A stretch of 64,000 nucleotides of DNA from Synergistaceae bacterium (GTDB lineage: Bacteria > Synergistota > Synergistia > Synergistales > Synergistaceae): contig JAAYFQ010000160.1 of NCBI GenBank assembly GCA_012728165.1, positions 1 through 64,000 on the forward strand, written 5' to 3'. The position numbers and the translations under genes were made by a program. The notes under the pieces are model-generated. The model saw nothing but the letters and a program-made list of their open reading frames with translations, did not search any database and was not told the origin of the DNA. Below are positions 1 to 64,000 of this stretch, one piece after another (position 1 is the stretch's first letter; the number at the start of each line of letters is the position of its first letter).

Positions 1-488
1 AAGCTGTTAAATCAGGAGTGCCGATCTATAAATTTCAAAGAGAAAAAGATGCTACAGACTTTCAACTAGCTCTGGATATATTCTCTAGAGAATGTACAGG
101 CAAGAGTCTTTTTCTGAGTGGTGCTTTTGGAGGTCGTTTTGATCATCTTTGGAGCGTCATAATTTCTTTTCTGAATCGTTCTAATAAATATCAGCCCCTA
201 GGTATGGCAGATGAAAAAGAAGGGATGATTTTCCTAAAGGATGAAGCAGAAACAACAATATCTTTCGAAAAGAGACCTTTGGCTATTTCTCTGATATCTT
301 TTTCAAATAAGTGCGAAGGAGTTTCTATAGACGGAGTTAAGTGGCCTCTTACTAATGTGTTGCTTGAATATGCTAATCCATACAGTATAAGCAACGAAGT
401 GTTTGATAGTGGTACTGTTTCGGTGAAAATAAAGAAAGGTCTTCTTGGCGTTTATTGGGCGCAAAATGAACAAACTGACGAAATGTGA
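1..488 (+). CDS. thiN: Thiamine pyrophosphokinase, C-terminal part (gene runs off the left edge)
   Basis: Transfers pyrophosphate from ATP to thiamine to make the cofactor thiamine diphosphate in the cytoplasm. The frame (codons from base 3) is open to the window edge. The GTG at 18 is therefore probably internal, and roughly the first 50 residues of a family protein of about 210 residues are missing. Visible family signatures are EKDATDFQLALD (canonical KD-TD-ELAL, substrate/Mg binding) and GAFGGRFDH (canonical GxxGGRxDH). The C-terminal half is the beta-rich thiamine-binding domain. The next gene starts 87 bp downstream. Recognition rests on these two motifs and their spacing. Confidence 0.85.
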   Translation, partial: AVKSGVPIYKFQREKDATDFQLALDIFSRECTGKSLFLSGAFGGRFDHLWSVIISFLNRSNKYQPLGMADEKEGMIFLKDEAETTISFEKRPLAISLISFSNKCEGVSIDGVKWPLTNVLLEYANPYSISNEVFDSGTVSVKIKKGLLGVYWAQNEQTDEM

Positions 489-575
489 TTATCCGTATAA
501 ATTATATTTATCTTAAACATAATCTCATGATAATATACTCAAGTAGTTTGAAATTTTTATAGGATGTGATTACCA

Positions 576-1193
576 ATGTTTTTTGGTGGAGGAAATATAG
601 CTAGTAAATTAGCGCAGCTTTTGCTAAGTTTGCCGGCGGTGCTTTGGGCTATAACTTTTCATGAGTTTTGTCATGGTTACGCGGCGATGCGTTTGGGTGA
701 TCCTACAGCGAAACTTGATGGGCGTCTCAGTTTAAATCCATTACATCATCTTGATCCAGTGGGAGCTTTATGTCTATTGCTTTTTAGATTCGGTTGGGCA
801 AAACCAGTTCCCATAAACCCAGGGTACTTTAAACACCCTAAGCGAGATATGGTCATTGTAAGTCTTGCAGGAGCTGCGGGAAATATTTTGACAGCTTTTG
901 TGTGTGCTCAGCTGGTTAAGCTTTTTCCTTCGCTTTTCCAGAATTATGGAGCGCAGCAATTTATTCTTATAATGATATACATGAATGTAGGTCTTGCGGT
1001 GTTTAATTTGATACCAGTACCACCATTAGATGGTTCTAGAGTTCTTTATGTACTTTTGCCATATAAGTGGTTGCACATTTATCATTCGCTTGAACGTTAT
1101 GGAATGTTTATTATATTGGGACTTATAGCGTTTGGTATTCTTCCGCGTATAATGGACCCAGCGATGCGACTTGTTTTGAGTATAATAATATAA
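576..1193 (+). CDS. Site-2 protease family membrane metalloprotease (M50B)
   Basis: Integral-membrane zinc metalloprotease of the S2P/YwhC type, 205 residues. The zinc motif HEFCH is at residues 29-33 inside the first hydrophobic segment. The second ligand motif, NLIPVPPLDGSR, is near residues 144-155, with LDG supplying the aspartate. Several hydrophobic stretches (about 15-30, 95-115, 128-150, 175-205) fit a polytopic protein. No PDZ domain is present, so this is the short form whose substrate is usually unknown. It starts 87 bp after thiN and lies just ahead of surE, probably in one transcript. Confidence 0.88.
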   Translation: MFFGGGNIASKLAQLLLSLPAVLWAITFHEFCHGYAAMRLGDPTAKLDGRLSLNPLHHLDPVGALCLLLFRFGWAKPVPINPGYFKHPKRDMVIVSLAGAAGNILTAFVCAQLVKLFPSLFQNYGAQQFILIMIYMNVGLAVFNLIPVPPLDGSRVLYVLLPYKWLHIYHSLERYGMFIILGLIAFGILPRIMDPAMRLVLSIII

Positions 1194-1214
1194 AAGACTA
1201 AAGGTGAAGCTAAA

Positions 1215-2024
1215 ATGAAATTATTACTTACAAATGATGACGGAGTTTATTCATTAGGAATACAAACACTTGCAAGAATTCTTTCGGAAAAGGGACATGA
1301 GGTCGTTATTGTCGCTCCTGACAGAGAGCGTAGTGGTTGTGGACATGCAATGACGCTTGACAGACCACTTAACCTTCAAAAAATAGACTCATTGCTTTTG
1401 GGTGCTGCATATCCCACGTATTCATGTGATGGCACTCCTACAGACTGTGTTATTTTGGCCTTGGATGCTTTAAAGTTCGTTCCTGATTTTATTCTATCAG
1501 GTATAAATCTCGGGTTAAACCTTGGAGATGATCTTACCTATTCAGGGACCGCTTGTGCTGCAATGGAAGGTGTTCTCTATGGATTTCCTTCAATTGCTAT
1601 ATCTCTTGCTGCAAACTCAAAGTGTCAGAACATTTATAACTATACTGCAGCAGAAGTGACTCTTGCTATACTTGATTGGTTGGAGCTACACCCACTGCCA
1701 GAGGGAGTTATGCTTAATTTAAATATTCCTAATCTTCCACTTAAAGAATTAAAGGGTGTTGCGTTAACTAGGACTGGCAAAAGATTGTACAAAGACAAAG
1801 TTCGTGTAGTTGAGTCTCCCTCAGGAGAGAAAGCCTATTGGATTGGCGGTACAGCACACAATGACCTTACACATGGCACTGATGTTTGGGCTGTGTTTAG
1901 CGGAATTGCTTCAGTAACGCCAGTACATTTAGATATGACCTGTTATCAAACATATGACGAGTGTAGTAACTTAGGAGCAGAACAAGCGTTGGTAAATCAC
2001 CTCAACAAAGTAATTCGTCAATAG
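1215..2024 (+). CDS. surE: 5'/3'-nucleotidase SurE
   Basis: Metal-dependent phosphatase that removes phosphate from nucleoside 5'- and 3'-monophosphates. The N-terminus carries the hallmark LLTNDDG (Asp8 and Asp9 bind the metal). DRERSGCGHAMT at 36-47 supplies the conserved serine, and SGINLGLNLGDD the conserved asparagine. Length (269 residues) is normal for the family. An AGGTGA ribosome-binding site lies 9 bases before the ATG. It follows the protease gene by 21 bp. The T-box leader of argG begins shortly after its stop. Confidence 0.95.
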   Translation: MKLLLTNDDGVYSLGIQTLARILSEKGHEVVIVAPDRERSGCGHAMTLDRPLNLQKIDSLLLGAAYPTYSCDGTPTDCVILALDALKFVPDFILSGINLGLNLGDDLTYSGTACAAMEGVLYGFPSIAISLAANSKCQNIYNYTAAEVTLAILDWLELHPLPEGVMLNLNIPNLPLKELKGVALTRTGKRLYKDKVRVVESPSGEKAYWIGGTAHNDLTHGTDVWAVFSGIASVTPVHLDMTCYQTYDECSNLGAEQALVNHLNKVIRQ

Positions 2025-2090
2025 GCTGCTCTGAGTTGACAATTGAACTCTGAATGATAAAATAACATTGATGTTCAAAGTATAGTTATT

Positions 2091-2341
2091 GCGATGACGA
2101 GGATATAATTTCAACTTCTCAACGACAGGGATAAAGCACTCAAACTGAAAGTGCTTTTCGTGACAGTGATGAAATTCGCACCTCTGAGCTGGAGTTCGAA
2201 GAAAGACTAAGGTCAAGTAGAACTTACGGATATTTTCCGTTAAAAACGAATCAAGTGGGCACTTTGTGTCAACGAGGGTGGTACCGCGGGTATTTTATAA
2301 CTCGTCTCTCTTTCCGTAACAGGAGAGAAAGACGAGTTTTT
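2091..2341 (+). promoter_or_regulatory. T-box riboswitch, probably arginine-specific, in the argG leader
   Basis: The near-invariant T-box core AACGAGGGTGGTACCGCGG is at 2271-2289; within it UGGU (2279-2282) would pair with the NCCA end of an uncharged tRNA with an A discriminator. It is followed by an intrinsic terminator. Stem I starts near 2093. GAGG (2099-2102) can pair with CCTC (2181-2184), and AATTTC (2107-2112) with GAAATT (2171-2176). The internal loop left between them has CGC followed by A on its 3' side (2177-2180). CGC is an arginine codon, matching the downstream gene. The specifier call is inferred from hand folding. Uncharged tRNA-Arg would favour read-through into argG. Confidence 0.92.
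2300..2341 (+). terminator. T-box-controlled intrinsic terminator before argG
   Basis: A long hairpin with arms ACTCGTCTCTCTTTCC and GGAGAGAAAGACGAGT, separated by a short loop, runs into a T tract. Its 5' side abuts the T-box core, as expected for a terminator competing with the T-box antiterminator. Confidence 0.88.
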
Positions 2342-2376
2342 ACTTAATAAATACTAAGTTATGGGAGGATTTAAAA

Positions 2377-3636
2377 ATGACAGTAGAAAAAAAAGGCAAA
2401 TTAATATTGGCATACAGCGGAGGGCTCGACACATCCGTTGCAATTCCTTGGCTCAAAGATCAGGGATATGATGTTATTGCTTTGACAATGCATGTTGGAC
2501 AGCAGTCAGATGAGATGGACGAAATTCGTGAAAAAGCAATAAAAGCCGGTGCGGTTAAGGCTTATGTTGTTGATCTCAGAGAGGCTTTTGTAGATACATT
2601 TGTTTGGCCAGCATTAAAATCAAATGCAGTTTATCAGGGAGTTTATCCTCTTAATTCCGCACTTTCACGTCCAATGATTGCTCAAGCTCTTATCTGGTGC
2701 GCAGAAAAAGAAGGAGCGGTCGCAGTAGCTCATGGATGTACAGGAAAAGGACAGGATCAGGTTCGTATCGAAGTCTGTTGCAACGCACTAAATCCAGATA
2801 TAGAAGTTCTTGCTCCTGTAAGAGACTGGCAATTTACAAGAGAAGAAGAAATGGATTACGCTGAAGCACATAATATTTCCGTACCAACAACACGCCAAAA
2901 TCCTTACAGCATTGACGATAACCTATGGGGACGTTCAATCGAATGTGGGGTTCTTGAGGACCCATGGAATAAACCCCCTAAGGGGGCCTATGCTCTTACA
3001 GTCGACCCTAAAGATGCTCCCGATGAGGAAGTTACTATAGAAATCACATTTGAGGCTGGAATACCAGTAGCAATAAATGGTAAAAAAATGGACAGTTTAG
3101 AGCTTATTGAATTTATGAACAAGGCGGCTGGTCAGGCTGGAGTCGGCAGAATAGATATGGTCGAAGACAGACTAGTTGGTTTTAAGAGCCGTGAAGTTTA
3201 TGAGTGTCCTGCAGCAGTTGCCCTTATTGAAGCACATAGAAAACTTGAGACGATAACTCTTTCAAAAGATGTCCTTAAGACAAAAAAAGAACTCGAGGTT
3301 CGTTTCGCAGAAATGGCATATGAAGGTTATTGGTTCTCTCCACTTATGGAGGCGACACAGGCATTCATGGATGCGACGCAAAAGTCTGTAAATGGAACGG
3401 TCCGTATGATTCTTTATAAAGGAAATGCAACTGTTAATGGCATGAAGTCGGATACCTCTGTCTACAGCAAAGAGCTAGCTACATACTCAGCAGGAGATAT
3501 CTTTGACCAAGCAGCTGCAGTTGGTTTTATCAAGATTTGGGGTATGCCTATTAAAACTTGGCGTCAGGTTCATAAGGATAAGAACGTAAACCCAATCGAG
3601 AAGCTAATTATTGCCAAAGGCGAAGGGGCTCTATAA
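2377..3636 (+). CDS. argG: Argininosuccinate synthase
   Basis: Condenses citrulline and aspartate with ATP to give argininosuccinate, the penultimate step of arginine synthesis. The PP-loop AYSGGLDTS is at residues 12-20, and length (419) is normal. HGCTGKGQDQVR, another conserved family block, is present near residue 122. A GGGAGG ribosome-binding site precedes the ATG. The gene stands alone between a T-box terminator and its own terminator, and no argH or argF is in the window. Expression is expected to rise when tRNA-Arg is uncharged. Confidence 0.97.
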   Translation: MTVEKKGKLILAYSGGLDTSVAIPWLKDQGYDVIALTMHVGQQSDEMDEIREKAIKAGAVKAYVVDLREAFVDTFVWPALKSNAVYQGVYPLNSALSRPMIAQALIWCAEKEGAVAVAHGCTGKGQDQVRIEVCCNALNPDIEVLAPVRDWQFTREEEMDYAEAHNISVPTTRQNPYSIDDNLWGRSIECGVLEDPWNKPPKGAYALTVDPKDAPDEEVTIEITFEAGIPVAINGKKMDSLELIEFMNKAAGQAGVGRIDMVEDRLVGFKSREVYECPAAVALIEAHRKLETITLSKDVLKTKKELEVRFAEMAYEGYWFSPLMEATQAFMDATQKSVNGTVRMILYKGNATVNGMKSDTSVYSKELATYSAGDIFDQAAAVGFIKIWGMPIKTWRQVHKDKNVNPIEKLIIAKGEGAL

Positions 3637-3671
3637 AAAGCGCCCAAAATAGCATATAACTTAATAAAGCT

Positions 3672-3723
3672 AAAAGAGGCTCCCTAGATGTATTAAAAAG
3701 CACACTAGAGAGTCTCTTTTTTT
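3672..3723 (+). terminator. Intrinsic terminator after argG
   Basis: An inverted repeat with arms AAAAGAGGCTCCCTAG and CTAGAGAGTCTCTTTT (two internal mismatches) is followed by a run of T. It lies 36 bp after the argG stop. Confidence 0.85.
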
Positions 3724-3871
3724 ATACTGCAAGTATTTCACTGAATTGTATTGAGTAATGAGAAAAAGTAACATGAAATATAAAAACTTGTCATTTAAAG
3801 ATTTTTTCCTTTTCTGATGTGCACGTATAGTGTAAAATTATTACAAAATGTGTTTATACGGAGGTTTTCAA

Positions 3872-4669
3872 ATGTCATTATGTTCAAGCGACGATAAAAT
3901 CACTATAAATGATTATGAGTGTCCTATTGTTACTTCTGAAATGCTATCGGAAAAGATAGCTTGGATGACTGTAAAATGTCCAGAATTGGCATCCTCAGTG
4001 GTGCCAGGGCACTGTGTGATGATCTTTCCTTCAAACAGCTTGGATCCTTTACTTGGCAGACCTTTTGGTGTTTGTGACCTTGATCGTGCAAAAGGCGAGA
4101 TATCTGTTTGCTACATGTTGTATGGCAAAGGAACAGACATGATGGCTAAAATGCCTGTGGGTGAAAAAATTAGAGTAAGAGGTCCTTTTGGAGTTCCTCT
4201 TCCGTTAAGAGAAAATAAAAAAATCTATCTAACCGCTGGCGGAGTAGGAATAGCAATTTTTCTTTTGTACAATAAGCTTTTTCCCAAAGTTGTAGCAGGT
4301 CTCTATCTTGGTATTCCTGGTAAAGGCTACGAAAGATATTCTGAGCGGATTTTGAAAATTGCTCCGAATGCTAAAATATTTACAGACGATGGTTCTTTTG
4401 GTGTTGGAGATTCTATGTTTAAAGTACTTCCAAAAAATATTGGCCCTGATGAGGAAGTATGGGCTTGTGGTCCTACGGGTTTTTTGAAGGCGCTTAAAAC
4501 TCATTGTTCTTCCTCTTTGGACAAGTTGTATTTTTCTCTTGATAAGAGAATGGCATGTGGATATGGTGGTTGCATGGGCTGTGTTGTTGAGACGAATTCT
4601 GGATCGAAACGCAGATGCGTTGATGAGTCATTATTTAGAGCAGATGAGGTGGCAAGCTATGGGTTGTGA
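3872..4669 (+). CDS. pyrK: Dihydroorotate dehydrogenase B, electron-transfer subunit
   Basis: FAD and [2Fe-2S] subunit that passes electrons from PyrD to NAD+. RPFGVCD near residue 63 is the FAD-binding block. TAGGVGIA near 121 opens the NAD domain, and WACGPTGFL is typical of this reductase family. Near the C-terminus four cysteines (about 229, 234, 237, 249; C-x4-C-x2-C-x11-C) match the [2Fe-2S] site. The start is placed at the ATG at 3872, which has GGAGG 7 bases upstream, not the ATG at 3848 that would overlap this site. It overlaps pyrD by 11 bp, so the pair is translationally coupled. Confidence 0.93.
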   Translation: MSLCSSDDKITINDYECPIVTSEMLSEKIAWMTVKCPELASSVVPGHCVMIFPSNSLDPLLGRPFGVCDLDRAKGEISVCYMLYGKGTDMMAKMPVGEKIRVRGPFGVPLPLRENKKIYLTAGGVGIAIFLLYNKLFPKVVAGLYLGIPGKGYERYSERILKIAPNAKIFTDDGSFGVGDSMFKVLPKNIGPDEEVWACGPTGFLKALKTHCSSSLDKLYFSLDKRMACGYGGCMGCVVETNSGSKRRCVDESLFRADEVASYGL

Positions 4670-5576
4670 TCTTTCTGTAAAAGTAGGGAATTTGCTTTTT
4701 TCTTCTCCTGTTATTCCAGCTTCAGGTGTTTGGCCCTACGATGATGATTTTTGGTGTGGAGAAAAATTGGATGGGATAGGAGCCATATGCACAAAGGCAA
4801 TAAGCCTTAATGCCAAACAAGGAAACAAAGGAGTGCGTTTGTGGGAAACACCAGCCGGGATACTGAATAGTATTGGGCTCCAAAACATTGGAGTCCGAGG
4901 TTTTATAGAAGAGCATCTTAAGAAAGTTCTTTCTTGTCCAGTACCTGTCATTGCCAATGTTGTAATGGAACGTGAAGAAGAAACTGCTGAGACACTGAAA
5001 CATCTTCAAGATGCAGGTGGCATAGCTGCAGCGGAGCTCAACATTTCTTGCCCTAATGTTGATGGAGACGGAATGGCGTGGGGAATTGAAGCTTGTAGTG
5101 CAGCAAGGGCCGTCGCTTCTGCTCGCAAGGTTTGGAATGGTCCGCTTTGGATTAAAATGTCACCTCAAGCCGCAGACTCGATTGGAGTTGCTAAAGCAAT
5201 TGAGAGTGAAGGTGCAGATGCGCTTGTAGTTGCAAATACATGGCTTGGAATGGGAATGGATATGAAAACAGGAAAACCGGCTTTTGATAGAGTTGTAGCT
5301 GGCCTTTCAGGGCCTGCGATATTTCCACTTGCTCTAAGACTTGTCTGGCAAGTTGCCGGTGCCGTTTCTATCCCTATTGTCGGATGTGGCGGAGTTACAT
5401 CGGCCTCTGATTGTGCAGCGATGTTGCTTGCGGGTGCTTCAGCAGTAGAAGTAGGAACTGCGTTTTTTAGAGAGATCAAAGCAGGGACTGATATATGTTC
5501 GGGATTGCCAAAGTTTATTGAACAACATAGAGTTTCTTCTCTTTCAGAAATTATTGGAATGGCAAAACATTCTTAA
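4659..5576 (+). CDS. pyrD: Dihydroorotate dehydrogenase B, catalytic subunit (class 1B)
   Basis: FMN enzyme oxidising dihydroorotate to orotate together with PyrK. PVIPASGVWPY near the N-terminus and NISCPNV, whose cysteine is the class-1 catalytic base, identify it. IPIVGCGGVTSASD near the end is the FMN phosphate site. With the ATG at 4659 it has 305 residues, normal for class 1B; AGGTGG lies 6 bases upstream. A longer reading from 4539 would overlap pyrK by 130 bp and has no ribosome-binding site. Adjacent PyrK confirms the NAD-linked 1B type. The rest of the pyrimidine pathway is 27 kb away. Confidence 0.95.
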   Translation: MGCDLSVKVGNLLFSSPVIPASGVWPYDDDFWCGEKLDGIGAICTKAISLNAKQGNKGVRLWETPAGILNSIGLQNIGVRGFIEEHLKKVLSCPVPVIANVVMEREEETAETLKHLQDAGGIAAAELNISCPNVDGDGMAWGIEACSAARAVASARKVWNGPLWIKMSPQAADSIGVAKAIESEGADALVVANTWLGMGMDMKTGKPAFDRVVAGLSGPAIFPLALRLVWQVAGAVSIPIVGCGGVTSASDCAAMLLAGASAVEVGTAFFREIKAGTDICSGLPKFIEQHRVSSLSEIIGMAKHS

Positions 5577-5697
5577 AAAATTGCTTATTAGCTTAAAAAT
5601 AGGAAGAAAAATGATATCATACGCACAATTTAGCCAATTTTAGCTTGTAAGATAGTATAATAGACAATTGACTTAATAACCAAATGGAGAGATTTTA

Positions 5698-6396
5698 ATG
5701 AATCATAGCGAAGAAGAAAAAAACTTTGTTATAACTATAGACGGACCAGCAGGTGCGGGAAAAAGCACAATTGCCCGGCTTGTTGCAAAGAAATTAAAAC
5801 TACCATACCTTGATACCGGTGCAATTTATAGGTCAATCGCGTGGTTACTCAACGAAAAACAAATACTGCCTACAGAGGACAAAAAGATCTCTGCTATTCT
5901 GAAAGATTTTTCTATTTCTTTCGATGGATCAAAAGTTTTAATTGACGGTAGGGATATTTCAAAAGAAATAAGAACTCCTGAGATAGATAAACTTGTTTCT
6001 CCTTATTCTGCAATAAAAGGTGTGCGAGACGCATTGCTTCAACTGCAGAGGGACCAGTCTGCCAAAGGACTTGTAGCAGAAGGTCGCGACATGGGAACCG
6101 TCGTTTTTCCTGATGCCGCATTAAAGATATTTTTAACTGCGTCAGCTGAGGAGCGTGCTTTACGAAGATACAAGGAACGTATTGAAAAGTGTGAAACAGC
6201 TAACTATGATGAAATATTAAAACAGGTTAACGATCGTGATAATTATGACATAAACAGAGAAATTGCACCACTTCGTCCTGCAGTAGGTTGTGTAGTAATA
6301 AATACAACAAAGATGACGATAGACGAAGTCGTTGAGACCATTTCATCTTTTGCTGCTCTTGCTGCTGAGCATAGGATGTCCCAGAAAATTGAGTAA
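5698..6396 (+). CDS. cmk: Cytidylate kinase
   Basis: Phosphorylates CMP and dCMP with ATP. The P-loop GPAGAGKST is at residues 16-24, followed by LPYLDTGAIYRSIAW, the CMP-binding segment. LVAEGRDMGTVVFPDA is the other conserved Cmk block. Length is 232 residues, normal for the bacterial enzyme. The ATG is preceded by GGAGAG. A TATAAT box lies at 5656-5661 in the 121-bp upstream gap, without a convincing -35. The end of the gene overlaps the proposed start of hflX by 8 bp. Confidence 0.95.
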   Translation: MNHSEEEKNFVITIDGPAGAGKSTIARLVAKKLKLPYLDTGAIYRSIAWLLNEKQILPTEDKKISAILKDFSISFDGSKVLIDGRDISKEIRTPEIDKLVSPYSAIKGVRDALLQLQRDQSAKGLVAEGRDMGTVVFPDAALKIFLTASAEERALRRYKERIEKCETANYDEILKQVNDRDNYDINREIAPLRPAVGCVVINTTKMTIDEVVETISSFAALAAEHRMSQKIE

Positions 6397-7564
6397 AAAA
6401 CAGAAACTTATAGAAATATCTGACAAAAAACATACAGCTTTAATCTCAACTGTTGTGAGACCCGGTACTAATGATACAGAAGTATCTCTTGATGAACTAG
6501 TAATGCTCCTTGAGAATCTTAATATTAAAACTTTGGGAAGATCTGTGCAAAATAGAACTACTCCAGACTCGGGAAGTTTTATAGGTTCAGGAAAAGCAGA
6601 AGAGATAAAAGATTTTGCGACAAAACTAGGAGCTAATCTTTTAGTCATAGATGATTTTCTCAATCCTACTCAAAAGAGCAACTTACAAAAACTAACATCT
6701 CTTGAAGTGTGGGATAGAGCTTTTGTGATTATGAAGATTTTTGAAAACAGAGCTGATACATTCGAGGCGAAACTACAAGTTAAGTTAGCTCAATATAAAT
6801 ACGAAATCCCCAGTCTCAAGGGACTTGGACTCCAAATGTCGAGTACAGGTGCAGGAATAGGAACACGAGGTCCCGGCGAAACCGAGTATGAACGTCATAG
6901 AAGGAAACTTGATAAAAGAGTCAATTCGATAATGGACAAACTCGAGATAGTAAAAAAGAGCCGCCGATTGCGTAGAGAAAGAAGACATAAGTATGGAGTC
7001 CCACTTGTTTCACTTGTTGGATATACGAACAGCGGAAAATCAACATTACTTAAGGGATTATCAAAAGATGCCACGATTGTTTCAGCGAATCAGCTTTTTA
7101 CTACTCTTGACACTGTTGCACGACGCATAAATTACCGTGATGCGAGTGGCAGTTTCCTACTATTTGACACGGTTGGCTTTATAAGGAAAATACCAACTGA
7201 TCTTATTGCAGCTTTTAGAGCGACACTTGAAGAGGTTGCAGGAGCAGATCTATTACTTGTTGTTGTGGACGCTTCTGACAAAGAGCCAATTAATCATTTT
7301 GATATTGTTTTGGAAACCCTCAAAGAGCTTCAAGCAGATACAATACCACGTATAACAGTGCTTAATAAGATAGACGTAGCAGGAGCATCAACGGATATTA
7401 TAGAAATAGAACTAATAGCTCGAGGAGAAGAAATAGTTAAAACTTGTGCTTTAACAGGAGAAGGTTACGATATTCTATTAGAAAAAATTAGAACCTATCT
7501 TGATAACGTAAAGCCAGAAAAAACTTATACTCCAGATTATTATAACGATAATGTTTTTGACTAA
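6389..7564 (+). CDS. hflX: GTPase HflX
   Basis: Ribosome-associated GTPase that can split or rescue stalled ribosomes. GTRGPGETEYERHRR marks the HflX N-terminal domain. The G domain follows with GYTNSGKST (G1), DTVGFI (G3) and NKID (G4). The start is uncertain. A TTG at 6389 has AGGAT 11 bases upstream and gives 391 residues beginning near the usual HflX N-terminus. The ATG at 6332 would add a leucine-rich stretch that merely shadows cmk. Coupled to cmk by overlap. Confidence 0.92.
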   Translation: MSKKQKLIEISDKKHTALISTVVRPGTNDTEVSLDELVMLLENLNIKTLGRSVQNRTTPDSGSFIGSGKAEEIKDFATKLGANLLVIDDFLNPTQKSNLQKLTSLEVWDRAFVIMKIFENRADTFEAKLQVKLAQYKYEIPSLKGLGLQMSSTGAGIGTRGPGETEYERHRRKLDKRVNSIMDKLEIVKKSRRLRRERRHKYGVPLVSLVGYTNSGKSTLLKGLSKDATIVSANQLFTTLDTVARRINYRDASGSFLLFDTVGFIRKIPTDLIAAFRATLEEVAGADLLLVVVDASDKEPINHFDIVLETLKELQADTIPRITVLNKIDVAGASTDIIEIELIARGEEIVKTCALTGEGYDILLEKIRTYLDNVKPEKTYTPDYYNDNVFD

Positions 7565-7625
7565 AAAGTACCTTCGAGTGATACACGCACTACAGCTAGA
7601 TTAAAAATAACAAGGATGTGGTCGC

Positions 7626-8513
7626 ATGTATATAAGCATGACAGGGTTCAGTAGAACACAGCTCCAAACTTCGTGGGGAACATTAAATCTTGAGATGTCT
7701 AGCGTAAATCACCGCTATCAAGAAATTTATGTTAAACTTCCTCGAGAGTTTTCAAGTTGGGAACCATGGTTTCATCAGAAATTACGCAAGTATTTCCGTA
7801 GAGGGAAAGTTCAACTTCGTATGGAGGTTCTATGGGCGCCTACTTTCAAAATGGCTCGTATTAACAGAGATGTTTTTTCATCTTACTGTGATGAATTTTT
7901 ACAAATACAGGAAACATTAGGTCAAACACGAGAACTTGAATTGGAAGCAATAGCTTCTTTACCTGGAGCATTAAGTCTTCCCACTTTTGAGGATATTGGT
8001 GAAGCTGATAAGCTTGAAATGACATTTGATAAACTTTTGACAGACGGAGTAGAGTCATGGCAGAAGATGCGTTCTTTGGAGGGCGAGCATCTCAAAGAAG
8101 AAGTTCTTTTCCATCTTGGAGAGCTAGAACGTTTAGTAGGAGAAGTAGAGGAGAAATGGTTAACTGCTAAAAACACAGCATTTCAGACTTTGCGTGATAG
8201 ACTGTCTGAAGCTCTTACTGCTTTAAATGAAAACCTTGATGAATCAAGGTTTCTACAAGAAATAGTTATATTAACCGACAAATGGGATGTCTCTGAAGAG
8301 TTAGCGCGCATAAAGAGCCATGTTGTAAAGTTTCTCGTGACAGGTGAAGATAAAGAGTCTTCAGGCCGCAAGTTAGATTTTATAATCCAAGAGATGAATC
8401 GTGAAATTAATACCCTTAATTCTAAGATTGCTGATGCTGACATACGTTGGTTGTCGGTTGACGCTAAGGCAGCTCTTGAAAGAATGAGAGAACAAATACA
8501 GAATGTGGAGTAA
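7626..8513 (+). CDS. yicC: YicC/YloC family endoribonuclease
   Basis: YicC-family protein of 295 residues. Family members have been described as endoribonucleases acting in RNA turnover. It opens with the family signature MTGFSR and LEMSSVNHRYQEIYVKLPR (canonical E-xx-SVN-R). It ends with the conserved block HxxKFLxxGE...GRKLDFIxQEMNREINTxxSK, here near residues 238-275. It begins the yicC-remA-gmk-rpoZ-coaBC-priA order known from Firmicutes. The start used is the ATG at 7626, with an upstream AAGGATG. Confidence 0.92.
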   Translation: MYISMTGFSRTQLQTSWGTLNLEMSSVNHRYQEIYVKLPREFSSWEPWFHQKLRKYFRRGKVQLRMEVLWAPTFKMARINRDVFSSYCDEFLQIQETLGQTRELELEAIASLPGALSLPTFEDIGEADKLEMTFDKLLTDGVESWQKMRSLEGEHLKEEVLFHLGELERLVGEVEEKWLTAKNTAFQTLRDRLSEALTALNENLDESRFLQEIVILTDKWDVSEELARIKSHVVKFLVTGEDKESSGRKLDFIIQEMNREINTLNSKIADADIRWLSVDAKAALERMREQIQNVE

Positions 8514-8520
8514 TTAAAAT

Positions 8521-8784
8521 ATGAATTACAGACTTGTACACGTTGGATTTGGTAATATGGTAGTTGCCGATAGAATTGTTGCTATAATTAGTCCTTCGGC
8601 TGCTCCTATAAAGAGGTTAAGAGATGAAGCCCGCGAAGCCGGTCTTCTAGTCGATGTAACACAAGGCAGAAAAACACGTGCTGTTTTAGTAATGGACAGT
8701 AAGCATATTATATTATCGGCAATTCAGCCTGAAACAATTACAGGACGTTTTACCGGTGACACTTTGAAAGAAGAAAAGGAATAA
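8521..8784 (+). CDS. remA: RemA-like DUF370 protein
   Basis: Small 87-residue protein of the DUF370/RemA family; the Bacillus RemA is a DNA-binding regulator of matrix and osmolyte genes. Recognisable blocks are [27 protein letters not shown] and [16 protein letters not shown], with the basic QGRKTR typical of the family. It sits between yicC and gmk as in Bacillus. Its stop codon shares one base with the gmk start. What it regulates in this organism cannot be told from the sequence. Confidence 0.9.
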
Positions 8785-9350
8785 TGAGAGGACATCTTTT
8801 TGTGTTTTCTGGGCCATCTGGAGCCGGTAAAGGAACAGTTTTAAAAGAGGCTCTCCCCATCCTTGGAAATATAGTGTATTCCGTTTCCTGTACAACGCGT
8901 AAGCCGCGTCATGACGACGCAGATGGTGAGACGTATTTTTTTATGAGAGAAGAAGATTTTAAGGAAATGGGATTGAAGAATATGTTTCTTGAATCTGCAG
9001 AAGTTCACGGCAATATGTATGGTACAAGGCGTGATATAGTTGAGGCAGAGCTTGAGAAGGGTATAGATGTGCTTCTTGAAATAGATGTTCAAGGAGCTAT
9101 TCAGGTCAAAAACAAAATGAAAGAAGCTGTTTTAATTTTTATTCGGCCCTCTTCAAACGAAGAGCTTGAACGCCGTTTACGTAGTAGAGGGACAGAGACA
9201 GAAGAAGAAATTCGACTTCGCATAAAAAATGCAAAAAAAGAACTAGCCTCCGCCGACAAATATGATCATATTATTATAAACGACAGTCTAAAAGATACTG
9301 TAAGTAGATTTATAGAGATAGTGGAAAAATACAGGAGGGAATCAAAATGA
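8784..9350 (+). CDS. gmk: Guanylate kinase
   Basis: Converts GMP to GDP using ATP. The P-loop GPSGAGKGT is at residues 10-18, followed by SVSCTTRKPRHDDADGETY, the GMP-binding block, and LLEIDVQGAIQVK. The 188-residue length is normal. It starts on the last base of the remA stop (TAATG) and ends in an ATGA overlap with rpoZ, so the three genes are translationally coupled. Confidence 0.96.
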   Translation: MRGHLFVFSGPSGAGKGTVLKEALPILGNIVYSVSCTTRKPRHDDADGETYFFMREEDFKEMGLKNMFLESAEVHGNMYGTRRDIVEAELEKGIDVLLEIDVQGAIQVKNKMKEAVLIFIRPSSNEELERRLRSRGTETEEEIRLRIKNAKKELASADKYDHIIINDSLKDTVSRFIEIVEKYRRESK

Positions 9351-9586
9351 TATACATGGATTTGGAAAAGATTTATGCAGAAAGAGATATCCCCAATAAG
9401 TATATACTTACTTTAGTCGTTGCTGCACGTGCCCGCCAGCTTAGCGAAAGAAAGGGCCCATTGCCTGGCTATGATGAAAAATTTATAACAAAGGCAGTCG
9501 AAGATGTTACAAACGGATGTGTAAAGTATAAGTTTGTTGATATTGCCGGCAAAAAGAAAACAGATGAGCCAGTGGAAGCAGAATAA
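9347..9586 (+). CDS. rpoZ: RNA polymerase omega subunit
   Basis: Small subunit that helps assemble RNA polymerase. The 79-residue protein contains NKYILTLVVAARARQLSE, the omega signature (canonical yxLv..aakRAR.l), and KAVEDVTNGCVKYK. It overlaps gmk by ATGA and coaBC by about 23 bp. Identification is supported by both sequence and its fixed place after gmk. Confidence 0.9.
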   Translation: MIYMDLEKIYAERDIPNKYILTLVVAARARQLSERKGPLPGYDEKFITKAVEDVTNGCVKYKFVDIAGKKKTDEPVEAE

Positions 9587-10781
9587 GAAGATATTATTTG
9601 GAATAAGCGGCGGAATCGCTGCTTATAAAGCGCCAGACATCTTGCATAGTTGGATAAAAGCAGGATGTGAGGTTGAGACCATACTGACAAAATCTGCAGA
9701 AGAATTTGTCAGTCCACTTGTGCTTGCAACTTTAAGTAAAAAACATATATGGTGCGAGGATGACTTTCTTTCAGCTGATAAAGGATGGAAGATACCCCAT
9801 ATCAGTCTAACTGAGTGGGCAGATATTTTTGTTATAGCTCCTTGCACAGCAAGCACGCTTAAAACATGTGCAGATGGAGAGTGTTCGACTCTATTAGGGG
9901 CAGCATTACTTGCTAACCGAAAGCCTTTGGTTCTTTTTCCTGCTATGAATCCCAACATGCTTTCACATACGGAGACGCAAGAGAATATTAAAAAGCTAAT
10001 TTCTAGAGGGTGCAAGGTTGTTGATCCTGACAGCGGATTGCTTGCATGTGGCTATGAAGGCAAAGGTCGTCTTCCTTCGAGTAATATTGTAAATGAGCAT
10101 ATCTGGAAGGAACTTTTTCCGAAGAAAGATTTGAGAGGTCTCCATGTAGTAGTTACCGCCGGGCCAACTCATGAATACATAGATCCTGTTCGTTATATTA
10201 GTAATCCGAGCAGCGGTAAAATGGGCTATGCCCTTGCAAAATATGCGTGGTACAGAGGAGCGGAAGTTACTTTAATTTCAGGACCAACTTCACTCATGCC
10301 GCCAGTAGGAATAAATTTTATAAGTGTTACAACCGCAGAAGAAATGTATAACGCCTGTATGGAAAATAATTCTACTGCAGATATTATCATTATGGCTGCA
10401 GCAGTCGGAGATTTTAAAGTTGAGAAGGAATTTTCTAATAAAATTAAACGTGAAGAAAATGCTCCTCTTGCTCTCCATCTTGTTCAGAATGAGGATATAT
10501 GCGCAAAGTTAGGAAAAATGAAGCCTGATGGACAAATACTGATAGGTTTTGCTGCAGAGACACAAAATGTTATGGAAAACGCTCAAAAAAAACTTGAGTC
10601 GAAAAATCTTGATATGATTGCAGCAAACAATGTGTTGGTTGACGGAGCTGGTTTTCAGTTTGATACTAACGTGCTATCGCTAATTATGAAGAATGGAAAA
10701 ATAGAAGAAATTTCAGGAACTAAAGATGATGTAGCAGATGCTCTTCTGGATTTTGTGGTTACGAAAAGACAAGGATTATAA
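9564..10781 (+). CDS. coaBC: Bifunctional phosphopantothenoylcysteine decarboxylase/synthetase
   Basis: Carries out two steps of coenzyme A synthesis. The N-terminal CoaC half binds FMN: GISGGIAAYK, then PAMNPNM (canonical PxMNxxM), and GLLACGYEGKGRLP with the active-site cysteine. The C-terminal CoaB half starts near residue 180 with VVVTAGPTHEYIDPVRYISN and contains AAAVGDFKV. The ATG at 9564 gives 405 residues and overlaps rpoZ by 23 bp; no strong ribosome-binding site is visible there. A TTG at 9534 is the other in-frame option. Confidence 0.94.
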   Translation: MSQWKQNKKILFGISGGIAAYKAPDILHSWIKAGCEVETILTKSAEEFVSPLVLATLSKKHIWCEDDFLSADKGWKIPHISLTEWADIFVIAPCTASTLKTCADGECSTLLGAALLANRKPLVLFPAMNPNMLSHTETQENIKKLISRGCKVVDPDSGLLACGYEGKGRLPSSNIVNEHIWKELFPKKDLRGLHVVVTAGPTHEYIDPVRYISNPSSGKMGYALAKYAWYRGAEVTLISGPTSLMPPVGINFISVTTAEEMYNACMENNSTADIIIMAAAVGDFKVEKEFSNKIKREENAPLALHLVQNEDICAKLGKMKPDGQILIGFAAETQNVMENAQKKLESKNLDMIAANNVLVDGAGFQFDTNVLSLIMKNGKIEEISGTKDDVADALLDFVVTKRQGL

Positions 10782-12590
10782 ATGAAACAAGTGTTTGTCT
10801 CAGTACCGGGTCCTTGGTGGACCCGGCTTTTATATTTACACGATACTCCTATAAAGTTGGGTGTGCGAGTGCTTGTCCCGCTAGGAAGAAGCACGAGAGT
10901 TGGATTAACTGTTGCTGCAGAAGGCATTCCGGTAGAGAATAACTCCATAAAATTAAAGCCTATAACGAAAATTATCGATTCTGTTCCGCCAATTCCTGAA
11001 GAATTGATGAAAACAATGGAATGGTTTTCAAACACATGGTTTTCCGGATTAGGCATAGCTTCAAAAGTTATGTTTCCCACCAAATTCCTTGATGGAGAAG
11101 AACTTTGTCCGTTGACTGAATATGAAAAAAATAATCCTGATAATTATCGCGTCAATTATATTTACGAAGAAAATGATGCAAAACGCTACGAAAGATATGC
11201 CGAAATAGCAAAATCTTCAAGTGCAGGCACTATGTTTTTATTTTCTGAAGCAGACTCAGCCAAAAAGTTTTGGAACTTGTTACCTTCGGGATTAAAAGAA
11301 GAAGGAATTATTTGGCCAACTGGTGCAACAAAACAATGGACACAGTGGAAAGAAGCAAGAAATGGTAATGTCAAATTTATAGTAGGTTCACAGTCTGCAG
11401 CGTTCGTACCCTTAAAAGGACTTTCCCGTATAATTATTGAAGATGAAAATAGTGGAGGATGGCTTACTCAGAAGAATCCTTGTTTTCATCATAGAAGTGT
11501 TTTGGCAGCTAGAGCAAAATTCTCTAATGCAGAACTTATTCTTGGTGGGCGAATCGCGTCATCGAAGGCATTTATGCAGAACTCTGAATGTGGAAAAGAA
11601 AAAAAAGATATACAAAAAAGACTTATTTTTGTTAATCTTCATGACTCGTCCAGTTTCACAGTTGATGCAGTAAAAGATTCTTTGCCGATAAGTAAACCAT
11701 TAATAAGGGAAACTTTAACTTGTCGTGAAAATAGTAAATGGGCTTTTTGGATTCTTGACCGCAAGGGGTATGCGGGAGAACTTTACTGCCGAGATTGTGG
11801 AGAGCCTCTTCGTTGCTCACATTGCGTTGGAGTTATGAGATGGGAAGGGAAACAAAAAAGACTTTCATGCCTTAGCTGCAAGCATCATATTCCAATTCCC
11901 GAAAAATGCCCCTCGTGCGGTGGACCATTTTTAGAAGGAGTACGCCCAGGATTAGAAGCTCTTACAGAACGTGCTTCGCTAATTTTGCGATATAAATATA
12001 AAGAGGTTTTGCTTTTTCAAAATGAGAGTGGCAAATTACCTTCCTGTAAGAGTTTAATAAAAGATTATCCTCGTGGGGCGTTAGTAGTTGGTACAAGAAA
12101 AATACTGGCTCTTACAGACGAACTTCCCACAGGAATGATAGGTTGGATAGATGCTGATGCTGAAGCCAGAATAACTGAGTATGATGCAAAGGCAAGGGCT
12201 TTTGCTCTATTATATGAATCATTTTGGCGTGGAATGGATCCAGAAAGGCGTAAGATAGTAATTCAGAGCCGTAGACCCGACAGAGGATGGCAAAAAGGCC
12301 TTACAAGAGGATGGAGTTACTTTTGGAAAACTGAACTTAAAGAGAGAAAAGAATGGAATCTCCCACCATACTCTCCCATGTTAAAAATGGTTATGCCTAA
12401 AGGAACAGGTATTGATTTTGCGAAATTGCTTGATAAAGAGAGTTTAGAGTATTGGGCTGCAGAGGAATCTTCAGATGAAATTTGGGTCAGAACGCGTAAA
12501 TTTAGTATTATAAAAAAATATTTAGCTCCATATTTTGATATAAAAAATACGAGACGCGGTTTTCCAGTAACCAGATTATATTTAGATTAA
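10782..12590 (+). CDS. priA: PriA-family primosomal protein N', apparently without helicase motifs
   Basis: Homologue of the replication-restart protein PriA, 602 residues against 730-800 in typical members. Residues 1-105 match the 3'-DNA-binding domain. Eight zinc-binding cysteines are intact (336, 339, 345, 348, 363, 366, 376, 379). The helicase core is degenerate: no GxTGSGKT Walker A is found anywhere. The DEEH box is replaced by EDEN (220-223), and the motif VI block QVAGRAGR reads ESFWRGMD. IVGSQSAAF (200-208) still aligns to the GTRSAxF motif. It begins directly after the coaBC stop. It probably binds forks and recruits partners but does not unwind DNA. Confidence 0.88.
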   Translation: MKQVFVSVPGPWWTRLLYLHDTPIKLGVRVLVPLGRSTRVGLTVAAEGIPVENNSIKLKPITKIIDSVPPIPEELMKTMEWFSNTWFSGLGIASKVMFPTKFLDGEELCPLTEYEKNNPDNYRVNYIYEENDAKRYERYAEIAKSSSAGTMFLFSEADSAKKFWNLLPSGLKEEGIIWPTGATKQWTQWKEARNGNVKFIVGSQSAAFVPLKGLSRIIIEDENSGGWLTQKNPCFHHRSVLAARAKFSNAELILGGRIASSKAFMQNSECGKEKKDIQKRLIFVNLHDSSSFTVDAVKDSLPISKPLIRETLTCRENSKWAFWILDRKGYAGELYCRDCGEPLRCSHCVGVMRWEGKQKRLSCLSCKHHIPIPEKCPSCGGPFLEGVRPGLEALTERASLILRYKYKEVLLFQNESGKLPSCKSLIKDYPRGALVVGTRKILALTDELPTGMIGWIDADAEARITEYDAKARAFALLYESFWRGMDPERRKIVIQSRRPDRGWQKGLTRGWSYFWKTELKERKEWNLPPYSPMLKMVMPKGTGIDFAKLLDKESLEYWAAEESSDEIWVRTRKFSIIKKYLAPYFDIKNTRRGFPVTRLYLD

Positions 12591-12609
12591 TTATATAGGA
12601 GGTATTTTT

Positions 12610-12879
12610 ATGAAGGCTATAGTAACGGTTCTTGGTAAAGATAAGGTTGGAATAATGGCCAAAGTCTGCGTATATCTTGCCGAAAAAAATGTAAACATTT
12701 TAGACGTGTCGCAGACGATTATACAAGACTATTTTGATATGATAATGATTGTGGATGTATCAAAGCTTACTTGTTCTTTTGGCGATTTTACTGACGAGTT
12801 AGCTGAGTTGGGTAAGCAAATAGGATTAATGATAAAGGCACAGCGAGAAGAAATTTTTAAAAATATGTATAGAGTATAG
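12610..12879 (+). CDS. ACT-domain protein (UPF0237)
   Basis: An 89-residue single ACT domain: MKAIVTVLGKDKVGIMAKV is the first strand and ligand loop, and NVNILDVSQTI the second strand. ACT domains usually bind amino acids or similar small molecules. AGGAGGT precedes the ATG. It lies 13 bp ahead of the DUF711 gene; this pairing is common in anaerobes and suggests the ACT protein senses a ligand for its partner. The ligand is unknown. Confidence 0.9.
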   Translation: MKAIVTVLGKDKVGIMAKVCVYLAEKNVNILDVSQTIIQDYFDMIMIVDVSKLTCSFGDFTDELAELGKQIGLMIKAQREEIFKNMYRV

Positions 12880-12892
12880 AGGGTAATAATTG

Positions 12893-14251
12893 ATGATAAG
12901 CATGTCTGAAGCACGAAAAACAAATGAGATGATTTTAGAAAATAATCTTGATGTCCGTACAATAACAATGGGAATCAATATAATGGATTGTGCAGATTCA
13001 AAGGTAGAAGTATTTTGCGAAAAAGTCTATGATAAAATTACAAAAAAAGCAGAAAATTTGGTTAAGACAGGAGACGAAATTGCACGAGAATTTGGTATTC
13101 CAATAGTTAACAAGCGTATTTCAATCACTCCTGTGGCAATAGCCGCTTCAGCCTGTAAAACTGACAGTTATGTAGAAATAGCAAAAATGCTTGATAAAGC
13201 TGCTGCTGAAGTCGGAATAAATTTTATAGGTGGTTTTTCTGCTCTTGTACAAAAAGGCATCACAAAATCGGACCAAATTCTAATTGACTCCATTCCGGAA
13301 GCATTGTCTGTAACAGAACGCGTATGCTCATCTATTAATGTGGGTTCTACACGTTCAGGCATAGACATGAACGCTGTCAAACAGATGGGTGCCCTTATTA
13401 AAAAAACTGCATATCTGTCACGAGAACAGAATTCTCTCGGATGTGCGAAGTTTGTGGTTTTTTGTAATGCAGTAGAAGATAATCCTTTTATGGCAGGTGC
13501 TTTTCACGGTCTCGGAGAAGGCGATTGTGCTATAAATGTAGGTATTAGCGGCCCAGGTGTTGTCAGAAAAGCACTTGAAGAAATTCATGATGCAGATTTT
13601 GAAGTTCTTTGCGAAACAATAAAGAAAACTGCTTTTAAAATTACACGTGCTGGACAGCTAGTTGCAAAAGAAGCATCAAAAAGGCTCGGAGTACCGTTTG
13701 GCATAATAGACCTTTCTCTTGCTCCAACTCCTGTAATAGGAGATAGTGTTGCTCAGATACTTGAGACAATGGGGCTTGAATATGTAGGAGCACCCGGAAC
13801 AACAGCCGCTCTTGCAATGCTTAATGACAATGTAAAAAAAGGCGGAGTAATGGCTTCTTCTTACGTTGGAGGGTTAAGTGGTGCTTTTATTCCAGTAAGT
13901 GAAGATTATGGAATGATTAGAGCGGTTGAAGCGAAAGCCCTTACATTAGAAAAACTAGAAGCAATGACTTGTGTGTGTTCTGTGGGTCTTGATATGATTG
14001 CTATTCCAGGAGACACATCCGAAAGCACTATCTCAGGTATTATTGCGGATGAAATGGCTATAGGTATGATAAATAATAAAACAACTGCTGTTCGTTTGAT
14101 TCCTGTATATGGTAAATCAGCAGGAGAGACAGTTACATTTGGAGGTCTTTTGGGTTATGCTCCGATAATGCCAGTTAATAATTTTGACTGCACTGTTTTT
14201 GTAAATCGTGGAGGAAGAATTCCGCCTCCAATTCATAGTTTTAAAAATTAA
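12893..14251 (+). CDS. DUF711 family protein (UPF0210)
   Basis: A 452-residue protein of the UPF0210/DUF711 family, structurally related to glycyl-radical-type folds but of unknown activity. Family blocks visible are [24 protein letters not shown] and [17 protein letters not shown]. The C-terminal [21 protein letters not shown] is another. The start is set at the ATG at 12893, 9 bases after AGGG. A TTG immediately upstream and an ATG at 12902 are alternatives. It is co-transcribed with the ACT gene. No substrate can be proposed. Confidence 0.9.
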
Positions 14252-14290
14252 TTTTACTGCTTATATTTTTGCAGAGAGAGTTGGCAAATA

Positions 14291-15604
14291 ATGGCAATAG
14301 TTGCGATAATAGGAAGGCCTAACGTAGGCAAGTCCTCAGTTTTTAATAGAATAATTGGCAAAAGAAGTGCGATCGTTGATGATCAGCCCGGAGTTACACG
14401 TGACAGATTGTATGGCGAAGCCGAATGGGCTGGCAAGAAATTTTATATTGTAGATACTGGAGGAATAATGCCAAGTGCAGATCATCCATATATGGATCTT
14501 ATTGCTCAACAGGTTGATTTAGCAATTGAAGAAAGTTTCGCTGTTGTCTTTGTTGTAGATGGACGTGAAGGAATTACTCCAATGGACCAAGATATTGCTT
14601 TAAAGTTACGTAAGGGCGGAAAGCCTGTTCTTTTAGCTGTAAATAAGCTTGATAATTTAAAGCAGGAAGAAAATATGCTGCATGAGGCATATACACTTGG
14701 ATTCGATACAGTGATAGCTACTAGTGCTGAACATAATAAGGGTTTTGACGATGTGTTGGATGCTGTTGTTAAACTTTTACCTGAGGAAGAAGAGTTTGAA
14801 TCTGAAAGTGATGAGATACGCGTCACGCTTGTAGGACGTCCAAATGTAGGAAAGTCAAGTCTTTTAAATGCTTTGGCGGGTGAAAAACGTTCTATGGTAA
14901 GTGAAATAGCTGGAACAACGAGAGATATCGTCGACTCTTTGATTGAAGTTGATGGAACTAAATTTCGAATTCTTGATACTGCAGGTTTGAGAAAAAAAAG
15001 CAGAGTGAATACAAATGTTGAATATTATTCAAATGTACGTACATATCAGGCAATAGACAGATGTCATGTTGCTCTTGTGTTGCTTGATGCAGAGGACCCT
15101 GTGACTGAACAGGATAAACGTCTTATAGGTCAAGTGCTTGAGCGCGGTAAAGGGTTAATTCTTGTAATGAATAAATGGGATCTTGCTCCTAGAGAAGATG
15201 CGATTGGAAATAAAATGAGAGATTTGCTTGTTGATAAACTTCCATTTGCGAAACATGCTCCAAAAATTTTTATTTCAGCCATTTCGGGGCGTAGCTTACA
15301 TAAGCTACCGGAAATGATTTCGACGGTAGAAAAGAATAGAAGACGAAGAATCTCAACATCTGAACTAAACAGACTTGTTAGAGAAGTTTTAATTTTTGAG
15401 CGTATGCCAGGTGATGGAAAAGGGCATAGTCTTAAAATTTACTATTGTACTCAAGCGGATGGAGCTCCTCCTGCTTTCATATTTTTTGTAAATGATGCAG
15501 AGTTATGTTCAAGGTCTTTTAAAAGACATCTGGAGAATTGCATTAGAAGAATGGCAGACTTTTCTGGTGTCCCAATCAAGATTTTCATGAGAAATAGAGA
15601 TTAA
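14291..15604 (+). CDS. der: Ribosome biogenesis GTPase Der (EngA)
   Basis: Tandem-G-domain GTPase needed for 50S subunit assembly. The first G domain has GRPNVGKSS at residues 8-16, DTGGI and NKLD. The second repeats GRPNVGKSS near 182, followed by DTAGLRKKSR and NKWD. A KH-like C-terminal domain follows with SLKIYYCTQADGAPP and FVND. Length, 437 residues, is normal. No strong ribosome-binding site; AGAGAG lies 10 or so bases upstream. Confidence 0.97.
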   Translation: MAIVAIIGRPNVGKSSVFNRIIGKRSAIVDDQPGVTRDRLYGEAEWAGKKFYIVDTGGIMPSADHPYMDLIAQQVDLAIEESFAVVFVVDGREGITPMDQDIALKLRKGGKPVLLAVNKLDNLKQEENMLHEAYTLGFDTVIATSAEHNKGFDDVLDAVVKLLPEEEEFESESDEIRVTLVGRPNVGKSSLLNALAGEKRSMVSEIAGTTRDIVDSLIEVDGTKFRILDTAGLRKKSRVNTNVEYYSNVRTYQAIDRCHVALVLLDAEDPVTEQDKRLIGQVLERGKGLILVMNKWDLAPREDAIGNKMRDLLVDKLPFAKHAPKIFISAISGRSLHKLPEMISTVEKNRRRRISTSELNRLVREVLIFERMPGDGKGHSLKIYYCTQADGAPPAFIFFVNDAELCSRSFKRHLENCIRRMADFSGVPIKIFMRNRD

Positions 15605-15648
15605 AACGACCAAAACGGGAGTTTTTTAGGTTATCTTACCAAAAAGGC

Positions 15649-15678
15649 TTGACGTAACAGGGATTTAGCGTTAATAAT
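15649..15678 (+). promoter_or_regulatory. Sigma-70-type promoter for the HU gene
   Basis: TTGACG (15649-15654), an 18-bp spacer and AATAAT (15673-15678) resemble a vegetative promoter. It lies 45 bp ahead of the HU start and after the der stop. Confidence 0.6.
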
Positions 15679-15722
15679 GACTTAACTGCAATAGCAGTCA
15701 ACTTGTCGGGAGGTGTCTTGAA

Positions 15723-16013
15723 GTGACAAAAACAGATCTTGTAAACGCAGTAGCAAAAGCAGTAGAAGGACTAACTAAGAAAAAGGCAGCAGAAGTTGTA
15801 GAAGCATTGTTTAGCGGAATTCATGATTCCCTTAAAAAGGGAGAAAAAGTCCAGATAGTTGGATTCGGTACATTTGAAGTCCAGAATAGAGCAGCTCGTC
15901 AGGGTCGCAATCCTCAGGATCCTAAGAAAGTTATTCAGATTCCTGCAAAAAAAGTACCTGTTTTCCGTGCAGGCAAAGCTCTTAAAGAAGCAGTCAATAA
16001 CAAAAAGAAATAG
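15723..16013 (+). CDS. hup: DNA-binding protein HU
   Basis: Small histone-like protein that bends DNA and compacts the nucleoid. The 96-residue sequence contains [12 protein letters not shown] at the N-terminus, [22 protein letters not shown] (arm start, given here only as family landmark GFGTFE plus R-A-A-R-GRNP) and ends in [15 protein letters not shown]. The start is GTG, with GGGAGG upstream. It has its own promoter and terminator, fitting a highly expressed single gene. Confidence 0.96.
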
Positions 16014-16045
16014 TTCTTTTTTATTAATGTTATTTTTTGAAATTC

Positions 16046-16076
16046 AAAAATCCCGACAAATATTGTTGGGATTTTT
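16046..16076 (+). terminator. Intrinsic terminator after HU
   Basis: AAAAATCCCGACAA and TTGTTGGGATTTTT form a hairpin with one mismatch and end in a T run, 32 bp after the HU stop. Confidence 0.85.
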
Positions 16077-16088
16077 GCTATCGAGCTC

Positions 16089-16117
16089 TTGACCAAAAAG
16101 CAGTTGGGCGTTATTAT
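16089..16117 (+). promoter_or_regulatory. Promoter of the tRNA-Pro gene
   Basis: TTGACC (16089-16094), 17 bp, TATTAT (16112-16117). The tRNA begins 13 bases after the -10 box, so transcription would start within a few bases of the mature 5' end. Confidence 0.65.
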
Positions 16118-16129
16118 ACTCCCTGCTTA

Positions 16130-16208
16130 CGGGATGTAGCGCAGCCTGGTTTAGCGTACCTGCATGGGGTGCAGGTGGTCGGAGGTTCGAATCCTCTCAT
16201 CCCGACCA
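16130..16208 (+). tRNA. tRNA-Pro (anticodon GGG)
   Basis: Complete cloverleaf with encoded CCA. The acceptor stem CGGGATG pairs with CATCCCG. The D arm GCGC/GCGT encloses an 11-base loop with GG. The anticodon stem is CCTGC/GCAGG around loop ATGGGGT, so the anticodon is GGG, reading CCC and CCU. The T arm is GGAGG-TTCGAAT-CCTCT. A dedicated promoter and terminator flank it, making it a single-gene unit. Confidence 0.97.
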
Positions 16209-16215
16209 GTCAATT

Positions 16216-16250
16216 CAAGGATTCGTGCCCAGACGCACGAATCCTTTTTT
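16216..16250 (+). terminator. Intrinsic terminator after tRNA-Pro
   Basis: AAGGATTCGTGC and GCACGAATCCTT form a perfect 12-bp stem with a 6-base loop followed by a T run. Confidence 0.9.
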
Positions 16251-16332
16251 ATTTAAGATTATAAATAGCAACAGAACAATAAATATTTAGATTTATAATC
16301 GGAGCTAAATTTAATCAAGAGGGAACAGATGA

Positions 16333-17166
16333 ATGACTAAAATACCGTATTTTATACATAATACTAATATTGGGCAAAACTTCTTAATAGATCATTCAGT
16401 TGTTGATTATATGATTAATAGGGCTGCTTTGACTGAAAAAGACAGAGTATTAGAGATAGGGCCTGGAGAGGGAATACTAACAGAGGGTCTCTTGTCTACG
16501 GATTGTGCTTCTGTTTGCACTTTAGAGCTTGATACACGGCTTAAACATGTCATTGACATGCTTGCCATAAGGAATGAGAAACTGACACCTCTTTGGGGCG
16601 ATGCAGTACAGTTTGATTATGAAAATGATTTGCCTTGGTACCCAAATAGGATTATTGCAAATATTCCTTATCATATAACCACGCCACTACTCTGGATGTT
16701 TCTTGAGAAACTTGCACAACATAATCTTGAATATATTCTTTTGATGGTTCAGCTCGAGTCTGCACAACGTATAACTTCTCCTGAAAAACACAGAGAACGA
16801 TCTCCGCTTGGTATTATGATTGAAGCAATGGGTACTGCGCAAATTTTGCGGAAGGTATCAGCGAATGCGTTTCGGCCACAACCAAGAGTAACCTCGTGTC
16901 TAATAGAAATCAAATTGAAAAAAAATCGTGAGCTTCCATCAAATAAAACATGGAGGGCATTACTTGCACGTTCTTTTACTCAGAGAAGGAAAACTATTGT
17001 AAATAACTGGATTGCAGGCTACAGCGATATGACAAAAGAAAATGCCCAAAGCATACTGGATAAACATGAGATTAAACAATCAGTAAGAGCAGAGGAACTC
17101 TCTCTTGAAAAATGGTTTGAGCTTGTTAAAGAGTCTGCTTTTTCTTTGACTTCAAATAATGAGTAA
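16333..17166 (+). CDS. rsmA: 16S rRNA dimethyladenosine transferase
   Basis: KsgA/RsmA dimethylates two adjacent adenosines near the 3' end of 16S rRNA using S-adenosylmethionine. NIGQNFLIDHSVV is the family N-terminal signature, and VLEIGPGEGILTE the SAM loop. NIPYHITTPLLW contains the catalytic NxPY-type motif. The C-terminal rRNA-binding domain contains FTQRRKTIVNN. Length is 277 residues, normal. The ribosome-binding site is the weak AGAGGGAAC. Followed after 22 bp by trmB. Confidence 0.95.
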   Translation: MTKIPYFIHNTNIGQNFLIDHSVVDYMINRAALTEKDRVLEIGPGEGILTEGLLSTDCASVCTLELDTRLKHVIDMLAIRNEKLTPLWGDAVQFDYENDLPWYPNRIIANIPYHITTPLLWMFLEKLAQHNLEYILLMVQLESAQRITSPEKHRERSPLGIMIEAMGTAQILRKVSANAFRPQPRVTSCLIEIKLKKNRELPSNKTWRALLARSFTQRRKTIVNNWIAGYSDMTKENAQSILDKHEIKQSVRAEELSLEKWFELVKESAFSLTSNNE

Positions 17167-17188
17167 AACGGAGTATTACGAATAAATC

Positions 17189-18124
17189 ATGCTGTGGAAT
17201 CTAAACAAAGTTATTGTAAGTGAGAATAAAGTTCTTCCTATCGACTGGAAGTCCATGTCGCCATCTGGGCGTGTTTTTGTAGAAATTGGTTTTGGCAATG
17301 GAGAGTTTTTAGAATATTTAGCGCGAACTTATCCCGATGTTTTGATAGTTGGAGTTGAAGTTTCTCAATGGTGTGCTTTAAAAGGGGCGAGGCTTGCTCT
17401 TTTAAAAGGACTGAATAATCTTCGCGTAATGCATGGAGATGCACGTTTTTTACTAAGCCATTGTTTTGCTCCTGAGATGGTAGAAAGAGTTTATATGAAT
17501 TTTCCATGTCCATGGCCTAAAGCACGGCATGCATCCCGTCGAGTTACAGTTCCTGTTTTCGCGGATATGCTTAACTATTTGCTTATACCAGGCGGGTTTT
17601 TTCAGCTTGCTACGGATGTTTTTTGGTATGCAGAAGAAGCTTCAGGAACTATTTCAAAAAATGGTGCTTTTGACGCAGATCCAATAATAATAAATCCTGT
17701 AAGGCCATATGTTACAAAATACGAGAGAAAATGGAAAGCTATGGGAAAGGACACATGGCTTTTGACACTTCATAAAAACAGTAAAATTTTATCTGAATTT
17801 AGTGGAGGGGATGATTGGGCTATGGAAGTTGAAACAGCAAGTAAAAAAAACGCTGAATCTGTTCTTAAACAATTAACTGGAGTAGAGGGAGTGGGCATCG
17901 GTGGCAAAGGACACTGGATTTTCCGTGATTATTTTCTATCAACCAGTGATATTGGACTTGCCCTAGTCATTACATCTGATGACGAGTTTGAGCAGCATTT
18001 CTATTTGAAGGTAATTTCAAATACAAAAGGAATTACAATAAAAGTGGATTCCGTAGGTCACCCCTACAGAACTCCAGCTATGAGAGCTGCTTTGCATTAT
18101 GCTCTTAATATCGCATCTAATTAG
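17189..18124 (+). CDS. trmB: tRNA (guanine-N7-)-methyltransferase with C-terminal extension
   Basis: Methylates G46 in the variable loop of tRNAs. The SAM-binding loop is FVEIGFGNGEF (30-40), and GVEVSQWCALKGA follows. The signature usually written FPDPWPKxRHxxRR reads FPCPWPKARHASRR at 105-118, so the aspartate is a cysteine. The protein has 311 residues, about 100 more than common TrmB. The extra C-terminal part is a long-form extension also known from some thermophiles. No ribosome-binding site stands out. The assignment is firm for the core, less so for activity, given the altered motif. Confidence 0.88.
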   Translation: MLWNLNKVIVSENKVLPIDWKSMSPSGRVFVEIGFGNGEFLEYLARTYPDVLIVGVEVSQWCALKGARLALLKGLNNLRVMHGDARFLLSHCFAPEMVERVYMNFPCPWPKARHASRRVTVPVFADMLNYLLIPGGFFQLATDVFWYAEEASGTISKNGAFDADPIIINPVRPYVTKYERKWKAMGKDTWLLTLHKNSKILSEFSGGDDWAMEVETASKKNAESVLKQLTGVEGVGIGGKGHWIFRDYFLSTSDIGLALVITSDDEFEQHFYLKVISNTKGITIKVDSVGHPYRTPAMRAALHYALNIASN

Positions 18125-18442
18125 CTAAGATTATATTAGCCAAGGATTATATCTCAGTTGTGTGTCAATTTTTTACTAAACATATAAAAGGTTTTTAGGT
18201 TAGTGTTGATTTTAGGTTTTTGTATGACATGTTCATGTTGATTTCATTTTCTTGGAACGATTTAAAGATATTAGTGCAAACGTTATTGATTAAACAGTAC
18301 CATTGTTTATTAATATATCCATTTACGTGGGGTTCCTTTTATAATTCAAAAAACTCAACAAGTGTATAGTTTTTTATGCCTATGTATCTCGCAATATTAC
18401 AACTTTTGTGAACTCGAAGCTCCTGAAAGTAGCATCACATTC
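18125..18442 (+). other. Intergenic gap between convergent trmB and the MFS gene
   Basis: About 320 bp of AT-rich DNA between two converging genes. A weak hairpin (GCTAA...TTAGC, 18124-18141) follows the trmB stop, but no convincing terminator, promoter or ORF is seen. Confidence 0.5.
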
Positions 18443-19645
18443 TTATTTAGGTAGTTTGCTATGAATAGCTTTTTTATAGAGGTAGTGGGCTGTTATTGTC
18501 CAAGGCATTAAAGCAACAATGTTGAGCGTTGTAGGCAAGCCAATCAAGTCAGCGGAAAACCCTACAGGCGTTGTTAAGACGTTTGCTAGCCCCCAAGCTA
18601 CTCCAGTAGTGAGTGAACTCGCAGCGCTTCTCGACCCAGGACAACGATTTTGCGCCATTGCAGTTGTTGCCGAGGTGCTTAACTGAAGAGAAGCAGCTCC
18701 CAACATTAGAATCAGGATAGAAAATATTCCTGTCGTGTTTAGTCCTAGTATAAGAAATATAGGTGAAATAGTTAGGCTTAATACAAAAATATTCTCGTCA
18801 CCAATTAAGGTTGCGAGCTTACCTCCTACAATTCCTGATATGGTGCTTGCAATAGTCACAGCAAAAAGTAAAAAGCCTCCAGCTTTTATAGTCCCGCCCT
18901 TTAATATTATTAACATTGGAAGAAAAATTTTTATTCCTTGAAATGTGGCGTCTCTTAGAGCTGCACTAAATACAATCCCTCCAACTTTTTCTAGTAAAGA
19001 TCTTATATTCTTAATAAAATCAGCAATATTTATTTTCTCATTGCTGATTTCGTTGTTTATTTGTGAAGACATGCTGTTTTTCCATATATACACACAAATT
19101 AAAAATACAGGAATAATGGTCAGTATCAATGATTTTTTGCCAAACTCAGATATTATGAAGGCTATGTAAAGTGGCCCAACTGCGCTACCTAAACTACCGC
19201 TCGCTGCAAAGAGGGAAAGCATAAAAGTGAGATTTTTTGAATTGCTTGCAGAGCCAGTCAAGCCGGTTGCTTGCGGATGAAATAAAGATGTACCTAAACT
19301 CATTAACCCGATAAAAAACAAAGCAAATCCAAATGAAGGCGAAAGGGGCAAAAGACATGCTCCTGTTACACTGAGTAAAGGGCCGCATATGGCGAAGTAA
19401 GGACGACTTTGTCTGTCTGCAAAATAGCCAGTTATAGGTTGCGCTATGATATTTGTAACACCAAAGAGAGCGTTAAGTAGTCCTGCTTGACCCAGAGAAA
19501 GACCTATTGATGTTACGAGTATCGGTATAATGGCTGGCAAAGCAGTCGAATGTGTGTCGTTTATAAAGTGAAGAAATGTAAAACCTGCAATAATACTATT
19601 ATTATCGCTGTCTTGTTCTGTAAGTTTGTTTTCAGCAGTTTCCAT
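18443..19645 (-). CDS. MFS transporter of the fosmidomycin-resistance (Fsr) type
   Basis: Twelve-helix major facilitator of 400 residues, inner membrane. HFINDTHSTALPAIIPIL near residue 27 and the loop GYFADRQSRPY (canonical G-xxx-DRxGRR) between helices 2 and 3 are typical of the Fsr/YfnC-like exporters. The substrate cannot be told; some relatives export fosmidomycin. AAGGAG lies 9 bases before the ATG. It is divergent from rsmD with only 77 bp between the starts and is the only minus-strand gene in its neighbourhood, which may mark a later insertion. Confidence 0.82.
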   Translation of the reverse strand: METAENKLTEQDSDNNSIIAGFTFLHFINDTHSTALPAIIPILVTSIGLSLGQAGLLNALFGVTNIIAQPITGYFADRQSRPYFAICGPLLSVTGACLLPLSPSFGFALFFIGLMSLGTSLFHPQATGLTGSASNSKNLTFMLSLFAASGSLGSAVGPLYIAFIISEFGKKSLILTIIPVFLICVYIWKNSMSSQINNEISNEKINIADFIKNIRSLLEKVGGIVFSAALRDATFQGIKIFLPMLIILKGGTIKAGGFLLFAVTIASTISGIVGGKLATLIGDENIFVLSLTISPIFLILGLNTTGIFSILILMLGAASLQLSTSATTAMAQNRCPGSRSAASSLTTGVAWGLANVLTTPVGFSADLIGLPTTLNIVALMPWTITAHYLYKKAIHSKLPK

Positions 19646-19722
19646 ATTAAATTTCTCCTTGGTGTGTACAATAATGATTCTGACTATTATACTCTTTTCA
19701 TACGCTATCAGGAGGAATTTTT

Positions 19723-20211
19723 ATGAAAGAAATGCGTCCTACGACAGGAAGAGTTTTGCTGGCGCTTTTTAATATATTAGGGCCACTTGATGGAAAGAGT
19801 TTTTTGGACCTTTTCTCAGGTAGCGGGCAAATTACACTTGAAGCAAAAAAACGTGGGGCCGAGAATATCTGTTCGATTGAATCTGACCGAAAACGTTATG
19901 AAGCTATAGTTAAAAAAGTGCCCAAAGATGTAAAATGTTTTTGCATGGATGTCCGCCGTGCAGTATCAAGATTTGCAAAAAAAGGTGAAAGTTTCAATAT
20001 AATATTTGCCGATCCACCATATGATCTCGGATGGGGACAGGAATTGCCAAAACTAATAGATAATAATAACTTTGTCTTATCTGATAATGGAATTTTTGTA
20101 TATGAACACTCAGAAAGAGAAGAAATATTTGAATTAGATTTGAATAAGTGGAGCAGGGAAGACCGTGTTTATGGAGGCACGATCCTTACTTTTTACAAGA
20201 AGGAGATATAA
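19723..20211 (+). CDS. rsmD: 16S rRNA (guanine966-N2)-methyltransferase, short form
   Basis: SAM-dependent methyltransferase for G966 of 16S rRNA. RPTTGRVLLALFNIL is the RsmD signature, LDLFSGSGQITLEAKKRGA the SAM loop, and ADPPYDLG the catalytic (D/N)PPY motif. At 162 residues it lacks the roughly 20 N-terminal residues (RIIxGxxxGRKL type) of normal RsmD. AGGAGG sits at ideal distance from this ATG, so the short start seems real. It is followed 3 bp later by coaD, the usual partner. Confidence 0.9.
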   Translation: MKEMRPTTGRVLLALFNILGPLDGKSFLDLFSGSGQITLEAKKRGAENICSIESDRKRYEAIVKKVPKDVKCFCMDVRRAVSRFAKKGESFNIIFADPPYDLGWGQELPKLIDNNNFVLSDNGIFVYEHSEREEIFELDLNKWSREDRVYGGTILTFYKKEI

Positions 20212-20214
20212 ACG

Positions 20215-20703
20215 ATGATAAGAGCTGTTTATCCCGGGTCATTTGATCCTATAACAAACGGGCATATATATATAGCCGAAAGAGCAGCGTCGCTTTTTGA
20301 CGAGCTACTTTTGGCTGTTTTGGTTAATCCGGAAAAAAATTCTACTTTCAGTGTAGAAGAACGTCAAATCATGGCTAGAGAAGCACTTATTCATCTTCCA
20401 AATGTTACAGTTAAATATTTTAATGGCCTTCTAGTTAATTTTATGAGACAAGAACAAAGCAGAATAATCATAAGAGGGTTACGAGCTCTTTCTGATTTCG
20501 AGTATGAATTTCAACTTGCTCAGATGAACAGACAGCTTGCCCCTGAAATAGAAACATTTTTTATTGCAACAGATGCAAAATACTCATATCTTTCCAGTAG
20601 AGGAATAAAAGACGCATTTCGATTTGGAGGGACGGTTCGTGACATGGTTCCTCCAGGAGTATATAGACGTTTACGCGAACGTATCCCGCCAACGAATTCT
20701 TAA
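20215..20703 (+). CDS. coaD: Phosphopantetheine adenylyltransferase
   Basis: Transfers AMP to 4'-phosphopantetheine in coenzyme A synthesis. YPGSFDPITNGHIYI at the N-terminus contains the nucleotidyltransferase TxGH motif. RGLRALSDFEYEFQLAQMNR and YSYLSSRGIKD are the other family blocks. Length, 162 residues, is normal. AAGGAG precedes the ATG, inside the end of rsmD. Confidence 0.96.
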   Translation: MIRAVYPGSFDPITNGHIYIAERAASLFDELLLAVLVNPEKNSTFSVEERQIMAREALIHLPNVTVKYFNGLLVNFMRQEQSRIIIRGLRALSDFEYEFQLAQMNRQLAPEIETFFIATDAKYSYLSSRGIKDAFRFGGTVRDMVPPGVYRRLRERIPPTNS

Positions 20704-20763
20704 TTTTTTACACAATATTAAATTCCTATAGGATTGTTTTATCTTGGGATAATCTAAACATTT

Positions 20764-20793
20764 TGCTCACGGAATAAACCGTGAGCATTTTTT
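20764..20793 (+). terminator. Intrinsic terminator after coaD
   Basis: TGCTCACGG and CCGTGAGCA form a perfect 9-bp stem with a 6-base loop and six T residues after it. Confidence 0.92.
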
Positions 20794-21105
20794 ATTTTAA
20801 ATGGCTATTGGAGTATATCTTCAAATGCGAACGAATTACTGCATAAAAAATAAGCTCTTAATCTGCGCCCATCTTTCTATCAACGGAAAATATATACTCA
20901 ACTTAGTTAACTAAAACGTAAAATCAGATTTGAAAATATTGCAATATAGATGTTTCTATAATTTGAGAGAAGTTTAAGACGAGTTATTTGCTTTTCACGT
21001 TTTCATTCCTAAATTACGACATTATTCAGCCAAATTCTAGTCAAGTTTCCCGAAATTGATATTGATGCAGCTTTTAAATGATAAGTTAAAAAAACAAAAA
21101 TCCAT
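20794..21105 (+). other. Gap between coaD terminator and tmcAL
   Basis: About 310 bp of AT-rich sequence between the coaD terminator and the end of the convergent tmcAL gene. No ORF, tRNA, repeat or terminator for tmcAL is evident. Confidence 0.5.
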
Positions 21106-22320
21106 TCATTCTTCAATTATTACTTTGCGTGTGTGCTCTTTGCCGAATTCTCCGTTTGGGATTAACTGTTCCCATAATTCACAAGCAAGAAGTTCATAAT
21201 TCATTATTTTGCGTGCATAGTCGGAAATTCTTGAAGCGTCGCCACATCTTGTTATAATAGGTAAAACTGATGTTTGTTTCATTTCCTGCAAGAGCTGCCT
21301 TCCTTTTTTATTCATAGCCAGAACTTTTATATAGGCAGGACCAAGACGTTGAAACGCCCTGTTCTCCCAGTGGTTGAGACCCAGAATTGTGTGTATTGCA
21401 TGACGTCTGATTCTTCCCAAAGGGTACCTTTTGCTTGAACATTTTTTTACCCATTCTTGAAATGAAGAACTTGTAATGGCTATTTCTTTTAGTTTAAACT
21501 CTATGCCCTCTACCATTTCGGCTATTTGTGAGATTTCCTCAGCTTTGGAGCGCATAAGTGTCACTCTGAGGGCATTCCATAGGTTTGTATAATCAGTGCA
21601 TGCCTTGCCATTTGTAATGGCGTTTTTGACAATTTCACTGGATTCTAAAGGTAAGTGAGTAAGGGCATCATGAATTTGTCCGCGGAAAATAGAGTTGCGT
21701 ATAGCAGTTGAGCTAGAGTATTCGCTAAGTGACTCATCGTTATAACCTCTTCCGATTCTTTCTATTAGTAGTGGCTCCATGTCCCATTTTTTTTGGTAAA
21801 GTCTTGTCATATATGACAACGCAAGAGTATTATTTGGTTTTCTTAGTTTTGCTGAGCTTCCCGGAACCATTTTATCAAGAGCAGTAGCGCGGGCTTCAAC
21901 AAAAGAGAGTCCTTTATTCAAAGAATCTTTAAGTAAGGACTTGAATTCTGATGGTTCTTCGACTAAAATACTCAAGATTATGTCTGATTCCCAATCTGGA
22001 TCTTCGAGCCCAAAGGAAAGATGAGTTACAATACCTGTTGAGCCAAGTATATCGGTTGCAGCATTTGCAAATACGCCTGCATTGTGGGCAGAAAAAACTA
22101 CAGGAAGTTCAAGCACAAGGTCTACTCCTGTATTCAGTGCTGTTTGTGCTCTGGCCCATTTATCTATAAGAGAAGGTTCGCCGCGTTGCACGAAGTTAGA
22201 TGACAAAACAACGACAACAGCTTCAGCATGAGAGAGGTTGCGAGCTTTTTCTATTTGATATATATGACCATTGTTAAGCGGATTATATTCGGCAATTATT
22301 CCTACAGTAGGAATTCTCAT
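21106..22320 (-). CDS. tmcAL: tRNA(Met) cytidine acetate ligase
   Basis: Member of the nucleotidyltransferase-like family that makes N4-acetylcytidine at the wobble base of elongator tRNA-Met in Bacillus. GIIAEYNPLNNGHIYQIEKA is the N-terminal signature, with the HxGH-like motif NGH. SSNFVQRGEPSLIDKWARA and GYNDESLSEYSSSTAIR (canonical S-S-T-x-IR) follow. Length is 404 residues, normal. It is divergent from ackA, with 77 bp between the two starts. Confidence 0.9.
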   Translation of the reverse strand: MRIPTVGIIAEYNPLNNGHIYQIEKARNLSHAEAVVVVLSSNFVQRGEPSLIDKWARAQTALNTGVDLVLELPVVFSAHNAGVFANAATDILGSTGIVTHLSFGLEDPDWESDIILSILVEEPSEFKSLLKDSLNKGLSFVEARATALDKMVPGSSAKLRKPNNTLALSYMTRLYQKKWDMEPLLIERIGRGYNDESLSEYSSSTAIRNSIFRGQIHDALTHLPLESSEIVKNAITNGKACTDYTNLWNALRVTLMRSKAEEISQIAEMVEGIEFKLKEIAITSSSFQEWVKKCSSKRYPLGRIRRHAIHTILGLNHWENRAFQRLGPAYIKVLAMNKKGRQLLQEMKQTSVLPIITRCGDASRISDYARKIMNYELLACELWEQLIPNGEFGKEHTRKVIIEE

Positions 22321-22397
22321 ATATAAATCACCGTCCTATGATTGGTAAGGATACCACAATAGGCGGAGTTATACATTCTAAGGGAGGCAACATCTAA

Positions 22398-23597
22398 ATG
22401 AAAAATCTTGTTATCAATTGTGGTAGCTCTTCTGTCAAATATCAGCTTTTTGACATGGCTACGGAAAAAGTTCTAACCCAGGGTCTTGTTGAACGTATTG
22501 GTATCCCAGGTTCAGGTATTAAACACACAAAAACAGGGATGGACACATTGGCACGTGTAATCGATTTCCCTACACACAATGAGGCGGTCAAGTATGTTCT
22601 TAATCTCTTAATAGACCCTATCTATGGTGTAATTAAGAGCTTTGATGAAATTTCTGCAGTGGGACATCGTATAGTTCATGGAGGAGAATCCCTCATAAAA
22701 CCAACTCTTGTTACAGAGGAAGTTATCAATAAACTAGAAAAACTTATTCCTCTTGCCCCACTACATAATCCGGGGCATCTCCAAGGAATATTTGCAATTA
22801 TGGATATTCTTCCCAACGTCCCTAATGTTATAGTTATGGACACTGCTTTCCACCAGACAATGCCACCCAAAGCATACATCTATGGAATAGATTATAAATA
22901 TTATGAAGAAAATCAGATTCGTAAATATGGTTTTCACGGAACAAGTCACGAATATGTGTCAAAGAGAGCTGGTCAAATTCTTGGAAAACCTTTTGAAAGT
23001 CTAAAAATAATATCTTGCCACCTTGGCAACGGAAGTTCACTTACTGCAGTTAAGAATGGTGAGTGCATAGACACGAGTATGGGTTTAAGCCCATTAGAAG
23101 GAATAGTTATGGGTACTCGTAGCGGTGACATTTGCCCTGGCGTTATACTATTTCTCATGAGGCAGCTTAGAGATGTTGAACTCGTAAGTGATGCCTTACA
23201 GAAAAAAGGAGGACTTTTGGGTATATCTGGCATATCTAGTGATTTACGCGATATTGAAATAGCAGCACAAAAAGGAAACAAACGTGCGTTGCTCGCACAA
23301 GAAAAACTTATATACTGTATTCAGAAATACATAGGCGCATATACGGTAGCTATGGAAGGTGTAGACGTTATTATCTTTACTGCTGGAATTGGTGAAAATG
23401 GAGTTGATTTCCGTAAAGAAGTTTGCGCAAAACTAGAATGTCTTGGAGTAAAGATAGATGTTGACAAAAACAATTGCCGTGGCAAAGAGGTCATAATTAG
23501 CACACCTGATTCCAAAGTAACAGTGATGGTTATTCCTACTAATGAAGAATTGACGATTGCACGAGAAACATTACAGTGCATGGAGGAACAAAAGTAG
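22398..23597 (+). CDS. ackA: Acetate kinase
   Basis: Interconverts acetyl-phosphate plus ADP with acetate plus ATP, a main energy-yielding step in fermenters. VINCGSSSVKYQLFD at the N-terminus and GHRIVHGGE near 95 are family signatures. FHGTSHEYVS, HLGNGSS (phosphate loop) and FTAGIGENG near the C-terminus follow. Length is 399 residues. GGGAGG precedes the ATG. No phosphotransacetylase gene is nearby. Confidence 0.97.
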   Translation: MKNLVINCGSSSVKYQLFDMATEKVLTQGLVERIGIPGSGIKHTKTGMDTLARVIDFPTHNEAVKYVLNLLIDPIYGVIKSFDEISAVGHRIVHGGESLIKPTLVTEEVINKLEKLIPLAPLHNPGHLQGIFAIMDILPNVPNVIVMDTAFHQTMPPKAYIYGIDYKYYEENQIRKYGFHGTSHEYVSKRAGQILGKPFESLKIISCHLGNGSSLTAVKNGECIDTSMGLSPLEGIVMGTRSGDICPGVILFLMRQLRDVELVSDALQKKGGLLGISGISSDLRDIEIAAQKGNKRALLAQEKLIYCIQKYIGAYTVAMEGVDVIIFTAGIGENGVDFRKEVCAKLECLGVKIDVDKNNCRGKEVIISTPDSKVTVMVIPTNEELTIARETLQCMEEQK

Positions 23598-23604
23598 TAA
23601 TAAA

Positions 23605-24189
23605 ATGTCTACTTTTCTCGAGTCGGCTCCCAATAATTGGCATTACCATCTTGTTGTTGCTTCTGTACCCAAAGATGGTTCTCCGTTCACAGATAATTTT
23701 CTATTGAGCGTAGAAAGACCTCTCAATTATTGGTCACAGATATATAATTTTACTGCTCCTGTAAAAGTTTACATAGAAGTTTCGCGTTCAGATGGACGGT
23801 TAGTAGCATCAATTTCTGTCAGTGGAGAAACCATAATTCCCTGTTCAAGATGTCTTGAACCTGCAAAAATTGTCACAGCGGGCCATTTGAAATATTTTTT
23901 CTCTTTGAAGCCAAATAAGTATACAAAAAAAGAAGAAGATGAAGTCAAACCTAAAGACGACCAAGAAATAATATTTCTAGATTCATGGGAAAATGAAATA
24001 GATTTAGTACCTCGTATCTGGGAGGTTTTGATAACCTCTTTGCCAGTAACGGCATTTTGCTTTGAAGGCTGCAAAGGATTATGTCCTCGGTGTGGAATTA
24101 ATTTAAACGAATCTTCCTGTAGCTGTGAAAAGGATGACAGAGATCCAAGATTTGATGTTTTACGTTCTTTTGTTAAAGATAAAAAATAA
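23605..24189 (+). CDS. YceD/DUF177 family protein
   Basis: Conserved protein usually encoded just before rpmF, as here. Relatives are linked to ribosomal RNA or ribosome maturation, but the biochemical role is not settled. IPCSRCLEPAKI in the middle (canonical cxRCLep) and the C-terminal CFEGCKGLCPRCGINLN with CSCEKDDRDPRF are the DUF177 signatures. The six C-terminal cysteines suggest metal binding. The ATG at 23605 gives 194 residues. GGAGG is 18 bases upstream, longer than ideal. Confidence 0.9.
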   Translation: MSTFLESAPNNWHYHLVVASVPKDGSPFTDNFLLSVERPLNYWSQIYNFTAPVKVYIEVSRSDGRLVASISVSGETIIPCSRCLEPAKIVTAGHLKYFFSLKPNKYTKKEEDEVKPKDDQEIIFLDSWENEIDLVPRIWEVLITSLPVTAFCFEGCKGLCPRCGINLNESSCSCEKDDRDPRFDVLRSFVKDKK

Positions 24190-24265
24190 AAAATGCAAAT
24201 TAATTTAATTAATGGTAGAATAATTAGGCAATTTTTTTGCTTATAGATTTAAGGGGGGAACAAAA

Positions 24266-24472
24266 ATGGCAACTCCAAAAAGAAGGGTATCTCACTCCCG
24301 TACACATAAACGTAAAGCACAGTGGCTTGGTGCTCTTGTTGAACCGGCGTTGACGATTTGTGCACATTGTGGAGAAACAATTCAGACGTACCGCGCATGT
24401 CCTGCATGTGGTTATTATAAGGGCCGCCAGATAATTAAAATTTCTGAAAAAACAGCAACAACAAAAGACTAG
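24266..24472 (+). CDS. rpmF: 50S ribosomal protein L32
   Basis: Ribosomal protein of 68 residues. ATPKRRVSHSRTHKRKAQW is the L32 signature, and CAHC...CPAC is the zinc-ribbon form. AAGGGGGGAA precedes the ATG. It follows the DUF177 gene and precedes fapR-plsX, the standard order linking ribosome and lipid synthesis genes. A strong terminator follows, so fapR has its own promoter. Confidence 0.97.
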   Translation: MATPKRRVSHSRTHKRKAQWLGALVEPALTICAHCGETIQTYRACPACGYYKGRQIIKISEKTATTKD

Positions 24473-24494
24473 TATTTTCTATATATTACGTTTT

Positions 24495-24533
24495 AAAAAG
24501 GGCTTAAGAATTATATTCTTAAGCCCTTTTTTT
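24495..24533 (+). terminator. Intrinsic terminator after rpmF
   Basis: AAAAAGGGCTTAAGAA and TTCTTAAGCCCTTTTT form a perfect 16-bp inverted repeat with a 5-base loop and further T residues. Confidence 0.95.
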
Positions 24534-24607
24534 ATTTAGAATTAACGTCTAAAATCTTTAGTGAAAATATATTTGCAAATTTGCCATATTAAACAGCAAC
24601 ATTTATA

Positions 24608-24636
24608 TTGACAAGATGCAACGAATAGAATATCTT
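24608..24636 (+). promoter_or_regulatory. Promoter of the fapR-plsX-fab operon
   Basis: TTGACA (24608-24613), a 17-bp spacer and TATCTT (24631-24636). The -35 is perfect. The predicted start of transcription, about 24643, falls just before the FapR operator. Confidence 0.75.
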
Positions 24637-24644
24637 ATCAGTTG

Positions 24645-24661
24645 TTAAGACCTACTACTAA
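24645..24661 (+). promoter_or_regulatory. Probable FapR operator
   Basis: TTAAGACCTACTACTAA matches the 17-bp Bacillus FapR site TTAGTACCTGATACTAA at 13 positions, including both half-site ends. It sits immediately downstream of the promoter and before fapR. This suggests negative autoregulation relieved by malonyl-CoA or malonyl-ACP, as in Bacillus. It also argues that the ATG at 24661, which it overlaps, is not the fapR start. Confidence 0.75.
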
Positions 24662-24687
24662 TGTTTAAAATGAGGAGAAGATTTGTC

Positions 24688-25278
24688 ATGCGGTCTGAAG
24701 CAAAAAAGCAGCGTCATAAACAATTGATAAATCTGATCGATTCTCATCCTCTCATGACGGATAAAGAAATAGCGACAACACTTCAAGTCAGTTTAGGAAC
24801 AGTGCGCCTTGACAGAGTGACGCTTTCTATTCCTGAAGTTCGTGAGCGTACTCGTTCTATGGCCGAACAGGCAACAAGCCGTTTAAAATCTATGCGTTTA
24901 GAAGAAGTAATAGGTGATCTTGTAGGCTTAGAGCCCAATAAAGGGGCACTTTCTGTCCTTTTTGCCACAAGAAATACTGCTTTTCGACACACAGATTTCG
25001 TCGGTGACTATTATATCTATGCACAGGCTGCTTCTTTGGCTATTGCAACAATTGATAAAGAGATGGTTGTTGTAGGTTCCGCCAGACTAAAATATAATCG
25101 ACCTGCTTATATAGGTGAGAAGATACTTGCCCGTTCAAAAGTTGGGGTTCACAAAGGTAATAAATATGTTGTTAGCGTACGTTCCACTGTTGAAAACAGA
25201 GAAATTTTTGTTGGACGATTTGTAGTCGTTTCTAAGGACTCAATTGATAAAAAAAGTATGGAGGCAAAAAAATGTTGA
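24688..25278 (+). CDS. fapR: Fatty-acid synthesis repressor FapR
   Basis: Transcription factor that represses lipid-synthesis genes until malonyl-CoA binds. The N-terminal DeoR-like helix-turn-helix is seen in DKEIATTLQVSLGTVRLDR followed by IPEVRERTR. The rest, from about residue 75, is a hot-dog ligand-binding domain (FRHTDFVGDYYIYAQAASLA, RPAYIGEKILARSKV). The ATG at 24688 has GAGGAG 10 bases upstream and gives 196 residues, like Bacillus FapR (about 190). It overlaps plsX by 7 bp. FapR is best known from Firmicutes; here it occurs with outer-membrane genes elsewhere in the window. Confidence 0.93.
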   Translation: MRSEAKKQRHKQLINLIDSHPLMTDKEIATTLQVSLGTVRLDRVTLSIPEVRERTRSMAEQATSRLKSMRLEEVIGDLVGLEPNKGALSVLFATRNTAFRHTDFVGDYYIYAQAASLAIATIDKEMVVVGSARLKYNRPAYIGEKILARSKVGVHKGNKYVVSVRSTVENREIFVGRFVVVSKDSIDKKSMEAKKC

Positions 25279-26285
25279 TAGCTCTTGATGCAATGGGCGG
25301 AGACTTTGCTCCAGAAGAACCATGTCATGGTGCGGTTCTAGCGTGTAGTAAAAACCCACGCCTAAACATTGCTCTTATTGGAGATAAAAATAAAATAGAA
25401 CCTTTCCTTGAAGAAGTAGATTCCAGTATTAGATCAAGATTAAGAATAGTACATGCAGATGATGTTATTAATACAGAAGATTCTCCCTCTCTTTCTATTA
25501 GAAGAAAGAAGAATTCAAGCCTAGTTGTTGGATTTGAGATGGTTCGCTCTGGTGAAGCAGATGGAATTGTTTCTGCTGGAAGTACCGGAGCAATTGCGGC
25601 AGGAGGAGTGCTTCTTTTAAGCAGAATCCCTGGAATTGATCGTCCAGGATTTGGTGCAACACTTCCAGTGTTGAACAGGCCTACACTTTTGATGGACGTT
25701 GGTGCAACAGTCCGCTGTAAGCCTATTAATTTATATCAGTTTGCCCATATGGGTTCTATATATATGAAGTTGTTTCAAGGAGTTGAGAAGCCTTCTGTGC
25801 GACTTCTTTGCAATGGTGAAGAGGTAACAAAAGGGGACGATGTTATTACTGCTGCTCGTGAAATGATAGAGACCAGCGATTTAAATTATCAAGGATATGT
25901 TGAAGGAAGCGACTTACCAAAGGGAGTTGCTGATGTTGTTATATGTGATGGTTTTAGTGGAAATATATTGATAAAATTTGGAGAAGGACTTGGCGAGCTT
26001 CTTAAAGATCAATTTAAAGAAGAATATGCTAACCATTTGCTCCCCAAGATTGGGATGTTGTTTATGTGGCCAGCTATGAAAAGAGTGCTTGGTCGTTTCG
26101 ATTGGGAAAAGGCCGGAGGTTCTCCCCTTCTTGGTGTAAATGGAACAGTAATAAAGGTGCACGGACGTTCCAAACGTAACCCTATTTCTTTTGCGCTTCT
26201 GGGAGCCGCAAATTTCATTGATAAAAATGGAGTCGAAAGAATTAGAGAAGAAATAGCAAAGGAAAATATCAATGACAATATTTAA
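25272..26285 (+). CDS. plsX: Phosphate acyltransferase PlsX
   Basis: Makes acyl-phosphate from acyl-ACP for phospholipid synthesis. LIALDAMGGDFAPE is the signature N-terminus, followed by VSAGSTGAI and DVGAT. CDGFSGNILIKFGEG lies near residue 220. Length is 337 residues, normal. GGAGG is positioned within the end of fapR. The 3' end overlaps fabH by 14 bp. Confidence 0.97.
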   Translation: MLIALDAMGGDFAPEEPCHGAVLACSKNPRLNIALIGDKNKIEPFLEEVDSSIRSRLRIVHADDVINTEDSPSLSIRRKKNSSLVVGFEMVRSGEADGIVSAGSTGAIAAGGVLLLSRIPGIDRPGFGATLPVLNRPTLLMDVGATVRCKPINLYQFAHMGSIYMKLFQGVEKPSVRLLCNGEEVTKGDDVITAAREMIETSDLNYQGYVEGSDLPKGVADVVICDGFSGNILIKFGEGLGELLKDQFKEEYANHLLPKIGMLFMWPAMKRVLGRFDWEKAGGSPLLGVNGTVIKVHGRSKRNPISFALLGAANFIDKNGVERIREEIAKENINDNI

Positions 26286-27240
26286 CGGGCGTAAAGCTAA
26301 AATTTCCGGAACAGGTGTTTATATTCCGGAGAAAATAATGAAAAACACGGATTTCGAAAAATTTCTTGATACTAGCGATAGTTGGATATATGAAAGAACT
26401 GGTATTAAAGAGCGTCACTTTGCAGCAGATGGCGAGCGATGCAGTGATTTAGCATATAATGCCGCTGTGGCTGCACTAAATGATGCAAAAATGTCTCCTG
26501 AAACTTTGGATATGATAATAGTTGCCACAAATACTCCAGATTCTACATTCCCGAGTATGTCGTGCAAAGTTCAGGGCAGATTACGAGCCGTGAATGCTGG
26601 AGCTTTTGATGTGTTAGCTGGGTGTGTAGGTGGAGTTGCTGCAATTCAAACAGCGGTTTCTGGCGTTGTGTCTGGTCTTTGGAACAACGTTCTAGTGGTG
26701 GCTTCAGAAAAGTTTAAAGATTATGTAGACTGGAATGACAGAAGCACCTGTATTTTATTTGGAGATGGTGCAGGAGCATGTGTTTTGTCGACTTCTAACG
26801 AAGGCGAAGGTAATTTTATCTCTTCAAAGATATCAGCTGACGGAACAAAACATGATTTTCTTTCGAATGAGACAGAAAATTCAGGAGATCCGCATGTTAT
26901 AAAGATGAAGGGGCAAGATGTTTTTAAATATGTAAGCATAAACCTACCTAAATTTATAGAAAATTTTTGTGAAGAATCTAAAATAACACCAGAAAATGTG
27001 GATTTCTGGATAATGCATCAGGCTAATACAAGGATAATCGATTCTGTTTTCAAACGTGTAGGAATTTCTATTGACAAAACATTGCTTAATTTGGAACAGT
27101 ACGGAAATACATCTGCTGCGTCAGTAATGATTGCTCTTGATGAGTCAATGAAAAAGGGTTGTGTCAAACAAGGAGATAAGGTTTGTTTCGTTGCTTTTGG
27201 AGCTGGCATGACATTAGGCGCATTGCTTTATGAAGTTTAG
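26272..27240 (+). CDS. fabH: 3-oxoacyl-ACP synthase III
   Basis: Condenses an acyl-CoA with malonyl-ACP to start fatty acid synthesis. SDSWIYERTGIKERHF is the family N-terminal block. The catalytic cysteine lies in DVLAGCVGGVAA near residue 115, where most FabH read AACSGF. The catalytic histidine is in WIMHQANTRI and the asparagine in YGNTSAAS. Length is 322 residues. The start overlaps plsX. Confidence 0.95.
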   Translation: MTIFNGRKAKISGTGVYIPEKIMKNTDFEKFLDTSDSWIYERTGIKERHFAADGERCSDLAYNAAVAALNDAKMSPETLDMIIVATNTPDSTFPSMSCKVQGRLRAVNAGAFDVLAGCVGGVAAIQTAVSGVVSGLWNNVLVVASEKFKDYVDWNDRSTCILFGDGAGACVLSTSNEGEGNFISSKISADGTKHDFLSNETENSGDPHVIKMKGQDVFKYVSINLPKFIENFCEESKITPENVDFWIMHQANTRIIDSVFKRVGISIDKTLLNLEQYGNTSAASVMIALDESMKKGCVKQGDKVCFVAFGAGMTLGALLYEV

Positions 27241-27298
27241 CAATGAATAGCAAAAATGATTAAATACTTTTATTTTTATTATAGAGATGGTGATGTTT

Positions 27299-28246
27299 AT
27301 GTTTGAAAAAAACAGAGTTACAAAGTTGTTAAAAATAAAGTTTCCCATAATACAAGGCGGAATGGCATGGGTAGCTGATGCTGATTTAGCTGCGGCTGTT
27401 AGTAATGCTGGTGGCTTAGGAGTTATCGCTGCAGGGACGATGCCATCTGAACTTTTGGAAGAACAGATTATAAAAGTTACAAAACTTACGAATAAACCAT
27501 TTGGAATGAACATAATGCTTATGTCTCCTACAGCAGATGATGCTCTCGAAATAGCAGTAAAGTACAGAGTTCCTGTCGTTACTACCGGAGCTGGCCTGCC
27601 TGGAAGAATAATTGAAAGGCTCAAACCTATTGGAACTATCGTTATGCCAGTTATCGCCTCTGTTGCACATGCTGAACGCGTTGCAAAACAAGGAGCCGAT
27701 GCTGTAATTGCAGAGGGCAATGAAGCAGGAGGACACATCGGTGAAATAAACACAATGGTTTTGATTCCACAGGTTGCAGATGCAGTAACGATTCCAGTAA
27801 TCGCTGCTGGAGGCGTAGCAGATGGACGGGGAATGGTAGCAGTATTTGCTCTTGGAGCAGAGGGAGTACAGATTGGAACAAGATTCGTTTGTTCAACTGA
27901 ATGTAATGTACATGATAATTATAAGCAAAAAATTATAAATGCAAATGATAGAGCGACAATGGTAACAGGATATTCTCTCGGACATCCTGTACGTGCTTTG
28001 AAAAATAAAATGATGAAGTCGTTTGCAGAAGCAGAGAAAAACGGATTGTCGATAGAAGAAGTCGAATCAATAGGAGCTGGCAAGCTCAGATTGGCAGTAC
28101 AAGAAGGCGATGTAAACTTAGGGTCATTTATGGCAGGACAGTCATCAGGCCTTGTAAAAAAGTGTGAACCGGTTGCTTCAATAATAGAAGATATTATAAG
28201 CGGGGCAAAAAAACAGTCGAAGAAAATAGCGGAGCTTGCAGAGTGA
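27299..28246 (+). CDS. fabK: Enoyl-ACP reductase II (FMN, FabK)
   Basis: Flavin-dependent enoyl-ACP reductase, the final step of each elongation cycle, used in place of FabI. IKFPIIQGGMAWVADADLA is the N-terminal signature and GNEAGGHIGEI holds the catalytic histidine. AAGGVADGRG and GAEGVQIGTRFV complete the FMN/phosphate sites. The ATG at 27299 gives 315 residues and an N-terminus like pneumococcal FabK. ATGs at 27287 and 27293 are alternatives. Its stop overlaps the fabD GTG. FabK strains are typically insensitive to triclosan. Confidence 0.93.
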   Translation: MFEKNRVTKLLKIKFPIIQGGMAWVADADLAAAVSNAGGLGVIAAGTMPSELLEEQIIKVTKLTNKPFGMNIMLMSPTADDALEIAVKYRVPVVTTGAGLPGRIIERLKPIGTIVMPVIASVAHAERVAKQGADAVIAEGNEAGGHIGEINTMVLIPQVADAVTIPVIAAGGVADGRGMVAVFALGAEGVQIGTRFVCSTECNVHDNYKQKIINANDRATMVTGYSLGHPVRALKNKMMKSFAEAEKNGLSIEEVESIGAGKLRLAVQEGDVNLGSFMAGQSSGLVKKCEPVASIIEDIISGAKKQSKKIAELAE

Positions 28247-29196
28247 GAAAGCATGCGCTGATATTTCCAGGACAAGGGGCACAAAGACCTGGAATGGGCA
28301 AAGAATTTTTTGACACATACAAGTCAGCTCACTCTGTTTTTGAAGAAGCGGATGATGCTTTAGGATTCTCTATTAAAGATATTATTTTCAATGGAACACC
28401 TGAAGAACTTGCAAAGACAACTATTACGCAACCAGCGATTTTGACTGTCAGTATTGCGGCGCTCAAAGCACTTGAAGAAGAGCTAGGAACGGAACTTTCT
28501 CCTGCCTGTGTTGCTGGTCATAGTTTAGGCGAGTACACCTCTCTTGTTGCAACTGGCATGATATCACTTGCAGACGGAGTGCGTCTTTTGCATTTACGTG
28601 GCGCTTTAATGCAACAGGCTGTTCCTATTGGCACTGGAGCAATGGCGGCCATCGTAGGCATGGAGCCTTGTGAAGTAAATGAAATTTGTGTAAAAGCAGC
28701 ACAAGGAGAAGTTTGCAAAGAAGCGAATATTAACTCTCCAAATCAAATAGTTATTTCTGGTCACTGTACAGCTATTGCACGTGCTGTTGAATTAATAGAA
28801 GCTATAGGAAACATAAGAGTTGTTCCTCTCCGAGTCAGCGCACCTTTCCATTGTGAGCTGATGAGATGCGTTGCCGACAAACTTAAAGTGGCGTTCGCTG
28901 AAATAAAATGGAAAACACCTAAATGTCCAATAGTTGTTAACGTTTCTGCAAAAGCTATGACATCAATTGATGATATTAAAGATGCGTTGTTTAAACAAAC
29001 TTTTTCTCCCGTTATGTGGTATCAGAGCGTGTTAAAAATGGAGACATTTGATACAGAAGGTTATATCGAGCTTGGACCAGGAAGTGTTCTTTCTGGATTA
29101 GTGCGAAAAATAACTAATACAAAAAAACCATATCATGTTTCAGGAGTAGAAGAGTTGCTTTTAGCCGCATCTTTTCTTAAAGGAGAAACTAAATGA
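28243..29196 (+). CDS. fabD: Malonyl-CoA:ACP transacylase
   Basis: Moves malonyl from CoA to acyl carrier protein. FPGQGAQRPGMGKEF is the N-terminal oxyanion block and AGHSLGEYTSL holds the nucleophilic serine. APFHCELM carries the catalytic histidine. Length is 317 residues. The start is a GTG overlapping the fabK stop (GTGA). The 3' end makes an ATGA overlap with fabG. Confidence 0.96.
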   Translation: MRKHALIFPGQGAQRPGMGKEFFDTYKSAHSVFEEADDALGFSIKDIIFNGTPEELAKTTITQPAILTVSIAALKALEEELGTELSPACVAGHSLGEYTSLVATGMISLADGVRLLHLRGALMQQAVPIGTGAMAAIVGMEPCEVNEICVKAAQGEVCKEANINSPNQIVISGHCTAIARAVELIEAIGNIRVVPLRVSAPFHCELMRCVADKLKVAFAEIKWKTPKCPIVVNVSAKAMTSIDDIKDALFKQTFSPVMWYQSVLKMETFDTEGYIELGPGSVLSGLVRKITNTKKPYHVSGVEELLLAASFLKGETK

Positions 29197-29933
29197 GCGA
29201 AGTTAAAATAGCACTTGTTACAGGAGCAGGGCGTGGTATAGGGAGAGCCATTGCTATTGAGCTTGCAAAAAATGGATGCGCTGTTGCCGTCAATTACAAT
29301 AAATCATCAAAGGCGGCAGAAGATGTCGTAAATCTAATTGAACTTTCAGGTGGTACAGCAATGGCAGTAAAAGCGGACGTGTCTTCTTTTACTGAAGTGA
29401 AAGAAATGTTTAAATCTGTCAATGAAAAACTCGGACCTATTGAAATACTTGTATGTAATGCAGGAATTACAAAAGACAATCTCCTTATGCGTATGAAGGA
29501 AGAAGAGTGGAACGAGGTTATTTCTGCAAATTTAACTTCGCTCTTCTATTGTGCTAAGGAAGCGGTAAGATCAATGTTAAAAGCTCGTGCGGGACGTATT
29601 ATCGTTATATCTTCTGTAACAGGTCTTGTTGGTAATCCGGGACAGTGTAACTATTCAGCGGCGAAAGCCGGAGCAACGGGTTTTGTTAAGAGTCTTGCGA
29701 GAGAGATTGGTTCGAGAGGTGTAACTGTTAACGCTGTTGCTCCCGGATATATTGCTACAGATATGACATCTGTGCTGTCTGAAGATGTTCAGAATATAAT
29801 GTTAAGAAATGTGCCTCTTGGACGAGAAGGAACTCCTGAGGACATAGCAAAAGTAGTAGCTTTTCTTGCTTCTGATGGAGCATCTTATATACATGGGCAA
29901 GTCATAGCTGTCGATGGCGGAATGACGATGTAA
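29193..29933 (+). CDS. fabG: 3-oxoacyl-ACP reductase
   Basis: NADPH-dependent short-chain dehydrogenase reducing 3-oxoacyl-ACP. VTGAGRGIGRAIAIEL is the nucleotide-binding motif, and VCNAGITKDNLL follows. The catalytic triad lies in ISSVTGLVGNPGQCNYSAAK (Ser, Tyr, Lys). Length is 246 residues. Coupled to fabD by an ATGA overlap; the next gene, acpP, is 97 bp away. Confidence 0.96.
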   Translation: MSEVKIALVTGAGRGIGRAIAIELAKNGCAVAVNYNKSSKAAEDVVNLIELSGGTAMAVKADVSSFTEVKEMFKSVNEKLGPIEILVCNAGITKDNLLMRMKEEEWNEVISANLTSLFYCAKEAVRSMLKARAGRIIVISSVTGLVGNPGQCNYSAAKAGATGFVKSLAREIGSRGVTVNAVAPGYIATDMTSVLSEDVQNIMLRNVPLGREGTPEDIAKVVAFLASDGASYIHGQVIAVDGGMTM

Positions 29934-30030
29934 GCAGCATTTTATTTACACGCATTAATATCGAATTACATCGTAGCTGTTAAGCATAAAATAAATATAT
30001 GTATTATAATCTCGGAAGGAGGTGAACTGT

Positions 30031-30282
30031 ATGAATATGGAAGAAGTACAGGCAAAGCTTAAGGAGATAGTTATCGACCGTCTTAACGCTGAAGAGGACC
30101 AGATTAAATCCGAGGCCTCCTTTGTTGAAGATCTCGGTGCTGACTCACTTGATATCGTTGAGCTTATAATGGGAATTGAAGAGGAATTTGATATTGAAAT
30201 TCCTGATGAAGATGCAGAAAAACTCACCACAGTTGGCGAAGCAATGGACTATGTTAAAGTAAAACTTGGTATTGAAGATTAA
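30031..30282 (+). CDS. acpP: Acyl carrier protein
   Basis: Carrier of growing acyl chains on a phosphopantetheine arm attached to the serine in [11 protein letters not shown]. The 83-residue acidic helical protein is typical. The start is the ATG at 30031, 7 bases after AAGGAGGTG; an upstream GTG at 30022 lies inside that ribosome-binding site. A TATAAT box at 30005-30010, with no clear -35, may give an extra promoter for this highly expressed gene. A GC-rich hairpin follows the stop. Confidence 0.97.
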
Positions 30283-30301
30283 TTAATATAACGTGAATTA
30301 T

Positions 30302-30328
30302 CGAGGGGGCCGTTTTGTGACCCCCTCA
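30302..30328 (+). other. GC-rich hairpin between acpP and fabF
   Basis: GAGGGGG and CCCCCTC form a 7-bp all-strong stem around an 11-base loop. There is no T run after it, so it is more likely an mRNA-stabilising or partial-termination element that lets acpP be expressed above fabF. This is inferred from position only. Confidence 0.6.
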
Positions 30329-30348
30329 GTTATTTGGAGGGAAGCCCA

Positions 30349-31587
30349 ATGACAAGAGTAGTTATTACTGGTGTTGGTCCAGTAACACCAATTGGACTTG
30401 GTAAAGATGAATTCTGGAAGGCTCTCGAAGAGGGGAAAAACGGAGTAGATTTTATTACTTTGTATGATACTTCTGCGCATGTAACAAAGATCGCAGCAGA
30501 GGTAAAAGGTTTTGATATTGGGAACTGGATGGATAAAAAAGAAGCTAACCGCACAGACAGAGTTCTTCATTTTGCTACTGCAGCTGCAGATATGGCAATT
30601 AAAGACTCAGGACTCGACGTTGAAGCTTTAGATAAAAACAAGTTTGGTGTTTACATAGGGAGCGGCGAGGGCGGAATAGGGACTTTAGAAAATAATTTTC
30701 GTAATTTGTACGAAAAAGGTTCTAACCGTGTAAGTCCGTTTCTAGTACCTATGATGATAACAAATATGTCTGCTGCTTATGTTGCAATACGCTTCGGAGC
30801 AAAAGGGCCAAATATGGCGGTAATTACTGCATGTGCATCATCTTTAAATAGCATGGGTGAGGCTTACCATTGTATTGTTCGCGGAGACGCCAATGTGATA
30901 CTTACGGGTGGATCAGAGGCTGCTGTAACTCCTTTAGCTACGGCTGGATTTGCATCTTTGAAAGCTCTTGCCACTAGAAATGATGATCCGAAGCATGCTT
31001 CGCGTCCATTTGATCTTGGTCGCAATGGTTTTGTAATAGGCGAAGGTTCAGGAATACTGGTTTTTGAAGAACTGGAGCATGCCAAAAAACGCGGAGCACA
31101 CATTTATGCAGAAGTTAAAGGATATGGAGTCTCATGTGATGCTTTTCATATAACAGCCCCAGATCCAGATGGTGATGGTGCGTTCCGAGCAATGGACATG
31201 GCTGTAAAAAAGGCTGGCTGGAAACCTGAAGAGATAGACCTTATCAACGCACACGGAACTTCTACAGTACTTAATGATAAAATGGAAACTTTGGCAATTA
31301 AACGTCTCATGGGCAATTTAGCGCATGAAGTCATGGTACAATCAACAAAATCAATGACGGGACATGTTCTTGGGGCCGCGGGTGGAATAGAAACGATTGC
31401 TTCTATATTGGCAATTGAAAAAGGAATTGTTCATCCAACCATAAACCAGTTTGATCCAGATCCCGAATGTGACTTGAATACTGTCCCCAATAAGGCGATA
31501 AAGGCGGATGTCAAAAAAGTATTAATCAACAATTTTGGTTTTGGCGGGCACAATGCTGTTATCGCTATAGAACAATTCGAAGAGTAA
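30349..31587 (+). CDS. fabF: 3-oxoacyl-ACP synthase II
   Basis: Elongating condensing enzyme. The catalytic cysteine is in VITACASSLNSMGEA. Two histidines are in INAHGTSTVLND and KSMTGHVLGAAGG, the C-H-H triad of KAS I/II. Length is 412 residues from the ATG at 30349, which has TTGGAGGG 7 bases upstream. It is followed 1 bp later by rnc. Confidence 0.97.
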   Translation: MTRVVITGVGPVTPIGLGKDEFWKALEEGKNGVDFITLYDTSAHVTKIAAEVKGFDIGNWMDKKEANRTDRVLHFATAAADMAIKDSGLDVEALDKNKFGVYIGSGEGGIGTLENNFRNLYEKGSNRVSPFLVPMMITNMSAAYVAIRFGAKGPNMAVITACASSLNSMGEAYHCIVRGDANVILTGGSEAAVTPLATAGFASLKALATRNDDPKHASRPFDLGRNGFVIGEGSGILVFEELEHAKKRGAHIYAEVKGYGVSCDAFHITAPDPDGDGAFRAMDMAVKKAGWKPEEIDLINAHGTSTVLNDKMETLAIKRLMGNLAHEVMVQSTKSMTGHVLGAAGGIETIASILAIEKGIVHPTINQFDPDPECDLNTVPNKAIKADVKKVLINNFGFGGHNAVIAIEQFEE

Positions 31588-31588
31588 G

Positions 31589-32293
31589 ATGAATAAATCA
31601 GATACGCGAGATGATTCTCTACTAGCTTTTCAAAAAAAAATAGGATATTTTTATAAAAACAAAGAACTCTTAGAACAAGCTTTAACTCATTCATCTTATG
31701 CAAATGAGTTAAAGCTTGTTTTCTTTAATGAAAGACTAGAATTTTTGGGTGACGCAGTTCTTGAACTTGTAGCATCCGAAAAGCTGTATTCACAATATAA
31801 GGACATAGATGAAGGACAATTGACACGCTTGCGCTCACAACTTGTCTGCCAAAAGAGTCTAAGAGAATGGTCAGAATCTGTTGGTTTAAATAAATTGATA
31901 AGATTGGGCAAAAGTTTAGTCAAGGAAGGGCCAACTCAATCTGTGGAGGCCAATGCAGCGGAAGCAGTTTTTGGCTCTGTATTTCTCGACGGTGGTTATG
32001 AAAACGCACGAAAAGTAATTGCCGACTATCTTGAACTGCAGAGAGAGAAAGTATCCCCCGACGTTGTAGACTCCAAAACAACACTGCAGCAGCTAATTCA
32101 GTCTCAAGATGGAGAGGTTCCTTATTATAATACGGTAGAACGTAAAGGGCTCGATCATGCGCTTAAGTTTAAAGTACAGGTAACTTTAAATGAAAAAGTG
32201 ATGGCAGAAGCATGGGGCAATACAATAAAAGAAGCTGAATTCAAAGCCGCTGAAAAGGCCTTAAAAAAATATAATACAGGAAATAACGAATAA
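31589..32293 (+). CDS. rnc: Ribonuclease III
   Basis: Double-strand-specific endoribonuclease processing rRNA precursors. NERLEFLGDAVLELVASE is the RNase III signature with the metal-binding glutamate and aspartate. ANAAEAVFGSVFLDGGY contains the second acidic pair. The double-stranded-RNA-binding domain starts near residue 155. Length is 234 residues. It closes the fab cluster, a standard arrangement. Confidence 0.95.
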   Translation: MNKSDTRDDSLLAFQKKIGYFYKNKELLEQALTHSSYANELKLVFFNERLEFLGDAVLELVASEKLYSQYKDIDEGQLTRLRSQLVCQKSLREWSESVGLNKLIRLGKSLVKEGPTQSVEANAAEAVFGSVFLDGGYENARKVIADYLELQREKVSPDVVDSKTTLQQLIQSQDGEVPYYNTVERKGLDHALKFKVQVTLNEKVMAEAWGNTIKEAEFKAAEKALKKYNTGNNE

Positions 32294-32313
32294 AAAATTT
32301 TATAAATATTTTC

Positions 32314-32327
32314 TGCAACCGGTTGCA
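32314..32327 (+). promoter_or_regulatory. 14-bp palindrome resembling a LacI-family operator
   Basis: TGCAACCGGTTGCA is a perfect palindrome with a central CCGG. LacI-family repressors bind sites of this form. It overlaps the proposed -35 of the pyr operon. No LacI-type gene is in the window, so the regulator is unknown. Confidence 0.45.
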
Positions 32328-32351
32328 TAATTTAAAAAAGTGGTTTATAAT
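32323..32351 (+). promoter_or_regulatory. Promoter of the pyrRBC operon
   Basis: TTGCAT (32323-32328), 17 bp, TATAAT (32346-32351). The -10 is perfect and the -35 weak. Transcription from here would include the leader ORF and attenuator upstream of pyrR. Confidence 0.6.
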
Positions 32352-32381
32352 TTTTTAAGTTGAAAGATTGGGGGAGAGAAG

Positions 32382-32471
32382 ATGTCTAAAAAAAGCTGTT
32401 TAAGGCAAATCAGTTATTTCTCCTCGGTTATTTGTTCTATATTTGTTTATTTTAAGGAACTGTCTATATAG
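32382..32471 (+). CDS. Putative pyr operon leader peptide (29 residues)
   Basis: Short ORF MSKKSCLRQISYFSSVICSI followed by nine more residues, with a strong GGGGGAGAG ribosome-binding site 6 bases before the ATG. Its codons from about 32412 to 32453 are U-rich. Its stop, TAG at 32469-32471, lies inside the attenuator hairpin. This is the geometry of the enterobacterial pyrBI leader. There, UTP shortage makes polymerase pause in the U tract so that the following ribosome blocks the terminator hairpin. Translation of the ORF is inferred. Confidence 0.55.
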   Translation: MSKKSCLRQISYFSSVICSIFVYFKELSI

Positions 32472-32485
32472 ACAGTTCCTTTTTT
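32454..32485 (+). terminator. Attenuator hairpin before pyrR
   Basis: AAGGAACTGTCTA and TAGACAGTTCCTT form a perfect palindromic stem, followed by T residues. It starts inside the leader ORF and ends 23 bp before the pyrR start, so it must be read through for pyr expression. No canonical PyrR-binding loop was recognised upstream. Confidence 0.88.
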
Positions 32486-32507
32486 ATAACTATAAGGGGT
32501 GATATGG

Positions 32508-33059
32508 ATGGCTAAATTGAAAGAAAAAGCGCAGTTAATGAGTGCACAAGACCTTAAAAGAGTAATTAGAAGAATCGCGAATGAGATTGTTGAACGTAAT
32601 AAGGGTACTGAAAAAATGATTTTAGTAGGCATTCACAGAAGAGGCGTATATCTTGCACGTCGTATTCAGAAAATTATTGAAGAGGTCGAAGGTGTAAAAA
32701 TTCCCTGCGGTGAATTGGACATCACACTCTATAGAGATGATTTAACTACGTTATTTGAACAACCCATGGTCCACAGCACTAGAATGCCACAAGATATTTC
32801 AGGACAGAATTTATACCTTATAGACGATGTCCTCTACACTGGACGTACAGTTCGTGCGGCACTTGAAGCTCTTGTAGATCTTGGCAGGTCATCTCAAGTC
32901 CAGCTTGCCGTAATAATTGACAGAGGCCACAGGGAGCTTCCAATTCATGCTGATATATGTGGTAAATATGTCCCAACCTCAAGCGATGAAGTTATAGAAG
33001 TCAAAGTTTCGGAAATAGATGGAAAGGACGAGGTGGTAATCTGTGAACGTGATGCCTAG
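32508..33059 (+). CDS. pyrR: PyrR bifunctional regulator/uracil phosphoribosyltransferase
   Basis: In Bacillus, UMP-bound PyrR binds pyr leader RNA and promotes termination; it also has weak uracil phosphoribosyltransferase activity. VLIDDVLYTGRTVRAALEAL-type PRPP loop is seen as DDVLYTGRT near residues 105-113, and ILVGIHRRGVYLARRI opens the core. The ATG at 32508 gives 183 residues and is preceded by AAGGGG. It heads the pyrRBC operon and its stop region overlaps pyrB by 17 bp. Confidence 0.93.
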   Translation: MAKLKEKAQLMSAQDLKRVIRRIANEIVERNKGTEKMILVGIHRRGVYLARRIQKIIEEVEGVKIPCGELDITLYRDDLTTLFEQPMVHSTRMPQDISGQNLYLIDDVLYTGRTVRAALEALVDLGRSSQVQLAVIIDRGHRELPIHADICGKYVPTSSDEVIEVKVSEIDGKDEVVICERDA

Positions 33060-33999
33060 TGAAACAGGTCAAATTGTCTGGCGTCATAGAAATGTCATAG
33101 ACTTAGACAACTGGACAAAAGAAGATCTTTATTTTCTTTTAGATCAGGCTCGTCATATGGAGAATGTAATGGACAGACCGATAAAAAAGGTTCCTGTTCT
33201 TCGCGGAAAAATGTGTGTCAACCTCTTCTTTGAGAACTCAACTCGCACAAGAGTTTCATTTGAGCTTGCTGAAAAAATGCTTTCAGCTGATGTCGTTAAC
33301 TGGTCAGTGACAGGTTCTAGTTTTGCAAAAGGCGAAACTATGAGAGATACTGCATGGACACTTGAGGCAATGGGTGCAGATATAGTCGTAATGCGTCACG
33401 GATCTGTAGGAGCAGCTCAATACCTTGCATCAAAACTAAAAAGAGCAATAGTCCTAAACGCTGGAGACGGAACACATGCGCATCCTACACAAGCTTTGTT
33501 AGATCTGTACACAGCATGGAAACATTTAGGGGATTTAAATGGTAAAAGAATAGCACTCGTAGGAGACGTATTACACAGCAGAGTCGCTCGCAGTGATGTC
33601 ATTGCATTTAAGACAATTGGATGCGATGTTGTGCTTTCAGGTCCTCCGACAATGATGCCAAGAGATGTTGAAGCATTGGGATGCCGATATGAAAAGGATC
33701 CCAGAAAAGCAGTTGAAGGTGCGGATATGGTATATCTTTTGAGAATACAGAAGGAACGTCAACAAGATGGACTTTTTCCTTCTGTTGATGAATATCACAA
33801 ATGGTGGGGAGCTGACAATAAACTTATGTCATACGCTAAACCGGATGCCTTAGTAATGCATCCAGGCCCTATCAATAGAGGCGTTGAAATTGCATCGGAA
33901 ATAGCAGATGGGCATCAGAGTGTAATACTTGAACAAGTTCGTTCTGGAGTTGCTATAAGAATGGCTCTGCTCTATCTTTGTGGGGGAGGAGTAAGGTAA
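33043..33999 (+). CDS. pyrB: Aspartate carbamoyltransferase, catalytic chain
   Basis: Joins carbamoyl phosphate and aspartate, the first committed pyrimidine step. FFENSTRTRVSFELAEKML contains the STRTR carbamoyl-phosphate site, and DGTHAHPTQALLDLYT the HPTQ loop. HPGPINRGVE near the C-terminus completes the active site. Length is 318 residues. The GTG start at 33043 has AGGTGG upstream and overlaps pyrR; GTG 33049 and ATG 33052 are alternatives. No pyrI regulatory chain gene is present. Confidence 0.95.
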   Translation: MNVMPSETGQIVWRHRNVIDLDNWTKEDLYFLLDQARHMENVMDRPIKKVPVLRGKMCVNLFFENSTRTRVSFELAEKMLSADVVNWSVTGSSFAKGETMRDTAWTLEAMGADIVVMRHGSVGAAQYLASKLKRAIVLNAGDGTHAHPTQALLDLYTAWKHLGDLNGKRIALVGDVLHSRVARSDVIAFKTIGCDVVLSGPPTMMPRDVEALGCRYEKDPRKAVEGADMVYLLRIQKERQQDGLFPSVDEYHKWWGADNKLMSYAKPDALVMHPGPINRGVEIASEIADGHQSVILEQVRSGVAIRMALLYLCGGGVR

Positions 34000-35303
34000 T
34001 GAGAAAAAAGTTATTTAGAAATTTTAAGATTTTCGACGGAGAAAAATTCATAAAAGCAGATTCACTTCTTGTTGACGATGGGAAAATTTGCGAAATAAAA
34101 ACAGGAATAAATTGTCAAGATGCTGAAATTATTGAAGGAGAAGGACGGATTCTCACACCGGGGTTTATAGATCTTCATGCGCACTTTAGGGACCCAGGAG
34201 AAGAATGGAATGAAGATATATATTCTGGTGCTCGTGCAGGAGCCGCAGGTGGGTTTACAACAATGGTTGCAATGCCTAATACGAAACCTGCAATATCTGA
34301 GCCGTCTTTAGTTGAATACGTATTGACTCATAGCGCAAAGGCTAAATCATCAAGGATACTTCCTTCAGGGTGTGTTAGTAAAAATAGAGAAGGCAAGGAA
34401 ATGTCTGAACTTTTAAAAATGGCAGAGGCTGGAGCGGTTTTTTTTACTGATGACGGATCTCCTGTTGCGACAAGCGATTTGCTTCGTCTTGCACTTCAAT
34501 ACACAGGTAAAGACCAACCTCGAATAATGGAACACCCTGAAGAAAAAAGTTTATGTATTGGTGGGCAGGTACATGAAGGCCGAGTAAGTGCACTAAGCGG
34601 ACTAAAAGGTATTCCTGCAGCATCCGAGGAAATAGATGTAGCACGTGGAATAGCTTTAACACGTGAAACGAAGGGAAGAATACATTTTACACATTTAAGT
34701 AGTAAGGGTGCACTAGGTCTTATTAGACAAGCCAAAAAAGAAGGGTTAGATGTTACCTGCGACACTACTTTCCATCATCTGACTCTAAATGAGAATGCTG
34801 TAATAAACAGTGGGTATAGTTCTTGTTACAAAGTTAATCCTCCGCTTCGCAGTCCGGAAGATCAAAAGGCTTTGTGGGACGGCATATCAGATGGCACTAT
34901 TGATGCGATAGTGACGGATCACGCACCATGGCATATTGATAAAAAAGATGAACCATTTCAAAATGCGCCTTTTGGAATAGCGTCTTTAGAGTGCGCAATA
35001 GCCGTACTAATTGATTACAAGAATAAAAACTATCCAAAAGTTTCGCTAGAACTTCTATTTACTAAATTAACAAGTTCACCGGCAGCTCTTTTGCCTGTAA
35101 AATGGCATAAACTTGGTAGCATCAAGAAGGGATCCGTTGCTGATCTCACTATTATAGACTTGGATCGCACACGCATTGTTGACTGTAACACATGGAAAAG
35201 CAAGGCTCGCTGTTGCCCTTGGGAAGGAATAGCTTTAACAGGATGGCCAGTAATGACTTTTGCAGAAGGTCGCAAGATATGGGAAGATGAAGAGGAACTT
35301 TAG
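33999..35303 (+). CDS. pyrC: Dihydroorotase
   Basis: Zinc amidohydrolase closing carbamoyl-aspartate to dihydroorotate. DLHAHFRDPGEEWNEDI is the class I signature with the HxH metal site. Further conserved blocks are MPNTKPAI, and TDHAPW near residue 305. Length is 434 residues. The ATG at 33999 shares a base with the pyrB stop and follows GGGGGAGG. Confidence 0.95.
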   Translation: MRKKLFRNFKIFDGEKFIKADSLLVDDGKICEIKTGINCQDAEIIEGEGRILTPGFIDLHAHFRDPGEEWNEDIYSGARAGAAGGFTTMVAMPNTKPAISEPSLVEYVLTHSAKAKSSRILPSGCVSKNREGKEMSELLKMAEAGAVFFTDDGSPVATSDLLRLALQYTGKDQPRIMEHPEEKSLCIGGQVHEGRVSALSGLKGIPAASEEIDVARGIALTRETKGRIHFTHLSSKGALGLIRQAKKEGLDVTCDTTFHHLTLNENAVINSGYSSCYKVNPPLRSPEDQKALWDGISDGTIDAIVTDHAPWHIDKKDEPFQNAPFGIASLECAIAVLIDYKNKNYPKVSLELLFTKLTSSPAALLPVKWHKLGSIKKGSVADLTIIDLDRTRIVDCNTWKSKARCCPWEGIALTGWPVMTFAEGRKIWEDEEEL

Positions 35304-35364
35304 AGGCATCTGAATTTAATAGATGTTTATATAACTCCAATATTCAATATCAATTTTTAGACTC

Positions 35365-35428
35365 CGGCTAAGAGGGCTAAACTGATGAGAAAAATCATTA
35401 ATATTACTGCTCTCTAGCCGAATTTTTT
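35365..35428 (+). terminator. Terminator or attenuator between pyrC and pyrF
   Basis: CGGCTAAGAG and CTCTCTAGCCG form a stem with one bulged base, followed by AATTTTTT. The long loop holds a tiny ORF (35385-35417, MRKIINITAL) whose GAGGG is in the 5' arm and whose stop is in the 3' arm. It may simply end pyrRBC transcription or act as a second attenuator for pyrFE. A TATAAT at 35442-35447 could restart transcription. Confidence 0.65.
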
Positions 35429-35470
35429 GTGTATATTAAGTTATAATTACATAATAGAGGTGGTGCTCAA

Positions 35471-36178
35471 ATGATTGAAAATGATTGCGGTCTTATTCTC
35501 GCGCTAGATGTTTTGACTCTTGACGACGCACGGAGTTTTCTTGACAAACTAGCTAAGGCTACTCCATATGTTAAAATCGGACCTAGGCTCTACGCTCTTG
35601 GTGGTATAAAATTTGCAAAAGAAATAATAGACATGGGATATAACCTTTTTCTTGATCTAAAACTTCATGATATCCCAAACACAGTGGCGTCAGCAGTTCA
35701 ACCACTGTCGGAAATCGGACTTTGGGCTCTTACAATACATACTTCAGGTGGATATGAAATGATGGCACGTTCTGTTGCTATGCGTAATAAAACAGAGAGT
35801 GACATGAAATTATTTGGAATTACAGTTCTTACAAGTCTTGACGGAAAATTATGGAGCGATGTTCATCCAGGATCAGAAATTCAACAAGCTCTTATTTTAA
35901 GAGCTGAAACAGCTGAAAGAGCTGGACTTGATGGAATAGTCTGCTCTCCATTGGACTTAGAATTATTAAAGGGCAGGGCAACAAATCTGATGCGTATTGT
36001 ACCTGGAATTCGAGCTGCAAAAGTAAGCACAGAAGATCAGGCACGAGTCGCAACTGCAGAAGAGGCTGCTAAAGCTGGAGCAAGCTATATAGTTGTAGGA
36101 AGACCCATTCTTGAATCTGCGGATCCAATTCTCGCAACACAAAACATAATAAATAAACTTTTGAAGGTGAAGAGATAA
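35471..36178 (+). CDS. pyrF: Orotidine 5'-phosphate decarboxylase
   Basis: Last step to UMP. LALDVLTLDDARSFLDKL opens the barrel, FLDLKLHDIPNTV carries the catalytic D-K-xx-D motif, and ASYIVVGRPI is the phosphate site. Length is 235 residues, the common class I form. AGAGGTGGT lies upstream of the ATG. Its stop overlaps the pyrE start by one base. Confidence 0.96.
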   Translation: MIENDCGLILALDVLTLDDARSFLDKLAKATPYVKIGPRLYALGGIKFAKEIIDMGYNLFLDLKLHDIPNTVASAVQPLSEIGLWALTIHTSGGYEMMARSVAMRNKTESDMKLFGITVLTSLDGKLWSDVHPGSEIQQALILRAETAERAGLDGIVCSPLDLELLKGRATNLMRIVPGIRAAKVSTEDQARVATAEEAAKAGASYIVVGRPILESADPILATQNIINKLLKVKR

Positions 36179-36783
36179 TGGATTGTTCTCTTGAATTTAG
36201 AAATGAGAAAGTATCAACGATGATTCAGAAGATGATGAAAGAAAGTGGTGCTCATCTGGAAGGTCATTTCCAACTGACCTCAGGATTGCATAGTGGGCAC
36301 TATTTACAGTGCGCACTTATGCTTAGGTTTCCAAAATTCGCAGCATACGCAGGTGAAAAACTTGCTGAACGACTTGCACCATTAAAACCTGAATTTATCC
36401 TTTCTCCTGCACTTGGCGGGCTTATTATCGGGTACGAAGTCGCTCGTGTACTAGATATTCCCTTTATATTTTGTGAGCGACAGGATGGAGGTATGCGACT
36501 TCGTCGTTTCACTGTTCCTGATAAAAAACGCTTTGTCATGGTAGAAGATGTTGTAACTACAGGTAAGTCATCAATAGAAACAGCTCAAATATTAGTTAAT
36601 CTTGGTGCTGAATGGATTGGGTCTGCTTCTATTATAGATAGACGCTCATCTGAGTTTGAACAGGGATTAAAGTTGGAATCACTTTGGAAGCTTAGTTTTC
36701 CTGTGTACGAAAAAAAAGACTGTCCTTTTTGTGCCCAAGGTCTTCCTTTGGTTAAGCCAGGCAGTCGACCAGACCAGAAATAA
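36178..36783 (+). CDS. pyrE: Orotate phosphoribosyltransferase
   Basis: Adds ribose-5-phosphate from PRPP to orotate. GHFQLTSGLHSGHYLQC is the N-terminal block, and MVEDVVTTGKSSIETA is the PRPP-binding loop. Length is 201 residues. It starts on the pyrF stop (TAATG) and ends in the same way at the next gene, so pyrF, pyrE and the unknown gene downstream are translationally coupled. Confidence 0.94.
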   Translation: MDCSLEFRNEKVSTMIQKMMKESGAHLEGHFQLTSGLHSGHYLQCALMLRFPKFAAYAGEKLAERLAPLKPEFILSPALGGLIIGYEVARVLDIPFIFCERQDGGMRLRRFTVPDKKRFVMVEDVVTTGKSSIETAQILVNLGAEWIGSASIIDRRSSEFEQGLKLESLWKLSFPVYEKKDCPFCAQGLPLVKPGSRPDQK

Positions 36784-37625
36784 TGTTAAGCATGTCGCTG
36801 AGAAGTTTTTCTTTAAAAGTAGCGTGTATCTCTGCGGTATGCATTTTGTGCCTCTGCAAGAATCCTTTCCCTTCTTATGCTGCTGATTTTGCAGTTACAT
36901 CTCCTTGGCTTTTTGAAATAACTAATTTTATTTCAGGAGGAAAGTCTCAAGTACGTTGCTTGTCTGTTTGGAGTAGTAACGGAGATGTTTCTGTTGTGTC
37001 TTCTCCAAAAGGGGGAGAAGTTGTAATTGCTCTTAATATGGAAGAGGCTTCGCTTTTTAAAATAAATCGTAATAATAAACTTCATTTACTTTATCAATCA
37101 TTATCAATTCCAGTGAATCAAACTCGCTCTCTATTTTATGATCCTGCTGTAATTCCGCTAACTGCACAAAATGTCATGAAAGTAATAGCAAAAGCTGATA
37201 ATAAAAACTATGCCTATTACCAACGAAGGCTTGCAGAGTTACAGGCCAGAATTGAAAGCACTAACAACGTTGGGAAGCATCTTTTAAAAAGTGTAAAAAT
37301 ACTTGATCTCACCGTATCACAAGGAGTTTGGGTTCGCTCAGCTGTTAATAACCCAATAAGTCCTCCTGTTGAAGTTTGGAATAAATGGCTAAATGGAGAT
37401 TCTGAAGCGCTTAAAGCAGCTCTAGATGAAGCTAAAAAACGAGGATGGACAGTTATTTTGGATCCTTGGACCCCTAATGTTATTCGTTCGGTTGCTTTGA
37501 TGTATGATCATTGTGTTGCTCTTCCTTCTCCTAAAATAGGGGTTGGTTATTTTGCTCATTTACACAATATTTATCTCTCTATTTGGAATAAAATAAAAGC
37601 TCCTGTAGTTATAATCGAAAAATAA
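36783..37625 (+). CDS. Secreted protein resembling a degenerate metal-ABC substrate-binding protein
   Basis: A 280-residue protein with an N-terminal signal sequence (basic start, hydrophobic core about 11-27, then PSYAADF). The layout recalls ZnuA/TroA-type proteins. It opens the mature part with FAVTSPWLFEITNFISGG. The block FYDPAVIPLTAQNVMKVIA followed by YYQRRLAELQARI resembles the usual lDPxN-xxxAxxIA...Y-xN-xxf. However, the histidine metal ligands of that family are not evident, and the His-rich loop is absent. Family assignment is tentative. It is coupled to pyrE by a one-base overlap and precedes the LptA-like gene by 104 bp, so it may have an envelope role. Confidence 0.55.
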   Translation: MLSMSLRSFSLKVACISAVCILCLCKNPFPSYAADFAVTSPWLFEITNFISGGKSQVRCLSVWSSNGDVSVVSSPKGGEVVIALNMEEASLFKINRNNKLHLLYQSLSIPVNQTRSLFYDPAVIPLTAQNVMKVIAKADNKNYAYYQRRLAELQARIESTNNVGKHLLKSVKILDLTVSQGVWVRSAVNNPISPPVEVWNKWLNGDSEALKAALDEAKKRGWTVILDPWTPNVIRSVALMYDHCVALPSPKIGVGYFAHLHNIYLSIWNKIKAPVVIIEK

Positions 37626-37729
37626 AATGCTTTCATTATTTATAAGTGATAATATTAGAATAGAGTTGCTATAGTTATATTTATTGAATACTGAATTTGT
37701 AATTTATTATTTTGGAATGAGGTTAGCTA

Positions 37730-38605
37730 ATGATGTCATGTAAAACAACAATTCTACTTGTCGGCCTATTTTTATTTTTTTCATTCACTAGCAGAGTTAA
37801 TGCCGAAGCTGGAAGTTTGAGCGCGGACAATATTTCATATAATGTAAATACAAAAAAAGCTCAGGCTAAGGGCAATGTTGTTGTAAAGAAAAAAAATGCC
37901 ACAATGTGGGGAGATACTGCCGAGGGGAATACAGAAACATCTGAATTTAGCATAAAAGGTAATGTTAAAGGAGATTTTCCAGAAAACAAAGCTAAAATCA
38001 CAGCTGATTCTGCTAAATGGACGAAAGGGTTAGAAAAAGATAACAACGTTGTAGAAGCGTTTGGAAAGGTGCTTTTGACAAGAGAACCTAAAGATAAACT
38101 TAATGCAGACTACGTGCGCTGGGAAACCGAAAAAATTAATTATCTTGCTAGAGGCAAAGTGGATGGAGTTTTTGAAAATAAAATTATAAAAGCGGCGGAA
38201 GCTGGACGAACAGAAGATAAATTCTGGGGAAGAAAGGTTATACGGTACGAGGACACTGTCCAAAAAATAGGATTTTCCGGTGAAGTGCTTGATGGAACAA
38301 TAACGAATAATGAGATTCAGACAGCAGTTGCGGTAGGTTCCGTAAGCATTGACTATGTGGATAAAGACGGGCTGAAAAGTGTAGTTACCGGAGAAAAGGC
38401 CGTATATTCAAAGGCAAAAGCTACGGTTGTTGTTACGGGTAAAGCTCATATGGTACGGAGCGATGGAAAAACTGCCGATGCAGATAAATTTATATTACAT
38501 GAAGATACAAAAAATATAGAGGCTATTGGAAACTCAACAATGATTTTTGATGCAGCGGATAAAAACAACAAAGAAACCAGCAAAATGAAAAAGAGTGGTA
38601 AATAG
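37730..38605 (+). CDS. lptA: LptA/OstA-like lipopolysaccharide transport protein
   Basis: Predicted periplasmic beta-jellyroll protein of 291 residues. Signal sequence at 1-26 (hydrophobic core TTILLVGLFLFFSF, cleavage after NAEA or so). Repeated OstA-type strands follow: SADNISYNVNTKKAQAKGNV near 30-49, then ITADSAKWTKG and LNADYVRWETEKINYLARG. VVTGEKAVYSKAKATVVVTG comes later. Such proteins bridge lipopolysaccharide from inner to outer membrane. It lies 3 bp before lptB, as expected. Start may be either of two adjacent ATGs. No LptC gene is recognised next to it. Confidence 0.82.
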   Translation: MMSCKTTILLVGLFLFFSFTSRVNAEAGSLSADNISYNVNTKKAQAKGNVVVKKKNATMWGDTAEGNTETSEFSIKGNVKGDFPENKAKITADSAKWTKGLEKDNNVVEAFGKVLLTREPKDKLNADYVRWETEKINYLARGKVDGVFENKIIKAAEAGRTEDKFWGRKVIRYEDTVQKIGFSGEVLDGTITNNEIQTAVAVGSVSIDYVDKDGLKSVVTGEKAVYSKAKATVVVTGKAHMVRSDGKTADADKFILHEDTKNIEAIGNSTMIFDAADKNNKETSKMKKSGK

Positions 38606-38608
38606 TTT

Positions 38609-39343
38609 ATGGAAAATTCAAATGTAGTTCTAGAAGCTAAACATCTAGTAAAAACGTATAACAATCGTGCCGTAGTTAATGATGTTTCTCTCTCCATAAA
38701 AAAAGGTGAAATAGTAGGATTACTTGGACCTAACGGTGCGGGTAAAAGCACTACATTTTACATGGTAATAGGAAGAATTCTTCCTGATAGTGGCACTGTC
38801 TCTATTGGCGGGAAAGATATTACTCGTCTTCCAATGTATGAACGTGCGCGCGCTGGTTTGGGATATTTACCTCAAGAGGCTTCTGTCTTCAGATCACTAA
38901 CTGTCCTTCAGAATCTGAATCTTGTTTTGGAAGAGAATGGATTCTCTCTTGAAGAGCGCAACGAAAAAGTGGAAACTTTGATGGAAGATTATGGCATAGC
39001 ACATCTGAAAGATGTTAAAGGGATATCGCTGTCTGGAGGAGAAAGACGTCGTGTGGAAATTGCTCGTTGTCTTGCATTGGAGCCTTCATTTATACTTCTC
39101 GATGAACCTTTTAGCGGAATAGATCCTATAGCAGTAGATGATCTGCAGAAAATAATAAGAAATCTTAAAGAACGCGGATATGGAATACTTCTCACAGACC
39201 ATAACGTAAGAGAAACTCTTTCTATTACAGATAGAGCATTTTTGATTCATGACGGTAGAGTTTTTATGGAAGGAATTCCTGAAGATATTGCAAATAATGA
39301 ACAGGCAAAGAAGTTTTATTTGGGTCATGATTTTTCCTGGTAA
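38609..39343 (+). CDS. lptB: LPS export ABC transporter ATP-binding protein
   Basis: ATPase driving lipopolysaccharide extraction from the inner membrane. Walker A GPNGAGKST is at residues 40-48. YLPQEASVFRSLTVLQNL is the Q-loop region typical of LptB, LSGGERRRVEIARCLA the signature motif, and FILLDEPFSGIDP Walker B. Length is 244 residues. Adjacent to the LptA-like gene, which supports LptB over other branched ATPases. Confidence 0.94.
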   Translation: MENSNVVLEAKHLVKTYNNRAVVNDVSLSIKKGEIVGLLGPNGAGKSTTFYMVIGRILPDSGTVSIGGKDITRLPMYERARAGLGYLPQEASVFRSLTVLQNLNLVLEENGFSLEERNEKVETLMEDYGIAHLKDVKGISLSGGERRRVEIARCLALEPSFILLDEPFSGIDPIAVDDLQKIIRNLKERGYGILLTDHNVRETLSITDRAFLIHDGRVFMEGIPEDIANNEQAKKFYLGHDFSW

Positions 39344-39358
39344 CGAGAAAGATTTAAG

Positions 39359-40936
39359 ATGAAAAAAAACGAAAATCTTTCAGGTATGGTTCGTCATGCT
39401 ATGAGTATGATGGTGGGCACTTCTATGAGCCGTGTGCTTGGGCTTGTAAGAGAGATGCTTACTGCGGCATTTTTTGGAGCGACTCGGCAGCTAGATGCGT
39501 TTTATATTGCATACACACTTGCGAATTTATCAAGACAGCTTTTAGCAGAAGGAGCTCTTTCCGCTTCATTTGTTCCAGTTTTTTCAAAAACATTGTCTGA
39601 GAATGGAAAAGACTCAGCTCGAGAACTTGCAAAGCAAGCTCTATCTATCCTAATTTTTGGTGCTGTAATAGTTGTCATTATCGGGATATTGTTTGCCCCG
39701 TTTTTTGTAAAAATAATGGCACCAGGCTTTGCTGCAGAAGATCGCATTCTTGCAATTTCTTTGACTAGATTCATGTTTCCGTTTTTACTTTTTGTTTCTA
39801 TAGGAGCACTTGCAATGGGTGTGCTTAATAGCATGGGAAGTTTTTTCGTTCCTGCTGTAGCTCCAGCTGTTAGTAATGTTGCATATATTCTTTTTCTGCT
39901 ACTTGTAAGGAAGAATCTTACTATTTGGAATTTGGGGACAGCTGTTTTAATTGGTGGGGCATGCCAGATGACATTGCAGTGGTATTGGTGTAAGAGAATG
40001 GGAATTAAACTCACGCCAGTTTTACCTAAAAAAAATAATTCAGACCTAAAAAGCATGATGACGTTATTTTTCCCCTATGCTGCCGGGCTTTCTCTAAATC
40101 AAGTTAATCCAATTATAAGCCGTATGATGGGATCTTTCTTGGTTGGTGGTTCAATATCTGTCTTAAATTATGCTGATAGGGTTCTTCAACTTCCGTTAGG
40201 GCTTTTCGTAATAGCTATATCACAAGCTGTCCTTCCCATGCTTTCACGACAAGATACTGCTGATACAATTGCCTTTCGTGATTTTATACGCGATGCACTA
40301 CGGTTTAATTTATTTGTGGTTTTACCCGTAGCGATTGGTCTTTTTTTGATATCAGATGAAGTGGTAAATCTACTTTTTTTCAGAGGAGCTTTTTCTGAAT
40401 GGGCGTGGCATGCAACTGCAACAGCTTTAGCTATCTACGGTCTCGGGCTTCCTGGCATGGCAACCTGTACAGTTATATTAAGAGCAATGTACGCTCGCAG
40501 AATGCCAAGAGCTGCTGTAGCGGTAACAGCAGTTACGGTTTCAGTAAATTTTTGTGCTTGCATTATTCTTATGCCTTTCTTTGAATATGCCGGACTTGCT
40601 GCTGCAACAGCCATTGCTTTTACATGTGCTAGTTTTTATGGAGCGTGGGCACTTTCTCGTAACTTAGGGCAAAAACTTGATATATTTAGCAAAGAATGGG
40701 TTATTAAGATTATTATATCAATGGGATTGATGTTTTCTACACTTTTTGTATTTAAGAAAATGCTTCCATATCCTGTCCTCTCAGGAATTAGCATGAAAAT
40801 AGTTTGGATAATAACAGCAATGCTTTTAGCTGTCATAGTCTATGTTGTTTCTACATTACAATTGAAATGTCCGGAATGGCAGTGGATTTTCGATGCAATA
40901 AAAACAAACAGCAACAGTCAGAAAAGTAGAATGTAA
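39359..40936 (+). CDS. murJ: Lipid II flippase MurJ
   Basis: Polytopic membrane protein of 525 residues, about 14 hydrophobic segments, that flips lipid II for peptidoglycan synthesis. The N-terminus has SMMVGTSMSRVLGLVREML and LDAFYIAYTLANLSRQLLAEGALSASF-type signature (residues about 42-68, key L-R-x-L-x-AEGA-xx-A-F-VP). MGVLNSMGSFFVPAVAP and LSRQDT follow. It is the third gene of the lptA-lptB-murJ group. Confidence 0.94.
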   Translation: MKKNENLSGMVRHAMSMMVGTSMSRVLGLVREMLTAAFFGATRQLDAFYIAYTLANLSRQLLAEGALSASFVPVFSKTLSENGKDSARELAKQALSILIFGAVIVVIIGILFAPFFVKIMAPGFAAEDRILAISLTRFMFPFLLFVSIGALAMGVLNSMGSFFVPAVAPAVSNVAYILFLLLVRKNLTIWNLGTAVLIGGACQMTLQWYWCKRMGIKLTPVLPKKNNSDLKSMMTLFFPYAAGLSLNQVNPIISRMMGSFLVGGSISVLNYADRVLQLPLGLFVIAISQAVLPMLSRQDTADTIAFRDFIRDALRFNLFVVLPVAIGLFLISDEVVNLLFFRGAFSEWAWHATATALAIYGLGLPGMATCTVILRAMYARRMPRAAVAVTAVTVSVNFCACIILMPFFEYAGLAAATAIAFTCASFYGAWALSRNLGQKLDIFSKEWVIKIIISMGLMFSTLFVFKKMLPYPVLSGISMKIVWIITAMLLAVIVYVVSTLQLKCPEWQWIFDAIKTNSNSQKSRM

Positions 40937-41158
40937 TACTTTCGTAGAAAAAATACATGTATATAAATTTGCAGGATACGGTCATATATTTAAGACAAAA
41001 AATTATATAAAATATTATCCGAATTGCGGATGTAAAGTGTAGATACATTAAGATTGAGAAAGTCGAAAACAAAAGCGGCACTATCTGGGTAACTCTGACT
41101 CATTAGATAGCTGTTGCTATTTTCAATAATTTCTTTGGTAGATTGTAGGTGACTTATT

Positions 41159-42181
41159 ATGATTGATAAGTTTGTAACACTTGGAATAGAGACCAGTTGT
41201 GACGATACAGGAATAGCGATTTTAAACGGTCAATATGACATTCTTTCATCAAAACTTTCTAGCCAAATATCTTCTCATTCTCAGTATGGTGGTGTTGTTC
41301 CCGAGCTTGCATCCAGAATGCACCAAGAAGCTATTCTTCCATTGTTAAAAGATGTTTTTACAGAAGCATCTATTACTAAGCCTTCAAAAGATATTAACCT
41401 AATTGCAGTTACTGCTGGTCCTGGACTGATGGGGTCATTGTTGGTTGGCGTAATGACGGCTAAAGCTCTTTCACAAGGATGGGGGATTCCCCTTATAGGT
41501 GTTAATCACTTAGAAGGGCACTTATTTGCAAATATTGTCGCAAATAGAGATTTGGTTACGCCATTTATTTCAGTTATTGTATCAGGGGGACATACAGAAA
41601 TAGTTTTAGTAAAAAATTTTGGAAACTATGAATTGCTTGGTTCAACTCGAGATGACGCTGCTGGTGAAGCCTATGATAAAGTTTCTAAGTTTCTGCAGCT
41701 TGGATATCCTGGAGGCCCCATAATTGATAAATTAGCACAAGCAGGAAATCCTGATTTATTTGATCTCCCTATGCCGTTATCAAAGACACCTGATATTGAA
41801 TTCAGTTTTAGCGGACTTAAAACTGCCACTATTACATTAATACAAAAAGCAGAAAAGGTAGGAGACAAAATTAACATAAACGATTTGTGTGCGTCTTTTC
41901 AAAAAGCTGTGACAGGTTCGCTCATATGTAAAATATCACTAGCAGTCAAGAAAACTGGAGTAAAAAAAGTTGCTCTCTCTGGAGGAGTGGCTGCTAATTC
42001 TGGTCTTAGAATCGAGCTTTCTAAACTTGCCGAAGCTAATAACTGGCAAGTTTATTTGCCTCCTAAGGGGATGTGCACGGATAATGCTGAAATGATTGCT
42101 GCCGCAGGTTATAATGCGCATAAACGAGGAATAAGTAGTGACCTGTCTCTTTCTCCCAGCCCTTCTTGGCCAATATGGTAG
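41159..42181 (+). CDS. tsaD: tRNA threonylcarbamoyladenosine synthase component TsaD
   Basis: Transfers threonylcarbamoyl to A37 of ANN-decoding tRNAs with TsaB and TsaE. LGIETSCDDTGIAIL is the N-terminal ASKHA block. The metal-binding histidines are H117 and H121 in VNHLEGHLFA, and LVSGGHTE-type block appears as VSGGHTEIV. The third site is in GGVAANSGLR and CTDNAEMIAAAG. Length is 340 residues. AGGTGAC precedes the ATG. The 222-bp upstream gap contains no ORF. Confidence 0.95.
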   Translation: MIDKFVTLGIETSCDDTGIAILNGQYDILSSKLSSQISSHSQYGGVVPELASRMHQEAILPLLKDVFTEASITKPSKDINLIAVTAGPGLMGSLLVGVMTAKALSQGWGIPLIGVNHLEGHLFANIVANRDLVTPFISVIVSGGHTEIVLVKNFGNYELLGSTRDDAAGEAYDKVSKFLQLGYPGGPIIDKLAQAGNPDLFDLPMPLSKTPDIEFSFSGLKTATITLIQKAEKVGDKININDLCASFQKAVTGSLICKISLAVKKTGVKKVALSGGVAANSGLRIELSKLAEANNWQVYLPPKGMCTDNAEMIAAAGYNAHKRGISSDLSLSPSPSWPIW

Positions 42182-42337
42182 TTTAGATTTTATTGATTAT
42201 CAATAACAAGATAGCTGTATAGCAATAAATAAAAAATACAATATTTATCCACAAGTTGAATATTAAAAATGCCACGTTTAACATTTTTTAAAGTTGAGTG
42301 AGCATATGAAAGTGAAATCACAGAAGAGGCGATAAAA

Positions 42338-43318
42338 ATGTTTTTGAAAAAAAACGAGCAAATTAATAAGGCAGTATTTGCTACAAGAAGCAAAGTCGAT
42401 TCAATTCGAATCCTCAAACTTGTTGGAAACACACCACTGTACAAGCTTAAGAAAGATACAGGAGGTGCTGACGTCTACATAAAACTGGAAGGGAATAACC
42501 CTGGCGGTTCTATAAAAGATCGTGCGGCGTGGGGAATGTTAAAAAGAGCTGAATTAAACAACGAACTTCACGATGATACTGTAATTGTTGAGCCAACAAG
42601 CGGAAATACCGGAATTGGACTTGCTTTACTTGGTAAAGCACTTGGTTTACGAGTTATACTCACTATGCCCGAATCAATGTCTGTTGAGCGCCGCACAATG
42701 CTAAAGACATTTGGAGCTGAGCTTATATTGACTTCAGAATCTGAAGGAATGAAAGGTTCATTTGCTGCCGCAGAAGAGATACTGAAAACCGAAGATAAGG
42801 CAATTATGCTTGATCAATTTTCTAACCCTGGAAATCCTTGGGCACATGAAATCACAACAGGTCCAGAAATTCTATCACAAATACCAAAGGGTAAAAAGCT
42901 AGCTGCGTTCGTGGCAAGCTTTGGAACCGGGGGAACTATTACAGGGATAGGAAAAGCATTACGCAAAAAAAATCCCGATATTGATATAATTGCCATTGAA
43001 CCGGCCTCTAGCCCTCTGGTAACTAAAGGATATTCTGCCACTCATAAAATACAGGGAATAGGTGCAAACTTTTTGCCAAAGATATTGGATATGAGCATTA
43101 TTTCACGTTATTTGACAGTTAAAGATGATGATGCAATCAATACAGCAAGATGGCTTGCATTGGACGAAGGAATTTTTAGTGGTGTTTCCACAGGTGCTAA
43201 TGTTTGGGCTGCATTAGAGATTGCAAAGGCGCTTCCCAGAAGCTCTATTGTTGTTACTGTTCAGCCAGACAGGGGAGATAAGTATTTAAGTGTTTTTGCC
43301 ACAGAACAAGAATTATAG
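42338..43318 (+). CDS. cysK: Cysteine synthase (O-acetylserine sulfhydrylase family)
   Basis: PLP enzyme making cysteine from O-acetylserine and sulfide. The PLP lysine is in NNPGGSIKDRAA (residues about 53-64). TSGNTGIGLAL binds the substrate carboxylate and GTGGTITGIGKAL the PLP phosphate. Some features (EGNNP..S.KDRAA and DRGDKYLS) recall CysM, others (HKIQGIGANFLP) CysK, so the exact subtype is open. It begins with a roughly 25-residue N-terminal extension before LKLVGNTPL. No T-box or other leader element was found in the 156-bp upstream gap. Confidence 0.88.
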   Translation: MFLKKNEQINKAVFATRSKVDSIRILKLVGNTPLYKLKKDTGGADVYIKLEGNNPGGSIKDRAAWGMLKRAELNNELHDDTVIVEPTSGNTGIGLALLGKALGLRVILTMPESMSVERRTMLKTFGAELILTSESEGMKGSFAAAEEILKTEDKAIMLDQFSNPGNPWAHEITTGPEILSQIPKGKKLAAFVASFGTGGTITGIGKALRKKNPDIDIIAIEPASSPLVTKGYSATHKIQGIGANFLPKILDMSIISRYLTVKDDDAINTARWLALDEGIFSGVSTGANVWAALEIAKALPRSSIVVTVQPDRGDKYLSVFATEQEL

Positions 43319-43321
43319 ATA

Positions 43322-43367
43322 ATAACTGAAAAGGACTAATTCTTAAGAATTAGTCCTTTTCAGTTAT
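43322..43367. terminator. Bidirectional terminator between cysK and purE
   Basis: A perfect 46-bp palindrome, ATAACTGAAAAGGACTAATT and its mirror, gives a 23-bp hairpin with A-rich and T-rich flanks usable in both directions. It separates the convergent cysK gene and pur operon. Confidence 0.93.
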
Positions 43368-43368
43368 G

Positions 43369-43887
43369 CTATTTATAGGATTCTTCCGGAGCAGCTGGCA
43401 TATTCCCTAATTTTAAACGGCTTAAATTAACTTTGTCTGCTTCATTTACCGCCCACTGTTGAAGTTTCGCCGTAAGCTTATCATCATTAATAGCAAGAAT
43501 TCGAGCTGCCATCAGGCATGCATTTTTTGCACCATTAAGTCCGACAGATACGACTGGAACTCCTGGTGGCATTTGTGCTATTGATAGCAATGCATCTAAT
43601 CCATCTAAAGCGCCACCTTTTACAGGAACACCTATTACTGGAAGGGTAGTTAAAGCTGCGATTACTCCAGGAAGTGCTGCTGAAAGCCCAGCAACTGCAA
43701 TTATCACTTCGATGCCACGGGATTTCGCTTTTTTGGCATAGTTACTGGTGTCTAGTGGGGTACGATGTGCTGAGGCTATTGCAACCTCATAAGGAATTTG
43801 GAGTTCAACAAGTACAGGAATGCCTTTTTCAACTATCGCAATATCTGATGCAGAGCCTATTATTATTCCTATTCTTGGTGATAACAT
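43369..43887 (-). CDS. purE: N5-carboxyaminoimidazole ribonucleotide mutase (PurE)
   Basis: Makes CAIR in purine synthesis. GIIIGSASDIAIVEKG and IASAHRTPLDTSNYA are the PurE signatures (SAHRTP as in class I). The next block reads IAVAGLSAALPGVIA where classical class I enzymes have AGGAAHLPG. Length is 172 residues. It is the last gene of the operon and overlaps purD by one base. No purK is in the window, so the enzyme may use CO2/AIR directly or purK may be elsewhere. Confidence 0.93.
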   Translation of the reverse strand: MLSPRIGIIIGSASDIAIVEKGIPVLVELQIPYEVAIASAHRTPLDTSNYAKKAKSRGIEVIIAVAGLSAALPGVIAALTTLPVIGVPVKGGALDGLDALLSIAQMPPGVPVVSVGLNGAKNACLMAARILAINDDKLTAKLQQWAVNEADKVNLSRLKLGNMPAAPEESYK

Positions 43888-45164
43888 TATTTGTCCCCCT
43901 TTAAAGACTTATCCCCTATATCGCGTCTGTAGTAAGACTTATCAAAAGATATTGATTCAATACGTTTATAAGCTATATCTCGTGCCTTTTGAAGAGTTTC
44001 CGCGATACCAACTACAGTTAAAACTCTTCCGCCTGAGGTAACAAGCGTTCCGTTATCATTTAACTTAGTTCCAGCGTGATAAACATAACTATCGGAACTA
44101 TTTTCTTCAGTGCATGTAATTTCGATTCCTGTTTGGTATTGATTAGGATACCCTCCTGAGGACATTACGACACCTAATGCGTGCTGTTTAGGTGAAGGCC
44201 ATTGAATTGAGTCCAGTGTGCCTTTTGTGCAAGCTAGAATGACTTCAGCAAAGTCTCCGTCGAAAACAGGAAGTACAACTTGTGCTTCAGGATCACCCAA
44301 CCGTACGTTGTACTCAAGAAGAGAAAGCGAGCCATTTGGTTTTACCATAATACCGGCGTAGATTACACCGCAAAAAGGAATTCCATCTTCATGTAATCCG
44401 TCAAGAGTTGGTTGGAGAACTTCTTCTGTAACTTTTTTCATAAACGTATCATCCACCCAAGGAACAGGAGAGTATGCTCCCATTCCACCTGTATTATCTC
44501 CTTTGTCACCGTCAAGAGCGCGTTTGTGATCTTGACTTGATGGAAGAACGCGAATAGTTTTACCGTCTGTAAGAGCGAGGACGGTTGTTTCCTGGCCTGC
44601 AACAAAATCTTCAATAACTACTACTCTTCCTGCTGTCCCAAGCAGGAAGTCATCCAACATCATTGTGCATATATTAATTGCCTCTTCAAATGTATCTAAA
44701 AGAAATGCACCTTTACCGGCAGCTAATCCATCAGCTTTAACAACAAATGGAGCAGTGCGTTTTTTCAGTGCTTTGCGACAACTATCTATATCAGTACATA
44801 GGTCAAACGATGACGTTGGAATCCCATGTTTGTCCATAAATTGTTTTGAAAAGGCTTTGCTTCCTTCAAGACGTGCGCCAGACATACTTGGCCCCATAAC
44901 AAGTAGTCCTGCTTCACGAAGAGCATCTGCTGTACCAGCAACCAGAGGTGCTTCAGGCCCCACGAAAACAAGTTCTATTCCATTACTTTTGCACAGGGTT
45001 AGCATTTCAGAGGGGTTACAAGGGTCTCCAATATGGCATTTGGCCAGTTTAGCTATCCCGGGATTTCCAGGGCAACAATGCAACTCTGTATCTATTTTAG
45101 ACTTAGAGAAGGCGTGAGCAACAGCGTGTTCTCGTCCGCCTCCACCAAGTATCATAATTCTCAT
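43887..45164 (-). CDS. purD: Phosphoribosylamine-glycine ligase
   Basis: ATP-grasp enzyme making GAR. ILGGGGREHAVAHAFSKS is the N-terminal signature, VGPEAPLVAGTAD follows, and PFVVKADGLAAGKG is the ATP-grasp loop. GDPEAQVVLP lies in the catalytic domain. Length is 425 residues. Nine base pairs separate it from purH. Confidence 0.97.
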   Translation of the reverse strand: MRIMILGGGGREHAVAHAFSKSKIDTELHCCPGNPGIAKLAKCHIGDPCNPSEMLTLCKSNGIELVFVGPEAPLVAGTADALREAGLLVMGPSMSGARLEGSKAFSKQFMDKHGIPTSSFDLCTDIDSCRKALKKRTAPFVVKADGLAAGKGAFLLDTFEEAINICTMMLDDFLLGTAGRVVVIEDFVAGQETTVLALTDGKTIRVLPSSQDHKRALDGDKGDNTGGMGAYSPVPWVDDTFMKKVTEEVLQPTLDGLHEDGIPFCGVIYAGIMVKPNGSLSLLEYNVRLGDPEAQVVLPVFDGDFAEVILACTKGTLDSIQWPSPKQHALGVVMSSGGYPNQYQTGIEITCTEENSSDSYVYHAGTKLNDNGTLVTSGGRVLTVVGIAETLQKARDIAYKRIESISFDKSYYRRDIGDKSLKGDK

Positions 45165-45173
45165 ATCTACAAC

Positions 45174-46703
45174 CTAATGTCGGAACGTGCGGGTTCCGCC
45201 GATAAACATGCTGAGCCCGAGTTCTTCTGTACGTTTAATAACTTCTGCGTCCCGTATTGAACCGCCTGGTTCAATAATTGCAATAACACCTGCTTTTGCT
45301 GCAAGTTCAATCGTATCAGGGAATGGAAAGAATGCATCAGATGCCATAACCGCTCCCTTAGCGTCTTCTCCGGCAAATCGTATCGCATACGCTGCAGCGT
45401 CAACTCTGTTTGTGAATCCTCCGCCTATACCAAGAGCCGCACCGTCTTTTACAATTACAATAGTATTACTTTTGGCTATAGCAGCTGTCTTCCACGCAAA
45501 GACAATGTCGTCCCAGAGATCTGGTCTAGGAACACCAACCCATTTTCCGTCTTTTTGTTGAGGCAAAGCAGGGAGTTTGTCTTCTTGAATAAGGAACCCA
45601 ACACGATTACCAGTAATTTGCAGCTTGGGTGCATAGCCGGGAACTATTGTCAAAACACGAAGATTTGGTTTTTTTTCTTTAAAATAATCGATTACATTAT
45701 CTGCGAATGATGGGGCAGCAACTATTTCAAAAAATGTTTCAGTAATAGCTTTGGCTGTCTCCATATCGACGCAGCGTGTCATTCCGATTATTCCACCAAA
45801 TGCTGATATAGGATCACATTTGAGAGCTTTTTTAAATGCGTCAAGTGGAGTGTTGCCCTTTGCAGTGCCGCAAGGTGTCGTGTGTTTTACTATAGTGCAG
45901 GCACAGTCTTCCTGGAATACGGAACAGCCACGAAGTAGTGTGTCGAGGTCAAGCAAATTGTTGTAGGAAAGTTCCTTTCCGGAATGCTGTTCAAAAGGTG
46001 GTCTTTCGAGAGGTGGCAGAAAAAGAGCCGCTTTTTGATGAGGATTTTCTCCGTAGCGTAGATTTTGTACCTGACGAAGAGAAATAATTTTATCATCGCA
46101 AGCCTCATCTTCTAAGCCTACTTCAGTAGATAACCCTTTGTATATTGTTGCATCATAGTTAGCTGTTGTTTTGAAGGCTTTTAATGCCATTTTTTGGTTA
46201 AATTCGAGAGAGAATTCCTGATTTTTTTCAAGTTCTTCTAGTACGCAAGGATAATCTGCAATGTCTGATACAACAGTTACGCTGTAATAGTTTTTTGCAC
46301 CTGCACGGAGAAGTGACACTCCGCCGATATCTATTTTTTCGATGAGGTTATCGAGGTTTGCATTGCTCATAGCTGTTTCTTCAAATGGATAAAGAGTACA
46401 GACAACTACATCGATTAGAGGAATATTAAATTTCTTTCTATCTTCGTCGTCTTGCGCAAGTCCCCGGTGAGCAAGGAGTCCTCCCATTATTGAAGGATGG
46501 AGAGTTTTTACTCTTCCTCCTAGTATTGCAGGAAGTCCAGTCATATCTACGACCTCTGTGACTGTGACCCCGCCTTCTCTAAGGTGTTTAGCTGTGCCAG
46601 AACTGGATACGATTTCATATCCATGTGCTGCTAATCCTTTAGCCAATTCCAGTACGCCAGTTTTATCCCAAACTGAGATAAGAGCTTTTCTTGTTTCCAG
46701 CAT
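45174..46703 (-). CDS. purH: Bifunctional AICAR transformylase/IMP cyclohydrolase
   Basis: Last two steps to IMP. The N-terminal cyclohydrolase half has ALISVWDKTGVLELAKGL, GGRVKTLHPSIMGGLL and IDIGGVSLLRAGAKN. The transformylase half has LRYGENPHQKAAL and KHTTPCGTAKG (catalytic K-H). SDAFFPFPDTIELAAKAG follows near the end. Length is 509 residues. AGGAATAG precedes the ATG. Confidence 0.97.
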   Translation of the reverse strand: MLETRKALISVWDKTGVLELAKGLAAHGYEIVSSSGTAKHLREGGVTVTEVVDMTGLPAILGGRVKTLHPSIMGGLLAHRGLAQDDEDRKKFNIPLIDVVVCTLYPFEETAMSNANLDNLIEKIDIGGVSLLRAGAKNYYSVTVVSDIADYPCVLEELEKNQEFSLEFNQKMALKAFKTTANYDATIYKGLSTEVGLEDEACDDKIISLRQVQNLRYGENPHQKAALFLPPLERPPFEQHSGKELSYNNLLDLDTLLRGCSVFQEDCACTIVKHTTPCGTAKGNTPLDAFKKALKCDPISAFGGIIGMTRCVDMETAKAITETFFEIVAAPSFADNVIDYFKEKKPNLRVLTIVPGYAPKLQITGNRVGFLIQEDKLPALPQQKDGKWVGVPRPDLWDDIVFAWKTAAIAKSNTIVIVKDGAALGIGGGFTNRVDAAAYAIRFAGEDAKGAVMASDAFFPFPDTIELAAKAGVIAIIEPGGSIRDAEVIKRTEELGLSMFIGGTRTFRH

Positions 46704-46720
46704 TTGCTATTCCTCCGTTA

Positions 46721-47305
46721 TTATTTATTTTTACGATTATCCTCGAAGACTTTTTTCAATGTTGTTTTATAAATTCTGTGTTCTGTTTTGTGTATACGTG
46801 CTTCAAATGTATCAATTGTATCCTCAGGGAGTCTAGCAACCTCTTCTTGAGCTAATATAGGACCACTATCGACTCCTTCATCAACAATATGAACGGTAAC
46901 ACCAGAAACGTCAACTCCTGCATCCCAAGCCTCCTGTATTCCGTGCGCTCCAGGGAAAGCAGGAAGAAGTGAGGGGTGGATATTTATTATCTTCCCTGTA
47001 AAACGTTTAACAAAAGCAGGTGATAAAACGCGCATAAAACCAGCAAGAACAATCCATTCAGAACATGTTTCATCTATTGCCTCTGCAATCGCTTTTTCTG
47101 CGGCGTTGCGTCCCATATCTTTATAGCAAAAAACAGTAGTATTTATTCCGTATGAGGCTGCTGTTTTGAGACCTTTTGCGTTCGCACGGTCACTTCCAAC
47201 AAAAGTTACCTCTGCCTGAAGTTCACCAGTAGCACAAGCGTCTACGATAGCTTCCATATTTGTGCCTGTTCCCGAAATTAATATGGCTATTTTGGGAAGT
47301 CTCAT
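46721..47305 (-). CDS. purN: Phosphoribosylglycinamide formyltransferase (folate-dependent)
   Basis: Transfers formyl from 10-formyltetrahydrofolate to GAR. ILISGTGTNMEAIVDAC is the GAR-binding loop; GFMRVLSPAFV, and NIHPSLLPAFPGAHG contain the catalytic N-H pair. The catalytic aspartate is in VDSGPILAQ. Length is 194 residues. It overlaps purM by 4 bp. Confidence 0.96.
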   Translation of the reverse strand: MRLPKIAILISGTGTNMEAIVDACATGELQAEVTFVGSDRANAKGLKTAASYGINTTVFCYKDMGRNAAEKAIAEAIDETCSEWIVLAGFMRVLSPAFVKRFTGKIINIHPSLLPAFPGAHGIQEAWDAGVDVSGVTVHIVDEGVDSGPILAQEEVARLPEDTIDTFEARIHKTEHRIYKTTLKKVFEDNRKNK

Positions 47306-48306
47306 CTTTTTGTCACGGTACCAATAATAATAGGTTTTTCTCCAGCTTTAGAAAGAGCTGCTGTGACCTTTTTTAAATCTGCTTTGTCTATTATAAAGAT
47401 ATAGCCAATACCAAGATTAAATACATTTCTCATTTCATTTTCCGCAATCCCGGCACTTTGTATTAAATCAAAAATTTTAGGCCTTTTCCAAGATGAGAAA
47501 TCTATCTTAACATCGAGTTCTTTTGGTACAATACGAACAATATTTGCATACATGCCTCCACCAGTAATGTGAGCCATACCGTTTATTTTACCTGTCTTGA
47601 CAGCTTCTAATGCGGCTTTTACATATAGTTTTGTCGGGCGCATTGCAGCTTCTTCAACAGTTTCTTTCCAACCTTTTGGAGTGGACTTGAGGTCTATATT
47701 AAGACCATCTTTACCTAGAGCGCTTCTTACCAAGCTATAACCGTTGCTATGGGCGCCTGAACTTTCGAGTCCTAAGATAAGATTGTCCTTCTTTATTTTT
47801 TTTCCATCTATAATATCGTCTTCATCAACTATACCCACCGAAAAACCCGCAAGGTCAAATCCATCTGGACTGTATACTCCGGGCATTTCAGCTGTTTCCC
47901 CTCCTAAAAGGGCACAGAGGCTTTCTTCACATGCATTGAGAACTCCTGTAACTATTTCTTTGAGAACGTTGACATCAAGTTTTCCACATGCAATATAATC
48001 AAGAAAGAAAAGTGGCCTTGCTCCAATTGTTACTAAGTCGTTAACGTTCATTGCAACTAGGTCCTGTCCGAGTTCTTGGTATATGCCTGTTTTTTTAGCA
48101 AGTTCTAGTTTTGTTCCGACTCCGTCACAGCAGGCAGCAATGCACTGACCACCGCCGATGCTGTAAAGACCAACAAATCCGCCAACACTTCCTAATGTGT
48201 TAGCGTTTTTAGGTCGTTTTTTTAGGAGTCCTTTAATGACTTCTACCCAAGCATCACCACTTGAAATACTAACGCCTGATTTTTCGTAACTGAGTTTTTC
48301 TGTCAT
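47302..48306 (-). CDS. purM: Phosphoribosylformylglycinamidine cyclo-ligase
   Basis: Closes the imidazole ring to give AIR. SYEKSGVSISSGDAWVE at the N-terminus, CCDGVGTKLELAKKTG, MNVNDLVTIGARPLFFLDY and GGETAEMPGVY are its signatures. HITGGGMYANIVRIVP comes later. Length is 334 residues. It starts 2 bp after the PurF2 stop. Confidence 0.97.
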   Translation of the reverse strand: MTEKLSYEKSGVSISSGDAWVEVIKGLLKKRPKNANTLGSVGGFVGLYSIGGGQCIAACCDGVGTKLELAKKTGIYQELGQDLVAMNVNDLVTIGARPLFFLDYIACGKLDVNVLKEIVTGVLNACEESLCALLGGETAEMPGVYSPDGFDLAGFSVGIVDEDDIIDGKKIKKDNLILGLESSGAHSNGYSLVRSALGKDGLNIDLKSTPKGWKETVEEAAMRPTKLYVKAALEAVKTGKINGMAHITGGGMYANIVRIVPKELDVKIDFSSWKRPKIFDLIQSAGIAENEMRNVFNLGIGYIFIIDKADLKKVTAALSKAGEKPIIIGTVTKR

Positions 48307-48308
48307 TA

Positions 48309-49682
48309 TTATGCTCCTTGTCCCGAGTTATCATCTGGTAGAAATTTGCCTGTGAAGCATGCCGTGCAAAGTTGATTTACAGGAAGACTTATCGCTGCCA
48401 CAAGATCCTCTTCTGTTAGGTAGCTTAGTGAATCTGCGTTTATATTTTCGCACAACTCTTGAACTGACATTCTAACAGCAGCAAGCGAGCCTTCTTTTCT
48501 TGAATCTATGCCGTATTTACAGGCATGGAGAACAGGCGGCGAAGCTACACGGAGGTGAACTTCTGATGCACCTGAATTTCTTATCATTGAAATAATACTC
48601 CGTGCAGTTGTTCCTCTTACTATAGAATCATCTATTATTACAGCTTTTTTATCTTTGAATACTTCTGAAATTGGATTTAGTTTGATTTTTACTCCAAGCT
48701 CACGGACTTTTTGAGTTGGTTGAATGAAAGTGCGACCTACGTAACGGTTTCTGACAACAGCCAGTTCGAAAGGGGTTTTTGCTTCTTCGGCATATCCAAT
48801 TCCTGCAATTGTTCCACTGTCAGGCATTCCGGCAGCAATGTCCGCATTGGGGCATGGGGATTTGCGAGCAAGTCTTTTCCCCATTTCTTTGCGAGCTTCA
48901 TAAACCGAACGTCCATCAATTATACTATCTGGTCGAGCCGTATATACATATTCAAAAGAACATTTCATATGACGGATACTATGATTTTGATTGGGGATGT
49001 TAAGGCATTTTATCCCTTTTTCATTAATAATAACTATTTCTCCGGGATTGATATCTCTTATTAATTTAGCCCCTACTATATCAAGTGCACATGATTCAGA
49101 TGCTGCATAGTATGTACCGTCTTTTTCTCCGATGCAAAGAGGTTTAAAGCCCCAAGGATCTCGTGACACAACAAGAGCATTTTCAAGAAGAACAAGAAGC
49201 GAACTAGAGCCTTCGAGTTTTCTGAGTGAGTCAACAAGAGCGTCAAGTGGCTGCATATGAGCTTTCTGAGCCATCAAGTGTAGGATGGCTTCGGAGTCAG
49301 TCGTCGAATGAAAAATTGAACCACACTGTTCAAGCTGTTTTGTAAGGGTCGACAAATTGGTAATACAACCATCGTGGGACAGAGCAATGAGACCCCTAGC
49401 ATAATTCGCGCTAAGTGGGAGGATGTTTTGTGGTTGTGATAAATCAAGAGGAGAGCAGCTCACATGAGCTATGGCGCTGCTAGCTGCGATCTTAGCAAGT
49501 TTTTGCTGATCCAAAGCATTATGTAACAATCCAACTCCGCGAGAAGTGTTAACACGTCCATTGTTAGGCCAGGCTATGCCTGCGGATTCTTGACCCCTAT
49601 GCTGAAGAGCGTAAAGACCAAGATAGGCTTCCTCAAGTACTGGTTTTCCAGTTGTGGAGTATGCTCCAAAAATACCACTCAT
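48309..49682 (-). CDS. PurF paralogue with disabled glutaminase domain
   Basis: Second amidophosphoribosyltransferase-like protein of the operon, 457 residues. The catalytic cysteine that must follow the initiator Met is serine here (MSGIFGAYS). The glutamine-binding arginine of GHVR is lost (IAHVSC), and the oxyanion asparagine of AHNG is changed (SHDG). QHRGQESAG and TDSEAIL remain. The phosphoribosyltransferase half is intact (VIIDDSIVRGTTARS, PDSGTIAGIGYAEE, RNRYVGRTFI). All four Fe-S cysteines of the Bacillus type are kept (KCSFEYVY, HACKYGID, LCTAC). It cannot use glutamine itself by known chemistry. It could use ammonia, pair with PurF, or regulate it. Confidence 0.85.
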   Translation of the reverse strand: MSGIFGAYSTTGKPVLEEAYLGLYALQHRGQESAGIAWPNNGRVNTSRGVGLLHNALDQQKLAKIAASSAIAHVSCSPLDLSQPQNILPLSANYARGLIALSHDGCITNLSTLTKQLEQCGSIFHSTTDSEAILHLMAQKAHMQPLDALVDSLRKLEGSSSLLVLLENALVVSRDPWGFKPLCIGEKDGTYYAASESCALDIVGAKLIRDINPGEIVIINEKGIKCLNIPNQNHSIRHMKCSFEYVYTARPDSIIDGRSVYEARKEMGKRLARKSPCPNADIAAGMPDSGTIAGIGYAEEAKTPFELAVVRNRYVGRTFIQPTQKVRELGVKIKLNPISEVFKDKKAVIIDDSIVRGTTARSIISMIRNSGASEVHLRVASPPVLHACKYGIDSRKEGSLAAVRMSVQELCENINADSLSYLTEEDLVAAISLPVNQLCTACFTGKFLPDDNSGQGA

Positions 49683-49688
49683 CTTATG

Positions 49689-50402
49689 TTATTCCGAAAT
49701 TCTCTTCCATATTTCTCTATATGCATCAAGAACAGTTCCTAGATCCTTGCGGAAGCGGTCCTTATCTAAATGGTCTCCTGTTGAGCTGTCCCAGAAACGG
49801 CAAGTATCAGGTGAGACTTCGTCAGCCAATATTATTTTACCAGCAGAGTCTTTGCCAAATTCAAGCTTAAAGTCAACTAGAGTTACTCCTCGTTTGGCGA
49901 AGAACTCTTTAAGAGTTTTGTTTACGCGAAAAGATATATCTTTTATTTTGGTGATTTCTTCTTCTGTCGCCCAACCAAACTGAACGGCGTAGTCTTCAAT
50001 TATAAGAGGGTCCCCAAGCTCGTCGTCCTTGTAGCTGAATTCAATGAGAGGTCGTGAGAGTACAATGCCTTCTTTTACTCCAATGCGTTTGCAAAGCGAG
50101 CCTGTTGTAATATTACGTACTATAACTTCAAGAGGAATAATTTTTACACGTTTTACAAGTTGATGAACATTGTCCAATTGGCGAACAAAGTGTGATTCAA
50201 TATCTTTAGACGCTAAGTATTCGAAGAGTTTTGAGCATATTTTATTATTAAGCTCTCCTTTACCTTCCATAGTCTCTTTTTTCATGCCATTAAAAGCTGT
50301 AAAACTATCCTTGTATTCAACTACAATAAGTTCAGGATTTTCAGTAGTAAACATTCTTTTAGCTTTACCTTCGTAAATAAAATCTTTTTTTTCGACGTCC
50401 AC
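49689..50402 (-). CDS. purC: Phosphoribosylaminoimidazole-succinocarboxamide synthase
   Basis: Joins aspartate to CAIR (SAICAR synthetase). IYEGKAKRMF at the N-terminus, YKDSFTAFNGMKKE and VIVRNITTGSLCKRIG are signatures. LVDFKLEFGKD and ILADEVSPDTCRFWD follow. Length is 237 residues. The start is a GTG with AAGGAG about 10 bases upstream. A 53-bp AT-rich gap with a weak hairpin separates it from purF. Confidence 0.96.
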   Translation of the reverse strand: MDVEKKDFIYEGKAKRMFTTENPELIVVEYKDSFTAFNGMKKETMEGKGELNNKICSKLFEYLASKDIESHFVRQLDNVHQLVKRVKIIPLEVIVRNITTGSLCKRIGVKEGIVLSRPLIEFSYKDDELGDPLIIEDYAVQFGWATEEEITKIKDISFRVNKTLKEFFAKRGVTLVDFKLEFGKDSAGKIILADEVSPDTCRFWDSSTGDHLDKDRFRKDLGTVLDAYREIWKRISE

Positions 50403-50455
50403 AACAAATCTCTCCTTATAAAATAATCATATAATTATTTTTTTATATTTAATCA

Positions 50456-51826
50456 TTAAACCTCTAATAGATTGTCACAAGGTTTATTTTCCAAGTAGCT
50501 TCCATCAAAACAAGCAGTACAAAGCTTATCTTTTGGTATTCCTATCGCGTCAACAAGATCTTCACAAGTTAAATATGTTAGAGAATCTGCACCTATTTTT
50601 TCGCAAAGTGAGGGAATGTCCATCTGTGCTGCGATCAGCTCTTTTGAGCTGGGGGTATCTATTCCGTAGTAGCAAGGAAAAACAATAGGCGGTGAAGAAA
50701 TTCGAATGTGAACCTTCTTTGCACCAGAGTCGCGCATCATTTTTACAACACGTGTCGCGGTGGTACCACGGACAAGAGAATCATCAACTATTATTGCATT
50801 TTTATCTTTCAGTACTTGAGGCTGTGGATTAAGTTTTATTTTTACTCCTGCCTCACGAACTCTTTGTGTAAGTTGAATAAAGGTGCGTCCGACATAACGA
50901 TTTCTTATGATACCTATCTCAAACGGGACATCGAGTTTTTCAGCAAGGCCTAAAGCTGCAATTGTTCCGCTGTCGGGCATTCCAGATACAATGGCGTTTT
51001 TCGTTGAGATGTTCTTAGCGAGGCATTCTCCTAATTTTTTTCTGACACAATAAACAGAGCGTCCATCTATGACACTGTCTGGTCGTGCAAAATAAACATA
51101 CTCAAATGCACAGTGGCAACACTTTTGTTCTTGTACGGGTATTTTTTGAGAGATAATACCGCGGCTATCAATAATTAGAATTTCTCCAGGCTTAATATCG
51201 CGTATCAATTTAGCTCCAAGAATATCCAAAGCGCAAGATTCAGATGCAACATAATATGTGTCATTTTTTTGTCCCAAAACAAGTGGTCTAAAGCCAGAAG
51301 GATCGCGCGCTGCAATTAAACAATTATCAAACAAGACGGTAAGACTGTAAGCTCCTTGGACTTTTGAAAGAGCAGTCTTTAGCGCTTCAAGTGGAACAAC
51401 TCCTGGCTGATGCGCCATAAGTTGAAGGACTGTTTCTGTGTCCGAAGACGATTGAAAGATAGCACCCCTGTTTTCTAGATATCCTATAAGTCCATTCACA
51501 TTTGTAAAATTCCCATTATGCGCAATGGCAACAGGACCTTGAGCATAATTTGCAACAAGAGGTTGTGAATTTTCAATTCTGTTCTCACCTTCGGTTACAT
51601 GACGAACGTGTCCAATTGCAGTATGTGCATCTATTTTTGCTAAGTCATGCTGATTTAGCGCTTCATGAACGAGTCCCATATTTTTTTTTGTGCGTACAAT
51701 TCCGTTATTTATCCATGCGACTCCGGCTGAAAGTTGTCCTCTGTGCTGGAGTGCGTAAAGCCCCAGGTAAACTTCCTCTAATACAGGGCTTCCGCTTTGG
51801 CTATATGCTCCGAAAACCCCACACAT
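50456..51826 (-). CDS. purF: Amidophosphoribosyltransferase (active form)
   Basis: First committed purine step: PRPP plus glutamine to phosphoribosylamine. The catalytic cysteine directly follows the Met (MCGVFGAYS), so no propeptide is needed. GHVRHVTEG and AHNGNFTN are the glutamine and oxyanion sites, and SDTETVLQL follows. The transferase half has VDDSLVRGTTATR and PDSGTIAALGLA. Four cysteines (HCAFEYVY, FPCYYGID, LCTACF) fit the structural 4Fe-4S cluster of the Bacillus type. Length is 456 residues. It is 3 bp after purL. Confidence 0.96.
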   Translation of the reverse strand: MCGVFGAYSQSGSPVLEEVYLGLYALQHRGQLSAGVAWINNGIVRTKKNMGLVHEALNQHDLAKIDAHTAIGHVRHVTEGENRIENSQPLVANYAQGPVAIAHNGNFTNVNGLIGYLENRGAIFQSSSDTETVLQLMAHQPGVVPLEALKTALSKVQGAYSLTVLFDNCLIAARDPSGFRPLVLGQKNDTYYVASESCALDILGAKLIRDIKPGEILIIDSRGIISQKIPVQEQKCCHCAFEYVYFARPDSVIDGRSVYCVRKKLGECLAKNISTKNAIVSGMPDSGTIAALGLAEKLDVPFEIGIIRNRYVGRTFIQLTQRVREAGVKIKLNPQPQVLKDKNAIIVDDSLVRGTTATRVVKMMRDSGAKKVHIRISSPPIVFPCYYGIDTPSSKELIAAQMDIPSLCEKIGADSLTYLTCEDLVDAIGIPKDKLCTACFDGSYLENKPCDNLLEV

Positions 51827-51829
51827 TTG

Positions 51830-53980
51830 CTATTCGCCCTCCAAGAAAGCCTTGGATATGTCAGATATTGGGATTGTAAAAAGATTATCCCAGGAGAGAG
51901 AATCTCCTGTTGCTGTACCTATGCAGTCAAAGGAAAACCCATTCCATGTATTTTCGAATTCCTTTATTTTATTGTTAGGAACAGAATAAATTGCTCTTGC
52001 TCCGCCTTCAGAAAAAAGGAGAGACTCAACTGTTGTTTGAGGTTTTATTGAAATGTTCATCCCTACACCTGATGATATCGCTTCGTTTGCCAGTGCGACT
52101 GCAAGGCCACCTCCTGCAAGAACTCTTCCTGAATTAGCTGTTTTTTCTCGTGCTGTCTTTATTGCACGCTCACGGAATAGTTTTTCGTTTTCATAATCAG
52201 GTTCAACTGTTTTCCCAAGTGGTTTACCGTTTTTCATTTTTTGATAACGTGTAGCTCCAAGCGATCCATCATTTTCCCCAACTAAATAAATCTTATCTCC
52301 AGATCTTGTCATTCCAGCTTTTAATATTTCGTCTCTATTTATAATAAGCCCAGCTGTAACCACAAGTGGTGTTGGGTAAATAGGGGCACTTACAGTTTCG
52401 TTATATAGACTGACATTTCCTGAAACGACAGGGCAGTCAAGTTCACGACAGGTATCTGCTAGCCCCTTGATGCTCTCTTTAAGCTCATAGAATCTTTCTG
52501 ATTTTTCGGGAGATGCGAAGTTAAGGCAGTTTGTCATTCCTAAAGCATCTGCGCCAGAGAGCCAAAGTCCTCGCAATGATAGAGCCATAGTTTCACTTGC
52601 ACCCAAGTAAGGATCGGTGAAACACTTCCAAGGTTCTGCTTCCATCGTAAGAAGACATGCACGTTTTGTTTCAGGAACTTCAACTGCAGCTACAGGGGAA
52701 CCTGGACCCATTATTGTATGAAGTTGGACCATAGAGTCGTACTGCTCCCAGATTCTATGCTTGCTATTACCGTTGGCGCATGCAATAAGTTTAAGTATAT
52801 CTTCTGCTGGAGAAGTTGTTTTTAGAGTTGAAAGGTCAATAGCCTGGCGTTCGGATAGATCTGCAGGCACTTCTGAAGGCCAAAACTTAACAGGTGTGTC
52901 TCCAAGAATATCAATGGGTAAGTTTGCAATAAGCTCATCACCTTTGAAAACTTTATAGCGGCGATTGTCAGTTAAAGTTCCTATGGTTTTACAATCAAGG
53001 TCATAATGTTTTGTTATTTTGAACACATCATCAAGATTTTCTTCTTTTACAATCAGAAGCATACGTTCCTGTGACTCTGATAGAAATATTTCCCATGGTT
53101 CCATACCTTTATCACGAAGAGGTATCTGCAGAACCTGAATATCAATCCCGCATCCGCTTTTTTGTGCTATTTCACTTGACGAAGAAAGTATTCCTGCTGC
53201 ACCCATATCTTGCATCGAAGTCATAAGATCTTTGTCAAGAATATCAAGGCAACATTCAATGAGAAGCTTTTCTTCAAAAGGGTCACCAATCTGAATGTTA
53301 GGGTTACTTGCATTGTCATTTTCATCAAGTTCACGCGACGCAAATGAAGCGCCTGCTATGCCATCTCTTCCTGTTTTTGAACCAACTAAAACAGCGAACT
53401 CTCCTGGTTTTGCAGTCTGTGAACTAGCTATTTTGTTAAGACGAACAAATCCTGCACCAAAGGCATTAACTAAGGGGTTTCCATTATAAGCAGGAGAATA
53501 GAATGTTTTTCCCCCTAAAACTGGAACTCCAACTGCATTCCCGTAAAAGCCAATTCCCTTTACAACTTCTTTTGCAAGTGTGTGTGTTTTTTGTAAATTA
53601 CTATCACCAAAGAACAGCCCATCCATAGAAACAGCGGGTCGTGCTCCCATTGCTATAATGTCTCTTACAATTCCGCCAATGCCTGTTGCTGCACCGTGAA
53701 ACGGAGCAATTGCGGAAGGATGGTTATGGCTTTCGACCTTAAATGCGAGACCCCAGCCTTCGCCTAGGTCAACTACACCAGCATTTTCACCTTGTCCCTG
53801 AACGACATGTTTGCCCTTTTGGGGATATGTTTTAAGAAGAGGACGAGTTGATTTATAACTACAATGTTCTGACCACATTACGCCAATAAGTTCCAACTCT
53901 AATGCATTTGGTTCGCGTCCTAAAATTTCTAAAATTGTTTTATATTCAGAGTCTGAAAGTCCTACTTTGTGAAAATCCAT
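51830..53980 (-). CDS. purL: FGAM synthase, large subunit (short type)
   Basis: ATP-dependent amidation of FGAR, working with PurQ and PurS. MDFHKVGLSDSEYKTILEIL opens the protein, and MWSEHCSYKSTRPLL is the family signature. GATGIGGIVRDIIAMGARP follows. Length is 716 residues, normal for the short multisubunit type. The ATG at 53980 has AGAGGTGG upstream and shares a base with the purQ stop. An upstream in-frame start would add 15 residues inside purQ. Confidence 0.96.
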   Translation of the reverse strand: MDFHKVGLSDSEYKTILEILGREPNALELELIGVMWSEHCSYKSTRPLLKTYPQKGKHVVQGQGENAGVVDLGEGWGLAFKVESHNHPSAIAPFHGAATGIGGIVRDIIAMGARPAVSMDGLFFGDSNLQKTHTLAKEVVKGIGFYGNAVGVPVLGGKTFYSPAYNGNPLVNAFGAGFVRLNKIASSQTAKPGEFAVLVGSKTGRDGIAGASFASRELDENDNASNPNIQIGDPFEEKLLIECCLDILDKDLMTSMQDMGAAGILSSSSEIAQKSGCGIDIQVLQIPLRDKGMEPWEIFLSESQERMLLIVKEENLDDVFKITKHYDLDCKTIGTLTDNRRYKVFKGDELIANLPIDILGDTPVKFWPSEVPADLSERQAIDLSTLKTTSPAEDILKLIACANGNSKHRIWEQYDSMVQLHTIMGPGSPVAAVEVPETKRACLLTMEAEPWKCFTDPYLGASETMALSLRGLWLSGADALGMTNCLNFASPEKSERFYELKESIKGLADTCRELDCPVVSGNVSLYNETVSAPIYPTPLVVTAGLIINRDEILKAGMTRSGDKIYLVGENDGSLGATRYQKMKNGKPLGKTVEPDYENEKLFRERAIKTAREKTANSGRVLAGGGLAVALANEAISSGVGMNISIKPQTTVESLLFSEGGARAIYSVPNNKIKEFENTWNGFSFDCIGTATGDSLSWDNLFTIPISDISKAFLEGE

Positions 53981-54693
53981 TAAAATCCACCTCTTTCGCC
54001 GAATGCTTTTGCAATAGACTTCCAAAACGCAATGCCGTCAACTCCGCCATTTAAATGCTTGAATGTTGCTCGTTCTGGATGTGGCATTAAACCAAGAATA
54101 TTGCCCTTTTTATTGCAAATTCCGGCGATACCATTCAATGAACCTTCGAGTGCATATTCAGCTCCTGATTCACCTGTTACAGGGTCTGCATATCTAAAAA
54201 CGACCTGTCCAGCATCTTCTAGTTCTTTAAGTTCAGAAGGTGGCAGGAAATAAAGACCTTCGTGATGTGCTATTGGAAATTGAACGACATCTCCTATTTT
54301 GTAGTCAGAGGTGAACATGTTTTCGGTTTGTTCTACTCGGAGATAAGCTTTTTGGCAGATAAATGTAAGTGAAGTGTTTGGAATCAGTGCACCAGGAAGA
54401 AGTTGAGCTTCTGTTAAAATTTGGAATCCATTAGCAATGCCAAGTATCATTTTACCTTTTGCAGCATGGGTTTTAATAGCTTCTATTATGTTAGAACAGG
54501 CTGCCATAGCACCGCTACGGAGATATCCTCCAAAGGAATACCCCCCTGGTAAAATTACAAGATCAGGATCATTGCTAAAGGTGGTTTCTTCATGCCAGAC
54601 CATATCCACTTGCGTGTTAAGTGTTTCGGAAATAGCTCGTTCGATATCTCTGTCACAGCTACTTCCAGGAAAGACTACAATTGAGGTCTTCAT
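53980..54693 (-). CDS. purQ: FGAM synthase, glutaminase subunit
   Basis: Class I glutamine amidotransferase supplying ammonia to PurL. IVVFPGSSCDRDIERAI is the N-terminal signature. The nucleophile region reads ILGIANGFQILTEAQLLPGA, where most PurQ have GVCNGFQ. The usual catalytic cysteine thus appears as alanine at this position (GIANGFQ). The His/Glu pair region MPHPERA is present. The ATG at 54693 overlaps the purS stop (ATGA); an ATG two codons earlier is equally possible. Confidence 0.93.
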   Translation of the reverse strand: MKTSIVVFPGSSCDRDIERAISETLNTQVDMVWHEETTFSNDPDLVILPGGYSFGGYLRSGAMAACSNIIEAIKTHAAKGKMILGIANGFQILTEAQLLPGALIPNTSLTFICQKAYLRVEQTENMFTSDYKIGDVVQFPIAHHEGLYFLPPSELKELEDAGQVVFRYADPVTGESGAEYALEGSLNGIAGICNKKGNILGLMPHPERATFKHLNGGVDGIAFWKSIAKAFGERGGF

Positions 54694-54947
54694 TTGCATG
54701 AGGCCTCAATTATAATATCGAATGTTTCTGTCAGTTCATTTACAAGGAGGTCTTGGCACATAGATTCAACGGACTTTTTTGCTGAATCAGCACTCTCTGC
54801 ATCTAGTCTGATTTTTACAATTTTGCCTACATTAGCTTCCTTTAGGCTGGTGTATCCTAGGTGTATTAATGTTTTTTCAACAGCTTTTCCTTGAGTATCG
54901 AGAACAGTTTTGCGCGGCATGATGTGAACTTCAGCCTTAAAAATCAT
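54690..54947 (-). CDS. purS: FGAM synthase subunit PurS
   Basis: Small adaptor that couples PurQ to short PurL, 85 residues. FKAEVHIMPRKTVLDTQGKAVEK is the signature start (canonical vxVxxKxxxLDPqGxAv). ANVGKIVKIRLDA forms the later strand. AAGGAGG precedes the ATG. It is the first gene of the pur operon. Confidence 0.94.
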   Translation of the reverse strand: MIFKAEVHIMPRKTVLDTQGKAVEKTLIHLGYTSLKEANVGKIVKIRLDAESADSAKKSVESMCQDLLVNELTETFDIIIEASCK

Positions 54948-54973
54948 AAATATGGCCTCCTTGAGATTTTTTG

Positions 54974-55009
54974 TGACGTTGATGAGGAATAAATGCTCCT
55001 CCTAACGTT
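54974..55009 (-). other. Leader hairpin of the purine operon
   Basis: On the minus strand AACGTTAGGAGGA and TTCCTCATCAACGT form an interrupted stem. No T run follows, and the purine-riboswitch core was not recognised. It could shield or stabilise the 5' end, or bind a regulator. Confidence 0.45.
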
Positions 55010-55012
55010 GAA

Positions 55013-55041
55013 AATATATCCCTAATGGAGATAAATGTCAA
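55013..55041 (-). promoter_or_regulatory. Promoter of the purine operon
   Basis: On the minus strand TTGACA (55041-55036), 17 bp, TATATT (55018-55013). The -35 and spacing are ideal. It lies about 66 bp upstream of purS. Confidence 0.82.
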
Positions 55042-55375
55042 TGTATTTTTTTGTCTTCAAGCTCTTGAATAATGCAGTCTTAGATTGACATATTGCTGTA
55101 TATTTACATTTATAGATGTTTGCTACATACTTACTTTACATAGACAATAAGTATAGATAACCTTGTACTTGGACTACCTGAGTGTTATTATTTTTTAAAT
55201 AGCTGGGTTAGAAGCATTTTGTTTGCTAACACAACATATTAAACTCAAGAAGACAGCATAATCTTCATTTTATTGGCAAAAACATGTATTGAGCTAAAAT
55301 AACCAGATTGCGTATTGCAACTTAGAATACGTAAATGTAAGATTTTAACGAATTAAGACGCGAAGACATTATAAC
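55042..55375. other. Intergenic gap between purS promoter and hydE
   Basis: About 330 bp of AT-rich DNA between divergent pur and hydE genes. Several TA-rich stretches could serve as -10 boxes for hydE, but no complete promoter, riboswitch or ORF is convincing. Confidence 0.45.
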
Positions 55376-56437
55376 ATGGAAGGTATGAATTATTTGAAAA
55401 ACACCAAACTTATTGATAAGCTTGAAAAAACTAGAATACTATCAACTAAAGAATTTGTTTCTCTACTTTCAACTTATACAGATGTTGATAGAGCGTATGC
55501 TGCGCACAGAGCCTCAGGTGTTTCAAAGGCAACATTTGGCAATACTATTTTTCTTAGAGGGCTCATAGAAATTACTAATTATTGCAAGAGCAATTGTTTC
55601 TACTGTGGCATTCGAAGAGAAAACTTTCTCATACAACGTTATCGTCTCTCAGAAGAAGAAATAATGTCTTGTTGTGAATATGGATACAAACTTGGATTGC
55701 GCACCTTTGTTCTTCAGGGCGGAGAAGATGAATACTTTACGGATAAAATACTCTTAAAGATTATTAAAGGAATAAAAAATAGTTTTAGTGATTGTGCTTT
55801 GACACTTTCACTAGGAGAAAAAACAAGAGAGTCATACCAAAAATTGTTTGATGCAGGTGCAGATAGGTATCTTCTTCGGCATGAAACGGCAAATCCAATG
55901 CATTATACAAAACTTCACCCAGTAGAACTAAATCTAAATAATAGAAAACTTTGCCTGTTTAATCTAAAGGAGATTGGATATCAAACTGGGTGTGGAATGA
56001 TGGTGGGGTCACCATTTCAGACTGTCGAAAATTTGGCAGAAGACCTTCTTTTTATAAAAAAATTTAATCCAGCTATGATTGGAATTGGTCCGTTTATCCC
56101 TCATAAGGATACTATTTTTCATGACCAAAAAGCAGGAATTCCCGAGGATACGCTTTTTCTGCTTAGCCTCATACGTTTAATGTTACCCAAAGTTCTTCTA
56201 CCAGCAACTACTGCATTGGGAACCATAAGTGACGACGGAAGAGAATTGGGAATACTAGCAGGAGCAAACGTGATAATGCCCAACCTTACTCCTGTAGAAG
56301 CAAGAAAGAACTACCTTCTTTACGATAATAAAATTGGGACAACGAATGATACCTCTGAGGATACGAGGCTAATAAAAGAAAAAGTAAAAAATATTGGTTA
56401 CAAAGTAGTTGATGATCGAGGAGATTATCCCGAATAG
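55376..56437 (+). CDS. hydE: [FeFe]-hydrogenase maturation radical SAM enzyme HydE
   Basis: Radical-SAM protein needed to build the H-cluster of [FeFe] hydrogenase. RGLIEITNYCKSNCFYCGIR carries the Cx3Cx2C cluster motif (C70, C74, C77). RTFVLQGGEDEYFTD, ADRYLLRHETANP and HYTKLHPVE are HydE-typical. Length is 353 residues. The start is unsure: ATG 55376 has a poor ribosome-binding site, and ATG 55385 has GGAAGG very close. HydF, HydG and the hydrogenase are not in the window. BioB-like and PylB relatives are less likely given the LQGGED and LRHETA blocks. Confidence 0.9.
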   Translation: MEGMNYLKNTKLIDKLEKTRILSTKEFVSLLSTYTDVDRAYAAHRASGVSKATFGNTIFLRGLIEITNYCKSNCFYCGIRRENFLIQRYRLSEEEIMSCCEYGYKLGLRTFVLQGGEDEYFTDKILLKIIKGIKNSFSDCALTLSLGEKTRESYQKLFDAGADRYLLRHETANPMHYTKLHPVELNLNNRKLCLFNLKEIGYQTGCGMMVGSPFQTVENLAEDLLFIKKFNPAMIGIGPFIPHKDTIFHDQKAGIPEDTLFLLSLIRLMLPKVLLPATTALGTISDDGRELGILAGANVIMPNLTPVEARKNYLLYDNKIGTTNDTSEDTRLIKEKVKNIGYKVVDDRGDYPE

Positions 56438-57352
56438 TTTGTAAAACATGATCGATTTTGTAAAAGATAGTACGAATGTCACAAAGAACTGATAAAAGTT
56501 CCTTATCTCTGTGCTGTATTTGTGTATAAAGGGAAAAAGATAAGTAATTTGGATTTTAACTAAAACTATGCCCCAAACAACAAGCACTTACTCAGCGAAC
56601 CTATTACTTCGTTATAGCCTTAATTTGTTTAAAGGAAAACACGAAAGAATGAAAAGAAATGTTTGTTTAACTTTATTTTTGTTTTTATTTGTTGAAAAGG
56701 GCGTAGAGGCTTGTCAAGTCAAGTTTTTATCTTTGTGGTTAGCGAACCATAACCACAAAGAAAAAATAAAAAACATTTGGAAATGTAAAAAATTACTTTA
56801 TATAATGTATTCTATTCGCCTATCTACGTCAAATCGTCGACCTTTTGTAAGGGAGACAAAGATAATGTTTTTGTTATAACAACAGAGAAGATAAGATTAG
56901 CAGAATGTTTATAAGAGTTGTCTATGTTTTATTTTATAGGATCTACGACTGAGTTAGATAGGAAAAGAGTAAAACGGAAATATCCCTTAAAAAAATAAAG
57001 AAAGTATGGAAATCTAATTAAAAAGAATACAGAGTACAAAGCAAAATATATAAAATACCAATTTCAACTCGTAAGCGCTATTTGTTACGAAGGGTGAGAG
57101 AATGAACTAAATAAGCTTGATACTTTTGCTAAAATTGACATTGTTAAACAGCTTGTTGAATTGGCTGAGCAGCTACTGAAAACTTTTTGTAATAACATAA
57201 AATTAATTTAAAAATACTGATTAGCGTAGCGTGTGGTTTCAATAAAAGATGTTATATAACTTGCTATAAAAAATAATTGTTGGTTTCGCTTTGCTTTAAT
57301 TAAAGATACTGTTTATGAAGGTTTGTTTTCACAAATCACCTTGTTTGAACTC
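56438..57352. other. 915-bp gene-poor AT-rich region, possible gene relics
   Basis: No recognisable gene. A 103-codon frame at 56568-56879 lacks a ribosome-binding site and resembles no family known to me. On the plus strand, about 57100-57210, a stop-flanked frame encodes ELNKLDTFAKIDIVKQLVEL and a few more residues. This looks protein-like and could be the tail of a decayed gene. No terminator for hydE is clear. Confidence 0.4.
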
Positions 57353-57964
57353 TTAATCAGCGCTAGCATTAGCATTTTTAACTACTTTTGCAACAAATTC
57401 AGCACACTTGTTAATTCCTACTAGCCCACTATTTAAGGAAATATGATAATTCTGAGACATTCCCCATTCGCGCCCTGTATAATATTTATAATGTATAGTG
57501 CGTTTTTTATCTTTTTCTTCTAGTCTTTGGAAGGAAGAAAGTTCTGTTTCGCCATACAACTGAGTAATTCTCTTCGCACGAAATGCCATGTCTGCATGGA
57601 AAAATGTGTGAAGGCAATCCTTTCTCTCCTTCAAAATAAAATCGGCACAACGCCCCACAATCACACAGCGCTCTCTTTCGGCTAAGTCGGTAATTATGTT
57701 ATGTTGAATAACGTAGAGCTGATCTGGAAGAGACAGCTTCGCGTTATCAGTGGTGTTCGTCAAATTAAAGAAAACACCGTTTGTTGTAGAAGCATATTCA
57801 CCGCATTCTTCAATATAATCTTCAGCGAGATCGCTCTCTTGTGCAATTTTTGTAACAAGCTCTTTGTCATAATAATTTATGCCAAGACGATTGGCAATCA
57901 TTTTAGCTATAGTGCGCCCGCCGCTTCCGAATTCGCGGCTAACGGTAATTATACGAATACCCAT
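57353..57964 (-). CDS. Cytidylate kinase-like family protein
   Basis: A 203-residue P-loop kinase-like protein of the Cytidylate_kin2 type, distinct from the true cmk at 5.7 kb. ITVSREFGSGGRTIAKMIA is the characteristic N-terminus (S-R-E-x-G-S-G-G, a modified P-loop without the GKS). INYYDKELVTKIAQ, CVIVGRCADFIL and HADMAFRAKRI follow. The substrate is not known. AGAGGGGG lies 8 or so bases before the ATG. It stands alone, flanked by gaps of about 900 and 500 bp. Confidence 0.85.
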   Translation of the reverse strand: MGIRIITVSREFGSGGRTIAKMIANRLGINYYDKELVTKIAQESDLAEDYIEECGEYASTTNGVFFNLTNTTDNAKLSLPDQLYVIQHNIITDLAERERCVIVGRCADFILKERKDCLHTFFHADMAFRAKRITQLYGETELSSFQRLEEKDKKRTIHYKYYTGREWGMSQNYHISLNSGLVGINKCAEFVAKVVKNANASAD

Positions 57965-58461
57965 AGAAAATTCCCCCTCTATCTTTTATTAACACAATAT
58001 TTTTAAAGTACAGATGTTTCAGAAGGAAGCCTCAATAATCTTAATCTTGGTTTTGACATACATGTGCTTGTCAGAGATCTTTAAATTTAAGTAATTTAAC
58101 AAAAACATTAAAAAAAACAGGACAACATAAAATAATAATAATGTAGGTGAAGTTGCACTGACTATTTACACATACTCAATTTCAATTGATTGTTTATTTT
58201 AGCAATGCGAACTTGGTAAAAAAATGTCACATTCAGCATAACATGAGAAAAAATATTAGGCAAACTGGCATTAAATCATCAGAGAGATTAAATATGCCTA
58301 TAAAAAGAGTGTAATAAAGCAATTATTATACTCAAAATTAAGTAGCGTATAAATGTCAGTAGAATATTTCGAAACAATGTTAGAATTAATCTTAAATTAA
58401 AGATTAACAGCTATATGGCTAAGAACATAATGTTAATTCTAAAAGCAAAAGGATGACAAGA
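57965..58461. other. Intergenic gap of about 500 bp
   Basis: AT-rich DNA between divergent genes. No complete promoter, ORF with a ribosome-binding site, or structured RNA was recognised. Confidence 0.45.
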
Positions 58462-58878
58462 ATGGAAGAAAAAATCAAAGAACGACTACATGAACTCTAC
58501 TGGACACATAATTACAATTGCGCAATGGCTATGCTTATTTGTCTGGGGGAGCTTTTTGAAGAGAAAATAACAGAACAGACACTCCATGCTTCAATGGGTT
58601 TAAACGGGGCTGGACGTTCAAGAGGACAGTGTGGCTTAGTAGAAGGTGCATTGATGTTTATTGGAATATATATGACAAATAAACGAAAAGAAAAATACAA
58701 AATAATAGTAGAAGTATGCCATGATTTTGCTATTCAATTTACAAAGAGTTTTGGCTCTATCTCTTGCTATGATTTGCGCCCAGGAGGTTTCAGAAAAGAT
58801 GATCCTCCTCATTTTTGTGAATCAATGTCAGCAGAAGCGATCTTATTTTCGTACGAATTTATAAAAAAAATTGCTTGA
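58462..58878 (+). CDS. C_GCAxxG_C_C family protein
   Basis: A 138-residue protein of the C_GCAxxG_C_C family, common in anaerobes and often near redox genes; function unknown. Conserved cysteines are in HNYNCAMAML, GRSRGQCGLVEGALM (the CGxxxG block), ISCYDLR and HFCESM. A redox or metal role is likely. AAAGGA sits 9 bases before the ATG at 58462, so the ATG at 58453, directly abutting that site, is not used. Confidence 0.85.
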   Translation: MEEKIKERLHELYWTHNYNCAMAMLICLGELFEEKITEQTLHASMGLNGAGRSRGQCGLVEGALMFIGIYMTNKRKEKYKIIVEVCHDFAIQFTKSFGSISCYDLRPGGFRKDDPPHFCESMSAEAILFSYEFIKKIA

Positions 58879-58977
58879 TACTTACTTAAAGCAATTTAAA
58901 ATACGACTAATATTCTCTTCTCGTCTTTCACTTTAATCAATATTCTCTGTGTCATTTTGAGATGACTGTCTTGCGTT

Positions 58978-59040
58978 TTAAACACACTACAATAAACTTT
59001 AGTTTGTTGTAGTCTAGTAGACTAACTTTAGTGTGTTTTT
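58978..59040 (+). other. Compound inverted-repeat element
   Basis: Three nested or alternative hairpins occur in 60 bp. ACTACAATAAACT pairs with AGTTTGTTGTAGT (one wobble, 2-base loop). AGTCTA-G-TAGACT follows. An outer stem AAACACACTA/TAGTGTGTTT overlaps the first and ends in TTTTT. It may serve as a terminator after the cysteine-rich protein gene. Confidence 0.55.
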
Positions 59041-59204
59041 AGTTGATTTATAACCTAAAACTACATTCAAACTAAGTATAGTTTAAGCAAAGGGTTAGAT
59101 ATATTTGCATGCTTATCTAAATAAAATAATAATAATCTATGCTGCTTGTGCTATAAGACATCTTGGCATAAATGTTAAAGTTATCAAAAGGAGTGATTTA
59201 AATA

Positions 59205-59279
59205 ATGATAGAATCATTATTTTCTTACATACAGTTAGAGCTGCCATGCTCTTTGCTCTGGGGTTGGAACAGTTTATGA
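59205..59279 (+). CDS. Possible small ORF upstream of ywbE (24 residues)
   Basis: MIESLFSYIQLELPCSLLWG plus four residues, preceded by AAAAGGAGTGA 9-11 bases before its ATG, a better ribosome-binding site than that of ywbE. Its stop overlaps the ywbE start as ATGA, so it could feed ribosomes into ywbE. Not known from any family; could be chance. Confidence 0.35.
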   Translation: MIESLFSYIQLELPCSLLWGWNSL

Positions 59280-59473
59280 ATGTCCCAAGCAGAACAGACA
59301 TAAAAAAGGGAATCAAAGTCAAAATAGTTCTAAAGTCTGATCAACGAACCAGAAAGCTGACGGATGGTGTTGTTGAGAGCCTTCTGACAAAGAGTAGCCA
59401 TCATCCTCACGGGATAAAAGTAATGCTTGAAGATGGACGGGTTGGTAGAGTCCAGATGGTAGAGAAAGAATGA
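59276..59473 (+). CDS. ywbE: YwbE family protein
   Basis: A 65-residue basic protein of the YwbE/DUF2196 family, function unknown. IKKGIKVKIVLKSDQRTRK, then LLTKSSHHPHGIKVMLEDG and GRVGRVQ are the family landmarks; the fold is predicted to be an SH3-like barrel. The start is placed at ATG 59276 because the family begins there. A longer frame to 59105 adds residues unlike the family. It makes an ATGA overlap with the downstream glycosylase gene. Confidence 0.85.
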   Translation: MNVPSRTDIKKGIKVKIVLKSDQRTRKLTDGVVESLLTKSSHHPHGIKVMLEDGRVGRVQMVEKE

Positions 59474-60072
59474 AAAAGGCTTTAAGAGGCAACTTTAAAC
59501 GGTGCAGTTGGGTAGATTTGAATTCTGATATTTATATCGAATACCATGATAATGAGTGGGGTGTTCCTGTGCATGATGATGACATATTATTTGAAATGCT
59601 TGTTTTGGAATCATTCCAATCTGGTCTGTCATGGATTACTATTCTAAAAAAACGAGAAGATTTTCGTAAAGCATTCGATAATTTTGATGCAAATAAAATA
59701 TCGAAGTACGATGATTTAAAAAAAGAAGAACTTTTACAAAATAAAAATATCATACGTAACAGGTTAAAGATAGAAGCTACTGTAAATAATGCAGTCATAT
59801 TTTTGCAAATACAAAAAGAATTTGGTTCTTTTTCAAAATATCTTTGGGCTTTCAGTGACAATAAGGTAGTAATAAACAACAATAATAAAAAAAGCACGGC
59901 ATCAGACTTGTCAGACGTAGTTTCTGAGGATTTTAAAAAACGCGGTATGAAATTTATTGGTCCTGTTACGATTTATGCATATCTTCAGTCAGTTGGTATA
60001 GTTAATGACCACGATATCGACTGTTTTATGAATCTACAACAAGACAACAATAAAATTAATATGAATATTTAA
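59470..60072 (+). CDS. tag: DNA-3-methyladenine glycosylase I
   Basis: Base-excision enzyme removing 3-methyladenine from DNA. The zinc ligands of the family are visible: C12 in RCSW, H26 in YHDNEWG, H181 and C185 in NDHDIDCF. LFEMLVLESFQSGLSW and GMKFIGPVTIYAYLQSVG are the other signatures. Length is 200 residues, about 10 more than usual at the ends. Overlaps ywbE by 4 bp, so the two are co-translated. Confidence 0.94.
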   Translation: MKKALRGNFKRCSWVDLNSDIYIEYHDNEWGVPVHDDDILFEMLVLESFQSGLSWITILKKREDFRKAFDNFDANKISKYDDLKKEELLQNKNIIRNRLKIEATVNNAVIFLQIQKEFGSFSKYLWAFSDNKVVINNNNKKSTASDLSDVVSEDFKKRGMKFIGPVTIYAYLQSVGIVNDHDIDCFMNLQQDNNKINMNI

Positions 60073-60170
60073 GAAACTGCGTCATTCGTATTTTGTGAGA
60101 TTTTTTATAATTAGAAATAACGAAACATTTACACAATAAATGTGTTTATTTTAACGGCATGAATAAGGTC

Positions 60171-60800
60171 TTACTTTGACTCCAAATTAAGACCTGTTGT
60201 AGCAGCAGAGGTTTCGGCAACGATACTGTCGGCTAAAATGGCATCTCCGGTGATTCCATCGAGAGTATAGACCATTTTCCCATTCGATAGAAGCGGAAAG
60301 TGTCCGTTGTTGCAAAAAACAACAGAATATTTAGGCTTTGTTCCTTCGTCATAGTAAGGGAAAACGAGTTCTCTAACACCCTTAGTAACTGTATCACTTA
60401 TAATTATCGGAGGAGTTACAGAAGTAAAATCTTGCCTTATGTCTAGTCTTTCTTCTTTTTCAAAAACCCATAAAGCTTTGTTTTTGGAAGTTCCGCTAGT
60501 ATATGGACCTACCACTATAACAAATATTTCATTTACACCATCATCGTTTAAATCGACATAATTATAGTAGTATCTTGTACTTTTGTGATACTCTTTTGGT
60601 ATTTTGTAATGATCAATTATAAGTTGCTGTAAAGCTGGATGCGCTTTTGTTTCAGATTTTACGACTTTTATTTCTTTTGGTAAATCAACAACAGCTGTTT
60701 GTTTATTATTTATAGCTGCCATAACGATTACGACAATAATAATTGATATAAATATGAATCCTAATGCAAGCAGTGGCACTGTGCCTTTGTATTTATCCAT
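60171..60800 (-). CDS. Membrane-anchored protein of unknown function
   Basis: A 209-residue protein with one N-terminal hydrophobic segment (about residues 7-29) and the remainder presumably outside the cytoplasm. YYYNYVDLNDDGVNEIFVIVV resembles the D-x-N-x-D-G-x-x-E calcium-binding loop of FG-GAP or similar repeats. SVVFCNNGHFPLL and DGITGDAILADSIV follow. I do not recognise the family. No strong ribosome-binding site is seen. It is convergent with tag and has about 690 bp of empty sequence upstream. Confidence 0.65.
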   Translation of the reverse strand: MDKYKGTVPLLALGFIFISIIIVVIVMAAINNKQTAVVDLPKEIKVVKSETKAHPALQQLIIDHYKIPKEYHKSTRYYYNYVDLNDDGVNEIFVIVVGPYTSGTSKNKALWVFEKEERLDIRQDFTSVTPPIIISDTVTKGVRELVFPYYDEGTKPKYSVVFCNNGHFPLLSNGKMVYTLDGITGDAILADSIVAETSAATTGLNLESK

Positions 60801-61489
60801 TATTTAGGCTACCAACTTTCCTGTTTTATAATCTTTATCTTTTTATAATTCGTAATCAATCTTAGCACTTAGGACCGTGCTGGGTTTAGCGATCTCTTTT
60901 AAGTAAGATTATATTAAAAGCAAGACGTACTCCAGCATATTTTTTAATGCTCATTTGCTTGATACTTTTTTTAGATTAACGAATTTGTTTATTATTCCAA
61001 GTACTTCTTACGTAATATTTATCGCTTTTCGGTGTGAATTCATTCGTAGAAATCTGTGTCCTCTTATTTTAAACGATGTTTTTCATTGTGGACTAAAGCG
61101 ATTCTCTGTTTATAAAATTTTTATATAACAACGAAATATTACGGCTACAATTCATATTATCATATTTTTTGTATTATTTACGACTACATCCTTTTGTCAA
61201 TTAGTCGAAAGAGTTCATTTTCCCGGCGATGTGTTTGTTATTAAGCATTTAAAGTTTCAAGAATTTTCATACTAACAATGTTTCTCGCTAATTCAATAAG
61301 TTATTTTTCGTATTTTATAGTAAGCATAATATCCCTCGTTTATTTATTGGTTTTCATAATTATTGGCATAAAATTGAGATTTGTTAATATTAAAGTTGTG
61401 TTTTACTTTATAAAATTAACAATTCTTGCAAAAATGAGGATAAAAAGTTAAACTCCTTAATTAGTGTTGATATTTTGGGGAGTGGCAAA
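60801..61489. other. 690-bp intergenic gap
   Basis: AT-rich region between divergent genes. A small hairpin (AGCAC...GTGCT, near 60859-60877) is present. No ORF with a ribosome-binding site, no known riboswitch and no clear promoter for malic enzyme was found. Confidence 0.45.
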
Positions 61490-62671
61490 ATGACAGAAGA
61501 TATTTATCAAAGATCTATGGATATGCATAAAAATCTTAAGGGTAAAATGAGCACAACATGTCGCAAATCAGTCGAGACTATGGATGATTTGGCACTGATT
61601 TACACACCCGGAGTTGCTGAACCATGTAGAGCTATAAAAAATGACAATGACGTCTTGTGGGATGTGACTATAAAGAATAATCTTGTTGCTGTTATAACGG
61701 ACGGAACTGCTGTTTTGGGACTCGGGAATATCGGACCTGCTGCCAGCATGCCTGTTATGGAAGGCAAAAGCTGCTTGTTCAAAAGATTTGCTGATATAGA
61801 CTCAATTCCTCTTGCAGTAACTACAACTGACGTAGATGAATTTGTTTATGTAGTTTCAAAGATTGCAACATCATTTGGTGGGATAAACCTCGAAGATATT
61901 TCAGCCCCACGCTGTTTTGAGATAGAACGAAAACTTCAGGAGAAACTTGATATTCCTGTTTTTCACGACGACCAGCATGGTACTGCAGTTATATGCCTTG
62001 CTGCGTTTCATAATGCTTTACGACTGGTAAATAAGAAAATAGAAGACATTCGTATAGTAATGAGTGGAGCAGGAGCGGCTGGGGTTTGTATAGCCAAATA
62101 TTTTATGGCCGCAGGTGCAAAAGATGTAATTCTGTGCGACATAAATGGAGCAATTTCAGCTAGTCGAACAGGTGGGCTCAATGAATCACAAGCTGCTATT
62201 GCTCAAATCTCAAACCCGAATAGGTTAACAGGAAGTATTGCTGACGTGATAAAAGGAGCAGATGCATTTATAGGAGTTTCTGTGCCTGGTGTTTTAACAG
62301 GAGATATGGTGAAAACTATGGCTAAAAATGCTATAGTTTTTGCTATGGCAAATCCAGTCCCTGAGATTTTTCCAAACGAAGCCCTTGCTGCTGGTGCTGC
62401 CGTTGTTGCAACAGGACGTTGTGATTTTCCGAACCAGGTCAACAACTGCCTTGGCTTTCCCGGTATTTTTAGAGGGGCACTTGATGTAAGAGCAACAAAA
62501 ATTAATGAAGAAATGAAATTAGCAGCCTCAAAAGCTCTTTCAGCTCTTGTCAGTGACGAAGAACTTTCAAAAGAATATATTATTCCAGAGGTACTTGATC
62601 CTCGTGTAGTTCCGGCCGTTGCAAAGGCAGTTTCAGAAGCAGCGCGCATGACGGGTGTCGCTAGAATTTAA
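61490..62671 (+). CDS. Malic enzyme (NAD(P)-dependent)
   Basis: Oxidative decarboxylation of malate to pyruvate. [14 protein letters not shown] holds the conserved tyrosine region, and [16 protein letters not shown] is the family signature. [11 protein letters not shown] carries the metal-binding aspartates, and [16 protein letters not shown] the nucleotide fold. Length is 393 residues from the ATG at 61490, which has GGGGAG upstream. Cofactor preference and NAD versus NADP cannot be decided. Followed 14 bp later by lysA. Confidence 0.93.
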
Positions 62672-62685
62672 GGAGGAGTAACAAA

Positions 62686-63906
62686 ATGAAAAGTTTTATC
62701 GATTATTCAACAGCTGAAAAAATTATGAAAGAATATGGTTCTCCTGTATTTGTTTATAGTGAAAAGATTTTACGTGAGCGTTGCAGAGAGCTCATGACTG
62801 CATTTGGAGGAAAACTTCAACCCAGTTACTCAGTAAAAGCAAACACAAATCTTTCCCTGCTTCGCATAATACATCAGGAAGGTCTCAAAGCAGACTCAAT
62901 GTCTCCCGGAGAAATATATCTCCTTGAGAAAGCTGGTTTCAAACCGAAAGAGATATTCTACATTAGTAATAATGTTTCTCCAGAGGAAATGCAGTTCGCT
63001 ATAAATAGGGGAATTCTTGTGAGCGTAGATTCTCTCTCTCAGCTCGAGCAGTATGGTCAGATTAACCAGGGCGGAGAAGTCGCGGTGCGTTTTAACCCGG
63101 GAATCGGTGCCGGACACAATAAAAAAGTTATTACCGGCGGAGAAAAAACCAAATTTGGCATTCAAGCTGAATTTTGGCCTGAAGTTCTAGTTCTTCTTGA
63201 AAAATATAATTTGAAACTTGTTGGAGTTAATCAGCACATAGGGTCACTGTTTCTTGAGGCTGGGCCTTATGTTGAAGCAGCTGAAAACTTGTTGAACCTC
63301 GTAGAAGCACATTTTCCCGGAGTAGATTTTGTTGATTTCGGAGGAGGTTTCGGCGTTCCATACAAAGAAGGTGAAAGTAGACTGGATTTTAAGGAACTTA
63401 CAGATTTAATTTCTCCTGTTCTTGATAACTTCGTAAAGAATTATGACAATAAAAAAGTTCATTTCAAATGTGAGCCAGGGCGTTATGTTGTCGCTGAGAG
63501 TTGCTCTATTCTTGGTAAAGTAACCTCGATCAAAGAGAATTACAGTCAGAACTACGTCGGGACAGATATCGGTTTTAATGTGATTATGAGGCCTATTCTT
63601 TATGATTCATACCATGAAATCAAAGTACTTGGCGGTGGAATTAGTAAAACCGTCTGTGATGGACCTGTAAATGTAGTTGGCAATATTTGTGAAAGTGGTG
63701 ACATTCTGGCTCACGATAGAGATATTGGCTCTGTCAGGATAGGTGATATTATTGAAATAATGACAGCTGGAGCATACGTATATTCAATGTCTTCAAACTA
63801 TAATTGTCGTCTAAAGCCAGCAGAAGTTTTGATAAAAGAAGATGGTTCAATAATCAAAATTAGAAAACAAGATTCATTCGAAAATTTGTTGCAAAATTTC
63901 GAATAA
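62686..63906 (+). CDS. lysA: Diaminopimelate decarboxylase
   Basis: PLP enzyme making lysine from meso-diaminopimelate. The PLP lysine is in PSYSVKANTN (about residue 55). VNQHIGSLFLEAG, DFGGGFGVPY (phosphate loop), CEPGRYVVAESC and ICESGDILA (catalytic cysteine) are the other signatures. AYVYSMSSNYNCRLKPAEVL closes the barrel. Length is 406 residues. AAGGAGGAG precedes the ATG. No lysine riboswitch or other leader precedes the malic enzyme-lysA pair. Confidence 0.96.
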   Translation: MKSFIDYSTAEKIMKEYGSPVFVYSEKILRERCRELMTAFGGKLQPSYSVKANTNLSLLRIIHQEGLKADSMSPGEIYLLEKAGFKPKEIFYISNNVSPEEMQFAINRGILVSVDSLSQLEQYGQINQGGEVAVRFNPGIGAGHNKKVITGGEKTKFGIQAEFWPEVLVLLEKYNLKLVGVNQHIGSLFLEAGPYVEAAENLLNLVEAHFPGVDFVDFGGGFGVPYKEGESRLDFKELTDLISPVLDNFVKNYDNKKVHFKCEPGRYVVAESCSILGKVTSIKENYSQNYVGTDIGFNVIMRPILYDSYHEIKVLGGGISKTVCDGPVNVVGNICESGDILAHDRDIGSVRIGDIIEIMTAGAYVYSMSSNYNCRLKPAEVLIKEDGSIIKIRKQDSFENLLQNFE

Positions 63907-63914
63907 GTTTACTT

Positions 63915-63959
63915 AAAACTAGAAGAGGAATCTCATTTTGAGATTCCTCTTCTAGTTTT
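63915..63959 (+). terminator. Intrinsic terminator after lysA
   Basis: AAAACTAGAAGAGGAATCTC and its mirror form a perfect stem of about 20 bp with a 3-base loop and a T-rich 3' arm. Confidence 0.95.
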
Positions 63960-64000
63960 GTGGCATTTGTAAATTTTTATTTTAAAGTAGTGACTTTTCC

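Follow-up and report, generated by a model that had tools for sequence, protein, structure and literature searches.

This study analyzed a 64,000-nucleotide stretch of DNA (the window) from a bacterium whose genome belongs to Synergistota, and the results indicate that one of its open reading frames is most likely a genuine PriA that has been turned into an ATP-independent, fork-binding scaffold. The product (602 aa; 10782..12590, forward strand) was assigned as a helicase-dead PriA orthologue because its best family matches were PriA models and its structural model matched PriA structures best. Both NF004066 (E 2e-47, 161.9 bits) and TIGR00595 (E 3e-41) matched the protein under their curated cut-offs. 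The TIGR00595 score of 141.7 bits lay below the equivalog cut-off of 230.35 bits, which was exceeded in 4 of 185 Synergistota genomes, all from families f11 and f12. The 3'-DNA-binding domain (3'BD; residues 7-99; 10800..11078, forward strand) matched Pfam PF17764 above the cut-off (E 4.5e-13), and the two best phmmer alignments with solved PriA chains spanned window residues 6-92 and 184-532.

The gene neighborhood was analyzed as well. The priA frame starts with an ATG on the base directly after the stop codon of coaBC (9564..10781, forward strand; PF04127 and PF02441), a gene that immediately precedes priA in 55 of the 58 related loci. The gene order is yicC-remA-gmk-rpoZ-coaBC-priA, with priA last and the five upstream genes confirmed by Pfam; a neighborhood of this type is common for priA in bacteria. 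Directly after priA, at 12610-14251, lie the genes for an ACT-domain protein (89 aa) and then for a protein of the DUF711 family (PF05167, 453 aa, E 7e-198). The 602-residue frame, which a sequence-only reading had described as a PriA without helicase motifs, is real.

We aligned 59 Synergistota PriAs from 53 genera and 12 families, hand-picked at one per genome from the 173 genomes matched, with two references: E. coli PriA (annotated record) and a motif-bearing Melioribacter PriA (L012). Partial frames (L010, L015/L088, L020, and L092), a locus cut at a contig end (L009), extra loci of represented genomes, and near relatives in genera g4, g5, g6, g7, g9, and g11 were excluded. The absence of Walker A was confirmed, the window reading YEENDAKRYERY where E. 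coli has AGVTGSGKTEVY. R135 (11184..11186, forward strand) stands where E. coli PriA has its Walker A lysine, K230, and arginine occupies this position in 59/59 aligned proteins, a feature that the sequence-only reading had overlooked. A second, separate alignment likewise set R135 opposite the Walker A lysine of Melioribacter L012.

Motif II, which is DEEH at residues 320-323 of E. coli PriA, survives in the window as the relic EDEN at residues 220-223 (11439..11450, forward strand), as had been read from the letters. Across the 59 proteins, the first position of this motif is D or E, the second is D or E with one G, and the third (window E222) is always E, with the histidine gone from every protein. 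Motif III reads SAT in E. coli and GRI in the window, and its threonine is gone in 59/59. The E. coli motif VI, QVAGRAGR, is replaced by YESFWRG (12213..12233, forward strand). The earlier claim that this motif lacks its arginines was right in that the motif is gone, but R483 remains and aligns with the first arginine of the E. coli motif, the second falling at a gap. QxxGRxGR was absent from 59/59; at its place, WESxWRG occurred in 40 of the 54 order members and ESxWRG in 45, the window included, and the five members from families f11 and f12 differ again. None of the 59 proteins carried DEEH, QxxGRxGR, or Walker A at its place, and all of them retained R427. A loose G-x4-GK[ST] pattern appeared in one protein, L065, where motif III would lie, and [AG]-x4-GK[ST] in two (L065 and L067); these lay at wrong places and were judged to be chance. 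The loss that had been described for a single genome is therefore real, yet the proposed survey of related genomes revealed it in 59/59 aligned Synergistota PriAs and not as a peculiarity of one. Because the motif losses recur in all of these proteins, they are not attributable to chance.

The zinc domain (11787..11918, forward strand) contains eight cysteines in the window (C336, C339, C345, C348, C363, C366, C376, and C379), and the set is complete in 59/59. Together with the PF17764 match, this finding bears out the earlier statement that the DNA-binding domain and the zinc cysteines are kept. From the end of the 3'BD to the position of the Walker A lysine, the window PriA has a short linker (11079..11183, forward strand) in place of a winged-helix domain. 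This interval comprises 35 residues in the window, 128 in E. coli, 207 in Melioribacter, and 29-50 in the 59 Synergistota PriAs. We take the winged-helix region of E. coli PriA to be residues 106-175; only 9-13 of these 70 positions are occupied in each of the 59 proteins. Judged from the alignment, the winged-helix domain is deleted in 59/59, a cause that had been missed when the short length of the protein was noted.

The C-terminal domain (12369..12590, forward strand, stop codon included) is shortened to 73 residues; E. coli PriA has 99 here and Melioribacter PriA 102. In none of the 54 order members did we find a counterpart of the E. coli RWRWQ ([YFW]RW[QR]) near the end, and of the 5 proteins outside the order, one (L083) had it. 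Because this domain is short and the counterpart is mostly gone, the contacts made there may differ. The exception, L083 (genome G005), from the outlying family f12, had the top TIGR00595 score (350.9 bits) and keeps YYRWR near its C-terminus, yet has neither Walker A nor the winged helix; it looks to be the least eroded PriA among those examined.

Structure prediction, which the sequence-only reading had suggested, pointed to the same fold. An AlphaFold2 model built from 8 sequences was of moderate confidence (mean pLDDT 69.1, pTM 0.58), with a well-modelled stretch at residues 151-220 (pLDDT 85-89 per ten-residue block). PriA chains were its best structural matches (Z 24.9-25.5 over 478-500 residues, rmsd 4.7-5.4), and the next family was Mfd (Z 13.2). 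According to this model, both RecA-like lobes are retained in the window PriA. The structural matches included 6DCR, an E. coli PriA built without the winged helix, and this engineered form resembles the natural state of the Synergistota PriA.

We then searched for another, working PriA. A degenerate DNA pattern for the PriA-type Walker A (GVTGxGKTEVY, at most 2 mismatches) had no match in any of the 185 Synergistota genomes; the controls were recovered with 0 mismatches in E. coli and 1 in Melioribacter. The PriA profile at E<=1e-20 matched 167 of the 185 genomes, each once except for G101, a genome with 9% contamination in which two PriA-like copies start at profile positions 17 and 27. Among the profile matches listed, none starts before profile position 12. 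Relatives of the window protein at E<=0.001 were present in 173/185 genomes. Of the 18 genomes without a profile match at E<=1e-20, four (G055, G056, G081, and G177) reach a completeness of 90% or more with contamination of 5% or less. Window-protein matches were obtained in G055 (E 4e-4), G056 (2.5e-41, in four pieces), and G081 (1.6e-25). Neither a window-protein match nor a PriA was found in G177 (96% complete) or in G143 (97% complete, 7% contaminated), where only short hits inside other helicase-like frames were seen; these two cases could be assembly gaps or real absence.

In the source assembly (208 contigs, rated 95.67% complete), no second PriA was found. The other TIGR00595 matches in this genome were short (profile positions 1-111, 1-178, 275-375, and 287-382) and lay inside other helicase frames. 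Of these frames, C150 (698 aa) was a full-length RecG match and C181 (1041 aa) was presumably Mfd-like from its size and matched profile range; C9 (681 aa) was a further one. A genome contig search yielded seven related loci, six in metagenome-assembled Synergistaceae and one in Melioribacter. A profile scan of IMG/VR revealed no relative of the window PriA, and none of the records that tblastn returned (72 from plasmids, 30 from phages) reached 60% identity; the matches listed (40 plasmid, 20 phage) were all below 29%.

To examine selection, we applied the Nei-Gojobori count to 23 loci. Among the 25 most similar pairs, 3 were saturated and 1 was near-identical (dN/dS 0.44, on almost no changes), leaving 21 usable pairs. 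The dN/dS was 0.06-0.14 in 17 of these, 0.155 in one further pair, and 0.22-0.29 in three genus g9 pairs, several of the low values resting on a dS near 2, close to saturation. The window priA compared with its same-genus relative L015 gave a pN of 0.18 and a pS of 0.68 over 465 codons; a hand calculation that applied the same correction put dN/dS at about 0.11. These substitution counts argue that the Synergistota priA is under purifying selection. The genus g9 loci with raised dN/dS (L036, L038, and L039) also have open frames that extend far upstream (714-822 codons) compared with most genera.

The possibility that the gene is a decaying pseudogene draws on the many lost motifs and the higher dN/dS in genus g9, but it is highly improbable: the frame is open, a relative is present in 173/185 genomes, the eight cysteines persist in 59/59, and the dN/dS is low in 17 of the 21 usable pairs. 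None of the window-protein matches listed has an internal stop. The PriA profile match in G060 crosses one TAA, and in the two-contig genome G117 (C1:1285584-1286776) priA falls into two separate frames of 468 and 309 aa, perhaps through a frameshift or a sequencing error. That an assembly or reading-frame error hides the motor has a negligible probability. The 208 contigs of the source genome would leave some scope for such an error, but it is refuted by the recurrence of the same architecture across other assemblies, single-contig ones included. Moreover, because coaBC ends where the frame begins, there is no room for the longer reading with a Walker A that the sequence-only reading had considered.

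Helicase-independent restart, which the sequence-only reading had proposed, is the best reading of these findings because a PriA that has lost its catalytic residues keeps the 3'BD and the zinc domain. The loss of the motor and of one DNA-binding domain throughout the phylum, in a gene under selection, suggests that restart can operate there with a motorless platform protein. The 3'BD and zinc domain would bind branched DNA at stalled or recombined forks, and the motorless PriA may recruit DnaB without ATP hydrolysis, as with Deinococcus PriA. Further along this pathway, DciA might act as the loader and RecG as the fork remodeller, and RecG or another helicase might carry out any lagging-strand unwinding. 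Only by analogy may fork binding, DnaB binding, and the DciA partnership be ascribed to the Synergistota PriA. DciA was above the Pfam cut-off in each of the 16 genomes chosen; in the source genome it scored 28.4 bits, the cut-off being 24. A near full-length RecG match was likewise present in 16/16; it passed the strict equivalog threshold in 9 genomes but not in the source genome. PF01695, used to search for a DnaC/DnaI-type loader, also matched in 16/16 genomes, as it did in most control genomes; by frame size and place, many of these matches look like IS21-type ATPases or DnaA, although a DnaC/DnaI homologue may be among them.

Two other functional readings were weighed against helicase-independent restart. 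The protein may have left replication restart for a new job, such as DnaB loading at oriC with DciA or fork sensing; the loss of the motor and winged helix and the new ESxWRG block at the motif VI place in 45/54 of the order are compatible with such a change. We consider it unlikely, however, since the protein retains its 3'BD, zinc domain, and fold, the gene retains its place, and no Walker A-bearing PriA was found to take over restart. Still less probable is that ATP continues to be bound through an altered site formed with R135 and the invariant E222. The invariance of these two positions in 59/59 implies that the site is under constraint, but the P-loop has lost its glycines and motif II its histidine, motif III is gone, and the K230R substitution leaves E. 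coli PriA with neither ATPase nor helicase activity (PMC4504706).

The phylogenetic placement bears on when the motor was lost. NCBI taxonomy unites Synergistota, Deinococcota, and Thermotogota within the kingdom Thermotogati, and the three have been described as the DST clade (PMC12421855). It is conceivable, though doubtful, that the motor was lost once in an ancestor of Deinococcota and Synergistota through the lysine-to-arginine change, and that the winged helix and the other motifs were later lost in Synergistota, the arginine remaining in a structural role. Two independent changes are plausible because arginine easily replaces lysine. In addition, D. radiodurans was counted among the species without PriA in an older survey (PMC1193525); this illustrates the extent to which these PriAs have diverged and also speaks against a shared loss. 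If the shared loss were true, restart in this deep branch would have managed with no PriA helicase ever since.

The Synergistota thus provide a second phylum without PriA helicase motifs and, in also being without the winged helix, a natural minimal PriA. The remaining parts, namely the 3'BD, the zinc domain, and the silent lobes, would then be the real requirement of restart, and whether a scaffold with DnaB and DciA suffices for replisome reloading becomes directly testable. The protein also raises the question of one shared ancient loss versus repeated losses. Our search was confined to the open literature; among the papers it listed, none concerned PriA in Synergistota by its title, and an earlier note may exist elsewhere.

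Compared with the E. coli and Klebsiella PriA structures (PDB 4NL4, 6DGD, 8FAK, and 6DCR), the window protein has the 3'BD, two RecA-like lobes, and the eight-cysteine zinc domain in the same order, and its modelled overall fold is similar (Z about 25); however, it is without the helicase motifs and the winged helix, and its C-terminal domain is shorter. The general PriA model NF004066 fits the protein better (161.9 bits) than any of the PRK14873 models does (60.9 bits at best); we take PRK14873 to represent the actinobacterial form. The putative actinobacterial PriA has been described as "smaller and very divergent" (PMC1193525), a description that the shortened and divergent Synergistota protein resembles. 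The sequence-only reading had named Actinobacteria as the precedent; PriA is divergent there, but the tested precedent is D. radiodurans instead. The PriA of D. radiodurans is devoid of both ATPase and helicase activity but binds single-stranded and fork DNA and forms a complex with DnaB, and the D. radiodurans genome has no clear priB or dnaT (PMC4504706). According to the same source, PriA helicase motifs are well conserved apart from Deinococcus-Thermus, whose members are notable exceptions with a lysine-to-arginine change within the GKT of Walker A; Synergistota are not mentioned there. As Deinococcus PriA is described there, the two share a phylum-wide degradation of Walker A and Walker B, including the change of lysine to arginine. 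Relative to that description, the Synergistota proteins are without the P-loop glycines, have motif VI replaced, and have the winged helix deleted. The Synergistota PriA is therefore a more reduced variant of the helicase-dead PriA published for Deinococcus.

Follow-up and report, generated by a model that had tools for sequence, protein, structure and literature searches.

A probable pyrBI-like, ribosome-coupled attenuator ahead of the pyrR-led pyrimidine operon of a Synergistaceae bacterium

The pyrR-led pyrimidine operon of a Synergistaceae bacterium is preceded by a short leader open reading frame (ORF) that ends inside an intrinsic terminator. As judged from sequence, ribosome-coupled attenuation at this leader is very likely, and the complete proposal, in which the leader is an attenuator of the pyrBI type whose coupling to the ribosome is paced by UTP, is considered probable. 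The operon lies in a 64,000-nt stretch of DNA, here called the window, from a 1.55-Mb draft genome of 208 contigs whose closest named relatives are Synergistaceae. The claim is that the leader works like pyrBI, not that it descends from pyrBI, as such peptides diverge fast; by descent, the leader is better viewed as a loop-less derivative of the pyrR leaders of Synergistales.

Anatomy and conservation of the leader

Transcription is predicted to start at ~32358, which leaves a 5' UTR of ~24 nt before the leader ORF (Table 1). The core of the terminator is a 28-nt perfect palindrome, AAGGAACTGTCTATATAGACAGTTCCTT (32454-32481), and the TAG codon of the leader ORF (32469-32471) covers the final loop base and the beginning of the 3' arm of the hairpin. 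The leader therefore possesses a short ORF, led by a Shine-Dalgarno (SD) sequence, that overlaps an intrinsic terminator, as in pyrBI/pyrL-type attenuators. Coordinates and sequence bear out the description in an earlier note on this DNA of a 29-codon ORF with a strong ribosome-binding site (RBS) and a stop codon inside a perfect-palindrome terminator before pyrR. The U-rich distal half that it described is equally evident: 26 of the 40 nt preceding the hairpin are T, a count matched by only ~1.6e-5 of the 40-mers on the + strand of the window, and the T fraction of any 40-mer in the eight neighbouring genes is at most 0.475. At the sequence level, the leader thus also possesses the U-rich region that precedes the terminator in pyrBI/pyrL-type attenuators.

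Table 1. Features of the pyrR operon and its leader in the window
Feature	Position	Strand	Basis or remark
Upstream gene	ends 32293		pyrR starts at 32508
Palindrome TGCAACCGGTTGCA, candidate LacI-family operator	32314..32327	+	overlaps -35 box; genome-wide occurrence
Promoter, TTGCAT - 17 nt - TATAAT	32323..32351	+	sequence; spacing preserved among relatives
Leader ORF Shine-Dalgarno GGGGGAGAG	32370..32378	+	sequence
Leader ORF MSKKSCLRQISYFSSVICSIFVYFKELSI*, 29 sense codons and TAG	32382..32471	+	sequence; relatives
U-rich stretch, 26/40 T, proposed UTP-sensitive pausing zone	32414..32453	+	T count; relatives
UUUCUCCUC, complementary to leader SD, candidate RBS-occluding arm	32417..32425	+	modest clade-wide statistics
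Intrinsic terminator (attenuator)	32454..32485	+	12-bp perfect stem, 4-nt ATAT loop, T-tract
pyrR, uracil phosphoribosyltransferase fold	32508..33059	+	N at B. subtilis H22, Y at N153
Downstream operon genes	33043..36783	+	names from reading translations
pyrB	33043-33999	+	named by translation
pyrC	33978-35303	+	named by translation
pyrF	35471-36178	+	named by translation
pyrE	36178-36783	+	named by translation

Loci of pyrR were gathered from the same family and order, and their leaders were compared in register. The window clade, which consists of genera g1, g5, g6, g7, g16, g17 and g19 and one g21 species, provides 13 distinct leaders from eight genera. An SD-ATG-ORF that is uninterrupted up to the hairpin is present in all 13, as is a terminator-like hairpin, and the leaders other than that of the window likewise carry a purine-rich SD ahead of the start codon. 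The stop codon lies between -5 and +15 nt from the first base of the hairpin in 11/13 leaders, where shuffles predict 3.3 (P = 7e-7, from dinucleotide shuffles of the ORF bodies with the leaders taken as independent, which they are not fully), and the ORFs of the remaining two read through the hairpin, as does that of E. coli pyrL. For openness of the ORF alone, averaging within genera gives a joint chance of ~5e-4. The frame and the end of the ORF are thus conserved relative to the hairpin, a property of pyrBI/pyrL-type attenuators, and the proposal of a pyrBI-like layout is supported by both the sequence and its recurrence in eight genera. Between the two members of the window genus, the ORF lengths are 3 nt apart and the hairpin core is nearly unchanged, whereas the peptides have strongly diverged, which is the pattern expected if translation itself, rather than the peptide, matters. 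Three leader peptides scanned against Pfam matched no family, including the leader-peptide models.

U-richness is also a property of the clade. The T content of its leaders is higher in the distal 40 nt than in the proximal 40 nt (0.42 versus 0.31; p = 0.003), and the distal value exceeds the 0.26 of Bacillus-type leaders from the same order (p = 7e-4). The alignment of leaders that had been suggested as a check therefore finds the ORF frame, the hairpin and the U-richness conserved across these 13 leaders and eight genera. The extreme bias is confined to the window genus (0.57-0.65), with milder values in the other clade members (0.33-0.47). The leader ORF itself, as the earlier note had not recognised, occurs across the order, also in relatives with a PyrR-binding loop. 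In family f3, most of f10, and f2/f4, the leader ORF reaches the terminator and the U-rich bias is absent, and so a leader ORF alone is no proof of UTP sensing. Among the other loop-less groups, genera g29/g36 of family f6 exhibit U-richness that is milder than in the window clade, and most of the rest lack it. In genus g20 and part of g21 (L019, L024, L025), the promoter operator described below is kept and pyrR is preceded by no such terminator or leader ORF, and the attenuator is therefore a dispensable device.

The leader RBS can pair with a downstream segment, and in the window clade it does so better than in shuffled sequences (Stouffer p = 2e-4; one leader per genus, p = 0.002; permutation among leaders, p = 0.02); a similar result was obtained in f6 (Stouffer 2e-5; one per genus 0.04; permutation 0.04). 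With the same wide arm, the window leader alone gives p = 0.21, and E. coli pyrL does not rise above shuffles. Whole leaders contain no excess of structure over shuffles (mean z -0.47, not significant), and no structured element is common to the ~24-nt 5' UTRs. An RBS-occluding helix is accordingly an optional component, and the weakest, of the proposed model, because its support is modest and because the corresponding pairing in E. coli pyrL is no better than in shuffles.

The PyrR-binding loop and the PyrR protein

The Rfam PyrR element (RF00515) was found neither in the window genome nor in the window clade. At the window leader it scores 21.7 bits with a poor alignment, against a gathering score of 54, and a search at a lax threshold returned nothing in the clade and detected 6/6 loop-bearing control loci. 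The leader contains no binding loop with the hexaloop consensus, and its ~24-nt 5' UTR holds no loop ahead of the leader start at which PyrR could act in the Thermus manner. The statement that no PyrR-binding loop is recognisable thus stands, with RF00515 below the gathering score here and absent from all close relatives. A conserved loop in the same leader, the finding that was to count against a pyrBI-like mechanism, was searched for throughout the clade with strict and wide patterns as well as the lax Rfam search; all were negative, and a hidden loop was rejected. The terminator loop of L016/L017 fits the wide pattern, but that of their close relative L014 and that of the window do not, and the match was attributed to chance.

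Within the same family, genera g2, g10-g14 and g22 carry the PyrR loop, as do families f2 and f4 and parts of f6, and the leaders of the order fall into three layouts. In genera g10-g14 and f6g37, the layout is that of Bacillus: the loop is followed by an apparent antiterminator and a terminator, and most of these leaders lack an ORF. In g2, g22, f2 and f4, the loop is followed immediately by the SD of a leader ORF, which reaches the terminator in nearly all cases. In g2, f2 and f4 (L028, L126-L128, L193, L195, L204), the 3' stem of the loop abuts or overlaps this SD; in this Thermus-like arrangement, translation of the leader may be under the control of PyrR. The window clade, genera g29/g30/g33/g36 of f6, and families f3, f5, f9 and f10 have a loop-less leader ORF that mostly reaches the terminator. 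Other small hairpins lie just before the leader SD, at the place of the PyrR loop, in f3, f5 and f10 (L183, L200-L205, L125, L163), where the PyrRs mostly keep H22 and do not keep N153; an altered PyrR site is possible in these families. Genomes of genus g30 of f6 contain two copies of pyrR (L119/L159, L120/L160, L124/L161), one with the operator and leader ORF and the other directly behind a coding sequence.

In Thermus ZO5, a pyrR-led operon reportedly described by Van de Casteele et al. in J Bacteriol in 1997, a translating ribosome is said to replace the antiterminator, and PyrR is said to act on the leader RNA. The window operon resembles this system in being led by pyrR and, by its anatomy, in having a leader ORF that could block the terminator, as proposed there. 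It differs in that the PyrR loop is missing and in that residues conserved in loop-bearing relatives are changed. The leader of the window probably arose from a combination of PyrR with a leader ORF, similar to the one proposed for Thermus. The best PDB match of the window PyrR is 1ufr, which we take to be a Thermus-type PyrR.

An alignment of 100 PyrRs of the order, 22 from loop-bearing and 78 from loop-less loci, was examined for columns that are invariant in the former and relaxed in the latter. These columns include the equivalents of B. subtilis residues 22, 152 and 153, with position 29 nearly qualifying, and some of these positions are presumably among the mutagenised RNA-face residues of B. 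subtilis PyrR. The PyrR of the window genome retains K29 and K152 and departs from the loop-bearing consensus at H22, which is N, and at N153, which is Y; across the window genus, N22 is accompanied by Y153 or K153. Outside of genera g1, g19, g5 and g17, the window clade still possesses both H22 and N153. The two residues occur together in 22/22 PyrRs with a loop and in 18/78 without. As the tree provides only 1-4 independent contrasts between loss of the loop and loss of H22/N153, this is an association in the alignment rather than a proven correlated loss. The main role left to PyrR in the window genus is probably enzymatic.

A candidate LacI-type operator at the promoter

The earlier note did not include the candidate LacI-type operator at the promoter. 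The window genome has two exact copies of TGCAANCGNTTGCA, one ahead of pyrR and one ahead of a gene for an NCS2 uracil permease. Most window-clade genomes likewise possess exactly two such sites, and 9/9 of the non-pyrR sites checked precede the same permease. The window genome contains a single LacI-family gene. The regulator is conserved across the clade at ~195 residues, and in nearly all clade genomes an imperfect operator copy lies just before the start of its gene (operator and regulator loci: window 32314-32327; L220:1501; L221:359-943). The best matches elsewhere in the order lie in open frames of ~270-300 residues. The short form, an HTH and part of an effector domain, is conserved in ~20 genomes (L222-L241) and is therefore apparently functional. 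Its predicted structure (mean pLDDT 85) consists of an HTH and a reduced effector-type domain, with CcpA, RbsR and PurR as the best structural matches, and it is likely to be a LacI-type pyrimidine repressor. Two layers of control probably act on the operon, with this repressor at the -35 box separate from the attenuator. A large survey of LacI regulons covers seven phyla, and Synergistota is not among the phyla named (PMC4052901).

Proposed mechanism and alternatives

UTP-paced coupling is inferred from the stop codon within the hairpin, from an ORF of fewer than 100 nt, and from the U-richness of the one evident pausing zone. Transcription would begin ~24 nt ahead of the leader ORF. With UTP plentiful, the polymerase would pass quickly through the U-rich second half and the ribosome would lag, or the leader RBS would be closed by the complementary pyrimidine segment, such that the hairpin forms and transcription stops before pyrR. 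With UTP scarce, the polymerase would pause in the U-rich stretch, and the ribosome could catch up and follow it to the stop codon in the hairpin, where it would keep the 5' arm unpaired and allow the operon to be transcribed. The RBS could also be shut, after the polymerase has moved on, by pairing with a segment in or close to the U-rich zone. UTP is thus the presumed signal, and polymerase pausing, the direction of the response and closing of the RBS are presumed with it. In reporters, relocation of a stop codon to a point 5 bp upstream of a terminator reduced the efficiency of termination from ~90% to <10%, an effect that was lost once translation was removed, and coupling within the first ~100 bp requires polymerase pausing (PMC4824070). 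In pyrL, tight transcription-translation coupling prevents formation of the pyrBI terminator (PMC5021804).

The leader of E. coli pyrBI was read for comparison. Both leaders have an SD-led short ORF soon after the promoter, a U-rich distal part, overlap of the ORF with an intrinsic terminator, and no recognised protein site. They differ in ORF length (44 codons in pyrL, 29 here), in the stop codon, which lies beyond the hairpin in pyrL and inside it here, and in the peptides, which share no similarity. The operon starts with pyrR rather than pyrBI, has a LacI-type operator at its promoter, unlike E. coli pyrBI, and belongs to a member of the Synergistaceae rather than the Enterobacteria. The Bacillus PyrR attenuator (RF00515), which was found in sister genera g10-g14 and parts of f6, likewise controls a pyr operon that encodes PyrR, but the window clade lacks its binding loop and any recognised antiterminator. 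The trp, his and leu attenuators also combine a short translated leader with a terminator; here, by contrast, there is no run of codons for a single amino acid, no shared peptide sequence and no recognised antiterminator helix. Inspection of the leader peptides revealed no shared codon run, and amino-acid attenuation was rejected.

It is unlikely that PyrR still acts on the leader through an unrecognised RNA element, such as a helix of the RBS and pyrimidine tract that blocks leader translation. The ancestral arrangement may have been one in which PyrR acted on leader translation, given sister lineages with the loop directly before, and in several (g2, f2, f4) overlapping, the leader SD; H22 and N153 are retained in much of the window clade, and the weak RBS pairing fits this reading. 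However, the leaders have no loop sequence in common, the 5' UTR of ~24 nt is unstructured, RF00515 is negative across the whole clade, and N22 and Y153 or K153 have replaced the usual residues in the window genus. The earlier note had offered action of PyrR at an unusual RNA site as its alternative; the changed residues and the lack of a common structured element in the 5' UTR weaken it.

An attenuator that responds not to UTP but to the overall translation capacity or the growth rate, with any ribosome lag halting the operon, would explain why leader ORFs reach the terminator across the order even without U-rich tracts, but not the extreme U-richness right before the window hairpin or the significant bias in the clade; the operon is, moreover, a pyrimidine operon, and this explanation is distinctly unlikely. 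Least plausible is that the LacI-type repressor at the -35 box alone exerts pyrimidine control and that the leader is a fixed partial terminator: the operator is highly specific to the pyr and uracil permease promoters, and the clade conserves the regulator, whose own gene is preceded by an imperfect site, but a fixed terminator would need no conserved ORF frame or stop placement, and the clade repressor is without much of its effector domain.

Within the preferred pyrBI-type reading, a joint history can be advanced with somewhat less than even confidence. The RNA role of PyrR would have been discarded in these Synergistaceae, with loss of the loop before the leader SD, retuning of the ORF attenuator to sense UTP via the U-rich tract, decay of the RNA-binding face of PyrR, and a LacI-type repressor acting at the DNA level. 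RNA emerging near the pause zone and closing the leader RBS could provide a kinetic lock in such a system. A literature search on pyr leaders in Synergistota found no paper. One bacterial order contains three layouts, namely a loop with an apparent antiterminator, a loop before the SD of a leader ORF, and a leader ORF alone, which make the exchange of a protein-RNA switch for pure transcription-translation coupling testable, with the regulator gene kept as an enzyme. Finding pyrR as the first gene of an operon does not imply control by PyrR.
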